In this document: piece by piece, positions 1-64,000 of the stretch
Position numbering within the stretch: position 1 is the first letter of the stretch
Layout of the letters: each line of letters starts with the position of its first letter
NCBI GenBank assembly: GCA_003151825.1
Contig: PLYO01000021.1
Span: 1 to 64,000, forward strand
Direction of reading: 5' to 3'
Origin: Ignavibacteriota bacterium
Lineage (GTDB): Bacteria; Bacteroidota; Ignavibacteria; Palsa-1295
Length of the DNA stretch: 64,000 bases
Translations under genes and position numbers: made by a program
The notes under the pieces: model-generated
Database searches by the model: none
Told to the model about the DNA's origin: nothing
The model's input: only the letters and a program-made list of their open reading frames with translations

Positions 1-521
1 GCGGCGATTACATGGAAAGCTGGCAGCCCGCAGAAATCAGCGTGGAACATCTTGCCGAAGCGCAGCGCATGGCGGGCGCGGTCACAAAGTCGCTGACGGG
101 ATTTGGTATTTGGGGCGTGGAATTCTTTTTGTCGAACACGGATGGCGTTTATTTTTCGGAACTTTCACCACGCCCGCACGATACCGGCATGGTCACGATG
201 AGCGGATCGCAAAACCTGACGGAGTTCGAACTTCACGCTCGCGCCGTGCTTGGTTTGCCAATCCCCGCTATTACGATCGAGCGCGCCGGAGCAAGCGCGG
301 TGATTCTCGCGCCCGAAGAATCGCAAAATGAACCGAGTTATGAAGGCATTGCCGATGCTTTATCAATTCCTGGAGTTGAAATCCGAATTTTCGGCAAACC
401 CACTGCGCGCAAGTACCGCAGAATGGGCGTTGCGCTTGCCAGCGATAAATTGGGAACTCCGATAAATGTTTTACGCGAACGCGCGAAAGAAGCTGCGGCA
501 AAGGTTAGAATTGTAATTTAA
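1..521 (+). CDS. purT: PurT C-terminal part (formate-dependent GAR formyltransferase), cut by window edge
   Basis: PurT is an ATP-grasp enzyme that uses formate and ATP to formylate glycinamide ribonucleotide in purine synthesis. The frame is open from the first bases, so the start lies outside the window. The visible ~170 residues carry the family core: WGVEFF, then [16 protein letters not shown] with the metal-binding ATP-grasp Glu and the conserved [11 protein letters not shown] block, then ASAVIL and the [15 protein letters not shown] tail. PurK lacks this exact tail, so PurT is the better call. The stop TAA is at 519-521. A palindromic intergenic repeat follows within 25 bases. Confidence 0.93.
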
Positions 522-542
522 TAACCCTGCTTTTGTAACCAT

Positions 543-688
543 GTCATTCTGAGCGAAGCAAAAACGCAGCTTCAGCGGAGTTTTTGCGCAGTCGAAGAAT
601 CTCATGCAGTATACCTGACTGCCAAGCCACATGAGATCCTTCGACTCCGCAATTCTCCCTTCGGTCGAATTGCTCCGCTCAGGATGAC
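543..688. repeat. Intergenic palindromic repeat (GTCATTCTGAGCG type)
   Basis: The outer arms GTCATTCTGAGCG (543-555) and CGCTCAGGATGAC (676-688) pair with one mismatch. Inner parts contain GAAGAATCTCATG and CATGAGATCCTTCGA, which also pair. The whole unit can fold into a long hairpin. This type of dispersed palindrome is common between genes in Bacteroidota/Chlorobi-like genomes. It supplies the stop codon and last residues of the minus-strand gene beside it. Confidence 0.8.
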
Positions 689-1305
689 AACTTCGAATCA
701 CTCTCATCGTCGGCAGTAGTTGCTTTCGGCTTAAACTTCTCGATCCATCCCTGAAATTGCCAGGGACGAAGAAAGAGCCAGATGCCGAGAACGAGTTGGA
801 TAAAGTCAGGAAGAATATGCCATCTAATTGAAATCCATAATCCGTAACTAAACATAGGATTTTCAATGGCGTCATTGATCTCCCTTACCACATTAGGAAT
901 CGCTGCAAAAGCAGTCCAAAGACCAACGAGACAGAGCAGGAGTATTTCGATGCTCTCCATTGAGATCGGAGCTTCATAGTAATCCATTATCTCAGGTGCT
1001 TCATCATCGGGATTTCGGGGTACAATCTCTGCGGTCATCTGTGGTTGCATTGGATCGGCTTCTTGTGTTTCCTCCGTGCTAACGTCAGAGAGCACAGGAA
1101 TCGCAAAAACTTTTTCCATTAACCACTCGCCTTTCATCCACAAGAGATAAATGAAATAGAGGTAGTTACAAATCGTAACGACCTCAGTGATCGTGACACG
1201 ACGTCCGCTCCCACTTGCCATCGTGTCGATATGTGGCACCAAATTAATTATCAGATACAGCGCGAACAGCCGGAATGCGAGAACGACGAATTGTCTTTTT
1301 GTCAT
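679..1305 (-). CDS. Hypothetical multi-pass membrane protein
   Basis: Not recognised. The ~208-residue product starting at MTKRQFVVLAF has a hydrophobic segment near its N-terminus (LFALYLIINLV), a second around NYLYFIYLLW, an acidic loop rich in D/E/P, and two more hydrophobic stretches (IEILLLCLVGLWTAF and LPDFIQLVLGIWLFL). It ends in an acidic tail. The frame extends upstream to 1401, but that stretch overlaps the ARG-box region, so the downstream ATG at 1305 is preferred; no clear Shine-Dalgarno is seen. The last codons and stop lie in the palindromic repeat. It is divergent from argC and probably unrelated to arginine synthesis. Confidence 0.55.
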   Translation of the reverse strand: MTKRQFVVLAFRLFALYLIINLVPHIDTMASGSGRRVTITEVVTICNYLYFIYLLWMKGEWLMEKVFAIPVLSDVSTEETQEADPMQPQMTAEIVPRNPDDEAPEIMDYYEAPISMESIEILLLCLVGLWTAFAAIPNVVREINDAIENPMFSYGLWISIRWHILPDFIQLVLGIWLFLRPWQFQGWIEKFKPKATTADDESDSKLSS

Positions 1306-1366
1306 AAGTTCTGAAAAGAACAAAAATACGGCAGAAATGGAAGCCAATATTAAATTTCCGTTGGGC

Positions 1367-1400
1367 TGCATAATTATGCAACTTTCTGCATAATTATGCA
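1367..1400. promoter_or_regulatory. Tandem ARG-box-like operator upstream of argC
   Basis: Two identical perfect 14-bp palindromes, TGCATAATTATGCA, lie at 1367-1380 and 1387-1400, with centres 20 bp apart. ArgR hexamers bind paired ~18-bp AT-rich palindromes separated by about 3 bp in known systems, and the operon downstream encodes an ArgR. The pair sits 18-50 bp upstream of the likely argC start. Arginine-responsive repression is therefore inferred. The divergent gene could share the control. Confidence 0.75.
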
Positions 1401-1417
1401 TGTTACCGTTTCTGACG

Positions 1418-2431
1418 ATGAAACAGATGCGAACGGCAGTCTTTGGGGCTTCGGGCTATGCAGGCGGCGAACTGATGCGTTTGCTTGCGCGGCACCCGAG
1501 CATGCAGCTTGAACGTGCGTTTGCGAAAAGCTTGGCGGGAGCGGCCGTCAGCAGCGTTCATGCGTGGAGTGATGAGGGCGCCGTTTTTGAAGAATTCTCC
1601 AGCGCCGACGAGATCGAAGCGGAAGTTTGCTTTCTCGCGCTTCCGCATGGCGAGTCAATGGAAATTGCTCCGGCGCTTCTCGATCGAGGCAAAATTGTAA
1701 TCGATCTCGGCGGCGATCATCGTTTGAAGGATCGCGCGCTCTTCGAGAAATTCTACAATAAGCCGCAAACTTCCGGCGCCATTTTAGATGAAGCTGTCTA
1801 TGGACTTCCCGAATGGAATGCCGATGCCATTCGCGCGGCCCGCTTCGTTGCAAATCCCGGATGCTACGCAACGAGCGTCATTCTTGCACTTGCGCCGCTA
1901 TTGGTCGAGGGGATGATCGAGCCGGATTCGATTATTATCAACGCCATGTCCGGCGTTTCCGGCGCGGGAAGGAAAGCGTCGATTGAATATTCCTTCGCGG
2001 AAGTGAACGAGAACGTGAAGGCCTATCGTATTGGCGATCATCAGCATATTCCCGAAATCGAGACCGTGCTTAGAGAGATTTCCGAGCAAGAGGTGAAGAT
2101 CACATTCACGCCCCATCTTATTCCTGTTACGCGGGGAATCTACTCGACGATTTGCGCGGAGCTTTCGGGCGCGTTTTCGGAAAGCGATGTGCAAGCGGCA
2201 TTTCAAAAGCATTATTCGAATAAGCCATTCGTCCGGCTGCCAACGAGTATTCCTGAGATTCGCCGCGTGACCAATACGAATTTCGCCGATATTTACGCGC
2301 GAGTTTTGCCTGAGCGCAATCAGGTGATAATTATTTCCACGCTCGACAATCTCGTCAAAGGCGCGGCGGGACAAGCCATTCAAAATATGAACCTCGTCTG
2401 CGGCTTTCCCGAAACGGAGGGATTATTATGA
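1418..2431 (+). CDS. argC: N-acetyl-gamma-glutamyl-phosphate reductase
   Basis: ArgC catalyses the NADPH-dependent reduction of N-acetylglutamyl phosphate, step three of arginine synthesis. The ~337-residue product has the N-terminal dinucleotide motif VFGASGYAGGELMRLL, the LPHGES loop, DLGGDHRL, and the catalytic cysteine in ANPGCY (about residue 149). The length is normal. An ATG at 1400 is in frame, but it lies on the second operator palindrome, so 1418 is chosen; 1427 is also possible. The stop overlaps the argJ start as ATGA. Confidence 0.95.
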   Translation: MKQMRTAVFGASGYAGGELMRLLARHPSMQLERAFAKSLAGAAVSSVHAWSDEGAVFEEFSSADEIEAEVCFLALPHGESMEIAPALLDRGKIVIDLGGDHRLKDRALFEKFYNKPQTSGAILDEAVYGLPEWNADAIRAARFVANPGCYATSVILALAPLLVEGMIEPDSIIINAMSGVSGAGRKASIEYSFAEVNENVKAYRIGDHQHIPEIETVLREISEQEVKITFTPHLIPVTRGIYSTICAELSGAFSESDVQAAFQKHYSNKPFVRLPTSIPEIRRVTNTNFADIYARVLPERNQVIIISTLDNLVKGAAGQAIQNMNLVCGFPETEGLL

Positions 2432-3762
2432 ACCCCCTCCTTTTCAAGGAGGGGGCAGGGGGTGGTCTTACCCTCACGCCACTCCAACCACCCCCCGCCC
2501 CCCGCCTTGGAAAGGCGGGGGAGTTTGGCTTCTGTGAAATCTCCGGTGGCATTACTGCGCCAAAAGGATTTACTGCGGCCGGAATATATTGCGGCATCCG
2601 CAAGGTAAAAAAAGATGTTGCGCTTATCGTGAGCGAGGTTCCGGCTAATGTCGCCGCAGTTTTTACTTTGAATAAAGTGGTTGCCGCGCCGCTCATCGTC
2701 GATAAAGAAATTCTTGGCCGAGGTGAAAACAAGTGCCGCGCGATTATTGTCAACAGCGGCAACGCGAATGCCGTCACTGGCGAGCAAGGCATGCGGGATG
2801 CGTGGCAGATGGTGCGCGAAACCGCCTTGACGCTTGGTATTGCAGACGAGGAAGTGCTCGTCTCTTCCACCGGCGTGATCGGGCAGTATATGCCGATGGA
2901 AAATGTTATTTCGGGCATCGAACAACTTCCCGCATTGCTTTCCGCGAATGGAAGCATGGACGCTGCCCAAGCGATCATGACGACGGATACCTACGCGAAG
3001 GAAATTGCGGTCGAAGTAACAATAGAACCCCTCTCCTTACCAAGGAGGGGGGCAGGGGAGAGGTTTAGGATCGGTGGCATTGCAAAAGGTTCCGGGATGA
3101 TTGCGCCGAATATGGCGACGATGCTCGCCTTCCTCACAACCGATGCGAGCATTCCTCAACCATTATTACAAAAAACATTTGCGCGCCTGATCGACCGATC
3201 CTTCAATCGCATCTCCGTCGATGGTGACATGAGCACGAACGACATGGCGGTGATTTTGGCGAATGGGATGTCGGGCGCGCCAGCATTAGTTGAAGGAACG
3301 AACGCATTCGATCTGTTCGAACAGGCGCTGGAATATGTGCTCGTGCGTCTTGCTAAAATGATCGCTCGCGATGGCGAAGGCGCGACCAAGCTCGTGGACA
3401 TCGCTGTGAAAGGCGCTCGAACCGAAGCCGAGGCGCTGCAAGCAGCGCGCGCCGTGGCCAATAGCAATCTTGTGAAGACAGCGATCCACGGCGGCGATGC
3501 TAATTGGGGCCGGATTCTCGCGGCCATCGGCTATTCGGGCATCGAATTCGATCCGGCGAACGTGGAATTATTTTTTAACGAACTTCCCGTGCTTGGTAGG
3601 AATTACGCCATTGTCATCGACGAGATAAAAGCCAAAGAAATTTTTTCGCAGGAGAATATTACCGTCACCATTAATCTTAATCAGGGCACCGAGAGCGCCT
3701 GTTTCTGGACGTGCGATCTCTCGAAGGAATACGTACACATTAACGCAAGCTATAGATCGTAA
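2428..3762 (+). CDS. argJ: Bifunctional glutamate N-acetyltransferase / ornithine acetyltransferase, with two repeat-derived insertions
   Basis: ArgJ transfers acetyl from N-acetylornithine to glutamate, recycling the acetyl group, and self-cleaves before a Thr nucleophile. The motif KGSGMIAPNMATML places the nucleophile at Thr231. Normal ArgJ homology starts near ITAPKGF at residue 42. The first ~35 residues are encoded by a G/C-rich palindromic repeat. A second repeat adds roughly a dozen residues (about 200-212, PLSLPRRGAGERF) just before the KGSGM strand. The gene overlaps argC by 4 bp. No acetylornithine aminotransferase (argD) is in the window. An internal start after the first repeat is possible but no good ATG is seen. 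Confidence 0.95.
   Translation: MNPLLFKEGAGGGLTLTPLQPPPAPRLGKAGEFGFCEISGGITAPKGFTAAGIYCGIRKVKKDVALIVSEVPANVAAVFTLNKVVAAPLIVDKEILGRGENKCRAIIVNSGNANAVTGEQGMRDAWQMVRETALTLGIADEEVLVSSTGVIGQYMPMENVISGIEQLPALLSANGSMDAAQAIMTTDTYAKEIAVEVTIEPLSLPRRGAGERFRIGGIAKGSGMIAPNMATMLAFLTTDASIPQPLLQKTFARLIDRSFNRISVDGDMSTNDMAVILANGMSGAPALVEGTNAFDLFEQALEYVLVRLAKMIARDGEGATKLVDIAVKGARTEAEALQAARAVANSNLVKTAIHGGDANWGRILAAIGYSGIEFDPANVELFFNELPVLGRNYAIVIDEIKAKEIFSQENITVTINLNQGTESACFWTCDLSKEYVHINASYRS
2430..2525. repeat. G/C-rich palindromic repeat inside the argJ 5' coding region
   Basis: Two hairpins face each other: CCCCCTCCTTTTCAAGGAGG followed by GGGGCAGGGGGTGG, and CCACCCCCCGCCCC followed by a CCGCCTTGGAAAGGCGG core. 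The two halves are roughly inverted copies, making a ~95-bp palindrome. It begins two bases after the argJ start codon and is read through in frame. Related half-units occur inside argJ again, in thiF and in kbl. Confidence 0.85.
3028..3063. repeat. In-frame G/C-rich palindrome within argJ
   Basis: The core is CCCTCTCCTTACCAAGGAGG followed by GGGGCAGGGGAGAGG. It encodes PLSLPRRGAGERF between the AVEVTIE strand and RIGGIAKGSGM, where other ArgJ proteins have only a short turn. It belongs to the same family as the repeats at 2430, 16429 and 30768, but is read in a different frame from the first argJ copy. Confidence 0.85.
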
Positions 3763-3764
3763 AT

Positions 3765-3838
3765 GTGTAGCCGTGACCTTTAGGTCACGGTCGCGGAGCG
3801 AAAACAAACACACCGTGGCCTAAAGGTCACGGCTACAC
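3765..3838. repeat. Intergenic inverted repeat between argJ and argBF
   Basis: The left arm GTGTAGCCGTGACC plus TTTAGGTCACGG pairs with the right arm CCGTGGCCTAAAGGTCACGG plus CTACAC. The unit fills almost the whole 83-bp gap within the arginine operon. It is a dispersed-repeat type rather than a terminator, since no U-tract follows and the operon continues. It could still shape mRNA stability. Confidence 0.75.
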
Positions 3839-3845
3839 GGAACAC

Positions 3846-5756
3846 ATGATACAGACCAAAGAAGAAATCCTTACCAGCGCGCTTCCGTACATTCAGCGGT
3901 ACGAAGGCACGACCTTTGTCATCAAATACGGCGGCGCGGCGATGATGGACGAATTGCTGAAAGAGTCGTTCGCAAAGGACGCTACGTTGCTGAAAAAAAT
4001 CGGCATTAACGTCGTCATCGTCCACGGCGGTGGGAATGAAGTGACGGAACTTTCGACAAAGCTCGGCATGGAAAGCCGCTTTGTCGGCGGGCAGCGTTAT
4101 ACCGATGAAGCGACGTTGAAAACGGTCGTGATGACGCTCGCCGGCAGCGTGAATAAGGAGATTGTCGCGCTCATCAATCGTGCGGGCGGCAGCGCAGTTG
4201 GGATTTGCGGCATCGACAACACCCTTATCACGGCGAAGAAATTTGCGCCGAAGGGATACGATCTCGGCTTGGTCGGGCAAGTGGAAAAGGTAAATGCCGA
4301 GTGGTTGAACACGCTGATTGCTTCGGGCGTCATGCCGGTCATCGCGCCGATTGGCGTAGCGGAGAACGGCGAAATCTATAATATCAATGCCGATCTTGCC
4401 GCCAGCGCCATCGCGCAGGCGCTCGGCGCGGAAAAACTTTTTTTCCTGACCGACACCGAAGGCGTGCTCGTGGATGGCGAACTGGTTCCCACGCTCACCA
4501 ACACCCGTTCGCAGCAGTTGATGAAAGAAAACATCATCAATGGTGGGATGATACCGAAAGTGAACGCGGCTTTCGATGCGCTTGCCAATGGGGTGAAGAA
4601 AGTTCACTTAATCAATGGCGCTGCAAAACATTCGCTGCTACTCGAAATTTTTACACACGAAGGCGTAGGCACGCAGATTATCCGGGAAGAAAAAGTCTTT
4701 GGAAATCCTGCCATTATCAGCACGACCCACTCGAAAGAAGAAAAGCGTAAGTACGATCTGCTCGATCTGACCGTGATGTCGAAACAGGATGTGGAAGACC
4801 TGATGCACCTGACCGACGTGCTGAAGCACTCCGACGCAAAGCCTCTGACGGGCAAGCACGTTACGCTCTTGTTTCAAAAGCCTTCGCTTCGAACGCGCGT
4901 CTCGTTCGAGGTCGGCGTGTCGCAGCTTGGTGGAACTTCTCTCTATCTGTCGAATGAAGGCATTGGCCTTGGCGAGCGCGAGTCCGTCGCCGATGTCGCG
5001 CGGGTACTCTCTTCCTATTCCGATTGCATTGTCGCGCGGCTCTTCGATCACAATATCCTGCTCGCACTGGCGGAACATTCGAGCGTGCCGGTTATCAACG
5101 CGCTGACCGACCGCTCGCACCCGTGCCAGATTCTTGCCGATCTTTATACGATTCGACAGCATGGCAAACTCACGCCGGGGCTGAAAATCGCGTTCGTGGG
5201 CGATGGCAACAATGTCGCTCATTCGTGGCTCGAAATGGCTGCGATTTATCCGATGCACCTTGCTATAGCCGCACCGGCTGGTTATCATCCCGATCCAGCT
5301 ATTCTTGCATACGCCACGGAGAGCGGCATCAGCACGATAGAAATTTTAGACGACCCGCGCATTGCCGCCGATAGCGCCGATGTGATCTACACCGATGTCT
5401 GGACCAGCATGGGGCAGGAATCGGAGCAGGCCGCGCGAACGCAAGTGTTTAAAGCCTATCAGGTAAATCGGAAGCTTTTGACACTCGCGCATCCGAATGC
5501 GCTCGTGATGCACTGTCTGCCAGCGCATCGTGGGGAAGAAATTACAAGCGACGCAATGGATTCCGCGCATTCCGTTGTTTTCGATCAGGCGGAGAATCGG
5601 TTGCATGTGCAAAAGGCGATTCTTACCACGCTGCTGGCCGATGGCGGCGCGGGCATCGGCAACGCAAACGCATTTGACGGGTTACACGCATCGACTACGA
5701 TGCGCCCCGTCCCACAACTATATGAGCAAGAACAAGAGACAATTTACCATTCGTGA
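3846..5756 (+). CDS. argB-argF: Fused N-acetylglutamate kinase - ornithine carbamoyltransferase
   Basis: A single open frame of 636 codons holds two complete enzymes. Residues 1-282 are ArgB: VIKYGGAAM, VHGGG (59-63), GLVGQVEKVN, NINADLAAS and GGMIPKVNAA. Residues ~302-597 are ArgF: the carbamoyl-phosphate loop SLRTR (347-351), HPCQ (425-428), VGDGNNVAHSW and the ornithine-side HCLPAHRG (556-563). The linker is about 20 residues of charged sequence (SKEEKRK). The protein would catalyse steps two and six of arginine synthesis. Both halves keep their motifs, so both are likely active. The 3' end overlaps argR by 35 bp. Such a fusion is not one of the commonly described arginine fusions. Confidence 0.95.
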   Translation: MIQTKEEILTSALPYIQRYEGTTFVIKYGGAAMMDELLKESFAKDATLLKKIGINVVIVHGGGNEVTELSTKLGMESRFVGGQRYTDEATLKTVVMTLAGSVNKEIVALINRAGGSAVGICGIDNTLITAKKFAPKGYDLGLVGQVEKVNAEWLNTLIASGVMPVIAPIGVAENGEIYNINADLAASAIAQALGAEKLFFLTDTEGVLVDGELVPTLTNTRSQQLMKENIINGGMIPKVNAAFDALANGVKKVHLINGAAKHSLLLEIFTHEGVGTQIIREEKVFGNPAIISTTHSKEEKRKYDLLDLTVMSKQDVEDLMHLTDVLKHSDAKPLTGKHVTLLFQKPSLRTRVSFEVGVSQLGGTSLYLSNEGIGLGERESVADVARVLSSYSDCIVARLFDHNILLALAEHSSVPVINALTDRSHPCQILADLYTIRQHGKLTPGLKIAFVGDGNNVAHSWLEMAAIYPMHLAIAAPAGYHPDPAILAYATESGISTIEILDDPRIAADSADVIYTDVWTSMGQESEQAARTQVFKAYQVNRKLLTLAHPNALVMHCLPAHRGEEITSDAMDSAHSVVFDQAENRLHVQKAILTTLLADGGAGIGNANAFDGLHASTTMRPVPQLYEQEQETIYHS

Positions 5757-6168
5757 AATCGTAACGAACAAGCAAGTAGGTTCCCATGAGGAGCTTCAAC
5801 GCCTGCTGAAAAAGGCGGGCTACGATGTGAATCAGGCCACGCTTTCGCGCGATCTCATCGAGATGGGTATTAGCCGCGCGGGAACGACCGAAGGCCCGCG
5901 CTACACCCTTGATGAAAAGAGCAAGGATCGCCGCGTCTATTCGCTTCTGAGTTATGAAGTGCGCGACATTCAACGGAACGATTCCATGATCGTCATCAAA
6001 ACGCTCGCGGGCCGCGCGCATGGCGTGGCGGAGGTCATCGATTCCTTGCAGTCGCCGTTCATTCTCGGCACGATCGCGGGCGATAATACTATTTTTGTCG
6101 CGCCACGCTCCGCGAAAGATTTGAACCGGCTCGCAAAAGAACTTCGAGGATTTATTACAGGAGAATAA
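5722..6168 (+). CDS. argR: Arginine repressor ArgR
   Basis: ArgR is a hexameric arginine-sensing transcription factor. The 148-residue product has an N-terminal winged helix ([25 protein letters not shown], about 21-45) and a C-terminal hexamerisation/arginine-binding domain with GTIAGDNT (116-123). The start ATG at 5722 (MSKNKRQF) matches the family's N-terminus; the frame is open further upstream but lies inside argBF. It is encoded within the operon it probably controls through the palindromes at 1367-1400. Confidence 0.95.
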
Positions 6169-6170
6169 CA

Positions 6171-7421
6171 ATGAACAATGTGAATGGACTTGGCGGCTTA
6201 GAAGGCGCTCGCATCGCGCTGGCGTTTTCCGGAGGATTGGATACTTCCGTTATTGCCTCGTGGCTGCAAGAGGAATTTGGTGCGGAGATCGTCACCGTTT
6301 CCGGCGATCTCGGTCAAGAAAAAGAATTGCGCGGGATTACCGAAAAAGCATACCAGCTTGGCGCGAAAGCCGCGTATTTCATCGATCTCAAAAAACAGTT
6401 CGCGGAGGATTTTTGCTTTCGCGCATTGAAAGCCGGCGCGCTATACGAAGGTGTGTATCCGTTAGCGACGGCCCTGGGCCGACCACTCTTGGCAAAAACA
6501 CTTGTCGAGATAGCGCGCAAGGAAGAATGCACCGTCGTCGCGCATGGCTGCACGGGCAAGGGGAACGATCAGGTTCGTTTCGATGCAGGCGTGTGGGCAT
6601 TAGCTCCCGATCTGCGCGTGATTGCGCCGGTCAGGCATTGGCCATTCAAATCGCGCGAGGATGAAATCGCTTATTGCGCCGAGCGCGGTATTCCGGTGTC
6701 GGCAACAAAGGCCAATCCGTATTCCATCGACGAAAATCTTTGGGGCACGAGCATCGAATGCGGCGTGCTGGAAGACCCAACCGTCGCACCGCCGGAAGAT
6801 GCGTATCAACGCACCGTTTCACCAACCGCAGCGCCGGATAAACCAGAATCCATCACCATTACCTTTGATAATGGAGTTCCCATCGCGCTGAATGAGGAGA
6901 AGATCGGCGCGGTTGACCTCATTCGTATGCTCAATCATCTGGCCGGCGAGCATGGCATTGGCCGATTGGATATGATCGAAAACAGGCTCGTCGGAATTAA
7001 ATCTCGTGAGATATACGAAGCGCCTGGGGCGACGCTTCTGCATTTCGCGCACACCGAACTCGAACGCATCACGCTCGATAAATGGACGGCTCACGCAAAG
7101 GCAAAACTTTCGCAGGATTACGCCGAGCTTGTCTATAACGGCCTGTGGTTCTCACCACTGCGCACGGCGCTCGATGCGTTTGTCGATGCAACACAAACAC
7201 GCGTCAATGGCACCGTCGTGGTGGAGATGTATAAGGGCAATCTTCGCATCCTTTCGCGCACTTCTCCGAACTCGCTCTACGATAAGGCGCTCGCGTCGTA
7301 CACTTCCGAGGACACCTTCGATCACGCGGCGGGCGAAGGTTTTTCGAAAATCTTTTCGCTTCCGCTCCGAACGCTTGCCCGCACCGTTGAGGTCGTGGAG
7401 CGCGAGCAGGAAATCGCGTAA
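6171..7421 (+). CDS. argG: Argininosuccinate synthase
   Basis: ArgG condenses citrulline and aspartate with ATP to argininosuccinate. The 416-residue protein has the N-type ATP pyrophosphatase loop SGGLDTS (20-26), [13 protein letters not shown], and the synthetase block SIDENLWG. A Shine-Dalgarno AGGAG lies 8 bases before the ATG, two bases after argR. The stop overlaps the argH start (TAATG), so the two are likely translationally coupled. Confidence 0.96.
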
Positions 7422-8803
7422 TGCCAACTCCCACCACGCTTTGGGGTGGCCGATTTCAGGAGGCAATCTCAGAAATCGCGCACCTTTTCTCGTCCAGCAT
7501 CGCGCTGGATGGAAAACTATGGCGCGAAGATATTCGTGGCTCGATCGCGCACGCGCGAATGCTCGGTGAAGTGGGAATTATTACAAAAGAGGAGGCGAAC
7601 GCCATCATCGCCGGACTTGAAGATATTGCAAACGAGATCGAAGCGGGCACGTTTCGATTCGACGATTCGATGGAGGATGTGCATCTCGCCATTGAACAAC
7701 GTCTCACCGAAAAGATCGGCGCTGTTGGCGGCAAACTGCACACGGGCCGCAGCCGCAACGATCAGGTTGCAACTGATGAACGGCTCTACTTGAAACATGC
7801 GATCCCTGAACTCGCCGATAAGACCTCGGAAGTAATTCGCGTGTTGCTCGATAAAGCAGAAGAATATATTGACGCAATCATGCCCGGCTATACGCATCTT
7901 CAGCGCGCACAGCCGGTGCTTCTTTCCCATCATTTGCTCGCGTATGTGGAAATGCTCGCGCGAGACCGAGAGCGACTCGGCGATGTGCTGCACCGCGTGG
8001 ATTATTCTCCGCTTGGAGCTGCCGCGTTTGCTGGAACGTCCTATCCCATCGACCGTGCAATGACGGCGCGGGAACTCGGCTTTGCCAGCGTGCTCGAAAA
8101 CAGCATTGATGCCGTGAGCGACCGCGATTACCTGATCGAGCTTGCAAGCGCGTGTGCAATCATTATGATGCACCTCAGCCGCATGGCCGAAGAACTCGTC
8201 GTCTGGTCCACGCGGGAATTTGGGTTTGTCACCATGTCGGACGCGGTCACAACGGGATCGAGCATCATGCCGCAAAAGAAAAATCCCGACATGGCGGAGC
8301 TGATTCGCGGCAAAGTCGGGCGGGTTTATGGCGCGCTTATTAATCTGCTCACGCTGATGAAAGGCTTGCCGCTCGCCTACAACCGCGACATGCAAGAAGA
8401 TAAGCAGCCCATGTTCGATGCGATCGAAACAACGCGCGATAGTTTGGAAATGATGGCGCTCATACTGCGTGAGACGACCTTTAACATCGAACGCATGAGA
8501 TCGGCCGCAAGCGGAGCATTAATGGCTACCGAAATAGCAGATTATCTCGTTCGAGAAAAGAAGGTTCCGTTCCGGGAAGCGCATCACATTTCCGGCAGGA
8601 TCGTCACTTTTGCGGAACAACAAGGGAAAAATCTGGACAAACTCACGCTCAACGAATACCGAAATTTTTCGGAACGCTTCGATTCCGATATTTTCGAATA
8701 TCTCGATCCTCGACGAAGCCTTATCGAAAAAAAATCCGCCGGAAGCACTCATCCAACCATGGTTAAGGAAGCTATTACCGGATGGCGTAGGCGCATCCCA
8801 TAA
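7421..8803 (+). CDS. argH: Argininosuccinate lyase
   Basis: ArgH splits argininosuccinate to arginine and fumarate. The 460-residue protein of the fumarase/aspartase superfamily begins LWGGRFQ and has HTGRSRNDQVATD and the signature GSSIMPQKKNPD around residue 280 with the catalytic serine loop. The length is normal. It is the last gene of the arginine operon; the next gene is convergent eight bases away, with no room for a classical terminator. Confidence 0.96.
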   Translation: MPTPTTLWGGRFQEAISEIAHLFSSSIALDGKLWREDIRGSIAHARMLGEVGIITKEEANAIIAGLEDIANEIEAGTFRFDDSMEDVHLAIEQRLTEKIGAVGGKLHTGRSRNDQVATDERLYLKHAIPELADKTSEVIRVLLDKAEEYIDAIMPGYTHLQRAQPVLLSHHLLAYVEMLARDRERLGDVLHRVDYSPLGAAAFAGTSYPIDRAMTARELGFASVLENSIDAVSDRDYLIELASACAIIMMHLSRMAEELVVWSTREFGFVTMSDAVTTGSSIMPQKKNPDMAELIRGKVGRVYGALINLLTLMKGLPLAYNRDMQEDKQPMFDAIETTRDSLEMMALILRETTFNIERMRSAASGALMATEIADYLVREKKVPFREAHHISGRIVTFAEQQGKNLDKLTLNEYRNFSERFDSDIFEYLDPRRSLIEKKSAGSTHPTMVKEAITGWRRRIP

Positions 8804-8810
8804 TCGCTTG

Positions 8811-9209
8811 TTATTCGGCTGGCCAGAGGATGAAATTGCTCAAGAGTGTGTCTTTAACATTATTCACGACCGTGTCTTTTATCGCTTGAAATGCGACGCG
8901 AGAAAGCGTATCATTGACTCCAATCGTAACGTCCGGAAATACACCAACGCTATCTGACGTCATTCCTTTCGTAAGCGGATTGAACATGGCGCCCGTAGGA
9001 TCGTCCGTCTGTTCGAGCGTTGCGCCGGAAATGGGAACGCCATTTTTGGTTACTCGCAACGTGAAGACATAATTAATCGGGCTCGACTCATTTAAAGAAT
9101 CCACAGTAAGGGTGAGCGGATAGCTTGGCTGGTAGGCAGTGGAATCGGAACAGCCCATCCACAAGCCGCCAGCCAAACATACGAATAGCAATCGCGCGAG
9201 CAATTTCAT
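8811..9209 (-). CDS. Lipoprotein with an Ig-like fold domain
   Basis: The first ~20 residues form a lipoprotein signal with the lipobox LWMGC. The remaining ~110 residues look like a bacterial Ig-like domain (VTKNGVPISGATLEQTDDPTG is typical of the Big_1-type strand-turn pattern). Export to a membrane is supported by the lipobox. The function is unknown. It directly follows the gene at 9210-9584 on the same strand. Confidence 0.65.
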   Translation of the reverse strand: MKLLARLLFVCLAGGLWMGCSDSTAYQPSYPLTLTVDSLNESSPINYVFTLRVTKNGVPISGATLEQTDDPTGAMFNPLTKGMTSDSVGVFPDVTIGVNDTLSRVAFQAIKDTVVNNVKDTLLSNFILWPAE

Positions 9210-9584
9210 TTAGCTGCCGAACGAAAGTGATTTGATCTTCTGCTTAATATCAGCCAATCGCTGCGGGCGTCCGGGGAAAAACACTGCTTCGCGCTCTTGT
9301 CCCTCGATTTTCACGCGAATGCGCTCCGGGTTGACGGCATCTAAAAGTTTCTGGACTTCCTCGCCCGCCGCGCCAAAACCATGCCGGACCTTCACCGAGA
9401 CCGTGCCGCCGGCCTCGATCTGGAGCAGGTATTTCTCCGCCTTCATTCCGATCATAGATGTTCCGTATAGTGTTGTTAGAGTGGGTACGACCTGAGGGTG
9501 TTGCGCGTCGAAGCTCGATCTCGCGCCTTGTGCTGAACTTCGCAAAGGGCCGATTGATTTCATCCCCATTCGGAATTCTTCCAT
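9210..9584 (-). CDS. Hypothetical protein
   Basis: Not recognised. The 124-residue product is basic and has no signal peptide or membrane segment. It contains LLQIEAGGTVSVKVRHGFGAAGEEV and ends in KQKIKSLSFGS. It abuts the lipoprotein gene downstream (stop of one touches start of the other) and is divergent from the TPP riboswitch and thiD. An internal start at MGMKSIG is possible. Confidence 0.55.
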   Translation of the reverse strand: MEEFRMGMKSIGPLRSSAQGARSSFDAQHPQVVPTLTTLYGTSMIGMKAEKYLLQIEAGGTVSVKVRHGFGAAGEEVQKLLDAVNPERIRVKIEGQEREAVFFPGRPQRLADIKQKIKSLSFGS

Positions 9585-9611
9585 TCCTGCTGTCTGTTTG
9601 GACGATACTAA

Positions 9612-9708
9612 CTTCCGATGGGGGTGCTTGCGCGATTTTGACCGATGGCGCGGCTGAGAAATACCCCAGGGACCCGATCTGGATAATGCCAGCGTGGGGA
9701 ACGCGGAA
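9612..9708 (+). promoter_or_regulatory. TPP riboswitch (THI element)
   Basis: Conserved THI-box segments appear in order: GGGGTGC (9620), GGCTGAGAAATACCCC (about 9652), then CCGATCTGGATAATGCCAGC and GTGGGGAA. Closing helix P1 can form from TTCCG (9613-9617) and CGGAA (9704-9708). The CGGAA arm touches the thiD ATG at 9709, and the only Shine-Dalgarno-like stretch (GGGGA) is inside the aptamer. Ligand binding should therefore block translation start directly. It is placed to control the whole thi operon. Confidence 0.93.
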
Positions 9709-12474
<2,766 letters not shown>

Positions 12475-12475
<1 letters not shown>

Positions 12476-12600
12476 GTCATTGCGAGGGGAGTCGAACGAC
12501 CGAAGAGAGTTCGATTCGACAAAACAATCCCGCCATCGAACTTGGGATTACTTCGTCGGATCAGCTCCGCTGACGCTCCGCGATCCTCCTCGCAATGACA
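12475..12600. repeat. Intergenic palindromic repeat (GTCATTGCGAGG type)
   Basis: The arms GTCATTGCGAGGGG and CCTCCTCGCAATGAC bound the unit, with an inner near-palindrome around GGATTACTTCGTCGGATC. It is a dispersed repeat type distinct from the one at 543. It fills the thiC-thiO gap. It has no stop codon in the thiO frame, so the thiO frame runs open through it to 12480. Confidence 0.8.
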
Positions 12601-12608
12601 ATAAAAAA

Positions 12609-13727
12609 ATGACCGACACAAAACCACACATTGTCGTTGGCGGCGGCATCATGGGCCTCGCAATCGGTTGGCGCTTGCTTCGTGAAGGCGCCGAGCATGT
12701 CGAGATTTTTGAAGCGGGCGAAGCAGCGCGTTCGAGTGCCGCGTGGGTCGCGGCGGGAATGCTTTCGCCACGCGCCGAAGCTGGCTTCGAAGATTTGGAT
12801 ATTTACGAAGAGGGTCTGCGCAGCCTCGACCTCTATCCGCAATTTCTGGATGAACTGTGCGAGGATGCAGGAGCGCTTGTCCCGCAGTTCGATCGATGCG
12901 GCGCGCTCGTACTCGCCACGAATGCCGATGAAGCTCGTGAGCTTGACCGGCAATATAATTTTCGAACGCAAGCGAATATTCCCGTGGAACGCCTGAGTGG
13001 CGACGCTACGCGAGATCGGGAACCGCTCCTTAGTACAAAAGTTACCGCGTCGCTATGGCTCGAACAAGAGGCGCAAATCAATAATCGGCAACTGTGCCTT
13101 GCGTTGAAAGCCGCATTTTTAAAGCGCGGCGGCGTGCTGCGAGAGCATTGCAAAATTTCAGAGATCGTAAGTGCCAATGGTAGTGCAGTTGCCGTTCGTT
13201 TTGGAGAGGAAGAGATGGCTGCTCGTAGCATTACCATCGCGGCTGGAGCATGGTCATCGACAATCAAAGGACTTGTGCCGGCGATTCCCGTGCGCCCCGT
13301 AAAAGGACAAATGATCGGACTCCGAATGACGCCGCACACGCGCCTCAAGCAGTCCATCCGCGCGCCGCGCGTGTATCTTGCACCGAAAGACGATGGCCGC
13401 CTCCTCGTCGGCGCAACTGCCGAGGAAGTGGGATTCGACAAACGCATCCTTGCCGGACCGATTATGGAACTTCTCCATTTTGCATGGGAAATCGTTCCCG
13501 CAATCTACGAACTGGAGATCGAAGAAACGCTCGCCAGTTTCCGCCCGGCCACGCGCAATCACCGACCCATCGTCGGAAAATCCGAAATAGAAAACCTCTA
13601 TTATGCCACCGGCCATTGGCGGCATGGGATACTGATGACGCCGCTAACGGCGAAAATTGTAACTGCCAATATTCTTGAAGGCTCTCGCTCACCATTGGGT
13701 GCAAAAGGAAAGGAATGGGTCGCATGA
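12609..13727 (+). CDS. thiO: Glycine oxidase ThiO
   Basis: ThiO is an FAD enzyme that oxidises glycine to the imine used by ThiG in aerobic thiazole synthesis, in place of ThiH. The ~372-residue product has the N-terminal FAD motif VVGGGIMGLAIGW, the ThiO-typical AAWVAAGMLSPRAE, and a C-terminal FRPATRNHRPIVG and ATGHWRHGI. The frame extends 43 codons upstream through the repeat, but family homology starts at MTDTKPHIVV (12609). The stop overlaps thiS (ATGA). Confidence 0.93.
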   Translation: MTDTKPHIVVGGGIMGLAIGWRLLREGAEHVEIFEAGEAARSSAAWVAAGMLSPRAEAGFEDLDIYEEGLRSLDLYPQFLDELCEDAGALVPQFDRCGALVLATNADEARELDRQYNFRTQANIPVERLSGDATRDREPLLSTKVTASLWLEQEAQINNRQLCLALKAAFLKRGGVLREHCKISEIVSANGSAVAVRFGEEEMAARSITIAAGAWSSTIKGLVPAIPVRPVKGQMIGLRMTPHTRLKQSIRAPRVYLAPKDDGRLLVGATAEEVGFDKRILAGPIMELLHFAWEIVPAIYELEIEETLASFRPATRNHRPIVGKSEIENLYYATGHWRHGILMTPLTAKIVTANILEGSRSPLGAKGKEWVA

Positions 13728-13936
13728 GTTCCATAAGACTTATTATTAGCGGCGAACCAAAAGAATTGGAAGCGCGCTGTGTAAACGATTTGGCAAACGC
13801 ACTTCGTCTGCCAGAGGATGGCCGAGGCATAGCCATTGCAGTAAACGATGCGGTGGTCTCGCGCTCGCGCTGGGAGGAACACGCATTGCGCGATGGCGAC
13901 CGCATCGAAATCGTCCGCGCAGTGCAAGGAGGATAA
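13724..13936 (+). CDS. thiS: Sulfur carrier protein ThiS
   Basis: ThiS is the ubiquitin-like sulfur carrier that ThiF adenylates and that delivers sulfur to ThiG. The 70-residue product has the beta-grasp pattern, the [13 protein letters not shown] analogue ([16 protein letters not shown]) and the required C-terminal Gly-Gly. The start at 13724 overlaps the thiO stop; a start three codons upstream is also open. The thiG Shine-Dalgarno lies in its last codons. Confidence 0.93.
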
Positions 13937-13940
13937 GCAA

Positions 13941-14720
13941 ATGCAGGATTATTTTAAAATAGCAGATCGAACATTTACGTCGCGGCTGATTTTGGGAACC
14001 GCGCGTTACCCAAATCCCGAGACGATGCTCGAATCCATCGCGGCAAGCGGGACGGGAATGGTTACCGTAGCCGTCCGCCGCTATAATTTGGAAGATCAAT
14101 CGAGCGAAAGCATTCTGGGCCTGCTGAAAAGCGGAGCGTTTCACATATTGCCCAACACTGCCGGCTGCTATACCGCAAAAGAAGCCGTGCTCACAGCAGA
14201 ACTTGCCCGCGAAGCGCTCGAAACGAATTGGATTAAACTGGAAGTCATCGGAGACGATGAAACGCTGATGCCTGACGTGGTCGAATTGCTCAAGGCCGCT
14301 TCGCAGCTGGTTGCGCTCGGATTTATTGTGATGCCCTATACGAACGACGATCCCATAACTGCGCGTAAGCTTGCGGATACGGGCTGTGCAGTGGTGATGC
14401 CGCTTGGCGCGCCGATTGGTTCCGGCGGCGGCATTCGCAATCCGGCGAACATCACGATCATTCGAGAATTAGTTTCGATTCCCGTCATCATCGATGCGGG
14501 AATTGGCACGGCTTCGCACGCAGCGCTTGCAATGGAATTAGGAGCGGATGGGATTCTGCTCAACACGGCCATTTCCTGCGCCCAGCATCCCGCTCAAATG
14601 GCGCGCGCGATGAAGCTTGCCGTCGAAGCGGGCCGTGCGGCGTATCTTGCGAGAAGGATTCCCGAACGACTGATGGCCGAGCGTTCCAGCCCGATTGGAG
14701 GTATGATCGCACATGCTTGA
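13941..14720 (+). CDS. thiG: Thiazole synthase
   Basis: ThiG builds thiazole phosphate from DXP, dehydroglycine and ThiS thiocarboxylate. The ~259-residue TIM barrel starts [19 protein letters not shown]. It has the Schiff-base lysine in [10 protein letters not shown] (Lys99), PLGAPIGSG and GIGTASHA, which bind phosphate. AAGGAGG sits 9 bases before the ATG. The frame is open upstream inside thiS, but family homology begins at this ATG. It overlaps the next gene by 8 bp. Confidence 0.96.
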
Positions 14721-15324
14721 TTTCCGGCTCTATGCGATTGGGAATCGCGCGCTCGTTCCAGACTTGACTGAATTTGTGCGTGAAGCCGCACGTGCGGGAT
14801 TGCGCGCATTCCAGCTTCGCGAGAAAGATTTATCAGGAAAGCCACTTTTCGAACTTGCAAAGAATATTCGACATGCGGCACCAAATTGTAAGCTATTTGT
14901 GAATGACAGGGCCGACATCTCAATTGCTGTGGAAGCGGATGGAATTCAATTGCCGGAAACAAGCTGGCCCGCGAGCCGAATCCACCAAACATTTCCAAAG
15001 TTACTATGCGGCGTAAGTGTTCATTCTCAGCATGGGGCGATGGCCGCTGAAGAAAATGGAGCAGACTTCATTGTGTTCGGTCCCGTCTTTGGAACTCCTT
15101 CCAAACTAAACATTGGCATGGAAGCGCGCGGCCTCGGCGCATTGTCGAAAATTGCTCGCTCGACAAAAATTCCCGTTCTCGGCATTGGCGGAATGACACC
15201 CGATCGCGGACGCCAATGCAGGGATCACGGTGCGTGGGGAGTTGCAACGATGAGCGATCTTCTCACCGCGCCAACTATCAGCGAACAGCTTGGAGCATAT
15301 GAGGAAGCGCTGGGAGGATTATGA
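14713..15324 (+). CDS. ThiE/TenI-family protein, likely TenI-like
   Basis: The 203-residue TIM barrel belongs to the thiamine-phosphate synthase superfamily ([35 protein letters not shown]). The loop following NDRADI lacks the usual HLGQDD: it reads [10 protein letters not shown], and the C-terminal phosphate loop is degraded. A thiazole tautomerase (TenI) role is therefore more likely than ThiE activity, because a full ThiE follows. It overlaps thiG and the next gene by a few bases, which fits an operon. Confidence 0.8.
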
Positions 15325-15950
15325 AATCCACTGAAGGCCTTCATATTATTCTTGGCGAATACGAGTTCGCCCGGACCTGCGAACTTGCGCGCATTGCGGA
15401 AGCGGAAGGTGCGGCCGTTGTGCAACTTCGAGAGAAATCGCTCCCCACAAGTGAAGTCCTCGAAATTGCCGATGCGCTACGAAAAATTATTCAACGCGCA
15501 ACATTTATCGTCAACGATCGCGCTGACATCGCCTATGCGGTGGGAGCCGATGGCGTGCATCTCGGCCAAGACGATCTGCCCGCGAATGAAGCGCGGAAAT
15601 TACTTGGACCCAACGCAATCATCGGCATTTCGACTTCGAATGTAGCTCAAGCATTGGAAGCCGAACGGGGCGGAGCTAATTATGTCGGATTTGGGCACAT
15701 GTTTCCGACGCGATCGAAAGAAAAATCTTCGAGTCCTCGCACGATGGAGGAACTGCGCGCGGTCATTGCGGCGGTCTCGATTCCCGTTATTGCGATTGGA
15801 GGAATTACTACTTCGAATATGGATGAAATTCTTTGCCCCGGTCTTGGCGGCATCGCGGTGATTAGCGCTGTGAGCTACGCGGAAAACCCTGCCGAAGTTA
15901 TTCGGCATTTTATCAGAACATTGGAGGAGCACCATGCCGTTAGTGCCTGA
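15321..15950 (+). CDS. thiE: Thiamine-phosphate synthase
   Basis: ThiE joins HMP-PP and thiazole phosphate. The 209-residue barrel has VVQLREK (33-39), FIVNDRADIA, DGVHLGQDDLP, GISTSN, YVGFGHMFPTRSK and IGGITTSN. The catalytic and phosphate-binding motifs are all present, unlike in its upstream paralogue. It overlaps thiF by 17 bp. Minor differences (GHM for the usual GPI, STSN for S-H/T) are within family variation. Confidence 0.92.
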   Translation: MKSTEGLHIILGEYEFARTCELARIAEAEGAAVVQLREKSLPTSEVLEIADALRKIIQRATFIVNDRADIAYAVGADGVHLGQDDLPANEARKLLGPNAIIGISTSNVAQALEAERGGANYVGFGHMFPTRSKEKSSSPRTMEELRAVIAAVSIPVIAIGGITTSNMDEILCPGLGGIAVISAVSYAENPAEVIRHFIRTLEEHHAVSA

Positions 15951-17028
15951 CGAGTTACAGCGATATTCGCGACAAATTCTGCTTCCGGAGTTCGGCATAG
16001 ATGGCCAGGAGCGGCTGAAAGACGCGCGCGTCATCCTCATCGGCGCGGGCGGACTCGGTTCGCCCGCCGCGCTTTATCTCGCCGCGATGGGCGTGGGAAC
16101 GATTGGAATTGTTGACGACGATACGGTCGCTGTTTCGAATCTTCACCGGCAAATTTTGTATCGCGAAACAGACGCGGGAAAACCAAAAGCTTTGCTTGCT
16201 CAAACGCGCCTTTCGGAAGTCAACGAAGGCGTGGATATTCAAGCATTCGGTGAACGGCTCACGCAAAATAATGCGCTCGATATTCTTCGCGGCTTCCATC
16301 TTGTGCTCGATGGTTCGGATAATTTCGCCACGCGCTATCTGGTTAACGATGCATGTCTCGTTCTCGGCATACCACTCATCTCTGCATCGATTTTGAGATT
16401 CGAAGGACAACTTTCGGTTCTTTGCGCACCCCCTCCACTTACCAAGGGGAGGGTCGGGGAGGGGTCGCCGTGTTACCGTTGCTTGTTCCCCGAGCCGCCA
16501 AACGCAGCCGATGCGCCATCCTGCGCCGAAGCCGGTGTCATCGGTGCGCTGGCGGGCGTGATGGGAACGATGATGGCGATGGAAGCGGTGAAGATTATTG
16601 CAAAGATTGGCGAACCGTTGGTGGGAAAGCTTTTGCTGTATGATGCGTTCGGCGCAAAATTTCGTACCATAAAAATAAGCCGCGATCCCACATGTCTCAC
16701 TTGCAGCATACCCCGCAATGAGCGCAAGCTTGCGAAACAATATGAAGTTGAAGCATGCAAGGACGATTCGGATGAGATTACGTGGGAAGAACTCTCTCGC
16801 CGTCCGATGCCACTTATTGACGTGCGCGAGGAATGGGAATTTTGTGCATCGCCATCCACCGGAAAGCTTATCCCGCTTGGCTCGTTACTCGACCGGCTCG
16901 AAGAATTACCGAACGAAGAATTTGCTATCGTGTGCGCATTGGGAATTCGCAGTGTGCGAGCAGTAACAAGGCTCCGCGAGCGTGGAATAAATGCAAAGAG
17001 CATTCGAGGCGGAATGTCATCACTTTAA
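15934..17028 (+). CDS. thiF: ThiF/MoeB adenylyltransferase with C-terminal rhodanese domain and repeat insertion
   Basis: This E1-like enzyme adenylates the ThiS C-terminus. It has RYSRQILLPEFG, the ATP loop GAGGLGSPAALYLA (38-51), the catalytic SCAEAGVIG (Cys197) and zinc pairs CYRC (180/183) and CLTC (254/257). Residues ~285-364 form a short rhodanese domain with active-site loop VCALGIRS (Cys334). Residues ~166-178 (PPPLTKGRVGEGS) come from an in-frame palindromic repeat just before the first zinc pair. It could also serve MoaD. It is the last gene of the thi operon. Confidence 0.93.
   Translation: MPLVPDELQRYSRQILLPEFGIDGQERLKDARVILIGAGGLGSPAALYLAAMGVGTIGIVDDDTVAVSNLHRQILYRETDAGKPKALLAQTRLSEVNEGVDIQAFGERLTQNNALDILRGFHLVLDGSDNFATRYLVNDACLVLGIPLISASILRFEGQLSVLCAPPPLTKGRVGEGSPCYRCLFPEPPNAADAPSCAEAGVIGALAGVMGTMMAMEAVKIIAKIGEPLVGKLLLYDAFGAKFRTIKISRDPTCLTCSIPRNERKLAKQYEVEACKDDSDEITWEELSRRPMPLIDVREEWEFCASPSTGKLIPLGSLLDRLEELPNEEFAIVCALGIRSVRAVTRLRERGINAKSIRGGMSSL
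16429..16465. repeat. In-frame G/C-rich palindrome within thiF
   Basis: CCCCCTCCACTTACCAAGGG followed by GAGGGTCGGGGAGGGG. It has the same pyrimidine-run, short loop, purine-run design as the argJ and kbl copies. It encodes PPPLTKGRVGEG, a segment with no counterpart in other ThiF/MoeB proteins, between the SVLC strand and the zinc-binding CYRC. Confidence 0.85.
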
Positions 17029-17045
17029 CTTCTATTTAATTTATT

Positions 17046-17714
17046 ATGCCAGTCTTATTTTTAACAGGTTCAACGGGGGCGCTTGGTGGAGCGATTCGAA
17101 ATACGTATCTCGACAATGGTTGGACGGTCGCCGGATTCTCCCATGAAGACGATGGATTCACACACGCGCATTACCGCTTCTGGGCGGTCGATGCAACGAA
17201 TGAATCAAGCGTCGAGAAGATGTTTTCTGAGGCGTCTCAAAAGCTTGGTGCGCCGTATGCCCTTGTAGCAACAATCGGAGGTGTCCGACCGTGGAAGACA
17301 GTCTCCGAGACGCCGATCGAGGATTTTCGATTTCTTTTTGAACTGAATCTTGCGAGCTTTTTCCTCTCGGCAAAACACGCGATGCAACTCATGTCCGGAT
17401 GCGGAACGATTATCTCGATTGGCGCAGAACCGGCACTTTCGCCATCGGCAAAAAAGGGCGGATATGTTGCCGCAAAGGCGGGCGTAATCGCCCTTACAAA
17501 AGTTTTGGCCGAAGAAGGAAAAGCCGTTGGCATTACCGCCAATTCGATCGTTCCCACCGTTATTCACACCAAAGCAAACGAAGAATGGGGATCACCGGAT
17601 GAGATTCCCAAATGGACAAAGCCCGAAGACATTGCCGCTATGTGCCTCTTTCTTTCGACCGAAGCGGGGAAGGCCGTGAATGGCGCTGTTATTCGAATGC
17701 CAAATCGAATGTGA
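17046..17714 (+). CDS. Short-chain dehydrogenase/reductase
   Basis: This is a classical SDR of 222 residues. The nucleotide loop is TGSTGALGGAI (7-17), NL-ASFFL follows the active-site asparagine, SIG carries the serine, and YVAAK is the catalytic Tyr-Lys pair. The C-terminus is short (VIRMPNRM). The substrate is unknown. It starts 17 bases after thiF and may be the tail of the thi operon, but no thiamine role is known. It is convergent with the next gene. Confidence 0.85.
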   Translation: MPVLFLTGSTGALGGAIRNTYLDNGWTVAGFSHEDDGFTHAHYRFWAVDATNESSVEKMFSEASQKLGAPYALVATIGGVRPWKTVSETPIEDFRFLFELNLASFFLSAKHAMQLMSGCGTIISIGAEPALSPSAKKGGYVAAKAGVIALTKVLAEEGKAVGITANSIVPTVIHTKANEEWGSPDEIPKWTKPEDIAAMCLFLSTEAGKAVNGAVIRMPNRM

Positions 17715-17725
17715 GAGAAAGCCAT

Positions 17726-19321
17726 CTAAGCTTCTGTCTTCACCGCAGACAAACGTTCCCAAATCGCTTCGGCATGTGGCAGCGCCTTCGCCTGCAAACC
17801 ATAGATAACATCCTCGACATATTCCTCCGACCGCATTCCGACCAAGACCGAAGATACCTGCGGTAAACTACGGATTAGAAGCACTGCTTTCTGCGAAAGC
17901 GAGAGATCGAAATAATCCTCGCCCATCAGCGCATTCAGCGCCTGATGAATTTTTGCCGAGCGCGCGTGGCCGCGATTCATATAATAATTCGAAAGGTGCT
18001 CGAACGCTTCATCCACGGTTTCCGCGTAATGGGTGAGAAAGGTCAGCAGTTCGGAATTATTTTGCGTGAATGGCTGGAGTATATTAAACGCATATTGAAT
18101 GCGCGGCGCAAGCACGCTGCGAGATATTTCCTGCCATTCCTCCATGCTCGCAAATTCTTTCCAGTTGCCTTCGTCGAGATTCTGGCCTAACGTCAAAAAT
18201 TGTTGCAGCGCATCGCGGGATTGTGAATCCACATCGAGCGCCTCAAAGTGCGTGGAAGCAAATTCCTGTTCCTGAAGTTTGAGATCGTGCAACAAATCGT
18301 CGAGATCCTCTTCCGGTGGAACATCGAGTTCCGGAAAATCGGCCAACCGAATCAACTGCTTGCCGGCAATGGCATTCAGCGGACGATTGATAAGCACGCC
18401 GAGATTCTTTTCAGCGCAGAAATCCAGCAGCGTTTCGGTTCCATGCCGCTGATTACGTTCCGAAATAGCTCCCGGCTCGAAGATATTCATCGGAAATTCC
18501 ACGACGGCGAAATGATGTGCATCGCCAGCAATTTCTTCCGCAGATTGCCACACGCGTTCGAGCGAAGTTCGATCAATCGCATCTTCCGGCCTTGGGAACG
18601 TATTGGAGCTTATGCCATAAAATTGAATGCGTCCGCTCTCGACCTCCGTTTCGAGATACGCAAACGCTTGCTTGATACGACGGTAATATTCGTCAGTCAC
18701 TTCTTCTGGCGGAATACCATCCTGAATAGCCCACTCGATATAATATTCGGGATTATGCAAAAGATAAACGTCGAGCGTTTCAAGCTGTAGCCGTTCGAGC
18801 GAATCGGTGAGTTGATCGCGAAGAAAATCGGGATGGATCGAATGCCAAAGACCCTGACTATGACGAACAAGCTCGGAAAGTTCCGATCCGGCGGCATAAT
18901 CGGCATGAGCTGCATTCGCGCGACGCTCGATTTCCTCGAACAGTTCACCCTGAATATAACCACCTTTGGAAACGACGATGATTTCCTCGCGCTTAACGAC
19001 GCTCTGCCCGGTAAGACCCATCAGCACTTCCCCAATCAGCCGCTCGGCATTCCCGCCCGCATAATTCGACGAAGTATCGATCAGGTTGACGCCCATCCTG
19101 AGCGCCTTCGCCAGCGCGGCCCGATGCTCCTGCACGCGCAGATGCACGCGATATGTGCCAAACCCCGCGCCGCTGCACGTAAAGCCCGTGCGGCCAAGAT
19201 TGCGATACGATGTCGCCCACTCGGGATGCTGCGTGGGGATGGCGGCGGTAGCTGCCGGCGACGCTTTACCTGCAAGCGTTGCGGGATGCTCTTGGAGCCG
19301 TCCTTGTTCCGTGATAATCAA
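17726..19321 (-). CDS. Aldo/keto reductase family protein, extended C-terminus
   Basis: The N-terminal ~330 residues form an aldo/keto reductase barrel: YRNLGRTG, then NLIDTSSNYAGG with catalytic Asp/Tyr, VVSKGGY with Lys, and YLLHNPEYY with His. The remaining ~200 residues include a mostly helical region and end with a barrel-like motif (QVSSVLVGMRSEEYVED). At 531 residues it is much longer than typical members (~330). The first ~35 residues are weakly conserved and the true start may be nearer WATSYRNLG. The substrate is unknown. Confidence 0.8.
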   Translation of the reverse strand: MIITEQGRLQEHPATLAGKASPAATAAIPTQHPEWATSYRNLGRTGFTCSGAGFGTYRVHLRVQEHRAALAKALRMGVNLIDTSSNYAGGNAERLIGEVLMGLTGQSVVKREEIIVVSKGGYIQGELFEEIERRANAAHADYAAGSELSELVRHSQGLWHSIHPDFLRDQLTDSLERLQLETLDVYLLHNPEYYIEWAIQDGIPPEEVTDEYYRRIKQAFAYLETEVESGRIQFYGISSNTFPRPEDAIDRTSLERVWQSAEEIAGDAHHFAVVEFPMNIFEPGAISERNQRHGTETLLDFCAEKNLGVLINRPLNAIAGKQLIRLADFPELDVPPEEDLDDLLHDLKLQEQEFASTHFEALDVDSQSRDALQQFLTLGQNLDEGNWKEFASMEEWQEISRSVLAPRIQYAFNILQPFTQNNSELLTFLTHYAETVDEAFEHLSNYYMNRGHARSAKIHQALNALMGEDYFDLSLSQKAVLLIRSLPQVSSVLVGMRSEEYVEDVIYGLQAKALPHAEAIWERLSAVKTEA

Positions 19322-19408
19322 AGTTTTGCTGTTTTTTTACTTAAACTATTCTAACTCCATTCGGCCTCGTACCGTGCCAATCCATCGCATTGTTCTGACG
19401 ATAACACA

Positions 19409-20728
19409 ATGAAATTTAGTGAACATATCGGGAAAGGGATATGGGCATTTGCGTCTCGTACGTTGCAGCCGGCTTATGCGATTTCCATCATCATGGTTGC
19501 GCGCGCCATCTCTCGCGAGGAGTTTGGGACGCTGATGGTCTTCCAAACGCTCTTCAGCATGCTCTTCACCTTTTCGGATGCATTCGCGCTTCAGGCCATC
19601 GTGAAGTTCGGAGTCGAGCCATTGGTCAAAATGGAAGAGCTTGTCACCGTCACGACGCTGCTGTTCATAAGCTTTCTTTCCGTTTCACTTACGGTGCTCC
19701 TTATTTTTCGAACGTTCGTGGCGTCGCTCTTAGACAATAGCGCGCTTGCCGATTTGCTTCCCTGGCTTGCCTTCTTTGCGATCCTAACCATCCCAAGAGT
19801 CGTAGTTGTAAAGATACTTCAGACCAACTTTCAGATGAAAAAAATTTTCTTCGTCGATTTTGCGAACTTTGGGATTGCGGGGGTTCTTCTGGCCATTCTT
19901 CTACTCAATGGGCACATTCATTCGGCGTTGGATGTCGTTCACATTACGGTTTTCACGGGCTTTCTCTCTTCTGTTGTTGGCACCGTTTTGGTGCGGCCCT
20001 ATTTGAAATTTCGAATCCGTTACTCGCGCGCTATGCTTGCACGGATTTCAAACTTTGTCCGATATCAAGTGGCCATGGGAGTTACCACCACGGCGCAGCA
20101 AAACATCGACACGCTTCTCGTTTCTGGGTTTACCGGCGCGACCGGAGCCGCGATCTATGGCAGCGCTAAAATGCTCTTTCGCGCATACGATATCGTTCGA
20201 GAAACGATGGTGCTCTTCGTCTTTCCGGCAGCGAGTAAGTATTACTCGCGCAACGATCTTTCAACGCTCCGAACGGTCCTCGAAAAAAGCGTGAGCTTTT
20301 TATATCTCATTCTTATTCCGGGAGGAATTGTCCTCGCGTTTGGGGCACCGTTTATCTTCCATCTTCTTTATGCAACGAAGTACGATGCGAGCATTCCGAT
20401 TTTTCGCGTCCTTTTGCTTGCAACCCTGCTGTTCCCAATCCAAATGGTATTTGGAGTTGCGATGTCCGGGATGGGAAAAATCAAGGAGCTATTTAGAATG
20501 ATACTCCTTAGCTTCGTTGTGAACGTTGCCCTTGCAACGGTGCTCTTAGCAACCGTCGGCATCGTGGGCGCAGCAATCGCGTTCGTTGTCGCAAGCGGCG
20601 TTCAGGCATTGCTGTTCCTATTTTACATTCGCCGGGAAGTCGGTATCCGATCATCGCAGCTCCTCACCCGTGGACTGTTCGATAGTATGCGGTTCCTTCG
20701 TGAACATCGCAACAAGTTGTTTTCTTAA
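19409..20728 (+). CDS. Polysaccharide flippase (MOP/Wzx-like)
   Basis: The 439-residue protein is built of about 12 hydrophobic segments with the oligosaccharide-flippase pattern (GKGIWAFASRTLQPAYAISIIMVAR at the N-terminus, AISREEFGTLM in the first loop, ATGAAIYGSAKML mid-protein). It probably moves lipid-linked sugars across the inner membrane. No glycosyltransferases lie beside it. It is divergent from the aldo/keto reductase. Confidence 0.82.
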   Translation: MKFSEHIGKGIWAFASRTLQPAYAISIIMVARAISREEFGTLMVFQTLFSMLFTFSDAFALQAIVKFGVEPLVKMEELVTVTTLLFISFLSVSLTVLLIFRTFVASLLDNSALADLLPWLAFFAILTIPRVVVVKILQTNFQMKKIFFVDFANFGIAGVLLAILLLNGHIHSALDVVHITVFTGFLSSVVGTVLVRPYLKFRIRYSRAMLARISNFVRYQVAMGVTTTAQQNIDTLLVSGFTGATGAAIYGSAKMLFRAYDIVRETMVLFVFPAASKYYSRNDLSTLRTVLEKSVSFLYLILIPGGIVLAFGAPFIFHLLYATKYDASIPIFRVLLLATLLFPIQMVFGVAMSGMGKIKELFRMILLSFVVNVALATVLLATVGIVGAAIAFVVASGVQALLFLFYIRREVGIRSSQLLTRGLFDSMRFLREHRNKLFS

Positions 20729-20842
20729 CAATGACTGTAATTGCGACCTCCGCATCCACATCCTCAATTAGTATAGAATCATTGCCGAGCGGGCCTTACT
20801 TCCTCGTCTGCCATACGGCCGGACGAACCGAGACGCGGTGCA

Positions 20843-21718
20843 TCACGAAACAGTGACTTGCTTTTGATGGGCAATTCTTGCTAAACGCATCGAATGCGTG
20901 CGGTAGCGAGGAAGAACCATGCCGAGAAAATAGGACTTGACAATAAAGCTCCAGAAGCCGGGCTGTTGCAAGTCCGGGGAAATGTTCGAGGCAATTTTCG
21001 CGTGTGCTTCCGCCGCTTTGCTCCAGTGCATGCCCGCTTTCTCGTGATGCACCGTGTGAAAGCCGTTATTGAACAGCATCTTGTTCAGGAACCCAATAAA
21101 ATTCCGTGAGTGATTCCATTGCGATTCCTCGTCGGCATGGACATGCTGCACGTAATTGAAAATCAGCACGCTGAACAAACCCACCTGCTGCGGAATAACG
21201 ACGAAGATCAGCGCCTTTTTCCAGTCGATGACGAAGGCCACAGCAATCCACAGTGCGAGTAGCACATATTGCGAGATGCAGTGCCAGAAATACCGGCGAT
21301 CCTCGATCCACTGGCGCTTCAGATAATCGCGAATGGGTTTTTGCTGATAATAACTGCTGAGCGTCGGATACAGCAGCAGCATGAGAAGATTATTATGCTC
21401 GGTGAGGCGGTAGGTAATCGTGTAATCGCCCTCGCGGTTGTTGAGCGCATGATGATTCATGTTGTGCGTGGGAATCCATGCGAAGGAGGGAAATCCGTAA
21501 AAGAGAGTGAGCCAATAATCGGTCGCCGCATTCCATTTTTTCCCGCGCCAAATCGGAACGTGATTATGGTTATGCGCGATAACCGTCACCGCGATCGAAA
21601 GGTATAAATAGACGATATAAATCGCCGCGTTAAAGCCCCATAGCCACTGCGCGAAAAACATCGTGGTGGTGGCGGCCATATAGACCAGCGTGCGCCGGTC
21701 AGCTTTGTATCGAAGCAA
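20843..21718 (-). CDS. Membrane fatty acid desaturase
   Basis: The 291-residue protein has three histidine boxes of membrane di-iron desaturases/hydroxylases: HNHNH (49-53), HNMNHH (85-90) and HTVHH near residue 220. There are hydrophobic segments between them. It probably introduces a double bond or hydroxyl into acyl chains at the inner membrane. Which acyl position is used cannot be told from the sequence. The start may be internal (MAATTTMFF). Confidence 0.85.
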   Translation of the reverse strand: MLRYKADRRTLVYMAATTTMFFAQWLWGFNAAIYIVYLYLSIAVTVIAHNHNHVPIWRGKKWNAATDYWLTLFYGFPSFAWIPTHNMNHHALNNREGDYTITYRLTEHNNLLMLLLYPTLSSYYQQKPIRDYLKRQWIEDRRYFWHCISQYVLLALWIAVAFVIDWKKALIFVVIPQQVGLFSVLIFNYVQHVHADEESQWNHSRNFIGFLNKMLFNNGFHTVHHEKAGMHWSKAAEAHAKIASNISPDLQQPGFWSFIVKSYFLGMVLPRYRTHSMRLARIAHQKQVTVS

Positions 21719-21852
21719 GGGAGTATTCGTTGGAACAGGAGATATTCGGAAGTTCTTCTGTTTTGTATAGACACTGCAACGTGCAATTAGGTGCCATTAA
21801 TTTGCATTTCCCCCGAATGTTTGCTGATTTTGCATGGTTTTGACAGTATCGG

Positions 21853-23187
21853 ATGAAATTATTCATGGACCGTCGAACATTTTTACAAATGACTTTAGCA
21901 TCGACCACAGCCGCATCGTCCGCGGTGCATTCGGCCCGGCGTAATGGGCTTAACCTCAATTCCATTGCCGCCACGAACGGAAACCCCTCATCGCCGCCGG
22001 TGATGGCTCACTCGAATGACGCTGACGAACAATATTGGAGCGCGATTCGCGATGAGTTCCCAATCACGCAAAATTTGCTTTACTTTAATAATGGCACGAT
22101 GGGTCCCAGCCCGCTCGTCGTGACCGAGCGCGTTACAGACCGCATCAAGCATGTCGATGCCACCGGCGACTACGGCGGCGATTACGAAGGCATTCGAACG
22201 GCGCTCGCTCACGTCGTCAACGCGGAAAGCGGAGACCAGATCGCGTTCACGCATAACGTGAGCGAAGCGATTTCTATCGTTTCGAGCGGCATTGATTTGA
22301 AAGCCGGCGATGAAGTGCTGCTGACGAATCAGGAGCACGCCGGCAATGCAATCCCCTGGCTCGCGCGAAAAAAGCGAGATGGAATCGAAATTAAATTCGT
22401 TCCGCTTACCGACGATAAGTGGAACGCCTTTAGCGATGACGAGTTTGTCCAGCGCGTGAGCGACGCGATCACGCCGCGCACGCGAGCCATCTCGATGCCG
22501 CACCTGACCTGCACCACCGGGCAGCTTCTGCCGATCAAGCGGCTTGCGGCGCTCGCGCGATCGAAGAATATCTGGTTCTTAGCCGATGGCGCGCACCCTC
22601 CCGGAATGCTGCAAACGGACGTGCGCGATTTGGGAGTTCATGCCTATGCCTCATGCGGGCACAAGTGGCTGCTCGGGCCGAAGGGAATCGGGTTTCTCTA
22701 TATCGCGCCGGACTTTATGGAGCATGTCATTCCCACCTGGAGTGGCGGCGAAGCGGATAAATATTGGGGGTACGACGCCCGACTTGATTTTCTTCCCACC
22801 GCATCGCGCTACGATTTTGCCACGCAGAATTTCGCGCTCTTCGATGGACTTCAATGTGCAATTGAATTCATGGAAAAGATCGGCTTCGACAAAATCGAAG
22901 CGCGCGTGAAATATTTAACGAATACACTACGCACCGGACTTCATGAGATGAGCGATGGCAAATTCCATTTCCTCACGCCGGAAAGTTCCATGACAGGACT
23001 CACGACGATCAAGCTCGATAAGATGAATTACAAGGATTTCGCCGATAAACTCATGGCCAACTGCAAGGCCCGCACCCGCATTGTTCCCGAAGGCGGCTTG
23101 GAAGCGAGCCGGTTCAGCGTGCATATTTATACCTCGCCGGACGACATTGGGAAGTTTTTGGAGGGGACGAAGAGCGTGTTAGGATAG
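21853..23187 (+). CDS. Exported class V aminotransferase (PLP)
   Basis: This is a fold-type I PLP enzyme of the cysteine-desulfurase/isopenicillin-N-epimerase superfamily. The N-terminus MDRRTFLQMTLAS is a twin-arginine signal, so the product should leave the cytoplasm. The core has LYFNNGTMGPSP, THNVSEA, LADGAHPPGM, and the PLP lysine in GHKWLLGPKG. A desulfurase active-site Cys loop is not evident. A periplasmic aminotransferase or epimerase role is inferred. Its 3' end overlaps a toxin relic on the other strand. Confidence 0.85.
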   Translation: MKLFMDRRTFLQMTLASTTAASSAVHSARRNGLNLNSIAATNGNPSSPPVMAHSNDADEQYWSAIRDEFPITQNLLYFNNGTMGPSPLVVTERVTDRIKHVDATGDYGGDYEGIRTALAHVVNAESGDQIAFTHNVSEAISIVSSGIDLKAGDEVLLTNQEHAGNAIPWLARKKRDGIEIKFVPLTDDKWNAFSDDEFVQRVSDAITPRTRAISMPHLTCTTGQLLPIKRLAALARSKNIWFLADGAHPPGMLQTDVRDLGVHAYASCGHKWLLGPKGIGFLYIAPDFMEHVIPTWSGGEADKYWGYDARLDFLPTASRYDFATQNFALFDGLQCAIEFMEKIGFDKIEARVKYLTNTLRTGLHEMSDGKFHFLTPESSMTGLTTIKLDKMNYKDFADKLMANCKARTRIVPEGGLEASRFSVHIYTSPDDIGKFLEGTKSVLG

Positions 23188-23318
23188 CCGATCTTGCCAA
23201 TACCCCGGTCTTCGGGAATTATGACTGACTGCAACAACGACAATCTCGGTCGTCTTGACTCGGAAGTAGATCGAATACGGAAACGTTAGAAGACGCGCCA
23301 CGCGAAGATCCCTGCCTT
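23179..23318 (-). pseudogene. RelE/ParE-type toxin, C-terminal remnant
   Basis: Directly after the antitoxin stop, one minus-strand frame reads DLRVARLLTFPYSIYFRVKT, then TEIVVVAVSHNSRRPGYWQDRL and a stop. This matches the last ~45 residues of RelE/ParE toxins, such as the intact neighbours at 23575 and 26098. The first half of the toxin is absent and there is no start codon. The relic runs into the 3' end of the aminotransferase gene. Confidence 0.75.
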
Positions 23319-23549
23319 TCATCGAGGAAGTTGCCGCCGTATGGTTTCAATCGCTTCATCCATATCGACCGCCGTTTCCTCGCCGCGCTCGTAGGCTTCG
23401 AAGCGGCGCGCGGATTCGTCTAACCACTCGTCGAGAAATGCCGGCTCGGCGTGAGCGAGATTCACCATCAGTGTATCGACCAAAATTCCTTGACTCTCGA
23501 CATCTAATGCGAGAGCCTCTCCCACTACTTGCTGAAGTTCTTTGCTCAT
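23319..23549 (-). CDS. Antitoxin of addiction-module (Unstab_antitox-like) family
   Basis: The product, ~76 residues from MSKELQQVV, is acidic, with a C-terminal RRFEAYERGEETAVDMDEAIETIRR like the 'putative addiction module component' family. Its partner toxin downstream is truncated, so it is probably an orphan. The frame opens upstream to 23573, but the internal ATG at 23549 fits the family's length. It lies 26 bases after the intact toxin gene in the same orientation. Confidence 0.75.
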   Translation of the reverse strand: MSKELQQVVGEALALDVESQGILVDTLMVNLAHAEPAFLDEWLDESARRFEAYERGEETAVDMDEAIETIRRQLPR

Positions 23550-23574
23550 AATGGCACAACCAATTTCACCCAAT

Positions 23575-23880
23575 TCAAGTGCCGTATTTCAATCGCTCCA
23601 AATACCCCGAATCGCGGTCGTTGTGCTTTACGGAGGAGACAATAATTTCGTCAGGTTCAATCGTATAGAGAACGCGGAACGGGTATTTCCGAAGGGGCCA
23701 TTCACGAAATCCATGAGATCGTTTTGGATACCGATTCGGATCTCGTCGGATTGCCTTGTAAGCCGTTTCCACTTCTTCTAAAAACCGCTCCGCACTTTGT
23801 GGTGACTGTTGATCCTGTGAGTACCACGTCGTGGCTTCTGCAATTTCATCATCTGCGGGTGAGAGAACTCTAAAAGTCAT
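23575..23880 (-). CDS. RelE/ParE-family toxin
   Basis: The 101-residue protein begins MTFRVLSPADDEIAEATTWY and continues FLEEVETAYKAIRRDPNRYP. It ends WPLRKYPFRVLYTIEPDEIIVSSVKHNDRDSGYLERL, the typical ParE/RelE C-terminus with basic and aromatic residues. It would act on ribosome-bound mRNA or gyrase; which one cannot be told from the sequence. Its start overlaps the antitoxin stop by 4 bp. Confidence 0.88.
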   Translation of the reverse strand: MTFRVLSPADDEIAEATTWYSQDQQSPQSAERFLEEVETAYKAIRRDPNRYPKRSHGFREWPLRKYPFRVLYTIEPDEIIVSSVKHNDRDSGYLERLKYGT

Positions 23881-24125
23881 CCTCGGACTCGTTTTGCATT
23901 TTCGATGATGCGCCTCGATCGCGCGATGGATTCTTCGGCGCTAACCGATTTCATTTCGCCGCGACGATAGGCCTCCAGCCGTTGATACGCTTCGTCGAAG
24001 TCAGCCTGATGGGGTTCAACCGCCGCGAGCCGTTCTTCCACTTCTTCAACCAGCCTGCGCTGGTTCTCGGGGTCGAGCTCGAGCACTTCAGAACGCAGTT
24101 CTTCGAAAGTTCTGTCCATGGTCAA
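23877..24125 (-). CDS. Antitoxin partner of the RelE/ParE toxin
   Basis: The 82-residue acidic helical protein contains LDPENQRRLVEEVEERL and ends EAYRRGEMKSVSAEESIARSRR, the toxin-neutralising C-terminus seen in addiction-module antitoxins. It lies upstream of its toxin with a 4-bp overlap. The sequence TTAGTGCC lies about 25-35 bases upstream of the start and recurs before the antitoxins at 26659 and 27095. Confidence 0.87.
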   Translation of the reverse strand: MTMDRTFEELRSEVLELDPENQRRLVEEVEERLAAVEPHQADFDEAYQRLEAYRRGEMKSVSAEESIARSRRIIENAKRVRG

Positions 24126-24224
24126 TAGAACTTTCGTTGCGGGTGGTTAGTGCCGTTGTTCGAAATTCGTTTTCGCCGCAGGGCACTTTCCTCGCCACTT
24201 GCCGCTTTGAATGAGCATTCCATC

Positions 24225-25139
24225 ATGCTCCCAAAACGGCTTCTCGCACTCGCCCTCTTCGCCGCGCTCGCGGTGTTGCCGGCGTGTGTACTGCGCAAGG
24301 TTTGTATTTTCGCAGTTTTTTGTGCTCTCATACCATTACTTTTGTCAAGTTGCAATCGCAGAAATCAAGAAGCGGAACATGAAAAATATCTTGACACTGT
24401 AACGGCGGCGCTTAATAAAGATATGGCTGACAGCATTCGGATATTATCTTTGAAATTATCGAATGATTCGTCGAACGCGGAAGCTTACGAAGGGCTAATT
24501 GATAATTATCTTGGCCTTGACTCAGACGATAAAGCTATGGCAATATTCCAACGTGGTGTTTTGCACGTTCCTAATGATACTGCTCTTTATTCACGTTACG
24601 CGGAGTCTCTCATTGAGAATGACGATGCAAGCACAGCTGACGATGTATTGCGCATAGGAATTTCGAAGGTTCCAAATTCCTTCAAGCTAGAACACCTACT
24701 TGGGGAATGTTTTGAGAAGGAAGAGCGCTATATCGATGCTTCGCACCAGTATCTCTCCCTTCTTGGTGAACACCCGAATAACGTGGAACTATTATTAGAC
24801 GTTGCAGGCTGTTGCTTTTCTATGAAAGCATGGAACCAGCTTGGAATTTATGCAGGTCGTGCCCTTGAAATCGATTCGAATAGTTCAGTAGGTCATGGAT
24901 ATCTCGCTTATTATTTTGAAAAGGAATACACAAACGATCATTCCTTCGATAGCTCAATCAGTAGCAACTATAATGCTGCTATTCACGACGATAGCTTGAA
25001 TAGCTGGGCGCTTCTTCATCGTGGACTGTGGTATTTAGAGGGCGGGCATGTCGATCAGGCTTGGAGTGACTATCGAGCATGTAAAAAAATCGATCCGGAT
25101 AATGCTGATGTTTTATACTACGCACTGACTAAAGATTGA
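24225..25139 (+). CDS. TPR-repeat lipoprotein with two successive lipoprotein signals
   Basis: From about residue 70 the protein is a chain of TPR-like helical pairs (NAEAYEGLIDNYLGLDSDDKAMAIFQRGV, and NVELLLDVAGC). The N-terminus is odd: MLPKRLLALALFAALAVLPAC is a full lipoprotein signal, and a second one (VCIFAVFCALIPLLLSSC) follows at once. Base composition falls sharply at ~24300, between the two signals. This suggests that the first belongs to an older secreted-protein gene and the second is the native signal of an inserted AT-rich gene. Translation could start within either. Confidence 0.65.
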   Translation: MLPKRLLALALFAALAVLPACVLRKVCIFAVFCALIPLLLSSCNRRNQEAEHEKYLDTVTAALNKDMADSIRILSLKLSNDSSNAEAYEGLIDNYLGLDSDDKAMAIFQRGVLHVPNDTALYSRYAESLIENDDASTADDVLRIGISKVPNSFKLEHLLGECFEKEERYIDASHQYLSLLGEHPNNVELLLDVAGCCFSMKAWNQLGIYAGRALEIDSNSSVGHGYLAYYFEKEYTNDHSFDSSISSNYNAAIHDDSLNSWALLHRGLWYLEGGHVDQAWSDYRACKKIDPDNADVLYYALTKD

Positions 25140-25201
25140 CAGCGTATCCGATAAAATGTACGAAGCTGCGTAGATTCCATGATAAAATTGATTTAAAAAG
25201 A

Positions 25202-25921
25202 ATGAACATTAATGGCGTTGAAGCATCAGTAAAAGAGAGGCTCGGAAAGTTTAAGGAATTGGTTCCTGACGAAGTCTCTGTGTTTGAAAATGGAAAAATC
25301 GTCCCAAAGACACCATATCTGCTAAATTGTTTCCGTGGGATGATATCGAGCCGAATCCTTGATTTGTCAGAAGCGGCAGTGGAGTGCTTTGACGCAAATC
25401 GTTTTGTTCCAGCAGCTCTGCTGATTAGAGCCGTCATGGAGTCAGCTGCGTTAGCACATTATGTTCAGGAACTTGTTCGGAAAGAATGCGACGCATCTGA
25501 TCTGAAAGCCGCACATGAAGCTCTCGGAAGGGCAATGATTGGAAGCAAATTTGATTGGAAAAAACATGAAGATTTAATAGGGAAATTCGAAAATAAAAAC
25601 GACGTGAAAGCATATCAAATTCTTAATGCTATCGACAGTGTTGTTAAATTTAGAACGGATTTTAGATTGCATTATGATGCTCTTTCCGAATATGCTCATC
25701 CAAATCACGAAGGCACTTGGGCTTCCTATGGTTCAAGAGAAACCACAAAGATGAAGATGGATTCAACTCGCTTCCCAATTGAATCCAGAAGTTATATTCT
25801 TCAATCGCTTGAACTTTCGTTACTCGTTAGCACAGCTTCCTTTGGAGGATTAGGTGTACTTTACGTTGATCTAATTTTCCTCTCGCTTCAAGATTTGAAG
25901 AAAATCGAGGAATCTAAGTAA
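25202..25921 (+). CDS. Hypothetical HEPN/DUF5677-like protein
   Basis: The product is ~240 residues from MNINGVEASVKER. Its middle is helical, with RILDLSEAAVECFDANRFVPAALLIRAVMESAALAHYV, which resembles HEPN-type DUF5677 proteins (R-x-x-x-E with downstream aromatic). A further segment, YDALSEYAHPNHEG, resembles the conserved S-x-x-x-H element of such families. The C-terminus is hydrophobic (SLLVSTASFGGLGVLYVDLIFLSL). The gene is AT-rich like its upstream neighbour, suggesting joint acquisition. The start at 25136 is also open. The assignment is tentative. Confidence 0.5.
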   Translation: MNINGVEASVKERLGKFKELVPDEVSVFENGKIVPKTPYLLNCFRGMISSRILDLSEAAVECFDANRFVPAALLIRAVMESAALAHYVQELVRKECDASDLKAAHEALGRAMIGSKFDWKKHEDLIGKFENKNDVKAYQILNAIDSVVKFRTDFRLHYDALSEYAHPNHEGTWASYGSRETTKMKMDSTRFPIESRSYILQSLELSLLVSTASFGGLGVLYVDLIFLSLQDLKKIEESK

Positions 25922-26082
25922 ACCCGCTTGGCATGGAAATCGCGCATCTCTTTTCCGGCGAACTGGGTGCAGGGAATCATTCCTTCATCTGGAACCCCGC
26001 CGGCGCACCCGATGGGATGTACGAATGCGTCGTCCGAATGAATGGAAGGGCTGAGACGCTGCCGATAGTGTTGATGCGGTAG
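25918..26082 (+). pseudogene. 3' fragment of a secreted protein (FlgD-Ig/type IX-like tail), copy 1
   Basis: A start-less frame reads NPLGMEIAHLFSGELGAG, then HSFIWNPAGAPDGMYECVVRMNG and ETLPIVLMR before a TAG stop. This matches the C-terminal Ig-like sorting tail of secreted Bacteroidota-type proteins. The rest of the gene is absent. Two shorter copies of its last 25 codons follow at 26696 and 27147. Confidence 0.75.
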
Positions 26083-26097
26083 GAAGAAACCTACATT

Positions 26098-26391
26098 TTA
26101 AATCCGGTCACGCAGCTTTGCTCGATCACGTTCATCATGATAGACTGCAACCACAACAATTTCCGATTCTTCGATACTATACAGAACGGAATATGGAAAC
26201 TTTTTTAGCTTCTTTTCGCGAAAGCCATATTCCACTACTCGGGGTCGAGTGGGCGCATCGATGATATCATCATACGCAACATCGACCGCATTCGCAAATC
26301 GTTCGGCGGACTGTGGAGTTTCCTGATCGAGATAATACTCAATCGCTTCCGCCACATCGCGGTCGGCTTGCGAGCGAACAATGAAGGTCAT
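26098..26391 (-). CDS. RelE/ParE-family toxin
   Basis: The 97-residue protein starts MTFIVRSQADRDVAEAIEYYLDQ and ends KKLKKFPYSVLYSIEESEIVVVAVYHDERDR, the family's characteristic strand/turn with basic residues. It resembles the toxin at 23575. It is 16 bases downstream of its antitoxin gene and lies between tail-fragment copies 1 and 2. Confidence 0.88.
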   Translation of the reverse strand: MTFIVRSQADRDVAEAIEYYLDQETPQSAERFANAVDVAYDDIIDAPTRPRVVEYGFREKKLKKFPYSVLYSIEESEIVVVAVYHDERDRAKLRDRI

Positions 26392-26407
26392 GCGTATCGG
26401 TGATCGA

Positions 26408-26659
26408 TCATGCGCGCGCGCGCTTGGCTTCTTCGATCCTTCGCCTTGCCCGGCCCATGGACTCTTCGCGCGTCAGGCTGATACCCTCACCGCGGCGGTA
26501 CTCGTCAATCCTGCGTTTCGCCTCTTCCATCACCGCCGTGCGGTTGAACGTTTCGTCTTCCTTTGGGACGCTTTCGTATAATCGATCCGCAACTCGCAAC
26601 CGGTCTATCGGCGGTAGTTGCAACCCTTCCTGAATCAAGCTTTCCGCGTTTCTAAACAT
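26408..26659 (-). CDS. Antitoxin partner of the RelE/ParE toxin
   Basis: The 83-residue protein (MFRNAESLIQEGLQLPPIDRLRVADRLYES) is very similar at its N-terminus to the orphan antitoxin at 26868 (MFREAESLVQEGLQLPPDERLCVAERLFES). It is charged and ends in RRRIEEAKRARA. The motif TTAGTGCC lies ~32 bases upstream of its start, immediately before tail-fragment copy 2. Confidence 0.87.
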   Translation of the reverse strand: MFRNAESLIQEGLQLPPIDRLRVADRLYESVPKEDETFNRTAVMEEAKRRIDEYRRGEGISLTREESMGRARRRIEEAKRARA

Positions 26660-26695
26660 GATAATTTAAAACTACTCCAATATTGAATTTAGTGC

Positions 26696-26770
26696 CCCGA
26701 TGGGATGTATGAGTGCCTCGTTCGGATGAATGGAAGGGCTGAGACGCTGCCGATAGTGCTGATGCGGTAA
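26696..26770 (+). pseudogene. Secreted-protein tail fragment, copy 2
   Basis: Twenty-five codons PDGMYECLVRMNG and ETLPIVLMR end at TAA 26768-26770. It is nearly identical to the last 25 codons of copy 1. It has no start or upstream coding part. It starts immediately next to the upstream region of the antitoxin gene at 26659. Confidence 0.75.
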
Positions 26771-26772
26771 TA

Positions 26773-26873
26773 GTCTGAACTATGATTTGTTTGATTCTTG
26801 TGATTGGCTCAATGATGAAATTTGACGGAAATCATTCTTCAATCAAATAAATCACACGAATCATAGTTCAGAC
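26773..26873. repeat. Intergenic inverted repeat (GTCTGAACTATGATT type)
   Basis: Perfect arms GTCTGAACTATGATT (26773-26787) and AATCATAGTTCAGAC (26859-26873) enclose an AT-rich, partly self-complementary core. Similar repeats between genes are common in Bacteroidota/Chlorobi-type genomes. Its right arm supplies the stop codon of the orphan antitoxin gene. Confidence 0.85.
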
Positions 26874-27095
26874 ATTCCGCGCTCGCTCGCGAAGCCCGCG
26901 AATTACTTCATCTCCATCAATACCGTTGACCAATCCAGCGTCCCAGGCTGCCTTCCTGCGCTCGACTTCGTCGAGCCATGCGCTGGCAATTTCCTCCTCG
27001 GGTATACTTTCAAACAATCGTTCAGCCACGCACAGCCGCTCGTCCGGTGGAAGTTGCAGCCCCTCTTGTACTAAGCTTTCCGCTTCTCTAAACAT
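26868..27095 (-). CDS. Orphan antitoxin (addiction-module family)
   Basis: The 75-residue product from MFREAESLVQEGLQLPPDERL has a C-terminal SAWLDEVERRKAAWDAGLVNGIDGDEVIRGLRER typical of Unstab_antitox-like proteins. No toxin frame follows; the intergenic inverted repeat has replaced whatever lay downstream. The frame is open upstream to 27425, but no homology supports that part. It is a paralogue of the antitoxin at 26408. Confidence 0.75.
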   Translation of the reverse strand: MFREAESLVQEGLQLPPDERLCVAERLFESIPEEEIASAWLDEVERRKAAWDAGLVNGIDGDEVIRGLRERARNV

Positions 27096-27146
27096 GATAT
27101 TTGAACCTTCCGAAGTGCTTGTTAGTGCCGCCTCCAAAATAGATTG

Positions 27147-27221
27147 CCCGATGGAATGTATGAATGCCTCGTCCGGATGAATGGGCAGGTGGAGACGCTG
27201 CCGATAGTGCTGATGAAATAA
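27147..27221 (+). pseudogene. Secreted-protein tail fragment, copy 3
   Basis: Twenty-five codons PDGMYECLVRMNG and ETLPIVLMK end at TAA 27219-27221. It matches copies 1 and 2 codon for codon except for a few changes (RA to QV, final R to K). It begins next to the upstream region of the orphan antitoxin. Confidence 0.75.
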
Positions 27222-27429
27222 ATAGAACCACGATCCTTCGGCAGGACCTCGTGCCGCTTGAGTTGCGGAGCGGCGGCGTAGTCCCAGCCCAGCGCCTGCT
27301 CTCGGCCTGATCGGGGAAGCTCGCTGCGGCAGGCTCACCGGGCAAAGATAAAATATGAGAGATGAAAGATGAGGGGAGGGGTGTCGGGCTGAAAGCACCG
27401 ACCTACGCAGCAAGCACCCTCCCACAATG
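27222..27429. other. Intergenic stretch without a recognisable gene
   Basis: No coding frame is supported here. The stretch includes CGGCAGGACCTCGTGCCGC-like imperfect palindromes and a short simple-sequence run (GAGAGATGAAAGATGAGG, about 27357-27374) of the kind seen near 41270, 44315 and 46480. Confidence 0.5.
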
Positions 27430-27757
27430 GCAAAATTGGCGATTTTAGACTAATTTAAGCAATTTGAATGAAAAATGATAAAAATCTTATGTCATAGTGA
27501 AACATTTTTGCCTTTTATGCGTAGTACCTGTCTGCGAGCGTTGAGAGTGTAAACAGACCGCTGCCAGTATAGGCATGTCTGATCCCTGCACATGGATGAT
27601 CGAATCATCATTGATGATCCCTCATCCACTGAAATCAAATGGCGCACTGGGGGCGATCGAAAAGTCCTGGGCGGGTATACCCTTAGCTTAGGGGACATCG
27701 ATCACCGGAGTTCTTTGAAAATGTATTGTGGCCTGTTGTAGTGTACTCTATAGCAGG
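27430..27757. repeat. Long dispersed repeat, copy A (carries a palindrome insertion)
   Basis: This ~328-bp segment matches the reverse complement of 47002-47294 almost throughout. The first ~70 bp are AT-rich (GCAAAATTGGCGATTTT start). The rest is conserved, with mostly transition differences (for example GCGAGCGTTGAGAGTGTAAA and CACCGGAGTTCTTTGAAAAT in both). It has no conserved reading frame, so it may be an RNA, a transposon end or another non-coding element. Copy A has ~37 extra bases at 27593-27629. Confidence 0.85.
27593..27629. repeat. Palindromic element inserted in repeat copy A (filled site)
   Basis: TGGATGA (27593-27599) and TCATCCA (27622-27628) are inverted, with a second inner palindrome GATGATCGAATCATC. 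The flanks CCTGCACA and TGAAATC are contiguous, apart from one base, in copy B at 47 kb, so the unit is an insertion. Its arms match the GTGGATGA..TCATCCAC hairpins at 43584 and 44216. Confidence 0.75.
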
Positions 27758-27828
27758 ACTAACATGATTTGCGCGGACTTTTATTTGCCTTTCCTGATGG
27801 CAGAGAAAACCTCATTCGTAATTCCGGC

Positions 27829-28578
27829 CTACATCCCCCAGCTAATAATTCCCTCAAGACCATTGACCATCTGGACCGTTTGCTCGGCGGGCATCACGAA
27901 TTCCGTGTGATGGAATCCTCCCATGAGCCGCACCGAGGGCGAGACGCGAATGCCAAGGCCGGCCATGCCGGAGATGTATTGACGGAAGTGCATCGTCGTT
28001 TCGATTTCCGAGTATGCGAAAATATCTTTCGGCGACGATTGGAACCGAAAGCGAATAAACGGCGCATCGACGAAAGGTTCGGCGTCGTTGCCGGTTTGAT
28101 AATGCGCAAGCCCGGCCGTGAGCAGGAACATGCCATCGTTATTGATGTCGCTACTGATACCGGCAGAATAAAAAAGCAAATGATGCGCAACGTGCAACGC
28201 CTGCGCCGCAAGGCCGAAGTTCGCGCCATCGAGCGTTGCGACCCGTGTGTAATCCACGCCGATGCGCCCATATTTTGCAAGATCGTAGGGGTCGGTCGGA
28301 ATATCGACGGGCGGCGCGAGAGACATTTCGATAATCAGCCCCGGCGGCGGAGCGAGATCGCGCGGCAAGAAATAAAATTGTGTCATTCCAGGTACGGGCA
28401 GGAGTGCAGAACCATCGGCGCCCGCGAGTGGGCTTGGCACGGCGGAAGCTGGGGTGGGATTTTCCTGCCCATACGCAGCAGAACCGGCCAGAATCGCCAA
28501 TAAGAGAACTCCGGTATTCGCCGCCTTGCGGGCGACGGCTACCGGAGTTGAAATCAATGGCATAAAGCAATGGTTCAC
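27829..28578 (-). CDS. Exported hypothetical protein, possibly an outer-membrane barrel
   Basis: An N-terminal signal peptide (VLLLAILAGSAAYGQ, cleavage after AYG) is followed by a Pro/Ala linker. Then come alternating strands with aromatic girdles (MTQFYFLPRDLA, IGVDYTRVATLDGANFGLAAQALHV, DAPFIRFRFQSS, RLMGGFHHTEFVM). No family is recognised. It probably sits in the outer membrane. It lies just inside the left copy of the long inverted repeat. Confidence 0.6.
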   Translation of the reverse strand: MNHCFMPLISTPVAVARKAANTGVLLLAILAGSAAYGQENPTPASAVPSPLAGADGSALLPVPGMTQFYFLPRDLAPPPGLIIEMSLAPPVDIPTDPYDLAKYGRIGVDYTRVATLDGANFGLAAQALHVAHHLLFYSAGISSDINNDGMFLLTAGLAHYQTGNDAEPFVDAPFIRFRFQSSPKDIFAYSEIETTMHFRQYISGMAGLGIRVSPSVRLMGGFHHTEFVMPAEQTVQMVNGLEGIISWGM

Positions 28579-28766
28579 AAACCCCTATACGAAAAGTACA
28601 CCCAGATAGTTTTAAACTATTCCAAAAATCCGCCGTAAAACTCAAAAAAAATCACAGTGCGAGCGGTAATCTCCAAGAGTGTCGTATTTTCGTACACTCT
28701 TTTATGCCAAGCGTCCGATAATGAGACGGTTTTTGGCGACGAATACACTTAGAAAGACTATTTTTA

Positions 28767-30188
28767 ATGGCTTCTTACGATTACGATGTAATAGTGCTTG
28801 GCGGCGGGCCTGGCGGTTATCCTGCGGCGATCCGCTCCGCGCAGCTTGGAATGAAAGTCGCGTGCATCGAGCGCGACCGCTTGGGCGGCATCTGCCTGAA
28901 TTGGGGATGCATTCCGACGAAAGCGCTGCTCAAAAACGCCGAGATTTATCACACGATGCAAATCGCCCCCGAAGAATGGGGCATTGCGTATGATAATCTT
29001 CGCGTCGATTTTACCCGCGTCATCAAACGTTCGCGCGATGTATCGGATCGCGTCGTCAAGGGCGTGGAATTTCTTTTTCGCAAGAATAAAATAGATTGGA
29101 TCAAAGGCTTTGGCGCGCTGACGGGGAAAAATTCCATCGAAGTGACAGATGCGGAAGGAAAAAAGCGAACAGTAACTGCGAAGAACATCGTGATCGCGAC
29201 CGGCGCGCGCGCGCGGCAGCTTCCAAATTTGAAACCCGATGGAAAACAAGTGCTCTCTTCGACCGAAGCCATGATTATGGATCATATTCCGGAATCCATG
29301 ACGATCGTCGGTGCGGGAGCGATTGGGATGGAGTTCGCGTATTTCTATAAAACGTTCGGAACGAAAGTTTCGGTTGTCGAGATGATGCCAAACATCCTTC
29401 CCGTCGAAGATGCCGAAGTTTCCGCCGAGTTGGAAAAGATTTACAAAAAGCAGGGCTATCAATTTTTCACGAATCACAAAGTGAACGATGTGAAGCTTTT
29501 AAAGAAGGGAACAAAAGTTGAAATCGAATCTTCCGATGGAAAAAAGCAGACACTGGAAGCGGAATGCGTTCTCGTCGCCATTGGCGTGCAGGGCAACACA
29601 GAAAATATGGGCCTGGAAAAACTCGGCATTAAAATGACGAAAGGCTTCATCGATGTGGATGAATATATGCGCGTGGTGGGCACCGACCCCGGTGCCAATA
29701 GTGGAATTTATGCCGTCGGCGATGTTGCCGGGCCGCCGTGGCTCGCGCATGTTGCCACGCATGAAGGAATTATTGCAGCAGAGCATCTTGCCGGAAAAAA
29801 TCCGCACTCGCTCGATTACGACAACATTCCCGGCTGCACCTACTGCCAGCCGCAGGTCGCAAGCACGGGCATGACGGAGCGCGCGGCAAAGGCCGCGGGA
29901 ATCGAATACAAAATAGGAAAATTCCCATTCACCGCGCTCGGCAAAGCCCGCGCCATGGGTGAGACCGACGGATTCGTCAAGCTTGTTATCGGATCGAAAT
30001 ACGATGAAATACTCGGCGCGCATATCATCGGAACGGAAGCGGCGGAGATGATCGAGGAAGTCGTCGTGGGCCGCGCGCATGGCGCGACCGGCATGTCGAT
30101 GACGAAGACCATCCATCCACACCCGACCTGGAGCGAAGCAGTAATGGAAGCTGCCGCAGTCGCGGAGGGTGAAGTGATCGATTTGTAA
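28767..30188 (+). CDS. lpdA: Dihydrolipoyl dehydrogenase
   Basis: This is the E3 subunit of 2-oxoacid dehydrogenase or glycine-cleavage complexes. The 473-residue flavoprotein has the FAD motif LGGGPGGYPAA (11-21), the redox pair GGICLNWGCIPTK (Cys43, Cys48), the NAD motif VGAGAIGMEFAYF, and the C-terminal His-Glu couple (HPHPTWSEA). E1/E2 genes are not in the window. kbl follows, and both relate to glycine/threonine breakdown. Confidence 0.96.
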   Translation: MASYDYDVIVLGGGPGGYPAAIRSAQLGMKVACIERDRLGGICLNWGCIPTKALLKNAEIYHTMQIAPEEWGIAYDNLRVDFTRVIKRSRDVSDRVVKGVEFLFRKNKIDWIKGFGALTGKNSIEVTDAEGKKRTVTAKNIVIATGARARQLPNLKPDGKQVLSSTEAMIMDHIPESMTIVGAGAIGMEFAYFYKTFGTKVSVVEMMPNILPVEDAEVSAELEKIYKKQGYQFFTNHKVNDVKLLKKGTKVEIESSDGKKQTLEAECVLVAIGVQGNTENMGLEKLGIKMTKGFIDVDEYMRVVGTDPGANSGIYAVGDVAGPPWLAHVATHEGIIAAEHLAGKNPHSLDYDNIPGCTYCQPQVASTGMTERAAKAAGIEYKIGKFPFTALGKARAMGETDGFVKLVIGSKYDEILGAHIIGTEAAEMIEEVVVGRAHGATGMSMTKTIHPHPTWSEAVMEAAAVAEGEVIDL

Positions 30189-30257
30189 ACCCTCTTTGTG
30201 AGGAGTGCTTCATATTACTACAATCCCAATAATGCCTATCAATCACGTTTTAGACGA

Positions 30258-31481
30258 ATGTACGGAAAAGTAAAAGAGCAATTAGCGAACGAAATCACAG
30301 CCATTCGCGAAGCGGGACTTTACAAGAACGAACGCGAGATCGAAACGCCGCAGGGTGTGGAGATCCGAGTGAAGGGTCGTTCGGGAACAGTTCTCAACTT
30401 TTGCGCGAATAATTATCTGGGGCTTTCGTCGCATCCGAAAGTGATCGCGGCGGCACAGAAGGCGCTGGAAACGCATGGGTATGGGATGTCGAGCGTGCGG
30501 TTCATTTGCGGCACGCAGGACTTGCATAAAGAGCTTGAACGCGAGATCTCGCATTTTCTGCATACGGACGATACCATTCTTTACGTCGCGTGCTTCGATG
30601 CGAACGGTGGGATCTTCGAGCCGCTGTTCGGTGAAGAGGATGCGATCATTTCCGATGAATTGAATCACGCTTCTATTATAGATGGCGTTCGGCTTGCGAA
30701 ATCGAAACGGTATCGCTACAAACATGCGGATATGGGCGATCTGGAAGCGCAGCTACAACAGTGTGCTCCCCCTCCTTTTCAAGGAGGGGGCGGGGGGGTG
30801 GTCAGGCGGCGCGTAATAGTTACCGATGGCGTGTTTTCGATGGATGGCGACATTGCGAAGCTCTCGCACATTTGCGACCTTGCCGATAAATACGATGCGC
30901 TCGTGATGGTAGATGATTCCCACGCGACGGGATTCGTCGGCAAGACGGGACGCGGTTCCATCGAGCATGAAAATGTGATGGGCCGCGTGGATATTATCAC
31001 TTCGACACTCGGCAAAGCGCTCGGTGGCGCTGCGGGAGGGTTCACATCGGGAAGGAAAGAAATTATCGAGATGCTGCGCCAGCGTTCGCGGCCCTATCTT
31101 TTTTCGAACACGCTGCCGCCGCCGATTGCCGGTGCGGCGCTTGAAGTTTTGCGAATGCTCGACGCCACGACGGAACTTCGCGACAAGCTGGAATCGAACA
31201 CAAAATACTTCCGCGAGAAAATGACCGCAGCAGGATTCGACATCAAGCCGGGAATCCATCCCATCGTGCCGATCATGCTGTATGACGCGCCGCTCGCACA
31301 GAAATTTGCTTCGCGTTTGCAGGATGAAGGAATTTTCGTAACGGGATTTTTCTATCCTGTTGTGGCGAAAGGCCAGGCGCGTATTCGAGTGCAAATTTCC
31401 GCCGCGCATGAACGGCAGCATCTGGATCGGGCGATTACGGCATTCACGAACGTGGGGAAAGAACTCGGTGTTTTAAAATAA
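30258..31481 (+). CDS. kbl: Glycine C-acetyltransferase (2-amino-3-ketobutyrate CoA ligase) with repeat insertion
   Basis: Kbl cleaves 2-amino-3-ketobutyrate with CoA to glycine and acetyl-CoA. The ~407-residue fold-type I PLP enzyme has [30 protein letters not shown] and the PLP lysine in STLGKALGG. It is ~10-15 residues longer than usual. The extra stretch [15 protein letters not shown] comes from an in-frame G/C-rich palindrome just before [14 protein letters not shown]. The start at ATG 30258 fits the family (YGKVKEQL); an upstream GTG at 30198 is open. No clear Shine-Dalgarno is seen. Confidence 0.94.
30768..30802. repeat. In-frame G/C-rich palindrome within kbl
   Basis: CCCCCTCCTTTTCAAGGAGG followed by GGGCGGGGGGGTGGTC. 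The core is nearly identical to the first half-unit in argJ at 2431, but is read in another frame ([13 protein letters not shown] rather than [12 protein letters not shown]). It disrupts neither the frame nor any catalytic motif. Confidence 0.87.
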
Positions 31482-31484
31482 TAC

Positions 31485-31862
31485 GTGGCCACACCGTTTC
31501 ATATCAAGCTTTTCACTTGGCTCGGCATAGCCGCCATTTCGGTGCAGCTGGGCGCTGTCCCTCTGGATTTTTTGCTGTTCCGCCTGAATCAAGATCAGAT
31601 CACGCGAACGATGTGCGAGCACAAAATGCCGCATTGCAACGGGAACTGCTTCCTGATGAAGCAACTCGCAAAATCAGCTAACGCCGAGAGCGAAAAACGC
31701 GCAGAGCGTTTTTCGCTGCAACTCAGCGGCCACTATCTTTCGAGTGAGAAAAATAATGTAACGATATTCGAGTCCGGGAACTACGCTGGTTCCCATTTTG
31801 TGAATGATCCTATTTTGGCAGGCTGGCCCTCGTGTCTGTTCCAGCCGCCTCGTGTAGCGTAG
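31485..31862 (+). CDS. Small membrane-anchored Cys-motif protein
   Basis: The 125-residue protein (GTG start) has one N-terminal hydrophobic segment (IKLFTWLGIAAISVQLGAVPL). It then has a motif CEHKMPHCNGNCFLMKQL: three cysteines with the C-x(3)-C spacing of a small metal- or disulfide-handling loop. Similar short proteins with C-x-G-x-C-x(2)-K motifs occur in Bacteroidota near metal-related outer-membrane proteins. That role is an inference. Its partner may be the barrel protein downstream, which has its own CDFCQC motif. Confidence 0.6.
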   Translation: MATPFHIKLFTWLGIAAISVQLGAVPLDFLLFRLNQDQITRTMCEHKMPHCNGNCFLMKQLAKSANAESEKRAERFSLQLSGHYLSSEKNNVTIFESGNYAGSHFVNDPILAGWPSCLFQPPRVA

Positions 31863-31893
31863 ATACGCGATTAGAATCGGTATCTAAAATCCC

Positions 31894-31936
31894 TCGGGCT
31901 TGAAAGCCCAGCCTCAGGCTAAAAGCCTGAGCTACA
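31894..31936. repeat. Intergenic palindrome pair (GGGCTTGAAAGCCC / CAGGCTAAAAGCCTG)
   Basis: Two consecutive small hairpins, CGGGCTTGAAAGCCC and TCAGGCTAAAAGCCTGAG, are followed by CTACACG. This type is widely dispersed between genes in many bacterial genomes. It lies between the Cys-motif gene and the barrel gene. Confidence 0.7.
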
Positions 31937-31988
31937 CGTCACGCATCTCGATGCGCGAATAATATTCATTCATAAATTTTTTACTCGT

Positions 31989-33020
31989 ATGAAAATACGT
32001 ACTTTTGTATTTTTTTCAATGCTTTTTTTCGATGCTTTTATAATCATTCCCACGATCCATGCACAACTTCCGCCCGGTATCGTTTCCGAGTGCGATTTTT
32101 GCCAGTGTTCGATGGGGATTTCTCCATTAGTCGCGATGGGCGGATCGTCCATTCGCTACGATGCGCGCTATACCGAGCTTGGGACGATCACACAGAATGG
32201 CGTTCCGCAACCGAACACGACCAATCACGTCCAGCAGTTTTTTACCCAGGTGTTATCGTTTAACTACCAGATCGTTCCCGATCTCTCGGCAACGCTGGCT
32301 CTGCCGTTGGCGCATAAGATGGAAACCTCTGACAATCCTTCCGACTTGCTCGGAAGCACGGGAACCCAAACACCGAATGACCCGAATACAATAACGAATA
32401 TTGGGTTGGCCGATATTTCGCTGCGTATGCAATATTATCTCATCGCTGAGCACACGATGGATGATATGCACATTCTTGCCGCTACGGCCGGAGTAAAATT
32501 CGCTACCGGCAGTATGGCCTTTGCCGATATGGGTCAGCCTGCCGATCCCGATATCGAGCTAAGCACGGGTACCACTGACTTCATCCTTGGACTCGGATAT
32601 ATGCAGGGGTTCGATAATTGGACGATCGGTGCGGACGGACTATTCAATATTCGCGGACCGGGACCGGGATACGATGGACACGTCTATGGAAACAACTTTA
32701 ATTACGATGTTACAGGACGCTATCGGATCTATCAGAACGATAATGCCCAGCCCGGTTCCCTACTCTCCAGTGCGTTTGCTTCATTAGGAATACGAGGTGA
32801 GTGGCGTGGGTATGAATTGCAGAACGGCCAGCCGCTCAATAACGATTCACTCGGATGGTCCGGCGGCAACGTCATTTACGTTGCGCCGGGAGCGCAGGTC
32901 TTTTTCAGCCCGCGCGTATCGCTCGACGTAGCCGTCTGGATTCCGTTTATTCATGCGCTCTACGGCACCCAGCTTGCCGAAACGGTTAGAGCGATTGTTG
33001 GAATTCAGTATGGATTGTAA
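31989..33020 (+). CDS. Outer-membrane beta-barrel protein with N-terminal Cys motif
   Basis: A signal peptide (FVFFSMLFFDAFIIIPTIHA) is followed at once by ECDFCQCSMGISPL, a triple-Cys motif. About 300 residues of transmembrane-strand pattern then end in TVRAIVGIQYGL. The barrel resembles transporter/porin-like outer-membrane proteins of Bacteroidota. The Cys motif could bind a metal. The tandem layout with the small Cys protein suggests a shared function. Confidence 0.65.
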   Translation: MKIRTFVFFSMLFFDAFIIIPTIHAQLPPGIVSECDFCQCSMGISPLVAMGGSSIRYDARYTELGTITQNGVPQPNTTNHVQQFFTQVLSFNYQIVPDLSATLALPLAHKMETSDNPSDLLGSTGTQTPNDPNTITNIGLADISLRMQYYLIAEHTMDDMHILAATAGVKFATGSMAFADMGQPADPDIELSTGTTDFILGLGYMQGFDNWTIGADGLFNIRGPGPGYDGHVYGNNFNYDVTGRYRIYQNDNAQPGSLLSSAFASLGIRGEWRGYELQNGQPLNNDSLGWSGGNVIYVAPGAQVFFSPRVSLDVAVWIPFIHALYGTQLAETVRAIVGIQYGL

Positions 33021-33022
33021 CG

Positions 33023-33079
33023 CAGACTTCAGTTTGCGATCCTGCGCGACGGGGAATCGCAAACTGAAGTTTGCGCTAC
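33023..33079. repeat. Intergenic inverted repeat (GCAAACTGAAGTTTGC type)
   Basis: GCAGACTTCAGTTTGCGAT and ATCGCAAACTGAAGTTTGC are inverted over ~57 bp, between two convergent genes. It may double as a bidirectional transcription stop, although no U-tract is obvious. It is another repeat family, unlike the others in the window. Confidence 0.7.
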
Positions 33080-33084
33080 AAAGA

Positions 33085-35544
33085 TTATTCCCAATCTTCT
33101 TTTTCAACACGATTACCATCGCTGGTGAATAGTATTGCGCCATCTATATCGGTGCAGCAGACGTTGGAACCATTATCCATCCAACGCCTGACAATGGCCG
33201 GCGAAGGGTGACCGAAGTGATTATACTCGCCAACGGAAATCACGGCGAAATCCGGATTTGTCGTCGATACAAAATTCTTCGATGAACTGGTGAAGCTGCC
33301 GTGATGCGCCACTTTTACCACATTCGACCGCAGAAAATCGCCATAGTCTCCAAGTATCTCTTCTTCCTCGCTCCGTTCGACATCGCCCAAAAAGAGGAAG
33401 CTTGTGTTCCGATAGACGATTCGGAATGCAAGCATCCCGCTATGGATGTTTTGCCCGAAGGCAGTGAGCCTCGCTTGGGGCACATGGCGGTCGGGATAGA
33501 TCACATAGAGATCAAGATCGGAATCGAGGTGCAATCTGTCTCCTCGGCTCAAAATGCGAAGCGCGGTGTGCTGTTCGCGCGAGACCGTATCTAATGTGCG
33601 GGCGGTGCGATCGGCGACACGCTCCCCGCTTGTCATGAGTGATGCGACGCTGCAATTTTTGAGAAACACCGGCGCTCCGCCATAATGATCCGTGTGCATG
33701 TGGCTGATGAAACCGCCTGCGATCTCAGTCACATCCTCGGCACGCAAAAACGGAATTGCTGTCCGTTCGATGTTTGCATTGCCTTCACGATCGATTCTCC
33801 CGAAGTCGATGAAATAGGTTTTTCCCGATGGCGTGTGAAGAAGAATGCAATCGCCTTGTCCAACATCGAAAAAAAGCACTTGCAGTTTTCCCTCGTTTTT
33901 CGCGAGCACGGAATTCGAGAATGGAACTCCGATCGTTGAAAGCGCAAAGAAGCAAGCCAATGAAAGTGAGAGTCTGCCGAAAAACTGCGGTCGTGTGTTC
34001 GAGCGCAAGCAATAAATAAGCGTTACAAAAAGCATCACAAGAAAAATCCACGATGGCGATGCCGCCGCATGAGCGGCCGAAGGAACATGCGCGGAAAGGT
34101 GAGTCAAGATGAGGAGCACATCCGTCATATAGGTTGTAGCCGTCCCATAAAGCTGACCGGCCCAATGCGAGAGTGCCGTGATTGGAAGCAGCAGGAACCC
34201 ATACGCTGTGATAATGGCAGAAAGCGGGATGAGCGGAAGATTCGCCAGAAGACCGATAAATGAAATCCGGTAAAAATGAGCGGCGATAACGGGATACGAA
34301 GCCATCGAGGCGCCAACGGAAAGCGCGGACGCTTCGAGAATACTTTGCAGACGCGAGCGTTTTAGTTTTAAGTCATTCGCCTGAGGCATGAAAAGCCAAC
34401 GGATTTTCGGCGCGATGAGTATCATTCCCAACACGCCGGCATACGATAATTGAAATCCGACATCGAACAAATCAAACGGGCGCAGTAAGAGATTGATGGC
34501 CGCTGCGCTCATCACTATATTCAGCGGGTCGGGCTTGCGCTCGAGAAGCTTCGCTATCAGATAAAGCTCGATCATCAGGAGCGCGCGCACGACACTCGGC
34601 TGAAATCCTACGATAGCCGAATAGAGCAAGACCATCAGCATCGTGATACCAAGCCGCGTACGGTGCCAGTAAATACCAAAGATTCTGAGCAGCTGCGCGA
34701 CGACCAGCGCGACAATCGCCACATTGAACCCGCTCACGGCAAGAATATGGGCCACGCCGGATGTGGTGAAATCATTCAGCGTCTCTTTATCCATGTCGCT
34801 ACGGTCTCCCAGGACGACGGCTTCGACAAAGCCCCGAGCATTTCCTTCCTCAATCGCTGTGTCGAGCAGGGTCAGCAAGGATTGATGCGCGGATTGGAGC
34901 GAATGTCCGAGTTGCGAAAAAATATTTGTCTCCGGCTTATTTAAAATATAATAATCGTAGCGCGAATGGATTTCGCCCGTGGCTTCGGTATGTGTGGTAG
35001 TCTGTAATTTTAGTTCACTTGCAAATTCATGCGGATTGGTCGGCGCGTGAAAGGGTTCCAGCGAGCAAAACACGCGCAGTCTGCTTCCCTCATCCGGAAG
35101 CGGGACGCTGTCATGGCCAATCTTGGAAAGCCTTAGCAAAACGCGGCCATGGGTTGGAAGAAGCGTTTGCTTTACGATACCGATGCTGTCGGCATCGAAA
35201 ATCCACAGATACTGCGTATTCGTCTCATCAATCTCCTCGATCGTTCCGATGAGAATCGTTTTTACAGGTTTCGTGGAAGCAATTCTGCTCAGGCTGGTAT
35301 TCGTATAACTTTGGGAATCTAATTGCGTGAGTTGCTCGCCCAAAAGCATGAAGGCCATGAAGAGCAGGAGTATTCGGAAAAACGTAACTCGCCAAATAAA
35401 AATACTTGGAACAGCAACCAGTATTGCAATACCGACGGGAACGAAAAAACCACCGCCTTCCGAGCTAAACGCGATCCCGATTCCAAGCCCAAGAGCCGCA
35501 AACACAGCAGGGCGACCGCGAAGCAATTCCTCGATCATCTTCAA
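33085..35544 (-). CDS. comEC: ComEC/Rec2-type DNA uptake channel
   Basis: ComEC forms the inner-membrane channel for single-stranded DNA in natural competence. The 819-residue protein has N-terminal transmembrane segments and an OB-like domain. The competence domain has AVVLGDRSDMDKETL and GVAHILAVSGFNVAIV with many hydrophobic helices. A C-terminal metallo-beta-lactamase-like domain has FFDVGQGDCILLHTPSG, HMHTDHYGG and VAHHGS. All three modules are intact. No other competence genes are adjacent. Confidence 0.93.
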   Translation of the reverse strand: MKMIEELLRGRPAVFAALGLGIGIAFSSEGGGFFVPVGIAILVAVPSIFIWRVTFFRILLLFMAFMLLGEQLTQLDSQSYTNTSLSRIASTKPVKTILIGTIEEIDETNTQYLWIFDADSIGIVKQTLLPTHGRVLLRLSKIGHDSVPLPDEGSRLRVFCSLEPFHAPTNPHEFASELKLQTTTHTEATGEIHSRYDYYILNKPETNIFSQLGHSLQSAHQSLLTLLDTAIEEGNARGFVEAVVLGDRSDMDKETLNDFTTSGVAHILAVSGFNVAIVALVVAQLLRIFGIYWHRTRLGITMLMVLLYSAIVGFQPSVVRALLMIELYLIAKLLERKPDPLNIVMSAAAINLLLRPFDLFDVGFQLSYAGVLGMILIAPKIRWLFMPQANDLKLKRSRLQSILEASALSVGASMASYPVIAAHFYRISFIGLLANLPLIPLSAIITAYGFLLLPITALSHWAGQLYGTATTYMTDVLLILTHLSAHVPSAAHAAASPSWIFLVMLFVTLIYCLRSNTRPQFFGRLSLSLACFFALSTIGVPFSNSVLAKNEGKLQVLFFDVGQGDCILLHTPSGKTYFIDFGRIDREGNANIERTAIPFLRAEDVTEIAGGFISHMHTDHYGGAPVFLKNCSVASLMTSGERVADRTARTLDTVSREQHTALRILSRGDRLHLDSDLDLYVIYPDRHVPQARLTAFGQNIHSGMLAFRIVYRNTSFLFLGDVERSEEEEILGDYGDFLRSNVVKVAHHGSFTSSSKNFVSTTNPDFAVISVGEYNHFGHPSPAIVRRWMDNGSNVCCTDIDGAILFTSDGNRVEKEDWE

Positions 35545-35570
35545 AGGACAAGAGGGACACGATTATCGGG

Positions 35571-38500
35571 TCATTTTTGAATAACGAGGTTGCGAATTCT
35601 CTGGTAATTCGCGGCGCTCATGCGGAGGAAATAGAGTCCGCTTGGTAAGTTGGCAGCGTTGATGGTTGCGGAATAATATCCAGGTTGTTTCGGCTCGTTT
35701 ACAAGCGTTGTAATGATATTTCCCTCGGCATTGACAAGATCAATGGTAACTAAAGTCGTCGGGTTGTTGCCTACGGAAGCCACGTCATATTGAACAGTAG
35801 CCGGCACGTTCGCCGGATTTGGCATGGGCGTTCCGAGCATCATCGCATCGGGAATGGCGGGCTGCTGTTCGATAAATTGGGTATCGCAGACGGGGCCGAC
35901 GACCGCATATCCGCTGTCGAACACGTGATCGGCGCACTGGTAGGGGATGACAGCATCGTCGAAGATAAGACTGAAGTTGATGGGGAATCCCTTCTCGAAG
36001 GTGAGCGGATTGGCGTCGGCGGGGTCGTTAGCGCCGCTCATGACGGGTTGAAATTTAAGATAGACGAGCGGAGTATCGTCGGTAGGTCCGCCGCCGCCGA
36101 TGAGAGTAGCAGCGTTTTTACTGCCTTCGCCTCCCTGTCCGAAATTGATGGTGTCGCGTCCGGGCGGATTAGATGACTGAATAGAAAGATAGCCAGAAGG
36201 CGTGAGCGTCCCAGCCGTAATCACATCGAGGAGCTTAAGGTTGACCGAATCATACTGGATATAGATATGATAGCCATCTGCGGCGTAGGGAGTGAGGTCG
36301 GTTCGGGCGTATATGGGCATCAAAAAGTAATTATCAAGCACGTAGGCATGGACGTTTGGATTGGCGGCGAATTCGAGCGTGGGTTTATCGCCTGTGCCGG
36401 AAAGATTCACGGTGTCGGAGGGCCCCGATCCGTCACCTAAGCGAGGTAAATTGAAATTAAAAATAGCTTGCGCCGCTCTTGGGCCGCCGGCGGACGGGAG
36501 AAAATTGACCTGCACCGTGTCCGTTTTTCCGGCGGGAATAACAAGCGGTGTTTTCGTGGAGAGTGCAAAATCCGATGCATTGACGCCGATGATCCTCGCG
36601 GAGGTGAGCGTTATGGGAACATTGTTGGAATCGTTACTGATGGGGATGCTGAAGACGGCATTGTCGCAAACGAGTGTCGAACCCCATGTCACGCTATCGA
36701 CGCCGGGCTGAAGCGCGGTAATCGTTTCGATATGCCCTATCAGAACGACGATATGCGTGCTCGTTGCCGAAGTAATAATAAGCGAATCGGAATAGAGTCC
36801 GTTAGCTAAACCCGTTGGGGAAAACTGAACATTAATCCGCGCCGAACCGGAAGGCGGTTCCGCAATTGCGAACGGAAGCGTTACAGTAGCGCCCTGATAG
36901 CTTATACCTGTTTCCGAGAAAATAACACTCGGGCTGGTAATAGAAACAGCATTCACATTCATAACCGCCGACCCTGCATTGCCGACATATACTTCGGAAT
37001 CTCCCACCGGATCGGACTTCTGGAACGTGCCGAAATCGAGCGTGTCGATCGTTATGGTTTTATTCGTATCGGCGAAGATTCCCATGTTATCCTGTACGCC
37101 CCGGCCATAGACATCGACGACATACGCGCGGAGATGATCCGTGTTCGCCGTAATCTGCGTGTGCATTCGGCGGTTGACTTCGTGGGGATTAAATTGGATC
37201 CTAAATACATCCGTAGCAAGTGGCACAATGGTCAGAGGAAGTCCATTGCCCAAAGGCGGAACAAGTCCGTCCGTAGTCGAATCAACATTAAAGCGATCCG
37301 TGTCTTGAATTCGTTTTGGGAACGAGTAAATATTGACAGTATCCTCGGAGATATTCTTCAGAATAACCGTGGTGTCGAACGTGCCAGCGTACCCGGGAGG
37401 GGGGCCGAGTAATCGGTCTCCAAAGTCGATGGAAAGTCCGACGGTTTGGAGCGGCGTGATAGTCTTCAGCAGCGTGCCTCCGGGATGAGCATAACTGTCA
37501 ACGTTTCCGAGTGCATAGACGGTTACGCCAAATGGCAGTGTGCCAGCGAGATTGTGCGTCCCTTGCACGAGTCGATGCTGTGCGTACTCAAAGCGTGTAT
37601 TCGGAATTGGCTTGAATTCACTTGGATTGATCGGCGTGCCATCGATCGTCATCGAACCTATGGAACTTGCATCGGCGACGATATTCACGAAATTCCCCGT
37701 GAACGCGTTGGAATCGACAATGCTGATGATGGTATAAGATGACTGAAATTGCTCGACGGGAAACACCAGCGCGAGCGCGGGATCGCCATAAGCAGGTGGC
37801 TGAGCATCGATGCTTCCGTAACTTGTGTGCATGTATTGCCCTACCTCGATTGGCTTTGTGGCTTGGATCGAGGTCACTCCGGCAAGCTTTGTAATCTCAT
37901 AAAAGTCGCCGGCATTAAAGGTCTTAGCAACGGGTACTCCATTGACGGAAATCTGAGTGCTGTCCTCGGCACAGACTGCCCGGACCAAATCGGGCTCCAC
38001 GGATGTCGAGTATGGCACAACAAGCGCAGAATCCCCCCAGGCGCTGACGGGAGGCAGTTGCTCGACTAAATGATCACGGCTGGGGCTGCCGTCGGTATTG
38101 ACGGCGCCCCTGGGCATTTCCGTGCGCCGATGGCCGCTGAAGACCGCGATGGGTTGATCCGACTCGATCAGGCTGCCTGTGAGGTCGTTCGTGGTGCTTC
38201 CTTCGCCGCCTTCAATAAGATAAATATCGCCCTTGTTGAGCTGTATGGTTTGGGGAGCGTTCGCCTGGGTTCCAAGGGAAGAAACATCCTTCAACGTGAT
38301 GGTAACGTTGGTCGAATCGTTCACCGCAACGATCCAAAACTCTCCGGGTGTCAGCTGGTTGCCAAAGCCGCCGACAGAAGAGGAATTGTAATTAAGCGTG
38401 CGGTACTCGGTGCCGAGCACATTGATGGGCAGCCCCATATACGAATCGCTCGAATACTTTTTATGATTAATACCAAAGACCGCAATCTCGCTATCGCTGG

Positions 38501-38921
38501 TAATATGCACGGCCATCCCTTGAATAACCTGCTCGTCCATAGATTCTTGCAACTCGACCGTCTGCGTACCCGTATCGCCATTCGGCAGAGTAATCGTGGT
38601 GATTTGGCCAGGCGTTGTGGTGAATGTCTGGAAAAAACCAAGCGCTGGAACTTCCACACTCCCGTTAGCCGGAACGTGGCTTGTGATGTAAAGGTCCATC
38701 GTGTTCTGCGTTTCGTAGGGAGGTTGTTCGCCACCTAAATTCGGACCATACGCCACATAAAACTCGATGCCGAAATTATCGAACTTGGCGCTCTGCGCGT
38801 AAAGAGTCCCAATAACCGCGCAGTGCATGGCAACGACCGCCAGCGAAGCAATGAACGGCAGCACACGGCGCCTAAGGCCGGAGCTGCTTCGTGTTCCTCT
38901 GAGGAAATGGGGATGACACAT
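35571..38921 (-). CDS. Large secreted protein: IgGFc-binding-like N-region, choice-of-anchor-D repeats, type IX sorting tail
   Basis: The 1116-residue protein has a signal peptide (FIASLAVVAMHCAVIGTLYA). An N-terminal half resembles IgGFc-binding domain proteins (EVPALGFFQTFTTTPGQITTITLP, VIQGMAVHITSDSEIAVFG). Immunoglobulin-like choice-of-anchor-D modules follow (LDFGTFQKSDPVGDSEVYVGNAG), then a cohesin-like stretch. The C-terminal tail is MPNPANVPATVQYDV ending NYQRIRNLVIQK. It is probably exported by a type IX-like system and attached to the cell surface. Homologous N-regions occur in the proteins at 41429 and 44347. Confidence 0.75.
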   Translation of the reverse strand: MCHPHFLRGTRSSSGLRRRVLPFIASLAVVAMHCAVIGTLYAQSAKFDNFGIEFYVAYGPNLGGEQPPYETQNTMDLYITSHVPANGSVEVPALGFFQTFTTTPGQITTITLPNGDTGTQTVELQESMDEQVIQGMAVHITSDSEIAVFGINHKKYSSDSYMGLPINVLGTEYRTLNYNSSSVGGFGNQLTPGEFWIVAVNDSTNVTITLKDVSSLGTQANAPQTIQLNKGDIYLIEGGEGSTTNDLTGSLIESDQPIAVFSGHRRTEMPRGAVNTDGSPSRDHLVEQLPPVSAWGDSALVVPYSTSVEPDLVRAVCAEDSTQISVNGVPVAKTFNAGDFYEITKLAGVTSIQATKPIEVGQYMHTSYGSIDAQPPAYGDPALALVFPVEQFQSSYTIISIVDSNAFTGNFVNIVADASSIGSMTIDGTPINPSEFKPIPNTRFEYAQHRLVQGTHNLAGTLPFGVTVYALGNVDSYAHPGGTLLKTITPLQTVGLSIDFGDRLLGPPPGYAGTFDTTVILKNISEDTVNIYSFPKRIQDTDRFNVDSTTDGLVPPLGNGLPLTIVPLATDVFRIQFNPHEVNRRMHTQITANTDHLRAYVVDVYGRGVQDNMGIFADTNKTITIDTLDFGTFQKSDPVGDSEVYVGNAGSAVMNVNAVSITSPSVIFSETGISYQGATVTLPFAIAEPPSGSARINVQFSPTGLANGLYSDSLIITSATSTHIVVLIGHIETITALQPGVDSVTWGSTLVCDNAVFSIPISNDSNNVPITLTSARIIGVNASDFALSTKTPLVIPAGKTDTVQVNFLPSAGGPRAAQAIFNFNLPRLGDGSGPSDTVNLSGTGDKPTLEFAANPNVHAYVLDNYFLMPIYARTDLTPYAADGYHIYIQYDSVNLKLLDVITAGTLTPSGYLSIQSSNPPGRDTINFGQGGEGSKNAATLIGGGGPTDDTPLVYLKFQPVMSGANDPADANPLTFEKGFPINFSLIFDDAVIPYQCADHVFDSGYAVVGPVCDTQFIEQQPAIPDAMMLGTPMPNPANVPATVQYDVASVGNNPTTLVTIDLVNAEGNIITTLVNEPKQPGYYSATINAANLPSGLYFLRMSAANYQRIRNLVIQK

Positions 38922-38961
38922 GAAAAATTCTTTTGTTAGACCTGATTTTGACCGAAAAGCA

Positions 38962-38981
38962 GTGGATCGTCAGTCATCCAC
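38962..38981. repeat. Degenerate GTGGATGA-type palindrome upstream of a secreted-protein gene
   Basis: GTGGATCGTCAGTCATCCAC is a near-palindrome differing by two bases in one arm from the exact hairpin at 44216. It lies in the 120-bp gap 41 bases upstream of the start of the 1116-residue protein gene, probably in its leader. Confidence 0.6.
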
Positions 38982-39041
38982 CTCTCTATAAACCCGAAAA
39001 GTGAGATTAATTACAAGAAAAAATTATTAAAAAAGTAGCAG

Positions 39042-41402
39042 CTATTTCATGACGTCTATCTTGCATGTCTGAATCGCCGATCGAATACCATCCGCGCTTA
39101 CCGCCTCGACGCGGACGAACGCCTGCCCGGACGCCGGAAGCAACCCTTCCGGCAACGCGATCGTGCCCGCCCCGCCTCCAACCGCCGTCTCGAAACGCCC
39201 AAGCTCCTGCCCAACGGCATTATAGACCCTGCAGCTGACCTCGCTCGGCTCCGCGGCTTGGTAACCGATCGAAACTCCGTCGCTTTGGTTCGCAGGATTC
39301 GGCCAGGAGCCGGTGAGAATGAAGGATGGAGTTTCATGAAGCATGAAATCGCGTATCGTTGGATCGCCGCAATCGTCCGCATACGGAATCGAAAGCGTAA
39401 AGCTTTGAAGATTATAGGCGCATGGATGCACCTTCCAGGTGAATGTAGGAGTGACGGTCACAACCGTATCGGTAGTGACGTATGCTTGCATGAGAATAGT
39501 GAGTAGAAGATCGTTCGAAATGTTCGTTGGATCGGAAACCGCAGTGCCGGTGGCTATAATATTATAAGTACGGCTTGATTGATCCCAATATGGGGTAACA
39601 TTTCCTGCACCGGAGAGCGAGCCGGTAAGATCGATTCCTGTCGGCACAAAAAGATCGTTCGAGAATTGCAGCGAGAGTGTCCAGCTATTAAGCTCGGTCA
39701 CTCCGGCGCGCGGTCCTTCGACGGTAATCGGCAGTTTAAGTTCCGAAATATCCGCCGCGCTCGTGCCGGGCGCGCCGGCAACAGGCGGATGCGCCTGTAA
39801 CGTGAACACGCGCTGCTTACGCACCACAGTGGCCGTGACGGTATCCACCACGGGCGGCTCATTGTCCACTCCATGCTGAAAAAGTCCCATCTTCAATGTC
39901 TGCGTGCCATTCAGGCTGTCGGGCGGGAAGTTATAATCGAGGTACAAAGGATAACTGCTGTCCGGCGCGATATTTATTCGGTGCAGAAAGGTGTTTTGCC
40001 GATAGCTGAATCCATCCGTATCCGAAAGGAGCTTGAGGCTATCGATCGTGAGTTCGACGTGAAAGTTATTCGGAATCAGGACGCTATCCGATACCGTATC
40101 ACACGTTGTGATGGTATCGAACGAAACGTTGAACGACCCAATCGGCCCGATCCGCACTTTTGCCTTCAGGATAATCATGGGCTGGTATGTGCTATCCGAA
40201 TTATTATAGAGATGATACCGCGTGTCATTCTTGATATAGACCGTATCGGTAAAATCCCCTTGTTGGGTAATGTTGAAGATTACCTTGCCCGTGAGCGCGC
40301 TGTCGATAGCCAGCGTTTCGTTAAGGGAACCAGTAGGTTGATTGAGTAGCACGGTGAAATCCGTGTCATCGTAATTTATTATCGTGTCTAACAATGCCTG
40401 ATACGTACCGAAAGCATTCGAAACAACGAAGACAGTATCGATGGAGAGCGGGCTATTCTGATGAATCGTAATCGTTCCGAAATCAATCGTATCCAGACTC
40501 AAGAGCACCAGTGGTTCCACGCCCCTTCCCGTAAGCGTATCGAATACGCTATCGCCATCGATCGTATGGATTCGAATGACAAGCGTGTCTCGCCCGAGCG
40601 ATTGCGGGTGAAATTGGACCGCAAACGATAGCGTGCTATCGCCTCCTTCATAACCAATCCTGAGCGGCGAAGTATGCGACCCGGATGGCGGAAGGCTGTC
40701 GAGCGAAACGGAAAAATCGGAATCCAAAATTTCGCTCGGATTTACGATGGTCACGCTGTCGATGACCGTCGTGTCCGTGCCGTTATTTACTATCCAGACC
40801 GTGTCCCATGCGGAGGAACTATCTACGCGCAACGACCCGAACGTATCGTTATGCGAAATAACATTCGGCGCTACACCCGTTCCAAACAGATAGACGGTTG
40901 GAGAGTCGGATGTAGTAGTGCCATCCGTCCAATAAATGGGAATGCGTCCTGTGTCGGGACCTAACTGTGTCGGAAGGAAAAAGACCGAATCACGAGGAGG
41001 GTTGATTAAATGTTTGAGGGATGGAGATCCCACGATACTATCTGCCCTAAACTCTGTGTACTGCACTGCTCTCCAATAGTCGAGAGCGGTGAGTGTAATC
41101 GGAGAAGCTCCGGTGTCCTCGATGGTAAAGGAACTGTCGCGCTGCTGCCCAATTCGCACTCTGCCGAAATCAATCGTGTCCGGAATAACAAGAATCGGAG
41201 GCGCAAGGCCATTTCCTTGCAGTTGGGCTTGGCTCCGTTCGAGATTCTGCGCGGAAGACGAGGGAACAAGTAAGAAGTAAGAGATAAGAAGTAAGAAGTA
41301 AGAAGTAAGAGGTAAGAAGTAAGAAGTGTGACGTGTGAATAGAACCGTCCGGGCAACGACCGGCTTTCCATTTCTACCCCATAATTTGCCTTCTTTGTAC
41401 AT
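39042..41402 (-). CDS. Large secreted protein with choice-of-anchor-D modules; signal peptide encoded by a simple-sequence repeat
   Basis: The 786-residue protein has several Ig-like anchor-D modules (VIPDTIDFGRVRIGQQRDSSFTIEDTG, LDTIDFGTITIHQNS) and a FlgD-like C-terminal tail (SWPNPANQSDGVSIGYQ ending TCKIDVMK). The signal peptide core TSYFLPLTSYFLLLISYFLL is the translation of an AAGTAAG-type repeat (CTTACTTCTTACTTC on the coding strand). A further arm of the repeat lies upstream of the start codon. The n-region and start codon are therefore inside the repeat unit. Surface export is inferred. Confidence 0.72.
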   Translation of the reverse strand: MYKEGKLWGRNGKPVVARTVLFTRHTSYFLPLTSYFLLLISYFLLVPSSSAQNLERSQAQLQGNGLAPPILVIPDTIDFGRVRIGQQRDSSFTIEDTGASPITLTALDYWRAVQYTEFRADSIVGSPSLKHLINPPRDSVFFLPTQLGPDTGRIPIYWTDGTTTSDSPTVYLFGTGVAPNVISHNDTFGSLRVDSSSAWDTVWIVNNGTDTTVIDSVTIVNPSEILDSDFSVSLDSLPPSGSHTSPLRIGYEGGDSTLSFAVQFHPQSLGRDTLVIRIHTIDGDSVFDTLTGRGVEPLVLLSLDTIDFGTITIHQNSPLSIDTVFVVSNAFGTYQALLDTIINYDDTDFTVLLNQPTGSLNETLAIDSALTGKVIFNITQQGDFTDTVYIKNDTRYHLYNNSDSTYQPMIILKAKVRIGPIGSFNVSFDTITTCDTVSDSVLIPNNFHVELTIDSLKLLSDTDGFSYRQNTFLHRINIAPDSSYPLYLDYNFPPDSLNGTQTLKMGLFQHGVDNEPPVVDTVTATVVRKQRVFTLQAHPPVAGAPGTSAADISELKLPITVEGPRAGVTELNSWTLSLQFSNDLFVPTGIDLTGSLSGAGNVTPYWDQSSRTYNIIATGTAVSDPTNISNDLLLTILMQAYVTTDTVVTVTPTFTWKVHPCAYNLQSFTLSIPYADDCGDPTIRDFMLHETPSFILTGSWPNPANQSDGVSIGYQAAEPSEVSCRVYNAVGQELGRFETAVGGGAGTIALPEGLLPASGQAFVRVEAVSADGIRSAIQTCKIDVMK

Positions 41403-41425
41403 TCTTCATCTCTTACTTCTTACTT
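41266..41425. repeat. AAGTAAG / CTTACTT inverted simple-sequence repeat element
   Basis: A tandem run of AAGTAAG-like heptamers (41266-41329) faces an inverted run CTCTTACTTCTTACTT (about 41410-41424). The element spans the translation start of the minus-strand 786-residue protein. The left run encodes the hydrophobic signal-peptide core; the right run lies upstream of the ATG. The same design recurs at 46473-46612. Confidence 0.8.
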
Positions 41426-41428
41426 GAT

Positions 41429-43630
41429 TCATTCTCCCGCAACGATGGGAATACGCTCGTGAAGGTTTAGTTTGTTCGAAGTAATCTCGCAGACATAAAC
41501 CCCGTTTGCAAGGCCGCGACGCTCGATACGAACCGAGTATGGCCCCGCGGAAAATTCGCTTGATGCAACGTGCTGGACCACCCGCCCAAGTTCGTCATAG
41601 AGCGTCATTGTGATATCGGCGGTTTCGGGAACCGAAAAGTTGATCGTGGTATATGCTGAGAATGGGTTCGGCGTAGCCGTTACGGTAAGGGAAAGCCCGC
41701 CCTGCCCAGCCACATCCGCCGCCGCCGCGCCCGCCTTAGGATAGAGCGTGAAGGACATTTCCGCCGACTCGATCCCGAAATAGGACGGAAGGTGAGAATA
41801 AATCTTTACCGTCCCGCTTATCGGATCGGTGAGCGGATTATCCGAAACGAGATGAATTTGTCCGCTACCGCCGATATCCACGCGGCCAATATCGAGGCCC
41901 ACATTCTCCGCCACATGAATGCCGAAGGCCGAGGCATCGGGATTGTTGGGAATGAAAATGGCGCTATCCAGATACGCCGGCTGGTATGCCGTGTTGTGAA
42001 AATTAAGCGAGTTCGTATGGCTATGCTCGATGGACTGTGGCGGGTATTCGATCCGGATTGCCCGCTGCGGCACGAGAAGCGAACCGGCGGTGTAGCCATA
42101 GGAAATGACATCCCCAAGACCGTAAGCCAAAATTGTGAAGCCTTGTCCCGGCGGCATCGTCGAACTAATTGTATGCACACCTGACGTCTGAAGCTGATCT
42201 TCATATATCGAAAATGACCGGCCTCCGACATTTCCAGGCACGGGTTTGAAGAAGAAGGGAGGAAGGAGAGTCCCGTCAATAGTAATTGTCCCTTGGGAAC
42301 TGGTGTCGGTCGCAATAATTACACTATTATAGTCGAACTTCATGTCGGGAGATGAGAAGAACGTGTAATTGTTGTACGTTTGGTCAACCGGAGGAACGAT
42401 GGAGAGAGAAGGATCGCCACCGCCTCCTACATAATAATCCGAATGTTCGATCTCTCCGACAAGGAGAGGCTTGCTCGATGAGGTCGATGAGACGAGCGTT
42501 GGCCCTTTAATAAGTGAGTCGCTGAAAAGACTCGGATGCAGTTTACTTCCTAAGGTAACCCATGACTTGCCGTTCACGGTCACAACGGTATTGGAGTCAA
42601 GCGCGAGCACACGCATGAGGTCTCCCTGCGGGCCGATCGAGTCTTCATTATCGAGAGCGATAGCATTGAGCACGAAATTATACCCCCATGTACTCGTCGG
42701 CGGCATGACTTCCAGCAGCATATCGCGGCTGATGCCCCCATTGCCGTTAGTCGAGTCCAAAGGTACCTCGGTCCGCTCATGGCCGCTATAAACAGTGATT
42801 GGATGATTTGCCGATACCGTTGAACCGGTAAGATCGAGACCTGAGTCGTTAGCGTTGGTTTGTACTTGCACACATTGACCCTGTTGTAGTGTAACCTTGA
42901 ATGGCACTCCGGCAGCATTGCTACCTAAAGTCCGGGCTGATGGAGTAATGGTAACCGTTGTATTGTCTTGGAACGCGGCGACCGCGAACTGCGAAGATGT
43001 TTTAGGCGATGCGGATTGCGAATTGGGATAACTCATAATGCCGTAATCAGTCCCCGCCGATTGAGCGGAGAGCGCACAGAAGGCGTCCGCCGTTTCGGCT
43101 TTGAAATCCATGCCATAACAAACGATAAATGAAGTGGACTGGACTTGCACAACACGATTATCGGCCACCTCGTCGCTCGTAATCCAAAGGTCGTGCATCG
43201 TAACGTTCACGCCGAGCCCTTCATTGACTATGCTGTCGGTGATACGATAGGTCACTGACGAATTAGGCTGCATGAAGTAGACCTTATTCAAGGAAGGGTA
43301 CTGATTGGACGTGATCGTTACCGTGGCCGTGTCACCCAGCGTAGCGATGTAAATTTCAAGATAGCCATCGGCATCATCTAAAGGCGTTGTCGTATCGACA
43401 TTCTCTTCGAAGCAGAGCAAGAAATCCGTTCCGGCATTCGTCGGGGTGCTGGTGATGGACGGGCCACCGCAGTCAGGATTCAGCGTCGGATTATTATGTT
43501 GCTGCGCCCGCGCGGCGGGTGGCCGAGCGGCAAAGAATGCTATCGAAAGCGCAAAAAAGCACGACGCGAGCATGCAGCGAAAGGTGAATGACCGATCATC
43601 CACGGAGGGGATGCGATGTAAAGTAGTCAT
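41429..43630 (-). CDS. Large secreted protein: IgGFc-binding-like domain and type IX sorting tail (paralogue 1)
   Basis: The 733-residue protein has a signal peptide (ASCFFALSIAFFAARPPAARA). The IgGFc-binding-like body includes LCFEENVDTTTPLDDADGYLEIYI, VVQVQSTSFIVCYGMDFKAETADAFCAL and VYSGHERTEVPLDS. The sorting tail has ATPNPFSAYTTINF and ends ITSNKLNLHERIPIVAGE. It is a close paralogue of the protein at 44347, from which it is separated by dtd. The n-region (residues 9-16, SVDDRSFT) is encoded by a GTGGATGA-type palindrome. Ligand and role are unknown; adhesion is a guess. Confidence 0.75.
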   Translation of the reverse strand: MTTLHRIPSVDDRSFTFRCMLASCFFALSIAFFAARPPAARAQQHNNPTLNPDCGGPSITSTPTNAGTDFLLCFEENVDTTTPLDDADGYLEIYIATLGDTATVTITSNQYPSLNKVYFMQPNSSVTYRITDSIVNEGLGVNVTMHDLWITSDEVADNRVVQVQSTSFIVCYGMDFKAETADAFCALSAQSAGTDYGIMSYPNSQSASPKTSSQFAVAAFQDNTTVTITPSARTLGSNAAGVPFKVTLQQGQCVQVQTNANDSGLDLTGSTVSANHPITVYSGHERTEVPLDSTNGNGGISRDMLLEVMPPTSTWGYNFVLNAIALDNEDSIGPQGDLMRVLALDSNTVVTVNGKSWVTLGSKLHPSLFSDSLIKGPTLVSSTSSSKPLLVGEIEHSDYYVGGGGDPSLSIVPPVDQTYNNYTFFSSPDMKFDYNSVIIATDTSSQGTITIDGTLLPPFFFKPVPGNVGGRSFSIYEDQLQTSGVHTISSTMPPGQGFTILAYGLGDVISYGYTAGSLLVPQRAIRIEYPPQSIEHSHTNSLNFHNTAYQPAYLDSAIFIPNNPDASAFGIHVAENVGLDIGRVDIGGSGQIHLVSDNPLTDPISGTVKIYSHLPSYFGIESAEMSFTLYPKAGAAAADVAGQGGLSLTVTATPNPFSAYTTINFSVPETADITMTLYDELGRVVQHVASSEFSAGPYSVRIERRGLANGVYVCEITSNKLNLHERIPIVAGE
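43584..43603. repeat. GTGGATGA-type palindrome within a signal-peptide coding region
   Basis: GTGAATGACCGATCATCCAC has a hairpin with one mismatch in eight stem pairs and the loop CCGA. It encodes VDDRSFT on the minus strand, in the n-region of the 733-residue secreted protein. The reading frame (D-D-R-S) is the same as in the dtd copy. Confidence 0.75.
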
Positions 43631-43782
43631 CGGAGGTGTTTCTTATGGTTAAAATAAATAAGGAAGCACTGATCTAAGTCAATAATGATGTCATTGCTTC
43701 GTTGAGCAATCACGGCATCGAAGACTTAATTAGAGTTTCCATATTCTTCAACGTCGAACAACATAAGAATGATTAAAATTGA

Positions 43783-44280
43783 TTACCGTTCGAGCAGGAT
43801 GGTGACCGGACCCTCGTTTACGAGTTCGACCCGCATCTTTGCCCGAAAACGGCCCGAAGCGACTTTTTCCGTACCGAGACGAGCAATTAAATAGCCCAAA
43901 AATATCTCGTACATCATCTCGGCTTTCTCCGGCGGCGCGGCGGCCATGAAATTAGGCCGGCTGCCTTTCCGCGCGTCGCCATAAAGCGTAAATTGGCTCA
44001 CGGCGAGTACGCTTCCGCCAATATCGCTTACAGAGAGGTTCATTTTTCCCGTTTCGTCCTCGAAAACGCGCAATTTTGCCAGCTTTTCGGCCATCCACTT
44101 GGCGGTTTCGGGAGTATCCGCATCGCCCGTCCCAAGCACGCCAGCGACGCTTCCATCCCGAATTCCTACAAAAGCGACCAAACCCGGCCCGATTTCGCCC
44201 ACCACCTCGCTTTCCGTGGATGATCGGTCATCCACGACGCTAACGGACGCATGGCTAACCCGCTGTATAAGAATTCGCAT
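43783..44280 (-). CDS. dtd: D-aminoacyl-tRNA deacylase with palindrome insertion
   Basis: Dtd hydrolyses D-aminoacyl-tRNAs. The 165-residue protein starts [13 protein letters not shown]. It has the catalytic motif [17 protein letters not shown] and the C-terminal cross-subunit [11 protein letters not shown], in which the Gly-Pro is required. The family is usually ~145-150 residues. Here residues ~16-24 (VDDRSSTES), between ASVSV and EVVGEIGPG, replace the usual tight turn and are encoded by a perfect hairpin repeat. A second small expansion follows ([12 protein letters not shown]). The gene sits between two secreted-protein paralogues. Confidence 0.92.
44216..44235. repeat. Perfect GTGGATGA-TCGG-TCATCCAC hairpin inserted in dtd
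   Basis: The palindrome has an 8-bp perfect stem and a 4-base loop. It is read on the minus strand as V-D-D-R-S-S-T in the first beta-turn of Dtd, a place with only two or three residues in other members. It is the same family as the copies at 27593, 38962 and 43584. Confidence 0.85.
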
Positions 44281-44346
44281 CCGAGCGTTTTGTTACACCC
44301 CGCAATGGGAAAAGATGAAAGATAAAAGATGAAAGATGAAGGATTT

Positions 44347-46590
44347 TTACTCGCCTGCAACGATTGGAATACGCTCGTGAAGGTTCAATGTGGTTGACGA
44401 AATCTCACAAACATACACTCCGTTTGCAAGTCCGTGACGCTCGATGCGTATCGAGTACGAACCAGGAGAAAATTCGCTTGAAGCGATATGCTGGACGACG
44501 CGGCCAAGTTCGTCGTAAAGTATCATGGTGATGTCAGCCGCATCGCTGGTCCCGAGCCCGCGAGGGATGCTTTCGGGAACCGAAAAATTGATTGTGGTGA
44601 ACGTTGAGAATGGGTTTGGCGTGGCCGTTACCGTCAGGACAAGCCTGGAGGCTTGTCCCACATCCGCTGACGCATTTGGGTAAAGCGTGAAACTCATTTT
44701 CGCCGGCTCGATATTGAAATAGGACGGAAGATGAGAATAAATTTTCACCGTTCCGCTCACCGGGCCGCTGAGTGGATTATTCGAAACGAGATGAATTTGT
44801 CCCATGCCGCCAACATCCACGCGGCCAATATCGAGGCCCACATTCTCTTCCACATGGATGTCGAACGCCGTGGCATTCGGGTTGCTGGGAATGAATATCG
44901 CGCTATCGAGATACGCCGGCTGATAGGCCGTGTTATGAAATGAGAGCGTATTCGTATGACCCGGAGCCATCGACTGCGGAGGATAATCAATCCTAATCGC
45001 TCGCTTTGGGATGAGAAGCTCACCCGCCGCATAACCATACCCATTGGCAAAGCCAACGCCGTAGGCCAATATCGTAAAACCCTGTTCTGGCGGCGATGGC
45101 GTGCTGATGGTATGAGTACCCTGCGGCAACCCATACTCGCAGATGGAAAACTTCCGCCCATTTGCCACGCCCGGCACCGAAATGAATTTTCCGGCGGGAA
45201 TAAGCTTCCCATCGAGTGTAATGCTGCTCTGGCAATTGGTATCGGCTACAATGGTCACGCTTTGATACCGGAAGTTCGTGTCGGACGCAAGTGAAAAGGT
45301 ATAGCTATCGTTGGTTTGATCCACCGGCGGCACAATGGCTAAGAATGGATCGCCGTTGCCGGCATAAGTATAAGCCGAATGCTCGAACTCGCCGACTAAG
45401 AGCGGTTCGCTCGATGTAACGAGTGTTGGCCCTGTAATACTAAGTGTATCGCTGAAGTTATGATTCTGCTTACTGATCAGGGTATCCCATGGCTTACCAT
45501 TCACGGATACCACCGTATTGCTGTCGATCGCAAGCACCCGCATCAGATCCCCATCCGGGCCGATGGCCCCGGTGCTATCGAGTACAATGGCGTCGAGCAC
45601 GAAATTCTGGCCCCAGGTGCTGGTTGGCGGCATCGTTTCTAAGAGCATATCGCGCGTCACATACTGATCCGATGGACGGTAAAACCCATCGGGTATTTCC
45701 GTCTCCACATGGCCGCCATACACGGCGACGGGATTATTCGCTCTGATGGTCGAGCCGGTGAGATCGAGATGTGGGATTGGACTTTTAACACTTAAGGTAT
45801 CCGCCTGAATTTGCACGCACTGGCCTTTTTGGAGTGTGAACGTCTCGGGAATGCCGCCCGCGCTTTCGTTCAGGGTCAACACAGCCGGCGTAATGGTAAC
45901 TATTGTATTATCCTCGAACGCCGCGACCGCAAACTGCGAACTCGCGGCGTTTCCTTCCACGCCGCCGGTGGAACTCGGATAACTCAGGATGCTGTACTCG
46001 GTGCCCGAGTACTCTTCCGGAAGCGCACAAAACGCATCGGCGGACCAGCGCTTGTAATCCAGCCCATAACACACGATTTGCGAGGTAGCCTGCACCTGCA
46101 CCACCCTATTGTCGATCGCCTCGTCGGAAACAATCCAGAGATCGTGCATCGTATCGACTAAGCCGAGTGACTCGCGCAGCGTATCGTCCGATACGTCATA
46201 CGACATCGAGGAATTCGGCGGAAGGATAAAAACTTTATTCATTGCAGGATACCGGTTGCAAGTGATCGTTACCGTGTCGGTTTCGCCCAAAGAAGAGCAA
46301 TAAATTTCCGCGTAGCTTCCGCTCGAATACGTCGATTCGAAGTAGGGATCGATATTCTCTTCGAAGCAGAGCATGAAGAGCGTGCCGGCGTTCGTCGGGG
46401 TGCTGGTGATCGACGGGCCACCGCAATCCGGGTTTGGAGCGGGATTGTTAGCTTGCTGGGCGCTTGCCTCTGGAAGTAAGAAGTAAGATGTAAGAAGTAA
46501 GAAGAGGAACATTGCACATGTCGCAATCATCGTGGGCGATGAAGGCGTTGCTCGCAGCTTACCTACCCCATTTCTTACCTTATACTTCAT
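44347..46590 (-). CDS. Large secreted protein: IgGFc-binding-like domain and type IX sorting tail (paralogue 2)
   Basis: The 747-residue paralogue of the protein at 41429 shares LCFEENID, VVQVQATSQIVCYGLDYKRWSADAFCAL, VDQTNDSYTFSLASD, the bend RAIRIDYPPQSMAPGHTNTLSFHN and the tail ITSTTLNLHERIPIVAGE-like (EISSTTLNLHERIPIVAGE). Its signal core FLFLLLTSYFLLPEASA is encoded by an AAGTAAG-type repeat run. The start codon lies in the opposite run, five bases after the stop of a small membrane-protein gene. Likely surface-exposed. Confidence 0.75.
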   Translation of the reverse strand: MKYKVRNGVGKLRATPSSPTMIATCAMFLFLLLTSYFLLPEASAQQANNPAPNPDCGGPSITSTPTNAGTLFMLCFEENIDPYFESTYSSGSYAEIYCSSLGETDTVTITCNRYPAMNKVFILPPNSSMSYDVSDDTLRESLGLVDTMHDLWIVSDEAIDNRVVQVQATSQIVCYGLDYKRWSADAFCALPEEYSGTEYSILSYPSSTGGVEGNAASSQFAVAAFEDNTIVTITPAVLTLNESAGGIPETFTLQKGQCVQIQADTLSVKSPIPHLDLTGSTIRANNPVAVYGGHVETEIPDGFYRPSDQYVTRDMLLETMPPTSTWGQNFVLDAIVLDSTGAIGPDGDLMRVLAIDSNTVVSVNGKPWDTLISKQNHNFSDTLSITGPTLVTSSEPLLVGEFEHSAYTYAGNGDPFLAIVPPVDQTNDSYTFSLASDTNFRYQSVTIVADTNCQSSITLDGKLIPAGKFISVPGVANGRKFSICEYGLPQGTHTISTPSPPEQGFTILAYGVGFANGYGYAAGELLIPKRAIRIDYPPQSMAPGHTNTLSFHNTAYQPAYLDSAIFIPSNPNATAFDIHVEENVGLDIGRVDVGGMGQIHLVSNNPLSGPVSGTVKIYSHLPSYFNIEPAKMSFTLYPNASADVGQASRLVLTVTATPNPFSTFTTINFSVPESIPRGLGTSDAADITMILYDELGRVVQHIASSEFSPGSYSIRIERHGLANGVYVCEISSTTLNLHERIPIVAGE

Positions 46591-46612
46591 ACCTCTTACT
46601 TCTTATCTTTTA
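46473..46612. repeat. AAGTAAG / CTTACTT inverted simple-sequence repeat element
   Basis: One run, GGAAGTAAGAAGTAAGATGT (from 46473), continues with AAGAAGTAAGAAG. It faces TTCTTACC..CTCTTACTTCTTATC (to 46612). The element contains the stop of the small membrane-protein gene and the start plus signal-peptide core of the 747-residue protein, all on the minus strand. It is a second occurrence of the arrangement at 41266-41425. Confidence 0.8.
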
Positions 46613-46751
46613 CTTGGTATTTCCGGAACACATTCCAAAAACCGAGCACGATCGCCACGGCAAGCAGTGTGTGTACCCCATAAGCCGCAGCCCCGAAGGT
46701 AATAAGCCCGATAAGCCAAAGCACAATGAATATGGAAATAAGAAACCACAT
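46596..46751 (-). CDS. Small two-helix membrane protein (lmo0937/DUF5670-like)
   Basis: The 51-residue frame runs MWFLISIFIVLWLIGLITF, then GAAAYGVHTLLAVAIVLGFW and NVFRKYQVKDKK. Two hydrophobic helices with a GG/A-x-H turn and a basic tail match the tiny membrane proteins of the lmo0937/DUF5670 type. The function is unknown. The last codons (VKDKK-stop) fall in the AAGTAAG-type repeat. It is upstream of and probably cotranscribed with the 747-residue protein gene. Confidence 0.72.
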   Translation of the reverse strand: MWFLISIFIVLWLIGLITFGAAAYGVHTLLAVAIVLGFWNVFRKYQVKDKK

Positions 46752-47001
46752 GCCAAAAAAGAAAGCCCAGCATATATACCATGCGCCAGCTATGTTAATT
46801 CCCGGAGCATGCTACAATCGGCTTAGCGCAAAATCACCACGCGTGGTCGGGCAGCTGGATATGAGCTGGGAAGAATTCCAGCGCGCATTGGTGAGGGTCA
46901 GCTAATTCATACGGAAAACAGAGCCTGCCCTTTGTCGAATGGGTGCCCATTTTTTGTTTTTCGTCGTTCATGATTCCGCTGCGGCGAATTGCGGCTAATG
47001 A
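46752..47001. other. Intergenic region with a possible coding relic
   Basis: No firm gene. A 37-codon plus-strand frame at 46792-46905 ends SPRVVGQLDMSWEEFQRAL followed by VRVS. It looks like the C-terminal end of a conserved protein but is not recognised. A minus-strand frame that starts inside the long repeat has no support. Confidence 0.35.
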
Positions 47002-47294
47002 CCTGCTATATAGCACACTACAACAGGCCACAATACATTTTCAAAGAACTCCGGTGATCCATGTCCCCCAAGCTAAGGGTACTCCCGCCCAGGACTTTTC
47101 GATCACCCCCAGTGCGCCAATAGATTTCATTGTGCAGGGATCAGGCATGCCTGTACTGGCAGCGGCCTGTTTACACTCTCAACGCTCGCAACCAGATTCC
47201 TACGCATAAGTAGCACAAATGTTTCAGTATATTATACGATTTTTGTCATTTAATATCTAAATTGCCAAAATTTGCCCAAAATCGCCAATTTTGC
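47002..47294. repeat. Long dispersed repeat, copy B (inverted; empty site)
   Basis: It is the reverse complement of 27430-27757, about 293 bp, lacking the ~37-bp palindrome present in copy A. Matching runs include ATACATTTTCAAAGAACTCC and TTTACACTCTCAACGCTCGC. Together the two copies form inverted repeats around a 19.2-kb segment. No reading frame is shared by both copies. Confidence 0.85.
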
Positions 47295-47337
47295 AATACT
47301 GGCCGCACCCATTTCATACTTCATAATTTTCCCATTT

Positions 47338-47625
47338 CCCGCCCGCGCAAGAAATGCGAAATTTTGTCTTAGCCCCAGCGTACCTCTCGGAATTCTCAGC
47401 GCCGGAGGCACGGAATATTGGTAGCCCCGGACGTGAGTCCGGGGTTAGCGATTTTTTAGAGCCAAGAGTCCCGGAGGGACGGCACAAAGAACCCGGCCTG
47501 GGATCGAGTGATGCGTTCAATCGTGGACGTGGTGACTGCCCGGAATGATCGATTCCGGATGTAGTCAAAGCCGGAAATAGGTCGGCTGGCGCGCCCGCGC
47601 GGGAAATGCGAAATTTTCCGCTTGA
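47338..47625. repeat. Direct-repeat-bounded repeat cluster beside the dnd operon
   Basis: CGCCCGCGCAAGAAATGCGA (47340) and CGCCCGCGCGGGAAATGCGA (47592), both followed by AATTTT, form a direct repeat of ~25 bp. Between them lies a strong hairpin CCCCGGACGTGAGTCCGGGG (47425-47444) followed by a T-rich run, and a GAGTCCCGGAGGGACGGCAC stretch. The content is repeat-like and non-coding. The hairpin could terminate plus-strand transcription. It adjoins the 3' end of the dnd operon. Confidence 0.6.
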
Positions 47626-47637
47626 AGATAGGTGAAA

Positions 47638-49176
47638 CTATACTTTTGCTCTTTTGGGCGGCTCCCAAGCTTTGACCCTTACATAATTCTGCTTAGGAGG
47701 TATCCGAGTGATCGCCTCGCCAGCCGCCAATCCGGGAAGATTCGCGTCGCCTCCGAGAATAGCCCGAAGAGCACGAGGTTTGTTTGCATTTGTATGAAGC
47801 GCAATTGCAATTCCAATATTTTGAAGAAAGTCGTCCTCTTCTTGATCAAAGTCGTCTGGTGATTGGGACATGAGCCATATCCCCACTCCCTTTGAGCGAG
47901 CAAGGCGAATAAGATTGGAGAGGGAAGGATGCTTGAAGCCTAAAACGCGACGGGCTTCATCAATTGCAATAATGCAACGGAAGGAACGATTACCTTCAGC
48001 ATCAGTGGGTGCATCTGGAAGACTCATAAAATACCTTTTTGCTGCATCAAGGATTAGGAATACGACCAGTTTTTGGTTTGTGTCAGAGCAATTATGTAAA
48101 TCAATTAGCCACGAACGCGAAAAGAATTCCTGAACATTATATTGAGGAACAAAGAGAGGATGGCCTGCTGTAAGATCATTGAGGACGGAAAGGAGTGTGC
48201 CCCCAGCTTCTTGCCTGCTCTCGCATTCCCGCTCAACGAATTCTTTTATGCGTTCAAAGGAGGTAGGGCCTTCCTCGCCCAAGGCAGCGGTAACAGCTTG
48301 CCTCAGAATATCCTTCTGGTTTGCGCCTAGTCTAGATATTTTTTCAAAACTGTCACGAAAAGATACTGCCAAATCATTCCTATCGCGTACGGAAGCGCTC
48401 TGCGAAACGAGAAAGTTTAGAGGCACAGGTGATCGTGGAACTTCAATATGCTCGAGACCAAGAGGAGAAATCAATTCTTGTTTTAGTGCAATGTCTCCCT
48501 TAGCAATATCAAAAAAGATAATCGGGCAGTTTGCTTGTTTCTTCACCTGACGAAGCAAGTTAAGACCTAAATGTGTCTTTCCGGAACCCGTACCTCCCAT
48601 TAATGCAAGATGTGGAGAGTAGCCTGGTGCATTACATGTCCAATCTACCGGCTTACCCGTGCTGATATCTGTTCCAGGATCTCCTATGCGCACAACAATT
48701 GGCCCGTTGCGTAGATTCTCAGTCGAAACAGCAGCCGTGCTTGAATATCTGCTGGCTGCGCCTTCTTGTACTCCCGCACGAGTTGCTAAGAAAACAAGGA
48801 ATGCATCAAAATCTTCACCAAGGCTTATCCAATCAGACCAAAGCAACTTCATCCCGCGATGCCAATGCTCACCGATAGATTGCTGAAGTTCTTTCATCTG
48901 TCCGAATGGAGCCTGACGATGCTGAGCGATCAACGCTACCCATGCAAATGGCTCGCCACCGAATAGCTGATTCCCCTTGATTATCTTACATAATTCTTGC
49001 CCTTCAATACTTGGAGGCGTGGTTGAATCAGCCAACGAGCGAGTAATGGCTAGACGCGCAGGGAGATACCTGGTTTGAGCGCCAAGTAATTGCTCAAACT
49101 TTTTGCCAAGGTCATCCGCCTCCTTGGTGGTGCTGAATGTAGTCGTTCCTATTTGTAAAAACGAAATATCTGGCAT
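47638..49176 (-). CDS. dndE: DndE-like domain fused to a HerA/FtsK-type ATPase
   Basis: The ~512-residue protein has two parts. Its first ~135 residues match the DndE pattern: LPARLAITRSLADSTTPP, GQELCKIIKGNQLFGGEPFAWVALI, HWHRGMKLLW, DFDAFLVFLA. The rest is an AAA+ HerA/FtsK-like motor with Walker A GGTGSGKT, Walker B IIAIDEAR and LMSQSPDDF. DndE normally is a ~110-residue DNA-nick-binding protein needed for phosphorothioation; the motor is an addition. GGAGG precedes ATG 49176, which overlaps the dndD stop (TAATG). The frame also allows five residues upstream. Confidence 0.8.
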   Translation of the reverse strand: MPDISFLQIGTTTFSTTKEADDLGKKFEQLLGAQTRYLPARLAITRSLADSTTPPSIEGQELCKIIKGNQLFGGEPFAWVALIAQHRQAPFGQMKELQQSIGEHWHRGMKLLWSDWISLGEDFDAFLVFLATRAGVQEGAASRYSSTAAVSTENLRNGPIVVRIGDPGTDISTGKPVDWTCNAPGYSPHLALMGGTGSGKTHLGLNLLRQVKKQANCPIIFFDIAKGDIALKQELISPLGLEHIEVPRSPVPLNFLVSQSASVRDRNDLAVSFRDSFEKISRLGANQKDILRQAVTAALGEEGPTSFERIKEFVERECESRQEAGGTLLSVLNDLTAGHPLFVPQYNVQEFFSRSWLIDLHNCSDTNQKLVVFLILDAAKRYFMSLPDAPTDAEGNRSFRCIIAIDEARRVLGFKHPSLSNLIRLARSKGVGIWLMSQSPDDFDQEEDDFLQNIGIAIALHTNANKPRALRAILGGDANLPGLAAGEAITRIPPKQNYVRVKAWEPPKRAKV

Positions 49177-51230
49177 TATCTTTTCCTCCAATAGCCTGTT
49201 TCAACGTGCGTATTTCCGATGCCCTCCTCAAGCTCTTCATATGATAAGTGGTACACTACAGAGAGCTTCTCTTCAATGCTCTTGTAATAACTACCCGAGA
49301 CCTCATCCGTTGCCGAAAGTAAAATTACCTGCCCCGGTTGATTTGCCCAGTGATCCAGCACATTCAAGCGATGTATCTCATCAAGTCTTGCCAACGGTGT
49401 ATCCACGACCATTGGAATTTCTATTTCAGAAACTTGAGCTATAGCTGAGATTAGCGAGATAGCGAAAATTTGGTTCTCACCTGCGGATGGGTCAAAGCGG
49501 CGAATGTCATTATCGAGGCGATCCATAAGACTCACCTGACAGTCGTCTGAAATTCGAATATGATCGAGAAGCTTTTTGTGAGCCAAAGCCTTATAGGTCG
49601 TTGTCATCGCGTCAGCAACATCTCGAACCTTTAGAGGATACAATTCTTGTATCAGTGTTTCTAGCATGATCGCAATTCTCTCTGCTTTATTCACTCTTGC
49701 AATAACTGGCTGAGACTTATCCTGCTGCTCCCGAACACGCTCATAGTCTGCGCGCTTGGAACTAAGTTGTGAAGAGAGTGCATCGGTACTTCTCTTAATT
49801 TCTTCTATTACTCGATTAATGCTACTCTCCTCCTCCTGTAAAGCCTTCATTTCTTCAGTGAGCCTCTCAACCTCAGCCGTTACGCTGCTTGTTTCTCGAA
49901 TTCTGGAATCTACAAGTCCTACTTCTTGCTCCGCCGAAGTCTGATCAGCCAATAACTGCTGAAGGTCACCCAGGGCTAATGAGTCTATTCGTTCAAGTGC
50001 AATTATGGCTAGCTCGCGCTCGCGCCCGATTAGGCTTCTGTGTAGATAGTAAGCAGCGCAATTGGCCGGAGCTGGATACCAGAGAGCTTCCCAGCTCTCT
50101 GCAATTGCCCTTTTCAACCATTCAAATTGGATGTCATTAAGTGGTGGTTTCGCTTCAAATCTACGTTCCTGAATTTTCTCACCAAATTCCGAGAGTCGCG
50201 CTTGCCCCTCCATCTTTCCTGCTTCCCACTTTTCTCGCGCAGCCTCGCCTCGCAGCTGATTGAGAGTCACATTGCGAAGCGTAGCACCTGCAATAATAAG
50301 CGCCAAGTCGGTCTGTAAAAATTCCGTGAGGCGATCACGGAGCCTCATTCTCTGTGCCTCAGCCTGCGATTTGCGTTCATATAACTCTTCTCTATTCGCT
50401 CTATTTCCGCCCGCTACAGAACGCAGACTTCTCATTTTACTCTCTTTCGATTGCAAAATTTGGCTGAGTCTCGGCTGGATTGCATCACTCTCTCTTTTTT
50501 TCTGGCTTATTTGCAACTCGAAGGCTTGAATTTCTTCCGCCAATATTTTAAGGGTTTCGCTCCCTGATCTATCTGTATTGCTACTGCGATTTGCAGCGTA
50601 GGAATTTAGATCATCGCGGAGTTCGCGGAGTGTTCCGATACCTAATAATCCCTCGATTCCCGTTCGGACTTGCACAGCCATGTCTTGGTTCGCAAGCCGT
50701 TGCACCTGCTCACCATCGAACAAGAAGAAAGGAGCAAGCCGAAACGGTATGAAAGTCTGAGCAATGTAATTGCTAAAAAACTCCTTCTTATCGTCGAGAT
50801 AGCCTACCCGCAGAGGTTGGTCACCATCTAGTATACGCACTTCTTCGTCATTTGGCCTGTGCCGTCCGTTACCGAGGAAATACCATTGCCGCGTAATCTT
50901 TATTCGCTTACCGTCGACCACAAATGTAACAGAAACACTCATATTACTCCGACCAGCTCGCAAAGCCCCTCCATAGAGTGCCCTGCTAAGAAACTCATCA
51001 TAACCTGCCTCCATGTTTTCAGTAGAATCTGAGAACGTTGCACGTGGAAGATATGCGAGGCCATCCTGTCCAAAGAGGCATAGGGTTAATGCCTCAAGGA
51101 GTGAGGTTTTGCCGTAGCCGTTGTGTGCTCCGATGAGAACTACGTTCTTTTTAGAAGTAGGACGGGGAAATTCGAAGCTAGCATCAACGTAACTTTTCCA
51201 ATCACGCAAGGTGATATTTTCGATATACAT
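49176..51230 (-). CDS. dndD: DndD, SMC-like ATPase of DNA sulfur modification
   Basis: The 684-residue RecF/SMC-like protein has an N-terminal Walker A (GAHNGYGKTS, from residue 34) and FFLFDGEQVQRL. A central coiled coil of ~300 residues (TAEVERLTEEMKALQEEESSINRVIEEI) follows. The C-terminal signature is PSAGENQIF (580s) and Walker B is VVDTPLARLDEIHR. This is the DndD arrangement. DndD provides ATPase activity to the DndCDE modification complex. It shares TAATG junctions with genes on both sides, so translation is coupled. Confidence 0.93.
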   Translation of the reverse strand: MYIENITLRDWKSYVDASFEFPRPTSKKNVVLIGAHNGYGKTSLLEALTLCLFGQDGLAYLPRATFSDSTENMEAGYDEFLSRALYGGALRAGRSNMSVSVTFVVDGKRIKITRQWYFLGNGRHRPNDEEVRILDGDQPLRVGYLDDKKEFFSNYIAQTFIPFRLAPFFLFDGEQVQRLANQDMAVQVRTGIEGLLGIGTLRELRDDLNSYAANRSSNTDRSGSETLKILAEEIQAFELQISQKKRESDAIQPRLSQILQSKESKMRSLRSVAGGNRANREELYERKSQAEAQRMRLRDRLTEFLQTDLALIIAGATLRNVTLNQLRGEAAREKWEAGKMEGQARLSEFGEKIQERRFEAKPPLNDIQFEWLKRAIAESWEALWYPAPANCAAYYLHRSLIGRERELAIIALERIDSLALGDLQQLLADQTSAEQEVGLVDSRIRETSSVTAEVERLTEEMKALQEEESSINRVIEEIKRSTDALSSQLSSKRADYERVREQQDKSQPVIARVNKAERIAIMLETLIQELYPLKVRDVADAMTTTYKALAHKKLLDHIRISDDCQVSLMDRLDNDIRRFDPSAGENQIFAISLISAIAQVSEIEIPMVVDTPLARLDEIHRLNVLDHWANQPGQVILLSATDEVSGSYYKSIEEKLSVVYHLSYEELEEGIGNTHVETGYWRKR

Positions 51231-51421
51231 TAGTGCTCTTCTTCTTCTAATAAGTTATCGAACTCCACAAATAGGCTTCTGCGATTCTTCGTACCCTGCT
51301 GGCTAAGTTCAGCTTGCGCTAACTGCTCCAAAATCTCGATTGAAACACCTATCTCGCGACACCTGCGTTTCGCGAGTTCCCTGGCCGCACCTTTCTGATA
51401 AATCGGTAGACTATTTTCCAT
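51230..51421 (-). CDS. Small dnd-operon protein between dndC and dndD
   Basis: This 63-residue protein is charged and helical (KGAARELAKRRCREIGVSIEILEQLAQAELSQQ) with an acidic tail (LLEEEEH). It has no signal peptide. It lies 2 bases after dndC and overlaps the dndD start as TAATG, so it is a genuine operon member. Short proteins in this slot have, as far as I recall, been annotated only as 'DNA modification system-associated small protein'. It could be an adaptor between DndC and DndD. Confidence 0.75.
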   Translation of the reverse strand: MENSLPIYQKGAARELAKRRCREIGVSIEILEQLAQAELSQQGTKNRRSLFVEFDNLLEEEEH

Positions 51422-51423
51422 AT

Positions 51424-52593
51424 CTAGTTGCTTTCTGACAATTGCTGGTAATACCTCTCTACGAATCGGTCGGCTTGCATTAGTGTATCACTCTCCCAGA
51501 TTTTTTTGATGAGTTCCACTTCTTGATCCGATATCAGACTAAAGCCTACTTCCTCCTGGGTGCGAAGAAGTCGTTCCATGATGCGTTTCCTCGCCTCTAT
51601 CGAGAAAGGTCCCGCGCCTGGTGTACCGTTACGCCTTTCGGTTTCTCGATAATCACGATGATTACGAATGCTTACTAACCAATCTCGAAAATCTAGAAGA
51701 GGTTCAAGATTCTCAGATCCGGCATCAATAAGACCTTCCATACTTCTATCTTTCGTTACCACAGTACACGTCCAACAGCCAAAACGGGCAGAACCAGTCC
51801 CGCAAGATGGCGCTTGGGAATGATCTAACACTAGCGGACACTCTCCCGCATTCGCGTTCCTATACACGGTAATCAGATCACGGTGGCTCCCACCCCATGG
51901 CGCTTGTCGCTGAAGTAGGACTTGCCAAACTTCATCCGTAGTGAAATTTAATATTGGCCTGTAAACCCAGCATCCATTAAGCTCGGTATGTCTATGATAT
52001 TTTTCGCCTTCAACGGTATGCTTCGCAATTGTTTGAGCTCTTGTGACTGATTCACTCGACCGGACGCCTAATAATAAAATTACCTCGCCGGACTTGCTAA
52101 CCTCACTGAGCACGTATGCTGACATTGGTTGAATTTTCATCCGGTCTGTGCACCATCGAAATTGCTTGTTTGGGCTTGGATATCCTCTCCCAATTAAGTT
52201 CACCCAAAACGTCTGTTCAACGGGGGGAGTAGTGATTACCGTTTTAACGGGGAGTCCAAGCGATTCAGCTCCTTCTCGAATTTTCTCAAGAGAGAGTTTT
52301 AGATGATGCATTAGAACAGGGGATTCAACTAATGTATCATTAGAAAGAACTATTATCTCACGGCGCCGCTCAGATTTTGGCAAATCAAGTATTGCCTCGA
52401 ATACCATGTGCGCCATTAACGTTGAATCCTTCCCGCCAGAGAAGCCGATTATCCACGGCAGCGATTGGGCCTCGCTCGTGTATTCCTCCTTTATCTCTGC
52501 AACAGCTAGTCGGTACTTAGTGGATAAGTCTAAAGCTGGCAAGATCGGGAGGAGGTCTTCGCTAATCATGGTCAAATCATTCATCGAAACCAT
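51424..52593 (-). CDS. dndC: DndC, PAPS-reductase-like enzyme of DNA phosphorothioation
   Basis: DndC activates the DNA backbone for sulfur insertion. The 389-residue protein has the PP-loop GFSGGKDSTL (50-59). It has the [4Fe-4S] cysteines Cys148 in FRWCTDRMK and Cys264/273/276 in SCGTGSARFGCWTC, with the DndC-type spacing 116-9-3. RSMEGLID follows, as in family members. It is the first gene of the dnd operon and shorter than many DndC proteins. No dndA or dndB lies upstream. The start may be ATG 52584 (MNDLTM). Confidence 0.93.
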   Translation of the reverse strand: MVSMNDLTMISEDLLPILPALDLSTKYRLAVAEIKEEYTSEAQSLPWIIGFSGGKDSTLMAHMVFEAILDLPKSERRREIIVLSNDTLVESPVLMHHLKLSLEKIREGAESLGLPVKTVITTPPVEQTFWVNLIGRGYPSPNKQFRWCTDRMKIQPMSAYVLSEVSKSGEVILLLGVRSSESVTRAQTIAKHTVEGEKYHRHTELNGCWVYRPILNFTTDEVWQVLLQRQAPWGGSHRDLITVYRNANAGECPLVLDHSQAPSCGTGSARFGCWTCTVVTKDRSMEGLIDAGSENLEPLLDFRDWLVSIRNHRDYRETERRNGTPGAGPFSIEARKRIMERLLRTQEEVGFSLISDQEVELIKKIWESDTLMQADRFVERYYQQLSESN

Positions 52594-52729
52594 TCCAACA
52601 AATCGTAAGGGTAGAAATGTGCCGTGCTTTCGGCACTAAGAATTTCGGGAGGGATTTTTAAGCATCCCCAAACCCTCTCCCCCAAACCCCTGTTACACGT
52701 CCTCTTAATACGAAGGGGCATTACATAAC
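52594..52729. promoter_or_regulatory. Divergent control region between dndC and the C39-like gene
   Basis: The 136-bp gap has to carry promoters for both directions. It contains a small hairpin GTGCCGTGCTTTCGGCACTA (about 52619-52638) and a half-unit of the G/C-rich repeat (CCCTCTCCCCCAAACCCC). No promoter boxes can be named with confidence. Confidence 0.4.
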
Positions 52730-53590
52730 GTGGGCTTTTATCCTCAATCGAATCGGTGGCAGTGCGGGCCGTTTGCGCTCAAGCATGCGCTGGCTATTGT
52801 GGGCCGGTTCGTGGATGAGGAGTCGCTTACCAAGGCTGCGCGTACCACCAAAGAGGGTACGGACGAGAAAATGCTTCGCCGCGCCGCCGAGCGCTTCGAT
52901 TGCCGATTGCTGGAAGTCCGCCGGTTTACCGAGCCGGCTGCGTTCAAGGCGTTGACCTCGGCTCTGGCGCTGGGCCGCGCCTGCATGATCTGCATCAATC
53001 AGTGGGGACATTGGGTCACTATCGTTGGATTCGATGCGAAAAGCGAACGTTTTGTCGTGATCGATAGCGAAAAGAACCCGGTCGTTCGCATTCCTGCGTG
53101 GAGCGAGCTGAAGCGCCGGTGGGTCTATAACGAATACGATCGCGATGGCAAATTAAAACAATATTACGACTTGTACGTCTTGCGTCCGAGGTTTCGGGTG
53201 CAATCGAAGGCGAATTTTTCGATCTCACGCGCGCAATTTCTGCGCAGGGCAGGGAATGTGCAGTTCATCAAGCATTTCGATGAATATGTGAGCGATCTGC
53301 TGAATATCGCGCGGCCCAGTCCATCGAGAGATGGCGGCAGCGCGGTTATCTCGATGGCGGAATTCCTGCGTCGGCATCGGAAGATGCTGTTAGAGACCGT
53401 CCGCTACTGGCACGAGCAGACGACGGAAGCGCAATTACGAAAAGTGCTCGCAAATATGCGCTTCGTCGCTGAAACGTATGGCCTCGTAATCCGTCAAGAG
53501 GACGAAAAGCGGACCATCGCCAGCTTCGCCGCGCTGCTCATGACCTGGGCCACGACGCACGAGCCGCTGGAGGAAGCGCTGTATGGCTGA
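52730..53590 (+). CDS. C39-like cysteine peptidase domain protein with unknown C-terminal domain
   Basis: Residues 1-~125 form a papain-like C39 fold: oxyanion Gln6, catalytic Cys12 in RWQCGPFALKHAL, His94 in WGHWVTIVGF and Asp112 in VIDSEKNP. There is no ABC transporter and no signal peptide. The next ~160 residues are helical and basic (FLRRHRKMLLETVRYWHEQTTEAQLRKVL) and unrecognised. The start is GTG. It is divergent from dndC, and whether it works with the Dnd system is unknown. Confidence 0.7.
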   Translation: MGFYPQSNRWQCGPFALKHALAIVGRFVDEESLTKAARTTKEGTDEKMLRRAAERFDCRLLEVRRFTEPAAFKALTSALALGRACMICINQWGHWVTIVGFDAKSERFVVIDSEKNPVVRIPAWSELKRRWVYNEYDRDGKLKQYYDLYVLRPRFRVQSKANFSISRAQFLRRAGNVQFIKHFDEYVSDLLNIARPSPSRDGGSAVISMAEFLRRHRKMLLETVRYWHEQTTEAQLRKVLANMRFVAETYGLVIRQEDEKRTIASFAALLMTWATTHEPLEEALYG

Positions 53591-53597
53591 TCGTATT

Positions 53598-53673
53598 GTC
53601 ATTCCCGCGAACGCGGGAATCCAGACCTCGGAGCTACGATAACCTTATGGATTCCCGCTTTCGCGGGAATGAC
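53598..53673. repeat. Intergenic palindrome (GTCATTCCCGCG type)
   Basis: GTCATTCCCGCGAACGCGGG and CCCGCTTTCGCGGGAATGAC are near-perfect inverted arms over 76 bp. This is a very common dispersed palindrome type. It lies between the C39-like gene and hslV, 24 bases before the hslV start. Confidence 0.85.
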
Positions 53674-53696
53674 ATTAGAAAGAATTATAATAGGGA

Positions 53697-54233
53697 ATGA
53701 AAATTAGATCAACTACCGTACTCGGTATCGTAAAAGATGGCAAAGCGGCGCTTGGCTCCGACGGCCAGGTGACGAACGGCGCGACCGTGATGAAATCGAA
53801 CGCGAAAAAACTTCGCGTGCTCTATAACGGTCAGGTCATCGCCGGATTTGCCGGCTCGACAAGCGATGCGCTTACGCTCTACGACCGCTTCAACAGCAAG
53901 CTCGAAGAATATCGCGGGAACGTTCCCCGCGCCGTTGTCGAACTCGGGAAAGATTGGCGGAACGATAAATATCTGCGGCGGTTGGAAGCGATGCTCGCTG
54001 TCGTAAGCAAAGATGGCGCATTCCTGCTTTCGGGAACCGGAGATGTGATCGAGCCGGAGAACGGCATCGTAGCTATTGGTTCCGGAGGGCCGTACGCGCT
54101 TGCCGCCGCGCGGGCGTTTATGGTGGCAAATCCGGAAATGTCGGCGAAGGACATTGTCGAGCAATCGCTGAAGATCGCCGGCGAAATTTGTATTTACACG
54201 AACTCACATATTACGATAGAAAGCTTGGAATGA
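53697..54233 (+). CDS. hslV: ATP-dependent protease subunit HslV
   Basis: HslV is the proteasome-like peptidase of the HslUV complex. The 178-residue protein has a five-residue leader before the catalytic Thr ([10 protein letters not shown]). It then has [30 protein letters not shown] and [13 protein letters not shown]. The leader must be removed to free Thr6. It is followed by hslU after a palindromic repeat. Confidence 0.96.
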
Positions 54234-54311
54234 GTACCGAGTAATGAGTAACGAGTACCGAGCGGATTATACCACTCCTTCTCGTTACTCATCACTCGGT
54301 ACTCGATACTT
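54233..54311. repeat. GAGTACCGAGTAATGAGTAACG-type inverted repeat
   Basis: GAGTACCGAGTAATGAGTAA on the left and TTACTCATCACTCGGTACTC on the right are inverted around a short centre. The unit fills the hslV-hslU gap and is open in the hslU frame back to 54244. Annotation programs might take it as an N-terminal extension of HslU. Confidence 0.8.
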
Positions 54312-54312
54312 T

Positions 54313-55818
54313 ATGGAAGAAATTACTACTACGTCCGAGACTTCGCAAACTGTCGAAGCGCCTCCTGAATCGAAGTTTCAGCTAACGCCGCACGAGATCG
54401 TTGCGGAGCTGGATAAATATATTATCGGCCAATCGAACGCGAAGCGTTCGGTGGCGATCGCGCTGCGCAATCGCTGGCGTCGGCAGCAGGTTCCCGAAGT
54501 GTTGCGCGAGGAGATCATGCCGAATAATATTATCCTCATCGGCCCGACGGGCGTAGGCAAAACGGAAATCGCGCGGCGTCTCGCACGGCTTGCCGGCGCG
54601 CCGTTCCTGAAAGTCGAAGCGACAAAATATACCGAAGTTGGCTATGTGGGCCGTGATGTGGAATCCATGATCCGCGACCTCACCGAGCTTGCGATCACGA
54701 TGGTGAAATCCGAGCAAATGGAAGCAGCGGAACCAAAAGCGAAAGCGAATGCCGAAGAGCGCATCTTAGATATTCTCGTCCCGCCCGCGCCGCAAATGCA
54801 GCGCGCGCAATCGCCGATGATGTTTCCCGGCGTACCCGTCAGTTCGACGATCACCAGAATGCCAAACGTGCAGCCACGGACGCCCGCGGAAACGCGCGAG
54901 CAAGCGGAACTAAACGAAAACACGCGCAACCGTTTTCGCGAAAAACTTCGCGCAAACGAGATGGACGAAAAGGAGATCGAAGTGGATATTCAGCAAGCGC
55001 CGCCCATTGCCTCGATGCAGATCATGGGGCCGCTCGGCGGCGCGGGCATGGATGAGATCGGGCAGAACATTCAGGATATTCTGGGCGGAATGATGCCTAA
55101 GAGGAACAAACGCCGCCGAGTTCCCATCTCCGAGGCGCGTGCCGTGTTCGAGCAGGAAGAAGCCGCAAAGCTGGTCGATATGGATAGCGTGGTGCGCGAA
55201 GCGATTGAGCGCGTGGAAAGTTCGGGAATTATATTCTTGGATGAGATCGATAAAGTCGCAAGCGGTTCCCGTCGCGATGGCGGCGGAGGTCCGGATGTCT
55301 CGCGCGAAGGCGTCCAGCGCGATCTACTGCCGATTGTCGAGGGATCGAATGTCAGCACACGTTACGGCATTGTGAAGACGGATCACATCCTTTTCATCGC
55401 ATCCGGCGCGTTTCATGTTACAAAACCGAGCGATCTGATTCCCGAATTGCAGGGCAGGTTCCCAATTCGCGTGGAACTCGATAGCCTTACTCAGGAAGAT
55501 TTCGTAAAGATACTGACCATCCCCGAAAACGCGCTGCTCAAGCAATATGCTGCGCTGCTCGCTACCGAAGGACTCGAAGTAGAATTCACCGATGACGCCA
55601 TTGTTGCGCTCGCGCGTATTGCATTCGAAGTGAATGAAGCGATAGAAAATATCGGTGCGCGCCGGCTGCATACCATTCTAACCACACTGTTGGAGCAAGT
55701 GCTGTTCGATGTCCCCGACATCGTAAAAGAGAAGCACCTGAAAGTTACCGCCAAATTCGTCGAAGACCGCCTCGATAAAGTGGTGCGTAATCGGGATTTG
55801 AGCCAGTATATTTTGTAA
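54313..55818 (+). CDS. hslU: ATP-dependent protease ATPase subunit HslU
   Basis: HslU unfolds substrates for HslV. The ~501-residue AAA+ protein has [17 protein letters not shown], Walker A GPTGVGKT (77-84), GYVGRDVES (pore loop), Walker [20 protein letters not shown] and a C-terminal LSQYIL that docks into HslV. The intermediate domain is larger than usual, with a Met/Pro-rich stretch. The start at ATG 54313 avoids the upstream repeat. A second copy of its last 24 codons lies 350 bp downstream. Confidence 0.96.
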
Positions 55819-55918
55819 ACGCACGGGAAAAATCCTCCGCCTTGAAAAGGAGTGGAACGATGACGAATGGAAGAATATAAGACTTGAACGTTTTCACACT
55901 CGCGCTGTTAGCATTTGT

Positions 55919-56155
55919 ATGGATGATCCACGAATTATCGAACTACTGACCGAAATGCTCGGAGAGCTGAGGCAGATGGATGGCCGATTGGGGAGTATGG
56001 ACAAACGGCTCGAACGGGTCGAAAAACACCAGCAAACGACCAACCTGAAATTGCAGGAGCTTACGCTTTCGAACCTGAAGCTCGCCGATGAAATCCGGAC
56101 TGTCGTCCAGCACGGGGAACGAATTGTTCGCCTCGAAGCTGCGGTCTTTCACTAA
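55919..56155 (+). CDS. Small coiled-coil protein
   Basis: The 78-residue helical protein (LLTEMLGELRQMDGRLGSMDKRLERVEKHQQTTNLKLQEL) has heptad repeats, no signal and no recognised family. It lies between the real hslU 3' end and its duplicate at 56168. It may therefore be cargo of the event that made the duplication. Confidence 0.55.
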   Translation: MDDPRIIELLTEMLGELRQMDGRLGSMDKRLERVEKHQQTTNLKLQELTLSNLKLADEIRTVVQHGERIVRLEAAVFH

Positions 56156-56167
56156 TTCCGAGCCATT

Positions 56168-56243
56168 AAGTTACCGCCCAATTCGTCGAAGACCGCCTCG
56201 ATAAAGTAGTGCGGAATCGGGATTTGAGTCAGTATATATTGTA
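56168..56243 (+). pseudogene. Duplicate of the hslU 3' end
   Basis: Seventy-six bases match 55743-55818 with five differences. Translated, they read [24 protein letters not shown] and a stop. Four differences are synonymous and one is Lys to Gln. It has no start or upstream hslU sequence. The silent-site pattern shows that it diverged as part of a functional gene before being cut off. Confidence 0.85.
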
Positions 56244-56273
56244 AGATTGCGGCGTGGCTATACTTCTGTTACA

Positions 56274-56543
56274 TCACCAATGCACCAAGAGTCTGTAAAA
56301 GATGAGCACTACCGCGATGAATACGATCGGATTCATCGCGACGATCTTCCATTGACTTTTCCACAAAGCAATAGCAGAAAACACAAAAGATATGGGAACT
56401 GCAATCATCCATAAATATAAAAGTAATCGCTCAGTTTGAGCAAGGTTTGAGCCTGCGTATGCCGCGTAAACCCAGACATACAGCTCAACAAATCCCACTG
56501 AAAGGAAAAGCAGGAATTTGAGTAGGAAGGTGATGAGTCGCAT
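56274..56543 (-). CDS. Small membrane protein
   Basis: The 89-residue protein has three hydrophobic segments (LITFLLKFLLFLSVGFVELYVW, LLLYLWMIAVPISFVFSAIAL, MNPIVFIAVVLIFYRLL). The family is not recognised. It follows tpiA after ~20 bases on the same strand and may be cotranscribed. Confidence 0.6.
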   Translation of the reverse strand: MRLITFLLKFLLFLSVGFVELYVWVYAAYAGSNLAQTERLLLYLWMIAVPISFVFSAIALWKSQWKIVAMNPIVFIAVVLIFYRLLVHW

Positions 56544-56563
56544 GGGCTGAAATCCTTTCCAAA

Positions 56564-57319
56564 TTACGTTGCTGCCTCCACGATCGCAATAAACGCGCTG
56601 GCATCGAGCGATGCGCCGCCGATGAGTCCGCCATCGATGTCCGGCTCGGCAAGCAGCGCGCGGGCATTATCCGGCTTCACGCTGCCGCCGTAGAGAATTC
56701 GGATGTCACTTGCAATGCTGCCATACTTCTTTTGCAGATCTGCGCGAATAAATGCGTGTGCCGATTGCGCTTCATCCGGCGTTGCAGTCTTGCCAGTGCC
56801 GATGGCCCAGATCGGCTCATACGCAATAACCACTTTTGCGGCATCGTTTGCATTTATCGTAGCAAGACTTTCACTTATTTGCCGAAGTAAGACGGCTTCG
56901 GTTTCATTCCCAGTGCGTTCACTCTCGCTTTCGCCGATACAGATAATGGGAGTTAGTTTAGCATCCAGCGCGGAACGAAGTTTTTTGCTCACGAGATTAT
57001 CCGTCTCGCCAAAAATAGTTCTTCGTTCGCTATGGCCGAGAATAACGTAGGTGCAGCCAAGCTCTGCGAGCATTGCGGGAGCGATTTCTCCGGTAAACGC
57101 TCCTTTTTCTTCACAATAACAATTCTGCGCGCCGAGCTTTATGCTCGTTTCATCGAGCGCGTGTTTGGCGATAAGAAGCATCGTGAATGGGGGGCATACG
57201 GCGACCTCGATGTCATGGCATTTCGGAGTCCACTCGACGGAAAGCTGAAAAAGCAGCTTGCGCGTCTCTTTGAGCGTGCCGTTCATCTTCCAGTTCCCGA
57301 CGATAAGTTTGGGGCGCAT
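56564..57319 (-). CDS. tpiA: Triosephosphate isomerase
   Basis: This glycolytic enzyme interconverts DHAP and GAP. The 251-residue TIM barrel has the catalytic Lys11 in VGNWKMNG, His in VILGHSERR, Glu in AYEPIWAIGTG, and the phosphate loop YGGSVKPDN. The length is normal. Its ATG overlaps the stop of the MazF-like gene (TAATG), so it may be coupled to the toxin-antitoxin pair. Confidence 0.97.
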   Translation of the reverse strand: MRPKLIVGNWKMNGTLKETRKLLFQLSVEWTPKCHDIEVAVCPPFTMLLIAKHALDETSIKLGAQNCYCEEKGAFTGEIAPAMLAELGCTYVILGHSERRTIFGETDNLVSKKLRSALDAKLTPIICIGESESERTGNETEAVLLRQISESLATINANDAAKVVIAYEPIWAIGTGKTATPDEAQSAHAFIRADLQKKYGSIASDIRILYGGSVKPDNARALLAEPDIDGGLIGGASLDASAFIAIVEAAT

Positions 57320-57654
57320 TAATGTGTAAGGTACACAGAAAGACGGTCTACGAGGCGATGTAATCGTTCATCCGATATTGCTCCGACAACACCTTTAAAC
57401 GTCGATCGTGATGCCGTCTCTAACCATCCAAGGCGGATGAGAGAGGGTACCTTTAATTTGCTTAGTTTGAAATCGGGATCGTTGGAAGAAATGATTTCAT
57501 CGAAACCCTCGGCCCGCTGAAGCAGGTTCGAACTCAGGCCACAAATCAGAAAATCCCCGAACGGGGGCATCACTTTTAAGATCAGAGCGGGTCGGCGCTT
57601 AAAGATCCCATCGCTCTGAGGCATGTTAGTGATGACGATCTGCCCAGGGGTCAC
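57319..57654 (-). CDS. MazF/PemK-family toxin
   Basis: The 111-residue protein has the PemK-like pattern (PGQIVITNMPQSDGIFKRRPALILKV, KLSKLKVPSLIRLGW, and GVVGAISDERLHRL). MazF toxins are endoribonucleases acting at short motifs. The start overlaps the antitoxin's 3' end by ~29 bases. The stop overlaps tpiA. Confidence 0.82.
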   Translation of the reverse strand: MTPGQIVITNMPQSDGIFKRRPALILKVMPPFGDFLICGLSSNLLQRAEGFDEIISSNDPDFKLSKLKVPSLIRLGWLETASRSTFKGVVGAISDERLHRLVDRLSVYLTH

Positions 57655-57880
57655 GGTACTCGGGATTTGGCTCGATAATCATATCGTCCGTATAAAGTTC
57701 TGGCTCATTGTCATACCGACGCCCAAGGTTTGTAAGCGCCATTCGCGCCCATTCGCGCCGTTCCTCTTCCACGGACTGCTCGTCATCCGGAATATCAACC
57801 AAGAGCTTCGTGTCCGGTTTAAGATTCACCGGCTCGTCGAGCAGAATTTGGTGGCCGTCAAAATGCGCATATACAAACAT
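57626..57880 (-). CDS. Antitoxin partner of the MazF/PemK toxin
   Basis: The 84-residue acidic protein starts FVYAHFDGHQILLDEPVNLKPDTKLLVDI, a SpoVT/AbrB- or DUF-type DNA-binding-like beta region. It ends in a charged tail (EPNPEYRDPWADRHH). It is upstream of and overlaps the toxin gene, the normal antitoxin-toxin order. Confidence 0.75.
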   Translation of the reverse strand: MFVYAHFDGHQILLDEPVNLKPDTKLLVDIPDDEQSVEEERREWARMALTNLGRRYDNEPELYTDDMIIEPNPEYRDPWADRHH

Positions 57881-57919
57881 ACCATTATTAACAACGCGCC
57901 GATGGGAAGGTTCATCGTC

Positions 57920-58882
57920 CTACAACGTCACTTTAAATCCGAAGACCAGCGATTGTTCGAGCGAACGCCGCAAGGAGACGTTTCGGTCATACGTCAGGTT
58001 GCCCGAATAGCTGATACCGATGAAATGATACACGAACCCAACCAACAGCAGCGAAGTGACGCGGGCGTTTTCGAAAAATGTTGAAGCGTGAGGTAAGGAA
58101 TCCCCCGTAATGCGGTTGATGGCGACGGTCTTCCAGTTCGAGGTGAATTGCAAATCCTGGCCGATGTTATCCCGCAGGTTGAAATCCACGATCGCGCTAT
58201 AGCCCGATTCGAGCGTGATCTCGTTTTGCACACTCGAGAGCGGGTTTTGCGCAGTTATTTGGATATTCCGATTCTGCGCCAAAATGAAGTTCTGCGCGAC
58301 GGTCTGCTGAAGAGCGTATCCGACTCCGGTCGTTAAATCATACTGCCACGAGCCATCGTCCGCCGCGTCCTCAAACCGCCGGCCAAGAAAGAGGGATTGA
58401 TATACGAAGACCGGATCGAGGAACTTAGTCGGCGAGCTGTCGCCCGCCACGCCTTTTGCCATTTGCGTCTCGCCGGCCATCTCGAGGAAGAGCCGGATAT
58501 GCAGCGCCGGCAAGACCGTCCGCGAGGGGGTAACGCTGGCGATTAAATCGTCTTGTATGGTGCGCGGAATCCCTGTCTCGGAGCTTTGCTGTCCGTAGAT
58601 GGCGTGCAGCTTCGCTCCGAATTGCCACGGTTCGCCGTCACAAAAGAAATTGGCGTCGAGGCCCACGACCCACACGGCGCTCAAGGCGTCGCTGTCCGCC
58701 GAGCTATTGCTCTGGATCGTGACTCCGATGGATGGTTCAATCGTGTGCTGAAAAGGCGAAGGTTTCGGCGCAATGGAAGTCGTATCCGCAGTGCTGGAGG
58801 TGGTGTCCTGCTGAGCGAGGATAGGGCTGGATGACCACCCTAAAATCAGTGGAATCAGCGCGAGGAAATAATTTCGGAACAT
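57920..58882 (-). CDS. Outer-membrane DUF3078-like protein
   Basis: A signal peptide (FLALIPLILGWSSSPILA) precedes ~300 residues of barrel strands. These include SAVWVVGLDANFFCDGEPWQFGAKLHAIYGQQ, FVYQSLFLGRRF, and a C-terminal LVFGFKVTL ending in a hydrophobic/aromatic strand. The pattern resembles the DUF3078 and related barrels of Bacteroidota. The function is unknown. Confidence 0.65.
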   Translation of the reverse strand: MFRNYFLALIPLILGWSSSPILAQQDTTSSTADTTSIAPKPSPFQHTIEPSIGVTIQSNSSADSDALSAVWVVGLDANFFCDGEPWQFGAKLHAIYGQQSSETGIPRTIQDDLIASVTPSRTVLPALHIRLFLEMAGETQMAKGVAGDSSPTKFLDPVFVYQSLFLGRRFEDAADDGSWQYDLTTGVGYALQQTVAQNFILAQNRNIQITAQNPLSSVQNEITLESGYSAIVDFNLRDNIGQDLQFTSNWKTVAINRITGDSLPHASTFFENARVTSLLLVGFVYHFIGISYSGNLTYDRNVSLRRSLEQSLVFGFKVTL

Positions 58883-58952
58883 GCAACTTCTTATGGTTCT
58901 CAGTGTTTCCTAATTGTCATTTTCAACTTTTTTCAAAGAAAGGAATTCTTTT

Positions 58953-59459
58953 ATGCAACATAATCGTAATATTCGAAGAATGATTTCTGCCGCTATCCTG
59001 ATGTCGGTTGTGCTCTTGGGGGCGACACAATCTCCCCATGCGTATGACGCCTATCTCAAGATCGACGGCATAAAAGGCGAGAGCACGGCCTTTCATAAAG
59101 TGGTTCGCTGCACCGGTGGAACCTGCCATATCGGACGAATGCCGGTGGGAGCCTACTATGTGACTATAGTATGGGTGGTGGATAGTACTAAGGGCCAGAC
59201 GGACGATTGGAACGCGCTCGTAAAAACATCGTCATCGACTAAGGGCGCCCCGGCGTCATCCTCGATTACGATAACATCCAATCCGCAAAATGCCGGATCC
59301 ACTGTGGGGAAGCGCATGCATAAACCGCTGAACATCATGAAGACGACCGACAAGTCGTCACCGATGACGTTCTCCATCGCCGCCGGCGATGTCGATGGCG
59401 ATGGCATGGTCGATGTGACGATGGCCGTCAAAGGGCAGGGAGCTTCTTTGACAAAGTAG
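58953..59459 (+). CDS. Exported protein with Hcp-like N-terminus and EF-hand-like Asp motif
   Basis: The ~168-residue protein has a signal peptide (ISAAILMSVVLLGATQSPHA). It continues YDAYLKIDGIKGEST, the opening strand of Hcp tube proteins of type VI secretion. The rest departs from Hcp, with a CTGGTC pair and, near the end, AAGDVDGDGMVDV, a calcium-loop pattern. AAAGAAAGGAATTC upstream holds the Shine-Dalgarno. Hcp proteins usually lack signal peptides, so the role here is unclear. Confidence 0.55.
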   Translation: MQHNRNIRRMISAAILMSVVLLGATQSPHAYDAYLKIDGIKGESTAFHKVVRCTGGTCHIGRMPVGAYYVTIVWVVDSTKGQTDDWNALVKTSSSTKGAPASSSITITSNPQNAGSTVGKRMHKPLNIMKTTDKSSPMTFSIAAGDVDGDGMVDVTMAVKGQGASLTK

Positions 59460-59496
59460 GTTGGAAACTGGCGTTGGGTTTCGGAATCTATGAGGC

Positions 59497-59527
59497 GCAG
59501 AACGCGCGCGTTATGCGCGCATTCTGC
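59497..59527. terminator. Strong hairpin between convergent genes
   Basis: GCAGAACGCGCGC and GCGCGCATTCTGC pair around a 5-base loop (13 pairs, one mismatch). It lies between the end of the Hcp-like gene and the end of rpsG. A bidirectional transcription-stop role fits the position, although the U-tract is poor. Confidence 0.6.
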
Positions 59528-59549
59528 TTGTGCATCGAAAACGCGGAGC

Positions 59550-60017
59550 TTAAAACCTAAAGTGCGCGAAGGCCTTGTTGGCTTCGGCCATGCGGTGTAC
59601 GTCGTCACGCTTTTTGACGGTGGTGCCTTCGCCATTGCTGGCAGCGATGAGTTCTCCGGCAAGGCGCGCAGCCATGGATTTTTCTCCACGCGCTCTGCTA
59701 TACTGAATGAGCCAGCGGATGGCAAGGGCCGTGCGGCGTTCGGTGCGGACTTCCGTCGGCACCTGATAGGTCGCTCCGCCAACGCGGCGGGAACGAACTT
59801 CGATTGCCGGCGAAGCATTGTTCATCGCCTTTTTGAAAACTTCGAGGCTCGGTTGCCCGGTCTTTTCCTGAACGGAATCGAGCGCATCGTACATGATGCG
59901 CTGCGCGGTCGATTTTTTGCCGCCCATCATCAGCGAGTTGATGAACTGCGATACTAACGTATCGTTGAACTTCGGATCGGGGATCCGCGGGCGAAGTTCC
60001 GATTTGTGTTTTCTCAT
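59550..60017 (-). CDS. rpsG: 30S ribosomal protein S7
   Basis: S7 nucleates assembly of the 30S head. The 155-residue protein has [46 protein letters not shown] and [14 protein letters not shown]. It follows rpsL, but fusA and tuf, the usual next genes, are absent here. Confidence 0.97.
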
Positions 60018-60072
60018 GTAAGGTTAAAAAATATAAATCTCATAGGACCCATCGGTCACATATAAATCGATG

Positions 60073-60444
60073 TTACTTAGGTTTTTTCGTGCCGTAGCGC
60101 GAGCGTCCCTGCTTGCGGTTTTGGACGCCCTGCGTGTCGAGCGTGCCACGGATGATATGATAGCGCACGCCGGGCAGATCCTTCACGCGGCCGCCGCGAA
60201 TCATGACAATCGAGTGCTCCTGCAAATTATGACCTTCGCCCGGAATGTAGGCGGACACTTCCATGCCGCTTGTCAGCTTGACGCGCGCTACTTTTCGGAG
60301 CGCGGAATTCGGCTTTTTCGGAGTGGTGGTATAGACGCGTGTGCAGACGCCGCGTCGCTGAGGGCTGTTTTTGAGCGCCGGGGATTTCGACTTGTACGTC
60401 AGTTCTTCCCGGCCCAGACGCACTAATTGGTTGATCGTTGGCAT
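60073..60444 (-). CDS. rpsL: 30S ribosomal protein S12
   Basis: S12 sits at the decoding centre. The 123-residue protein has MPTINQLVR, the streptomycin loop [12 protein letters not shown] with wild-type Lys, and [13 protein letters not shown] with the Asp that is methylthiolated in many bacteria. It precedes rpsG with a 55-base gap. Confidence 0.97.
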
Positions 60445-60770
60445 GAATGCTTGTTTTGTGGCTAAAATGTATCATTACCTCGCTCGGCCCGAGCATACGC
60501 TTCAGCATAGATGCTTTCGCGTGAGGCGGGCTGTTAACCGGACAAGGGGCAATTCGGTTCAATTCATTTCTCGATTTCATCCTTCAACCCTCAACCTTCA
60601 TCCTTTTCCCCCAGAAATAGGTGCCTTTTGTGTGTGCTCGGTTAATACTCATCGAAGTTTTCATGAACTTATGCAATAATGATTCTCCTTGAAAATGGTG
60701 CCCATAAGTTCACTGACTAATATAATACATTCAAAACCAAAAAGCAAGGAAATCCGAAATTATTTTGGAT
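60445..60770. other. Leader/intergenic region upstream of rpsL
   Basis: No gene is supported. On the minus strand it would carry the rpsL promoter and leader. An inverted pair TGAACTTATG (60663-60672) and CATAAGTTCA (60703-60712) could form a stem around a 30-base loop that contains AAGGAG in the rpsL direction. A simple-sequence run (CAACCCTCAACCTTCATCC) lies nearer the gene. Autoregulation is possible but unproven. Confidence 0.4.
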
Positions 60771-61016
60771 TCAATCCAATCCTTTCACAAGTGCGCTGAA
60801 CGGGACGCGAAGGGCCTTCGAAATAGTCATTAGTTTATCGACACTTACATTGACGAGTCCTCGTTCAAGAGTGCTAAGATAATCGGAGTTCATTTTTGCT
60901 CGAACGGCAAGCATCTCCTGGGTCCATCCTTTGCCTACCCTTGCCGCCCTGATGTTTTCGCCGATGCTCTTTCGATGCTGCACCGGGCAAAATTGCGTAT
61001 TTTTGTATCCATACAC
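60771..61016 (-). CDS. XRE-family helix-turn-helix regulator
   Basis: The 81-residue protein is essentially one HTH_3 domain: IGENIRAARVGKGWTQEMLAVRAKMNSDYLSTLERGLVNVSVDKLMTISKAL. It is divergent from the LuxR-type gene, with palindromes in the 40-bp gap. Such small regulators often control their own divergent promoter. Confidence 0.85.
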   Translation of the reverse strand: MYGYKNTQFCPVQHRKSIGENIRAARVGKGWTQEMLAVRAKMNSDYLSTLERGLVNVSVDKLMTISKALRVPFSALVKGLD

Positions 61017-61020
61017 TTAG

Positions 61021-61048
61021 GGATATATCCCGGTTTATGGATATATCA
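61021..61048. promoter_or_regulatory. Twin GGATATATC operator-like palindromes
   Basis: GGATATATCC (61021-61030) is a perfect palindrome and TGGATATATCA (61038-61048) repeats its core 17 bases on. They lie between two divergent regulator genes, right at the LuxR-type gene's start region. Binding by the XRE protein is an inference. Confidence 0.55.
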
Positions 61049-61056
61049 CGAAAAAG

Positions 61057-61383
61057 ATGCCAAAAAACAGTTTGCACACCGATCCGATTTGGGAGAAGCA
61101 AATCGTCGCATTCGGACCCGAGCTCGAAGAGCGGGCACGACTCCTGCGCGAGCTATGCCCGGATGTTACCATGCGCGAATCGCAGGTTGCTGCACTTTCG
61201 GCAAAGGGCCTCGATAATGGGCACATCGCCGAACGGCTCGCTATTTCCGTCTTCACCGTTGAAAATCACACCAGCCACGTTAGACACAAAGCGAATGTGC
61301 CACGAAGGCTTAAATTCAGAATGCTCATAAAATTTGTAGAAGAACGGCACAATAAAGAAAAAAATAGAGCGGAGCTTTCTTAA
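61057..61383 (+). CDS. LuxR/GerE-type helix-turn-helix protein
   Basis: The 108-residue protein has a short N-terminus and a GerE domain: MRESQVAALSAKGLDNGHIAERLAISVFTVENHTSHVRHKANV. It lacks any receiver or ligand domain, so it may act alone or be driven by expression level. It is divergent from the XRE gene. Confidence 0.8.
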   Translation: MPKNSLHTDPIWEKQIVAFGPELEERARLLRELCPDVTMRESQVAALSAKGLDNGHIAERLAISVFTVENHTSHVRHKANVPRRLKFRMLIKFVEERHNKEKNRAELS

Positions 61384-61558
61384 AGACACATAGTAGTAAA
61401 AATGACGATTTTTCTGTGAGTTACATTATCCGATTACTTCGTAAGTTTGCGGCTCAAATAATGCCGCCGGCCGGGAAGCGGGTTGCCAAACTCCTACTGA
61501 AATCGTTCGGTTACCATCCCCGGCAGCGGACCTACTCACGAATCAACTACTTACGACG

Positions 61559-62482
61559 ATGAAAAATTCATTCGTAAAACTAAAACTCACCGCACTCGCC
61601 GCAGCGGTGCTCCTAAGTTGCAGCGCATTATTTATTCATTCTAACGCACGGGCACAATGCCCGGATTCTACGGGGCCTGCGCCGAGTCCAGACAGCATCG
61701 CATGGAATCAGGATTCATCTTATGTAATGATTCCCGGCACCAGTTGCTGGATATGGGAGTATTATTGCTGGCGTGTGATACCAGGAACGCCAAACACCGT
61801 TCAGGGATGGCTCGATGGAGTTCTGGTCGATTCAAGCTCCGATTGTGATTCGCTTGCGGACTCCACACTTGTCTTCGATGCTCAACTTATGTTGGACTCC
61901 GTAGTGGCCAATAAGAATCCGGAGTTTGTCACGCCATGTATCAAGGGTCAATACACCATCTTGCAGGTCTATTCGCCGCAATGCTGGGCGCCTTATGGGG
62001 GAGGGCCCGCTTCACACCAAATACGGATTCAAGCCTGCTCCGCGTATGGTTACTATTGCGAAAAGCAATGCCAAGCCTGCTTCGAGTATGGCGTGGGGAT
62101 AGTGATTTCAGACTGCGTCGTAATCACTTCGATCGTGGACATCGAGTGTTCAAGTGGGCCCTGGAACACGGGCGGCGGATGCTACTCGGCCAGTTGCAGT
62201 GGCTGGTATTATGGCTACGGCATAGAGCACAGCGCAAATGTCAAGGCTTCACCCTCCATCGACACAAGCATACGGGCATACCCGAATCCCACGTCTGGAA
62301 GCTTGATCATCACATCAGCTGTAGCCGGAGAGCAGGTTCAACTCCTCGATGTTCTGGGCCGAGAAGTGATGAAAGGCATGATTCCGGCGAACGGCCCGCT
62401 TGTTTTGGACGTTTCCTCTCTATCTGCTGGCACTTATTATGTAAGTGGTGGCCGGTCGGAAGTGAAATTCGTCAAGAAGTAG
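61559..62482 (+). CDS. Cys-rich secreted protein with type IX sorting tail
   Basis: The 307-residue protein has a signal peptide (LTALAAAVLLSCSALFIHSNARA). Its body is rich in cysteine (CWIWEYYCW, CSAYGYYCEKQCQACF, CYSASCSGWYYGYG). The canonical sorting tail has AYPNPTSGSLIITS, VQLLDVLGREV, and a final VKFVKK. It is probably surface-attached. The high Cys content suggests a disulfide-stabilised extracellular fold. Confidence 0.72.
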   Translation: MKNSFVKLKLTALAAAVLLSCSALFIHSNARAQCPDSTGPAPSPDSIAWNQDSSYVMIPGTSCWIWEYYCWRVIPGTPNTVQGWLDGVLVDSSSDCDSLADSTLVFDAQLMLDSVVANKNPEFVTPCIKGQYTILQVYSPQCWAPYGGGPASHQIRIQACSAYGYYCEKQCQACFEYGVGIVISDCVVITSIVDIECSSGPWNTGGGCYSASCSGWYYGYGIEHSANVKASPSIDTSIRAYPNPTSGSLIITSAVAGEQVQLLDVLGREVMKGMIPANGPLVLDVSSLSAGTYYVSGGRSEVKFVKK

Positions 62483-62486
62483 AAAC

Positions 62487-63857
62487 ATGCGAATGAGAAT
62501 GCTGAAAACATTTCTCCTTACTGTGCTTACGTGCCTGACGATTGCGTCAGGCACGCGGGCGCAGGAATATGAATGGAGTATTACATATCCACCAGCAGAT
62601 AGCGGGAAATACGCATATTTTTTCAACGCTGTTGATTGCTATGGCGAAGTCTGTACCGCCGTGGGGGATAAGAGAAATCCCGCTATTACGACTAATGACA
62701 GGAATGTTCTTATGTGTTTTCGCAGTACCGATGGTGGTGAGACTTGGAAGGAACAAGACCCCGGCTTGCCTCATGAGAGAAGTGACCTATTCGGCTCTCC
62801 ACAGAGCACGCCGCAATTAAATTTTGTCCAGCAAATCGATTCTCTGAATGCAGTCGCCGTCGGCGATTCGGGTATCGTCATCAAAACCACGGACGGTGGC
62901 AATACCTGGCAGCGGCAAAACTTGAACTCGATTGGACAGGTCTTTAGCGTCAACTTTTCCGATCCAATGACGGGTGTTATCGTGAAATATTGGGGCACTC
63001 CCTCCGACAGCACCAATATTATGATTACCCATGATGGCGGCGCAACATGGGTTCGTTCGCCGTTTTGCCCCTGGTATCCCGCAGGAATGTGCCACGCAGA
63101 CGGCGGGGAATCGTTCCGGGCCATTACATACGGAGGAGAATCGGTCTATACCACGCATGACGATTGGCAGACCTTCGACTCCACAGCATGGATTATCCCT
63201 CTGGCCGATACGAACCATATTGTTAGTTGGTGCAACTTCCGGGGAACCGATACGCTGATAGGATATGGCTCCGATCACTATGAAGGTAATCCGGACATGT
63301 TTATTATTCAAAGCACGAATGCTGGGTCATCCTGGAGTTCACCCCAAGTGCCTGACACTCTAATTCAATATGCGGGGAGTATGTCCTCGCTGGATCGTGA
63401 TATCGTGTTTTACGGGGGATGGGGTTTGTATAAGAATAAAATTGCCGTCAGCCGCGACCACGGTATGACATGGGATATTGAAAGCTATATGTTTAATAAA
63501 CCCGACACGATTCCTTCATGGATTATGTCTCTTGCCGTTACTCAAAACAACGAAGGGGTTGGGATATTTTCTTACGATGGCTTCTCAATTGATCCCTCTG
63601 TACTTGCGCGCGGAGTTCCAGCGTCTTCGGTCGTTGCATCATCATTACCTGCCGAGCAGGCGATGGAGATTTTCCCGAATCCAGCAACCATGATTCTAAA
63701 TGCTAAATCGTCTTCCGGAACTTTTACAATTTCAGATCCTTTAGGCCGCAGTTACGATATTTCCCACACCGGCAGCAAACTCGATGTCTCCTCGCTTCCA
63801 TCCGGCGTGTATTTTGTAAGCGATGGCGTGAGCCGGGCGAAGTTTGTGAAGGAATAG
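62487..63857 (+). CDS. Secreted BNR/Ycf48-like repeat protein with type IX sorting tail
   Basis: The 456-residue protein has a signal peptide (FLLTVLTCLTIASGTRA). Beta-propeller-type repeats have Asp-box-like motifs (STDGGETWKEQD, TTDGGNTWQRQN, THDGGATWVRS, SRDHGMTWDIE). The C-terminal tail has EIFPNPATMILNAKSS, ends KFVKE and is of the same type as its neighbour's. It starts four bases after that gene, so the two form an operon. Confidence 0.75.
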   Translation: MRMRMLKTFLLTVLTCLTIASGTRAQEYEWSITYPPADSGKYAYFFNAVDCYGEVCTAVGDKRNPAITTNDRNVLMCFRSTDGGETWKEQDPGLPHERSDLFGSPQSTPQLNFVQQIDSLNAVAVGDSGIVIKTTDGGNTWQRQNLNSIGQVFSVNFSDPMTGVIVKYWGTPSDSTNIMITHDGGATWVRSPFCPWYPAGMCHADGGESFRAITYGGESVYTTHDDWQTFDSTAWIIPLADTNHIVSWCNFRGTDTLIGYGSDHYEGNPDMFIIQSTNAGSSWSSPQVPDTLIQYAGSMSSLDRDIVFYGGWGLYKNKIAVSRDHGMTWDIESYMFNKPDTIPSWIMSLAVTQNNEGVGIFSYDGFSIDPSVLARGVPASSVVASSLPAEQAMEIFPNPATMILNAKSSSGTFTISDPLGRSYDISHTGSKLDVSSLPSGVYFVSDGVSRAKFVKE

Positions 63858-63868
63858 CAGTTTCGCTC

Positions 63869-64000
63869 GGTGGCCCAGACCCGAAACTGGGTGCCGCGAT
63901 ACGAGTTCACCCGGTAGCCAACGGAGATGATCGCGTCCAGATTGAAGAACTCGACCTGATAGGTTTTGCCGTCGGAGGCAGTTGTTGCAAATTTTGCAAC
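63869..64000 (-). pseudogene. RhuM-family protein fragment, continues beyond window
   Basis: In one minus-strand frame, 44 codons read KFATTASDGKTYQVEFFNL, then DAIISVGYRVNSYRGTQFRVWAT. This is the most conserved block of RhuM proteins. After RVWAT the match ends abruptly at the secreted-protein gene's 3' end, so the C-terminal half is missing. The N-terminal part would lie to the right of the window. Confidence 0.75.

Follow-up and report, generated by a model that had tools for sequence, protein, structure and literature searches.

Introduction

The closest described relatives of the locus presented here are the fusions of DndE with HerA or FtsK motors (HerA/FtsK clade-3) of Rakesh et al. 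2024 (PMC10853773, section 22), which join both domains in one polypeptide and adjoin a DndD-related ABC ATPase, as in our case. The sections of that paper covered here mention neither a split DndC, nor a link between the DndC tail and a small protein, nor a DndE fusion of the FtsK-alpha type. The canonical DndABCDE systems, from E. coli and others, share with our locus the DndC chemistry, DndD and DndE, but the E. coli, Ruegeria and Halorubrum sets compared here have the tail as part of DndC, and their DndE is a stand-alone protein. According to section 11 of PMC10853773, dndB is present in about half of the taxa, about 7% have the full eight genes, and IscS is able to replace DndA. The motor fold is also found in DndH (DptH) of the DndFGH set, which differs from the fusion in having other N-terminal domains and a separate gene set (PMC10853773).

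The window analysed here is a stretch of 64,000 nucleotides from an Ignavibacteriota bacterium (contig PLYO01000021.1). It contains an operon that is probably, judging from its sequence, a Dnd-kind phosphorothioation system whose DndE recognition subunit carries a HerA-class dsDNA translocase.

Results

Organization and location of the operon

The operon (47638-52593, minus strand) contains dndC, a gene for a 63-aa protein, dndD and an ORF encoding a DndE::HerA fusion (Table 1). The initial annotation had read these as four coupled genes, and both the ORF layout and the profile matches bear this out. The gap between dndC and the small gene is 2 bases, the two reading frames being different, while the small gene stop and the dndD start overlap by 1 base, as do the dndD stop and the fusion start.

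Table 1. Genes and domains of the operon (positions in the window).
Feature	Position	Strand	Description
dndC	51424..52593	-	389 aa; phosphorothioation sulfurtransferase without the usual C-terminal tail; PP-loop SGGKDS at residue 52
Small protein gene	51230..51421	-	63 aa; homologue of the C-terminal tail of fused DndC and of small proteins of the Sp-DndD kind
dndD	49176..51230	-	684 aa; coiled-coil ABC ATPase without CxC hook
DndE::HerA fusion	47638..49176	-	512 aa counted from ATG
DndE head	48766..49140	-	residues 13-137; strand-helix-helix twice plus C-terminal helix (AlphaFold2)
Flexible linker in fusion	48718..48774	-	residues 135-153; pLDDT <50
HerA-class motor	47662..48699	-	residues about 160-505; motifs and Foldseek

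The G+C content of the operon is 46.5%, compared with 51.4 and 52.7% in the adjoining DNA. Promoter and terminator scans gave signals at about the level of shuffled sequence, and no convincing flanking repeats marking an insertion were found. The right flank (52.73-57.3 kb) is 67-78% conserved in a genome of the same genus (G164), in which the fusion was not matched. The left flank had no match within the 17 kb taken, and thus, the comparison gives no exact boundary.

DndC, DndD and sulfur supply

The dndC product matches TIGR03183 with 384 bits (cut-off 290), and the five cysteines aligned with C146, C262, C273, C280 and C283 of E. coli are all kept; C146, C273, C280 and C283 are reported as the Fe-S cluster ligands of the E. 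coli enzyme (PMC12193691). DndD matches TIGR03185 with 269 bits (cut-off 246), and its Walker A (residue 34), SAGE (582) and VDTPL (609) motifs are intact; a motif scan found no C.C motif (CxC hook) in it. PADLOC gives it PbeC as the top label, with 618 bits versus 297 for DndD. The conserved residues support a putative phosphorothioation chemistry.

As the initial annotation had stated, there is no dndA, dndB or dndFGH beside the operon. The lack of dndA is ordinary, since IscS can replace DndA and an iscS gene is present on another contig, within an iscR-iscS-iscU-iscA-hscB-like operon (the names other than that of the desulfurase are our reading of the sequences). Profile searches of the genome did not find DndB (control matched in 2 of 14), and for DndH they matched only the motor of the fusion itself (control matched in 5 of 14). 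The DndF profile TIGR03238 had no match anywhere, controls included, and a partial DndFGH may exist elsewhere in the genome. No PbeA-like gene was recognised by eye among the ORFs adjoining the operon.

The DndE::HerA fusion

The match of the window protein alone to DndE is marginal: PF08870 covers residues 16-113 and, at 24.7 bits, stays just below its cut-off of 25 when the protein is scanned, while it reaches 28.4 bits, above the cut-off, in the genome search; TIGR03184 gives 16 bits (cut-off 72), and phmmer with residues 1-140 found no match in the PDB at E 1. The assignment appears firmer once relatives are added. A profile of five fusion sequences matches the archaeal DndE 7x4e at 6.5e-12, 5wtu at 8e-4 and 4lrv at 3e-3, and a head-only profile of six sequences matches 7x4e at 0.013. 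The fusion ortholog of Methylorubrum extorquens reaches 31.8 bits with the DndE profile, above the cut-off, and the window head is 41% identical over 99 aa to a stand-alone DndE of Mesorhizobium. The AlphaFold2 model of the fusion (pLDDT 79.4, pTM 0.66) shows strand-helix-helix twice in the head, the elements including E13-17, H18-31, H37-49, E62-67, H76-86, H94-118 and H123-137; the AlphaFold2 alignments comprised 44 and 26 chosen proteins.

In the motor, HerA (PF01935) was matched at residues 187-338 and HerA_C at 420-467, and the Walker A GGTGSGKT (194), IDEA (405) and RSKG (427) motifs are intact. The best Foldseek match is the C-domain of DndH (7es4, E 1.5e-18), HerA 4d2i being matched at E 4.4e-12. 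The claim of a DndE domain joined to a HerA-class motor therefore stands. The initial annotation had also considered that a split gene in relatives could reveal an assembly error; this is rejected because head and motor lie in one ORF in 71 of 80 related loci, and the fusion is genuine. In the other nine, the fusion is partial (L021, L030, L080, L089, L092, L098 and L100) or has broken frames (L050 and L063). The set was obtained by a scan with two motor peptides, keeping the best 80 of 89 relatives, and thus, it is not a census, and fusions of the FtsK type would escape it; moreover, L023, L036 and L099 duplicate L016, L017 and L018. The nearest motor by identity among those best 80 of 89 (L021, 50%) belongs to a locus holding only pieces of dndC and motor.

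The small protein and the DndC tail

The initial annotation had listed the 63-aa gene and left it unexplained. The PADLOC DndC models match its product with their positions 408-454 of 468, at an E value of 7e-4. It is 38.6% identical over 57 aa (E 1e-10) to the product of a separate small ORF of M. extorquens (9093-9305 of locus L102; our own ORF call in an unannotated record), and it scores 32.9 bits with a combined profile of small proteins and tails, which contains the window protein. A tail-only profile gives no better than E 2 for the window protein, against 8.9e-5 for that of M. extorquens, and thus, the former appears joined to the tail through its M. extorquens relative and the combined profile.

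The profile of fused DndC tails, built from 46 of 48 tails (L023 and L036 were dropped beforehand), finds 28 stand-alone small proteins among 8849 sequences (E 1.3e-8 to 0.019; the L018/L099 pair is one locus), 27 of which are encoded directly upstream of a dndD. The weakest matches (0.012, 0.013 and 0.019, for the second Mesorhizobium protein, R. phaseoli and L078) are unsafe, the best reversed control being 0.053. A profile-profile comparison of small proteins with tails gave 97.8% and E 8.6e-13, with 23 of the 29 small proteins preselected by the tail profile. The last part of fused DndC is helical in its AlphaFold2 model (mean pLDDT 77.0).

In E. coli, DndC residues 433-482 were modelled with AlphaFold3 on the globular domain of DndD, and the triple mutation L458D/E462A/R471A disrupted DndC-DndD binding in pull-downs (PMC12193691). 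In our alignment the window small protein has all three wild-type residues, although L458 is the only one widely kept, in 29/29 small proteins and 42/48 tails; E462 is E in 10/29 small proteins and mostly Q in tails, and R471 is R in 7/29 and mostly K in tails. By these comparisons the 63-aa protein and the C-terminal tail of ordinary DndC, the part that in E. coli binds DndD, are homologues, and DndC would thus be made here in two pieces.

Like the Sp-DndD proteins (PF20306), the small protein is encoded upstream of dndD. It did not match this profile at E 1 (gathering score 27.2), and the M. extorquens protein is also below the threshold, while four of four scanned relatives from plasmid FtsK-type and DndC-less sets match it at 29-57 bits. 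The window protein would be linked to Sp-DndD by way of its M. extorquens relative and the tail profile. The name Sp-DndD was not found in the literature searched. A scan of 92 DndD ORFs for a fused small protein gave a best E of 0.087, the Mesorhizobium DndD having no score, and a fusion of the two as a general feature was rejected. In pairwise alignment, the start of this DndD scores 64 with the C-terminal half of the segment in the window protein (maximum of 39 in 1000 shuffles) and 40 with the M. extorquens protein (shuffle maximum 39), and yields nothing with the B. glumae, Aureimonas and second Mesorhizobium proteins. The presence of this half segment at the start of a Mesorhizobium DndD is a lead.

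Related loci and exchange of the motor

The same four genes, in the same order, are found on the megaplasmid of M. extorquens AM1 (NC_012811.1), an alphaproteobacterial plasmid. Its DndC is 53% identical, the small protein 39%, DndD 37% and the fusion 37%, nearly over the full length, and we saw no difference in layout. No paper joining M. extorquens, dnd and phosphorothioation was found in the literature searched. Plasmids of Aureimonas AU20, Rhizobium phaseoli and Burkholderia glumae carry sets of the same order with a separate small gene; NCBI annotates the product of the small gene as "DNA modification system-associated small protein" and that of the gene after dndD as "DNA translocase FtsK". 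Their heads are 35-36% identical to the window head, but their motors group with FtsK, not HerA, with FtsK_alpha and FtsK_SpoIIIE Pfam matches in both scanned of the three; a TusA-like gene then follows in two of the three sets. The fusion pointed out in the initial annotation is present, but it has company in these annotated sets and in the fusions already published. From the 2334 records that match DndC, nine plasmid regions were examined; the one from Rhizobium RCAM05350 (L115) looked fragmented and was left aside.

The motor and DndD trees comprised 30 and 34 chosen rows. A DndD clade of six rows (100/100) combines HerA in two, FtsK in three and a stand-alone DndE in one, and the DndD tree needs at least four changes of motor state; this tree codes Mesorhizobium 1 as "none" although a DndE::FtsK gene follows, and its Meso2 and CxC rows are long branches that meet. 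In the motor tree, the sole and poor DndH-like row (Ecoli_DptH) lies on a long branch and comes from a 348-aa ORF whose identity is unsure, and it was given no weight. These comparisons support a motor that is exchangeable among related DndD systems.

The close Mesorhizobium set has a stand-alone DndE, suggesting that the fusion is dispensable; the same locus continues, however, with another dndD and a DndE::FtsK gene, and thus, it is no evidence for a dispensable motor. In 17 of the 71 loci, dndC is missing, and the small protein, DndD and DndE::HerA are accompanied by an RpoA-CTD/sigma-like protein; the motor is thus not bound to sulfur chemistry.

Discussion

We propose that housekeeping IscS would pass sulfur to the Fe-S sulfurtransferase DndC, made in two parts, a body with the active site and a docking tail of 63 aa. 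The tail would bind the DndD ATPase heads and hold the DndC body there, or stand in for its link. DndE would sit on the far coiled coil of DndD, since coiled coil-2 of E. coli DndD is enough to bind DndE (PMC12193691), and the attached HerA ring would then lie there too. This ring, probably hexameric, would surround the DNA and pump it past the active site of DndC, so that site search and modification would be ATP-driven. The organism would presumably produce phosphorothioates, and the motor may scan DNA or bar unmarked DNA; with no nuclease beside the operon, keeping unmarked DNA out may be an additional or an alternative task of the motor. The nick binding that the initial annotation ascribed to DndE is disputed: archaeal DndE is reported to nick and to prefer nicked DNA (PMC9239217), whereas PMC10853773 argues for a ribbon-helix-helix DNA binder with no conserved catalytic residues.

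A possible, though less probable, reading is that the motor is a defence arm, DndC, DndD and DndE marking self while DndE::HerA bars, strips or stalls unmarked DNA without cutting it, in place of DndFGH. The motor fold is nearest to the DndH C-domain, DndFGH is described as having translocase and nickase activity (PMC11662687), DndH was not found apart from the fusion, and the lower G+C content and plasmid-borne relatives are frequent features of defence genes; yet no nuclease family appears among the matches of the four genes, and the motor is joined to the modification factor rather than to a mark sensor. That the head is a generic ribbon-helix-helix binder instead of DndE is scarcely credible, since the weak scores of the window head alone are outweighed by its position directly behind dndD, its similarity to the stand-alone Mesorhizobium DndE, the M. 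extorquens score above the cut-off and the profile match to 7x4e.

Concerning the small protein, a role as negative regulator or trigger sensor, rather than docking tail, is unlikely. PMC10853773 predicts such a role in CxC systems for their small protein, and the Aureimonas small protein matches PADLOC PbeB weakly (E 0.0035), but this protein does better with the DndC tail models (E 9e-4), the window protein is homologous to the DndC tail, and the segment's C-terminal half is found at the start of a Mesorhizobium DndD. The single PbeB that was compared, from Halorubrum, scores 2.3 bits versus 1.7 for its own reverse, leaving a single family of small protein and PbeB unsupported. It is very improbable that a recent frameshift or an assembly error has split a single gene into dndC and the small gene: their different, abutting frames would fit such a break, as would the fused tail seen in all 46 loci that have both dndC and a full fusion, but it is rejected because four independent plasmid records (M. 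extorquens, B. glumae, Aureimonas and R. phaseoli) share the split, and the small gene also stands alone in DndC-less loci.

A wider scheme, to which we give about even credence, is that the Sp-DndD-kind small protein is a detached DndD-docking DndC tail acting as a general plug on DndD heads, and that one core (DndD, DndE and an exchangeable HerA/FtsK motor) takes various clients: DndC with its plug fused or free, or the RpoA-CTD/sigma-like protein without sulfur chemistry. The window would be an intermediate, with a DndC client and a free plug.

The fusion itself is already in print. What is added here is the homology between small protein and DndC tail, the exchangeable motor and the DndC-less loci with an RpoA-CTD/sigma-like protein, and with them the wiring of the Dnd machine becomes testable. 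M. extorquens AM1, a laboratory organism that can be cultured, has DndC naturally divided into body and tail, so that the tail can be studied there as a protein of its own. That related DndE heads are followed by HerA motors in some cases and FtsK motors in others suggests that DNA translocation has been selected for in some modification complexes, a point that matters for how phosphorothioation locates its sites.

The operon and its genomic setting

The gene layout and the NCBIfam matches confirm that dndC, a small gene, dndD and a DndE-motor fusion are coupled in one operon, as the initial annotation had proposed, and the catalytic motifs are intact in DndC, DndD and the fusion motor. A similar fusion beside a DndD-related ATPase has been described (PMC10853773, section 22), and the window operon is of this kind. 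The best PADLOC label of the dndD gene is PbeC (618 bits versus 297 bits for DndD) despite the absence of the CxC hook, and thus such systems may be misnamed by automatic annotation.

Coordinates of the operon, its neighbours and related loci
Feature	Source	Position	Strand	Remark
Four-gene operon	window	52593-47638	minus	genes overlapping or almost abutting
dndC (389 aa)	window		minus	first gene; NCBIfam cut-off passed
Small gene (63 aa)	window		minus	between dndC and dndD
dndD (684 aa)	window	49176-51230	minus	NCBIfam cut-off passed
DndE::HerA fusion (512 aa)	window		minus	last gene; DndE and HerA matches
Two secreted-looking proteins	window	41429-46590
C39-like gene	window	52730-53590		divergent
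Inverted repeat	window	53594-53677
Putative hslV-hslU	window	53697-55818
dndC-less set	L018	4750-10798		DndD and DndE::HerA
dndC-less set	L019	4688-10522		DndD and DndE::HerA
DndD with small-protein-like start	L101 (Mesorhizobium)	10141-12321
DndE-like head + FtsK/SpoIIIE motor	L101	15028-16518
DndE-like head + FtsK/SpoIIIE motor	L103	11398-12939
DndE-like head + FtsK/SpoIIIE motor	L104	11379-12902
DndE-like head + FtsK/SpoIIIE motor	L116	7001-8527		assigned from tree only
TusA-family gene	L104	12899-13135
TusA-family gene	L116	8560-8763

Residues 16-113 of the fusion match DndE with 24.7 bits in the protein scan and 28.4 bits in the genome search (cut-off 25), and the HerA matches start at residue 187. 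The window head alone is weakly recognized by profiles and by sequence search; the solved DndE structure 7x4e was reached at 6.5e-12 by a five-sequence fusion profile including relatives, and at 0.013 by a six-sequence head-only profile. The assignment of the N-terminal region to DndE holds in the genome search and with the relatives' profiles, but falls just short in the protein scan. The AlphaFold2 model (44 sequences in the alignment, mean pLDDT 79.4, pTM 0.66) predicts a strand-helix-helix unit twice followed by a long final helix, residues 135-153 forming a disordered linker; the modelled head agrees with the DndE layout in PMC10853773. The top Foldseek matches were the DndH C-domain (7es4, 1.5e-18), HerA 4d2i and VirB4.

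The reported lack of other dnd genes was upheld for DndB, which was not found in the genome, and the DndH profile matched only the fusion motor; the DndF profile matched nothing, not even in the control genomes, and its empty result carries no weight. Elsewhere in the genome, iscS is present, being one of thirteen aminotransferase class V matches and lying within an iscR-iscS-iscU-iscA-hscB-like operon, and DndA is replaceable by IscS according to PMC10853773.

The G+C content is 46.5% in the operon and 51.4% and 52.7% in its flanks, and a same-genus genome keeps the right flank while the fusion is unmatched there, which fits a gain from outside. On that side, a gene with a weak peptidase C39 match is conserved in the same-genus genome together with the next two genes, read as hslV-hslU, from which a 30-nt inverted repeat (93% complementary) separates it. 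On the other side lie the genes of two proteins of 733 and 747 aa that resemble each other, look secreted and have in common a C-terminal stretch, a putative type IX sorting domain.

The small protein and the DndC tail

The PADLOC DndC profiles match the window small protein, to which the initial annotation assigned no role, at their C-terminal end. When a profile built from 46 fused-DndC tails alone was searched against 8849 sequences, the matches to E 0.019 comprised one truncated DndC, then 28 small proteins that stand alone (L018 and L099 represent the same locus) and E. coli DndC; the first match of the reversed control appeared at 0.053. The dndD gene lies directly downstream for 27 of the 28, and about 650 bases downstream in L035. 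The window small protein itself scores E 2, and it is tied to the tail via its M. extorquens homolog (38.6% identity, E 1e-10), which matches the tail profile at 8.9e-5. Comparing the small-protein and tail profiles gave 97.8% (8.6e-13), a result dependent on the tail search, from which 23 of the 29 small proteins had come.

A published model places residues 433-482 of E. coli DndC on the globular domain of DndD, and the L458D/E462A/R471A triple mutant disrupted DndD binding in pull-down (PMC12193691, section 7). Aligned with an E. coli DndC sequence whose numbering fits, the window small protein has L, E and R at these positions, only L458 being broadly conserved (29/29 small proteins, 42/48 tails). 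The N-terminus of a Mesorhizobium DndD corresponds to the C-terminal half of this small-protein segment (43% over 30 aa), and none of 1000 shuffles scored as high against the window small protein. The simplest reading of these sequences is a travelling DndD-binding element, which may form the C-terminus of DndC, occur as a free protein, or form the N-terminus of DndD. No kinship with PbeB was visible in the one CxC system compared.

Distribution of the fusion loci

Within the phylum, the fusion was matched at 1e-10 in 5 of 395 genomes, the window's own counted. In plasmids, M. extorquens AM1 gave the nearest full match (37% over 98% of the query), and six further records matched through the head only. 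From a scan of public genomes, the best 80 of 89 loci were kept, and head and motor form a single ORF in 71 of them. Of these 71 (from the best 80 of 89), 44 carry dndC with a fused tail, 2 the small gene alone, 2 a tailed dndC plus an RpoA-like gene, and 6 neither dndC nor small gene, dndD being incomplete near the stretch edge in all 6. The remaining 17 encode DndD, DndE::HerA and a stand-alone small protein without dndC, and an RpoA-CTD/sigma-like protein of 637-975 aa is encoded upstream, in dndC's place. In the two of these proteins that were scanned (L018, L060), helicase-associated domains occur together with an RNA polymerase alpha-CTD and sigma-70 region 4, the last being weak in L060, and neither had a PADLOC match; a relative in L062 showed a weak MzaA sigma-like match. 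These sets are possibly an undescribed sister system.

DndB occurs in 15 of the 71 loci (from the best 80 of 89). A GIY-YIG-like gene is found near the fusion in 14, all with dndB (L026, L031, L037, L045, L052, L056 and 8 others), and is possibly a nuclease arm.

An exchangeable motor

Plasmid sets of B. glumae, Aureimonas and R. phaseoli comprise dndC, the small gene, dndD and a fusion. In each fusion, the head shares 35-36% identity with the window head, and the motor aligns with the window motor no further than the P-loop. Both of the two fusions scanned, of three, contain FtsK_alpha and FtsK_SpoIIIE, and all three motors cluster with the FtsK of the window genome itself (100/100). A TusA-family sulfurtransferase gene immediately follows two FtsK-type fusions (L104, L116) and may act as a dedicated sulfur relay.

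In the DndD tree, the window and M. extorquens proteins pair (97/95) inside a six-member clade (100/100) in which DndE is fused to HerA in 2 members, fused to FtsK in 3 and unfused in 1, from Mesorhizobium, whose set is followed by a second one with a DndE::FtsK gene. A single clade of all HerA-fused DndDs was rejected (AU p 5e-37) on this tree, which has long branches. At least four motor-state changes are required; the motor is exchangeable among related DndD systems, and gain, loss and swap are all compatible with this. The accessible part of PMC10853773 contains neither the equivalence of small protein and DndC tail, nor FtsK-alpha motors behind DndE, nor RpoA-CTD/sigma-like proteins replacing DndC (the term 'sigma factor' is absent from its main text).

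Proposed mode of action

IscS would deliver sulfur to DndC, and the small protein would dock on the DndD heads at the same place as fused tails. Since DndE binds DndD coiled coil-2 (PMC12193691, section 8), the motor would lie at the opposite end of the ATPase. In that position, a HerA ring could draw DNA past DndC, and we infer that this pulling may serve site search or the exclusion of unmarked DNA.
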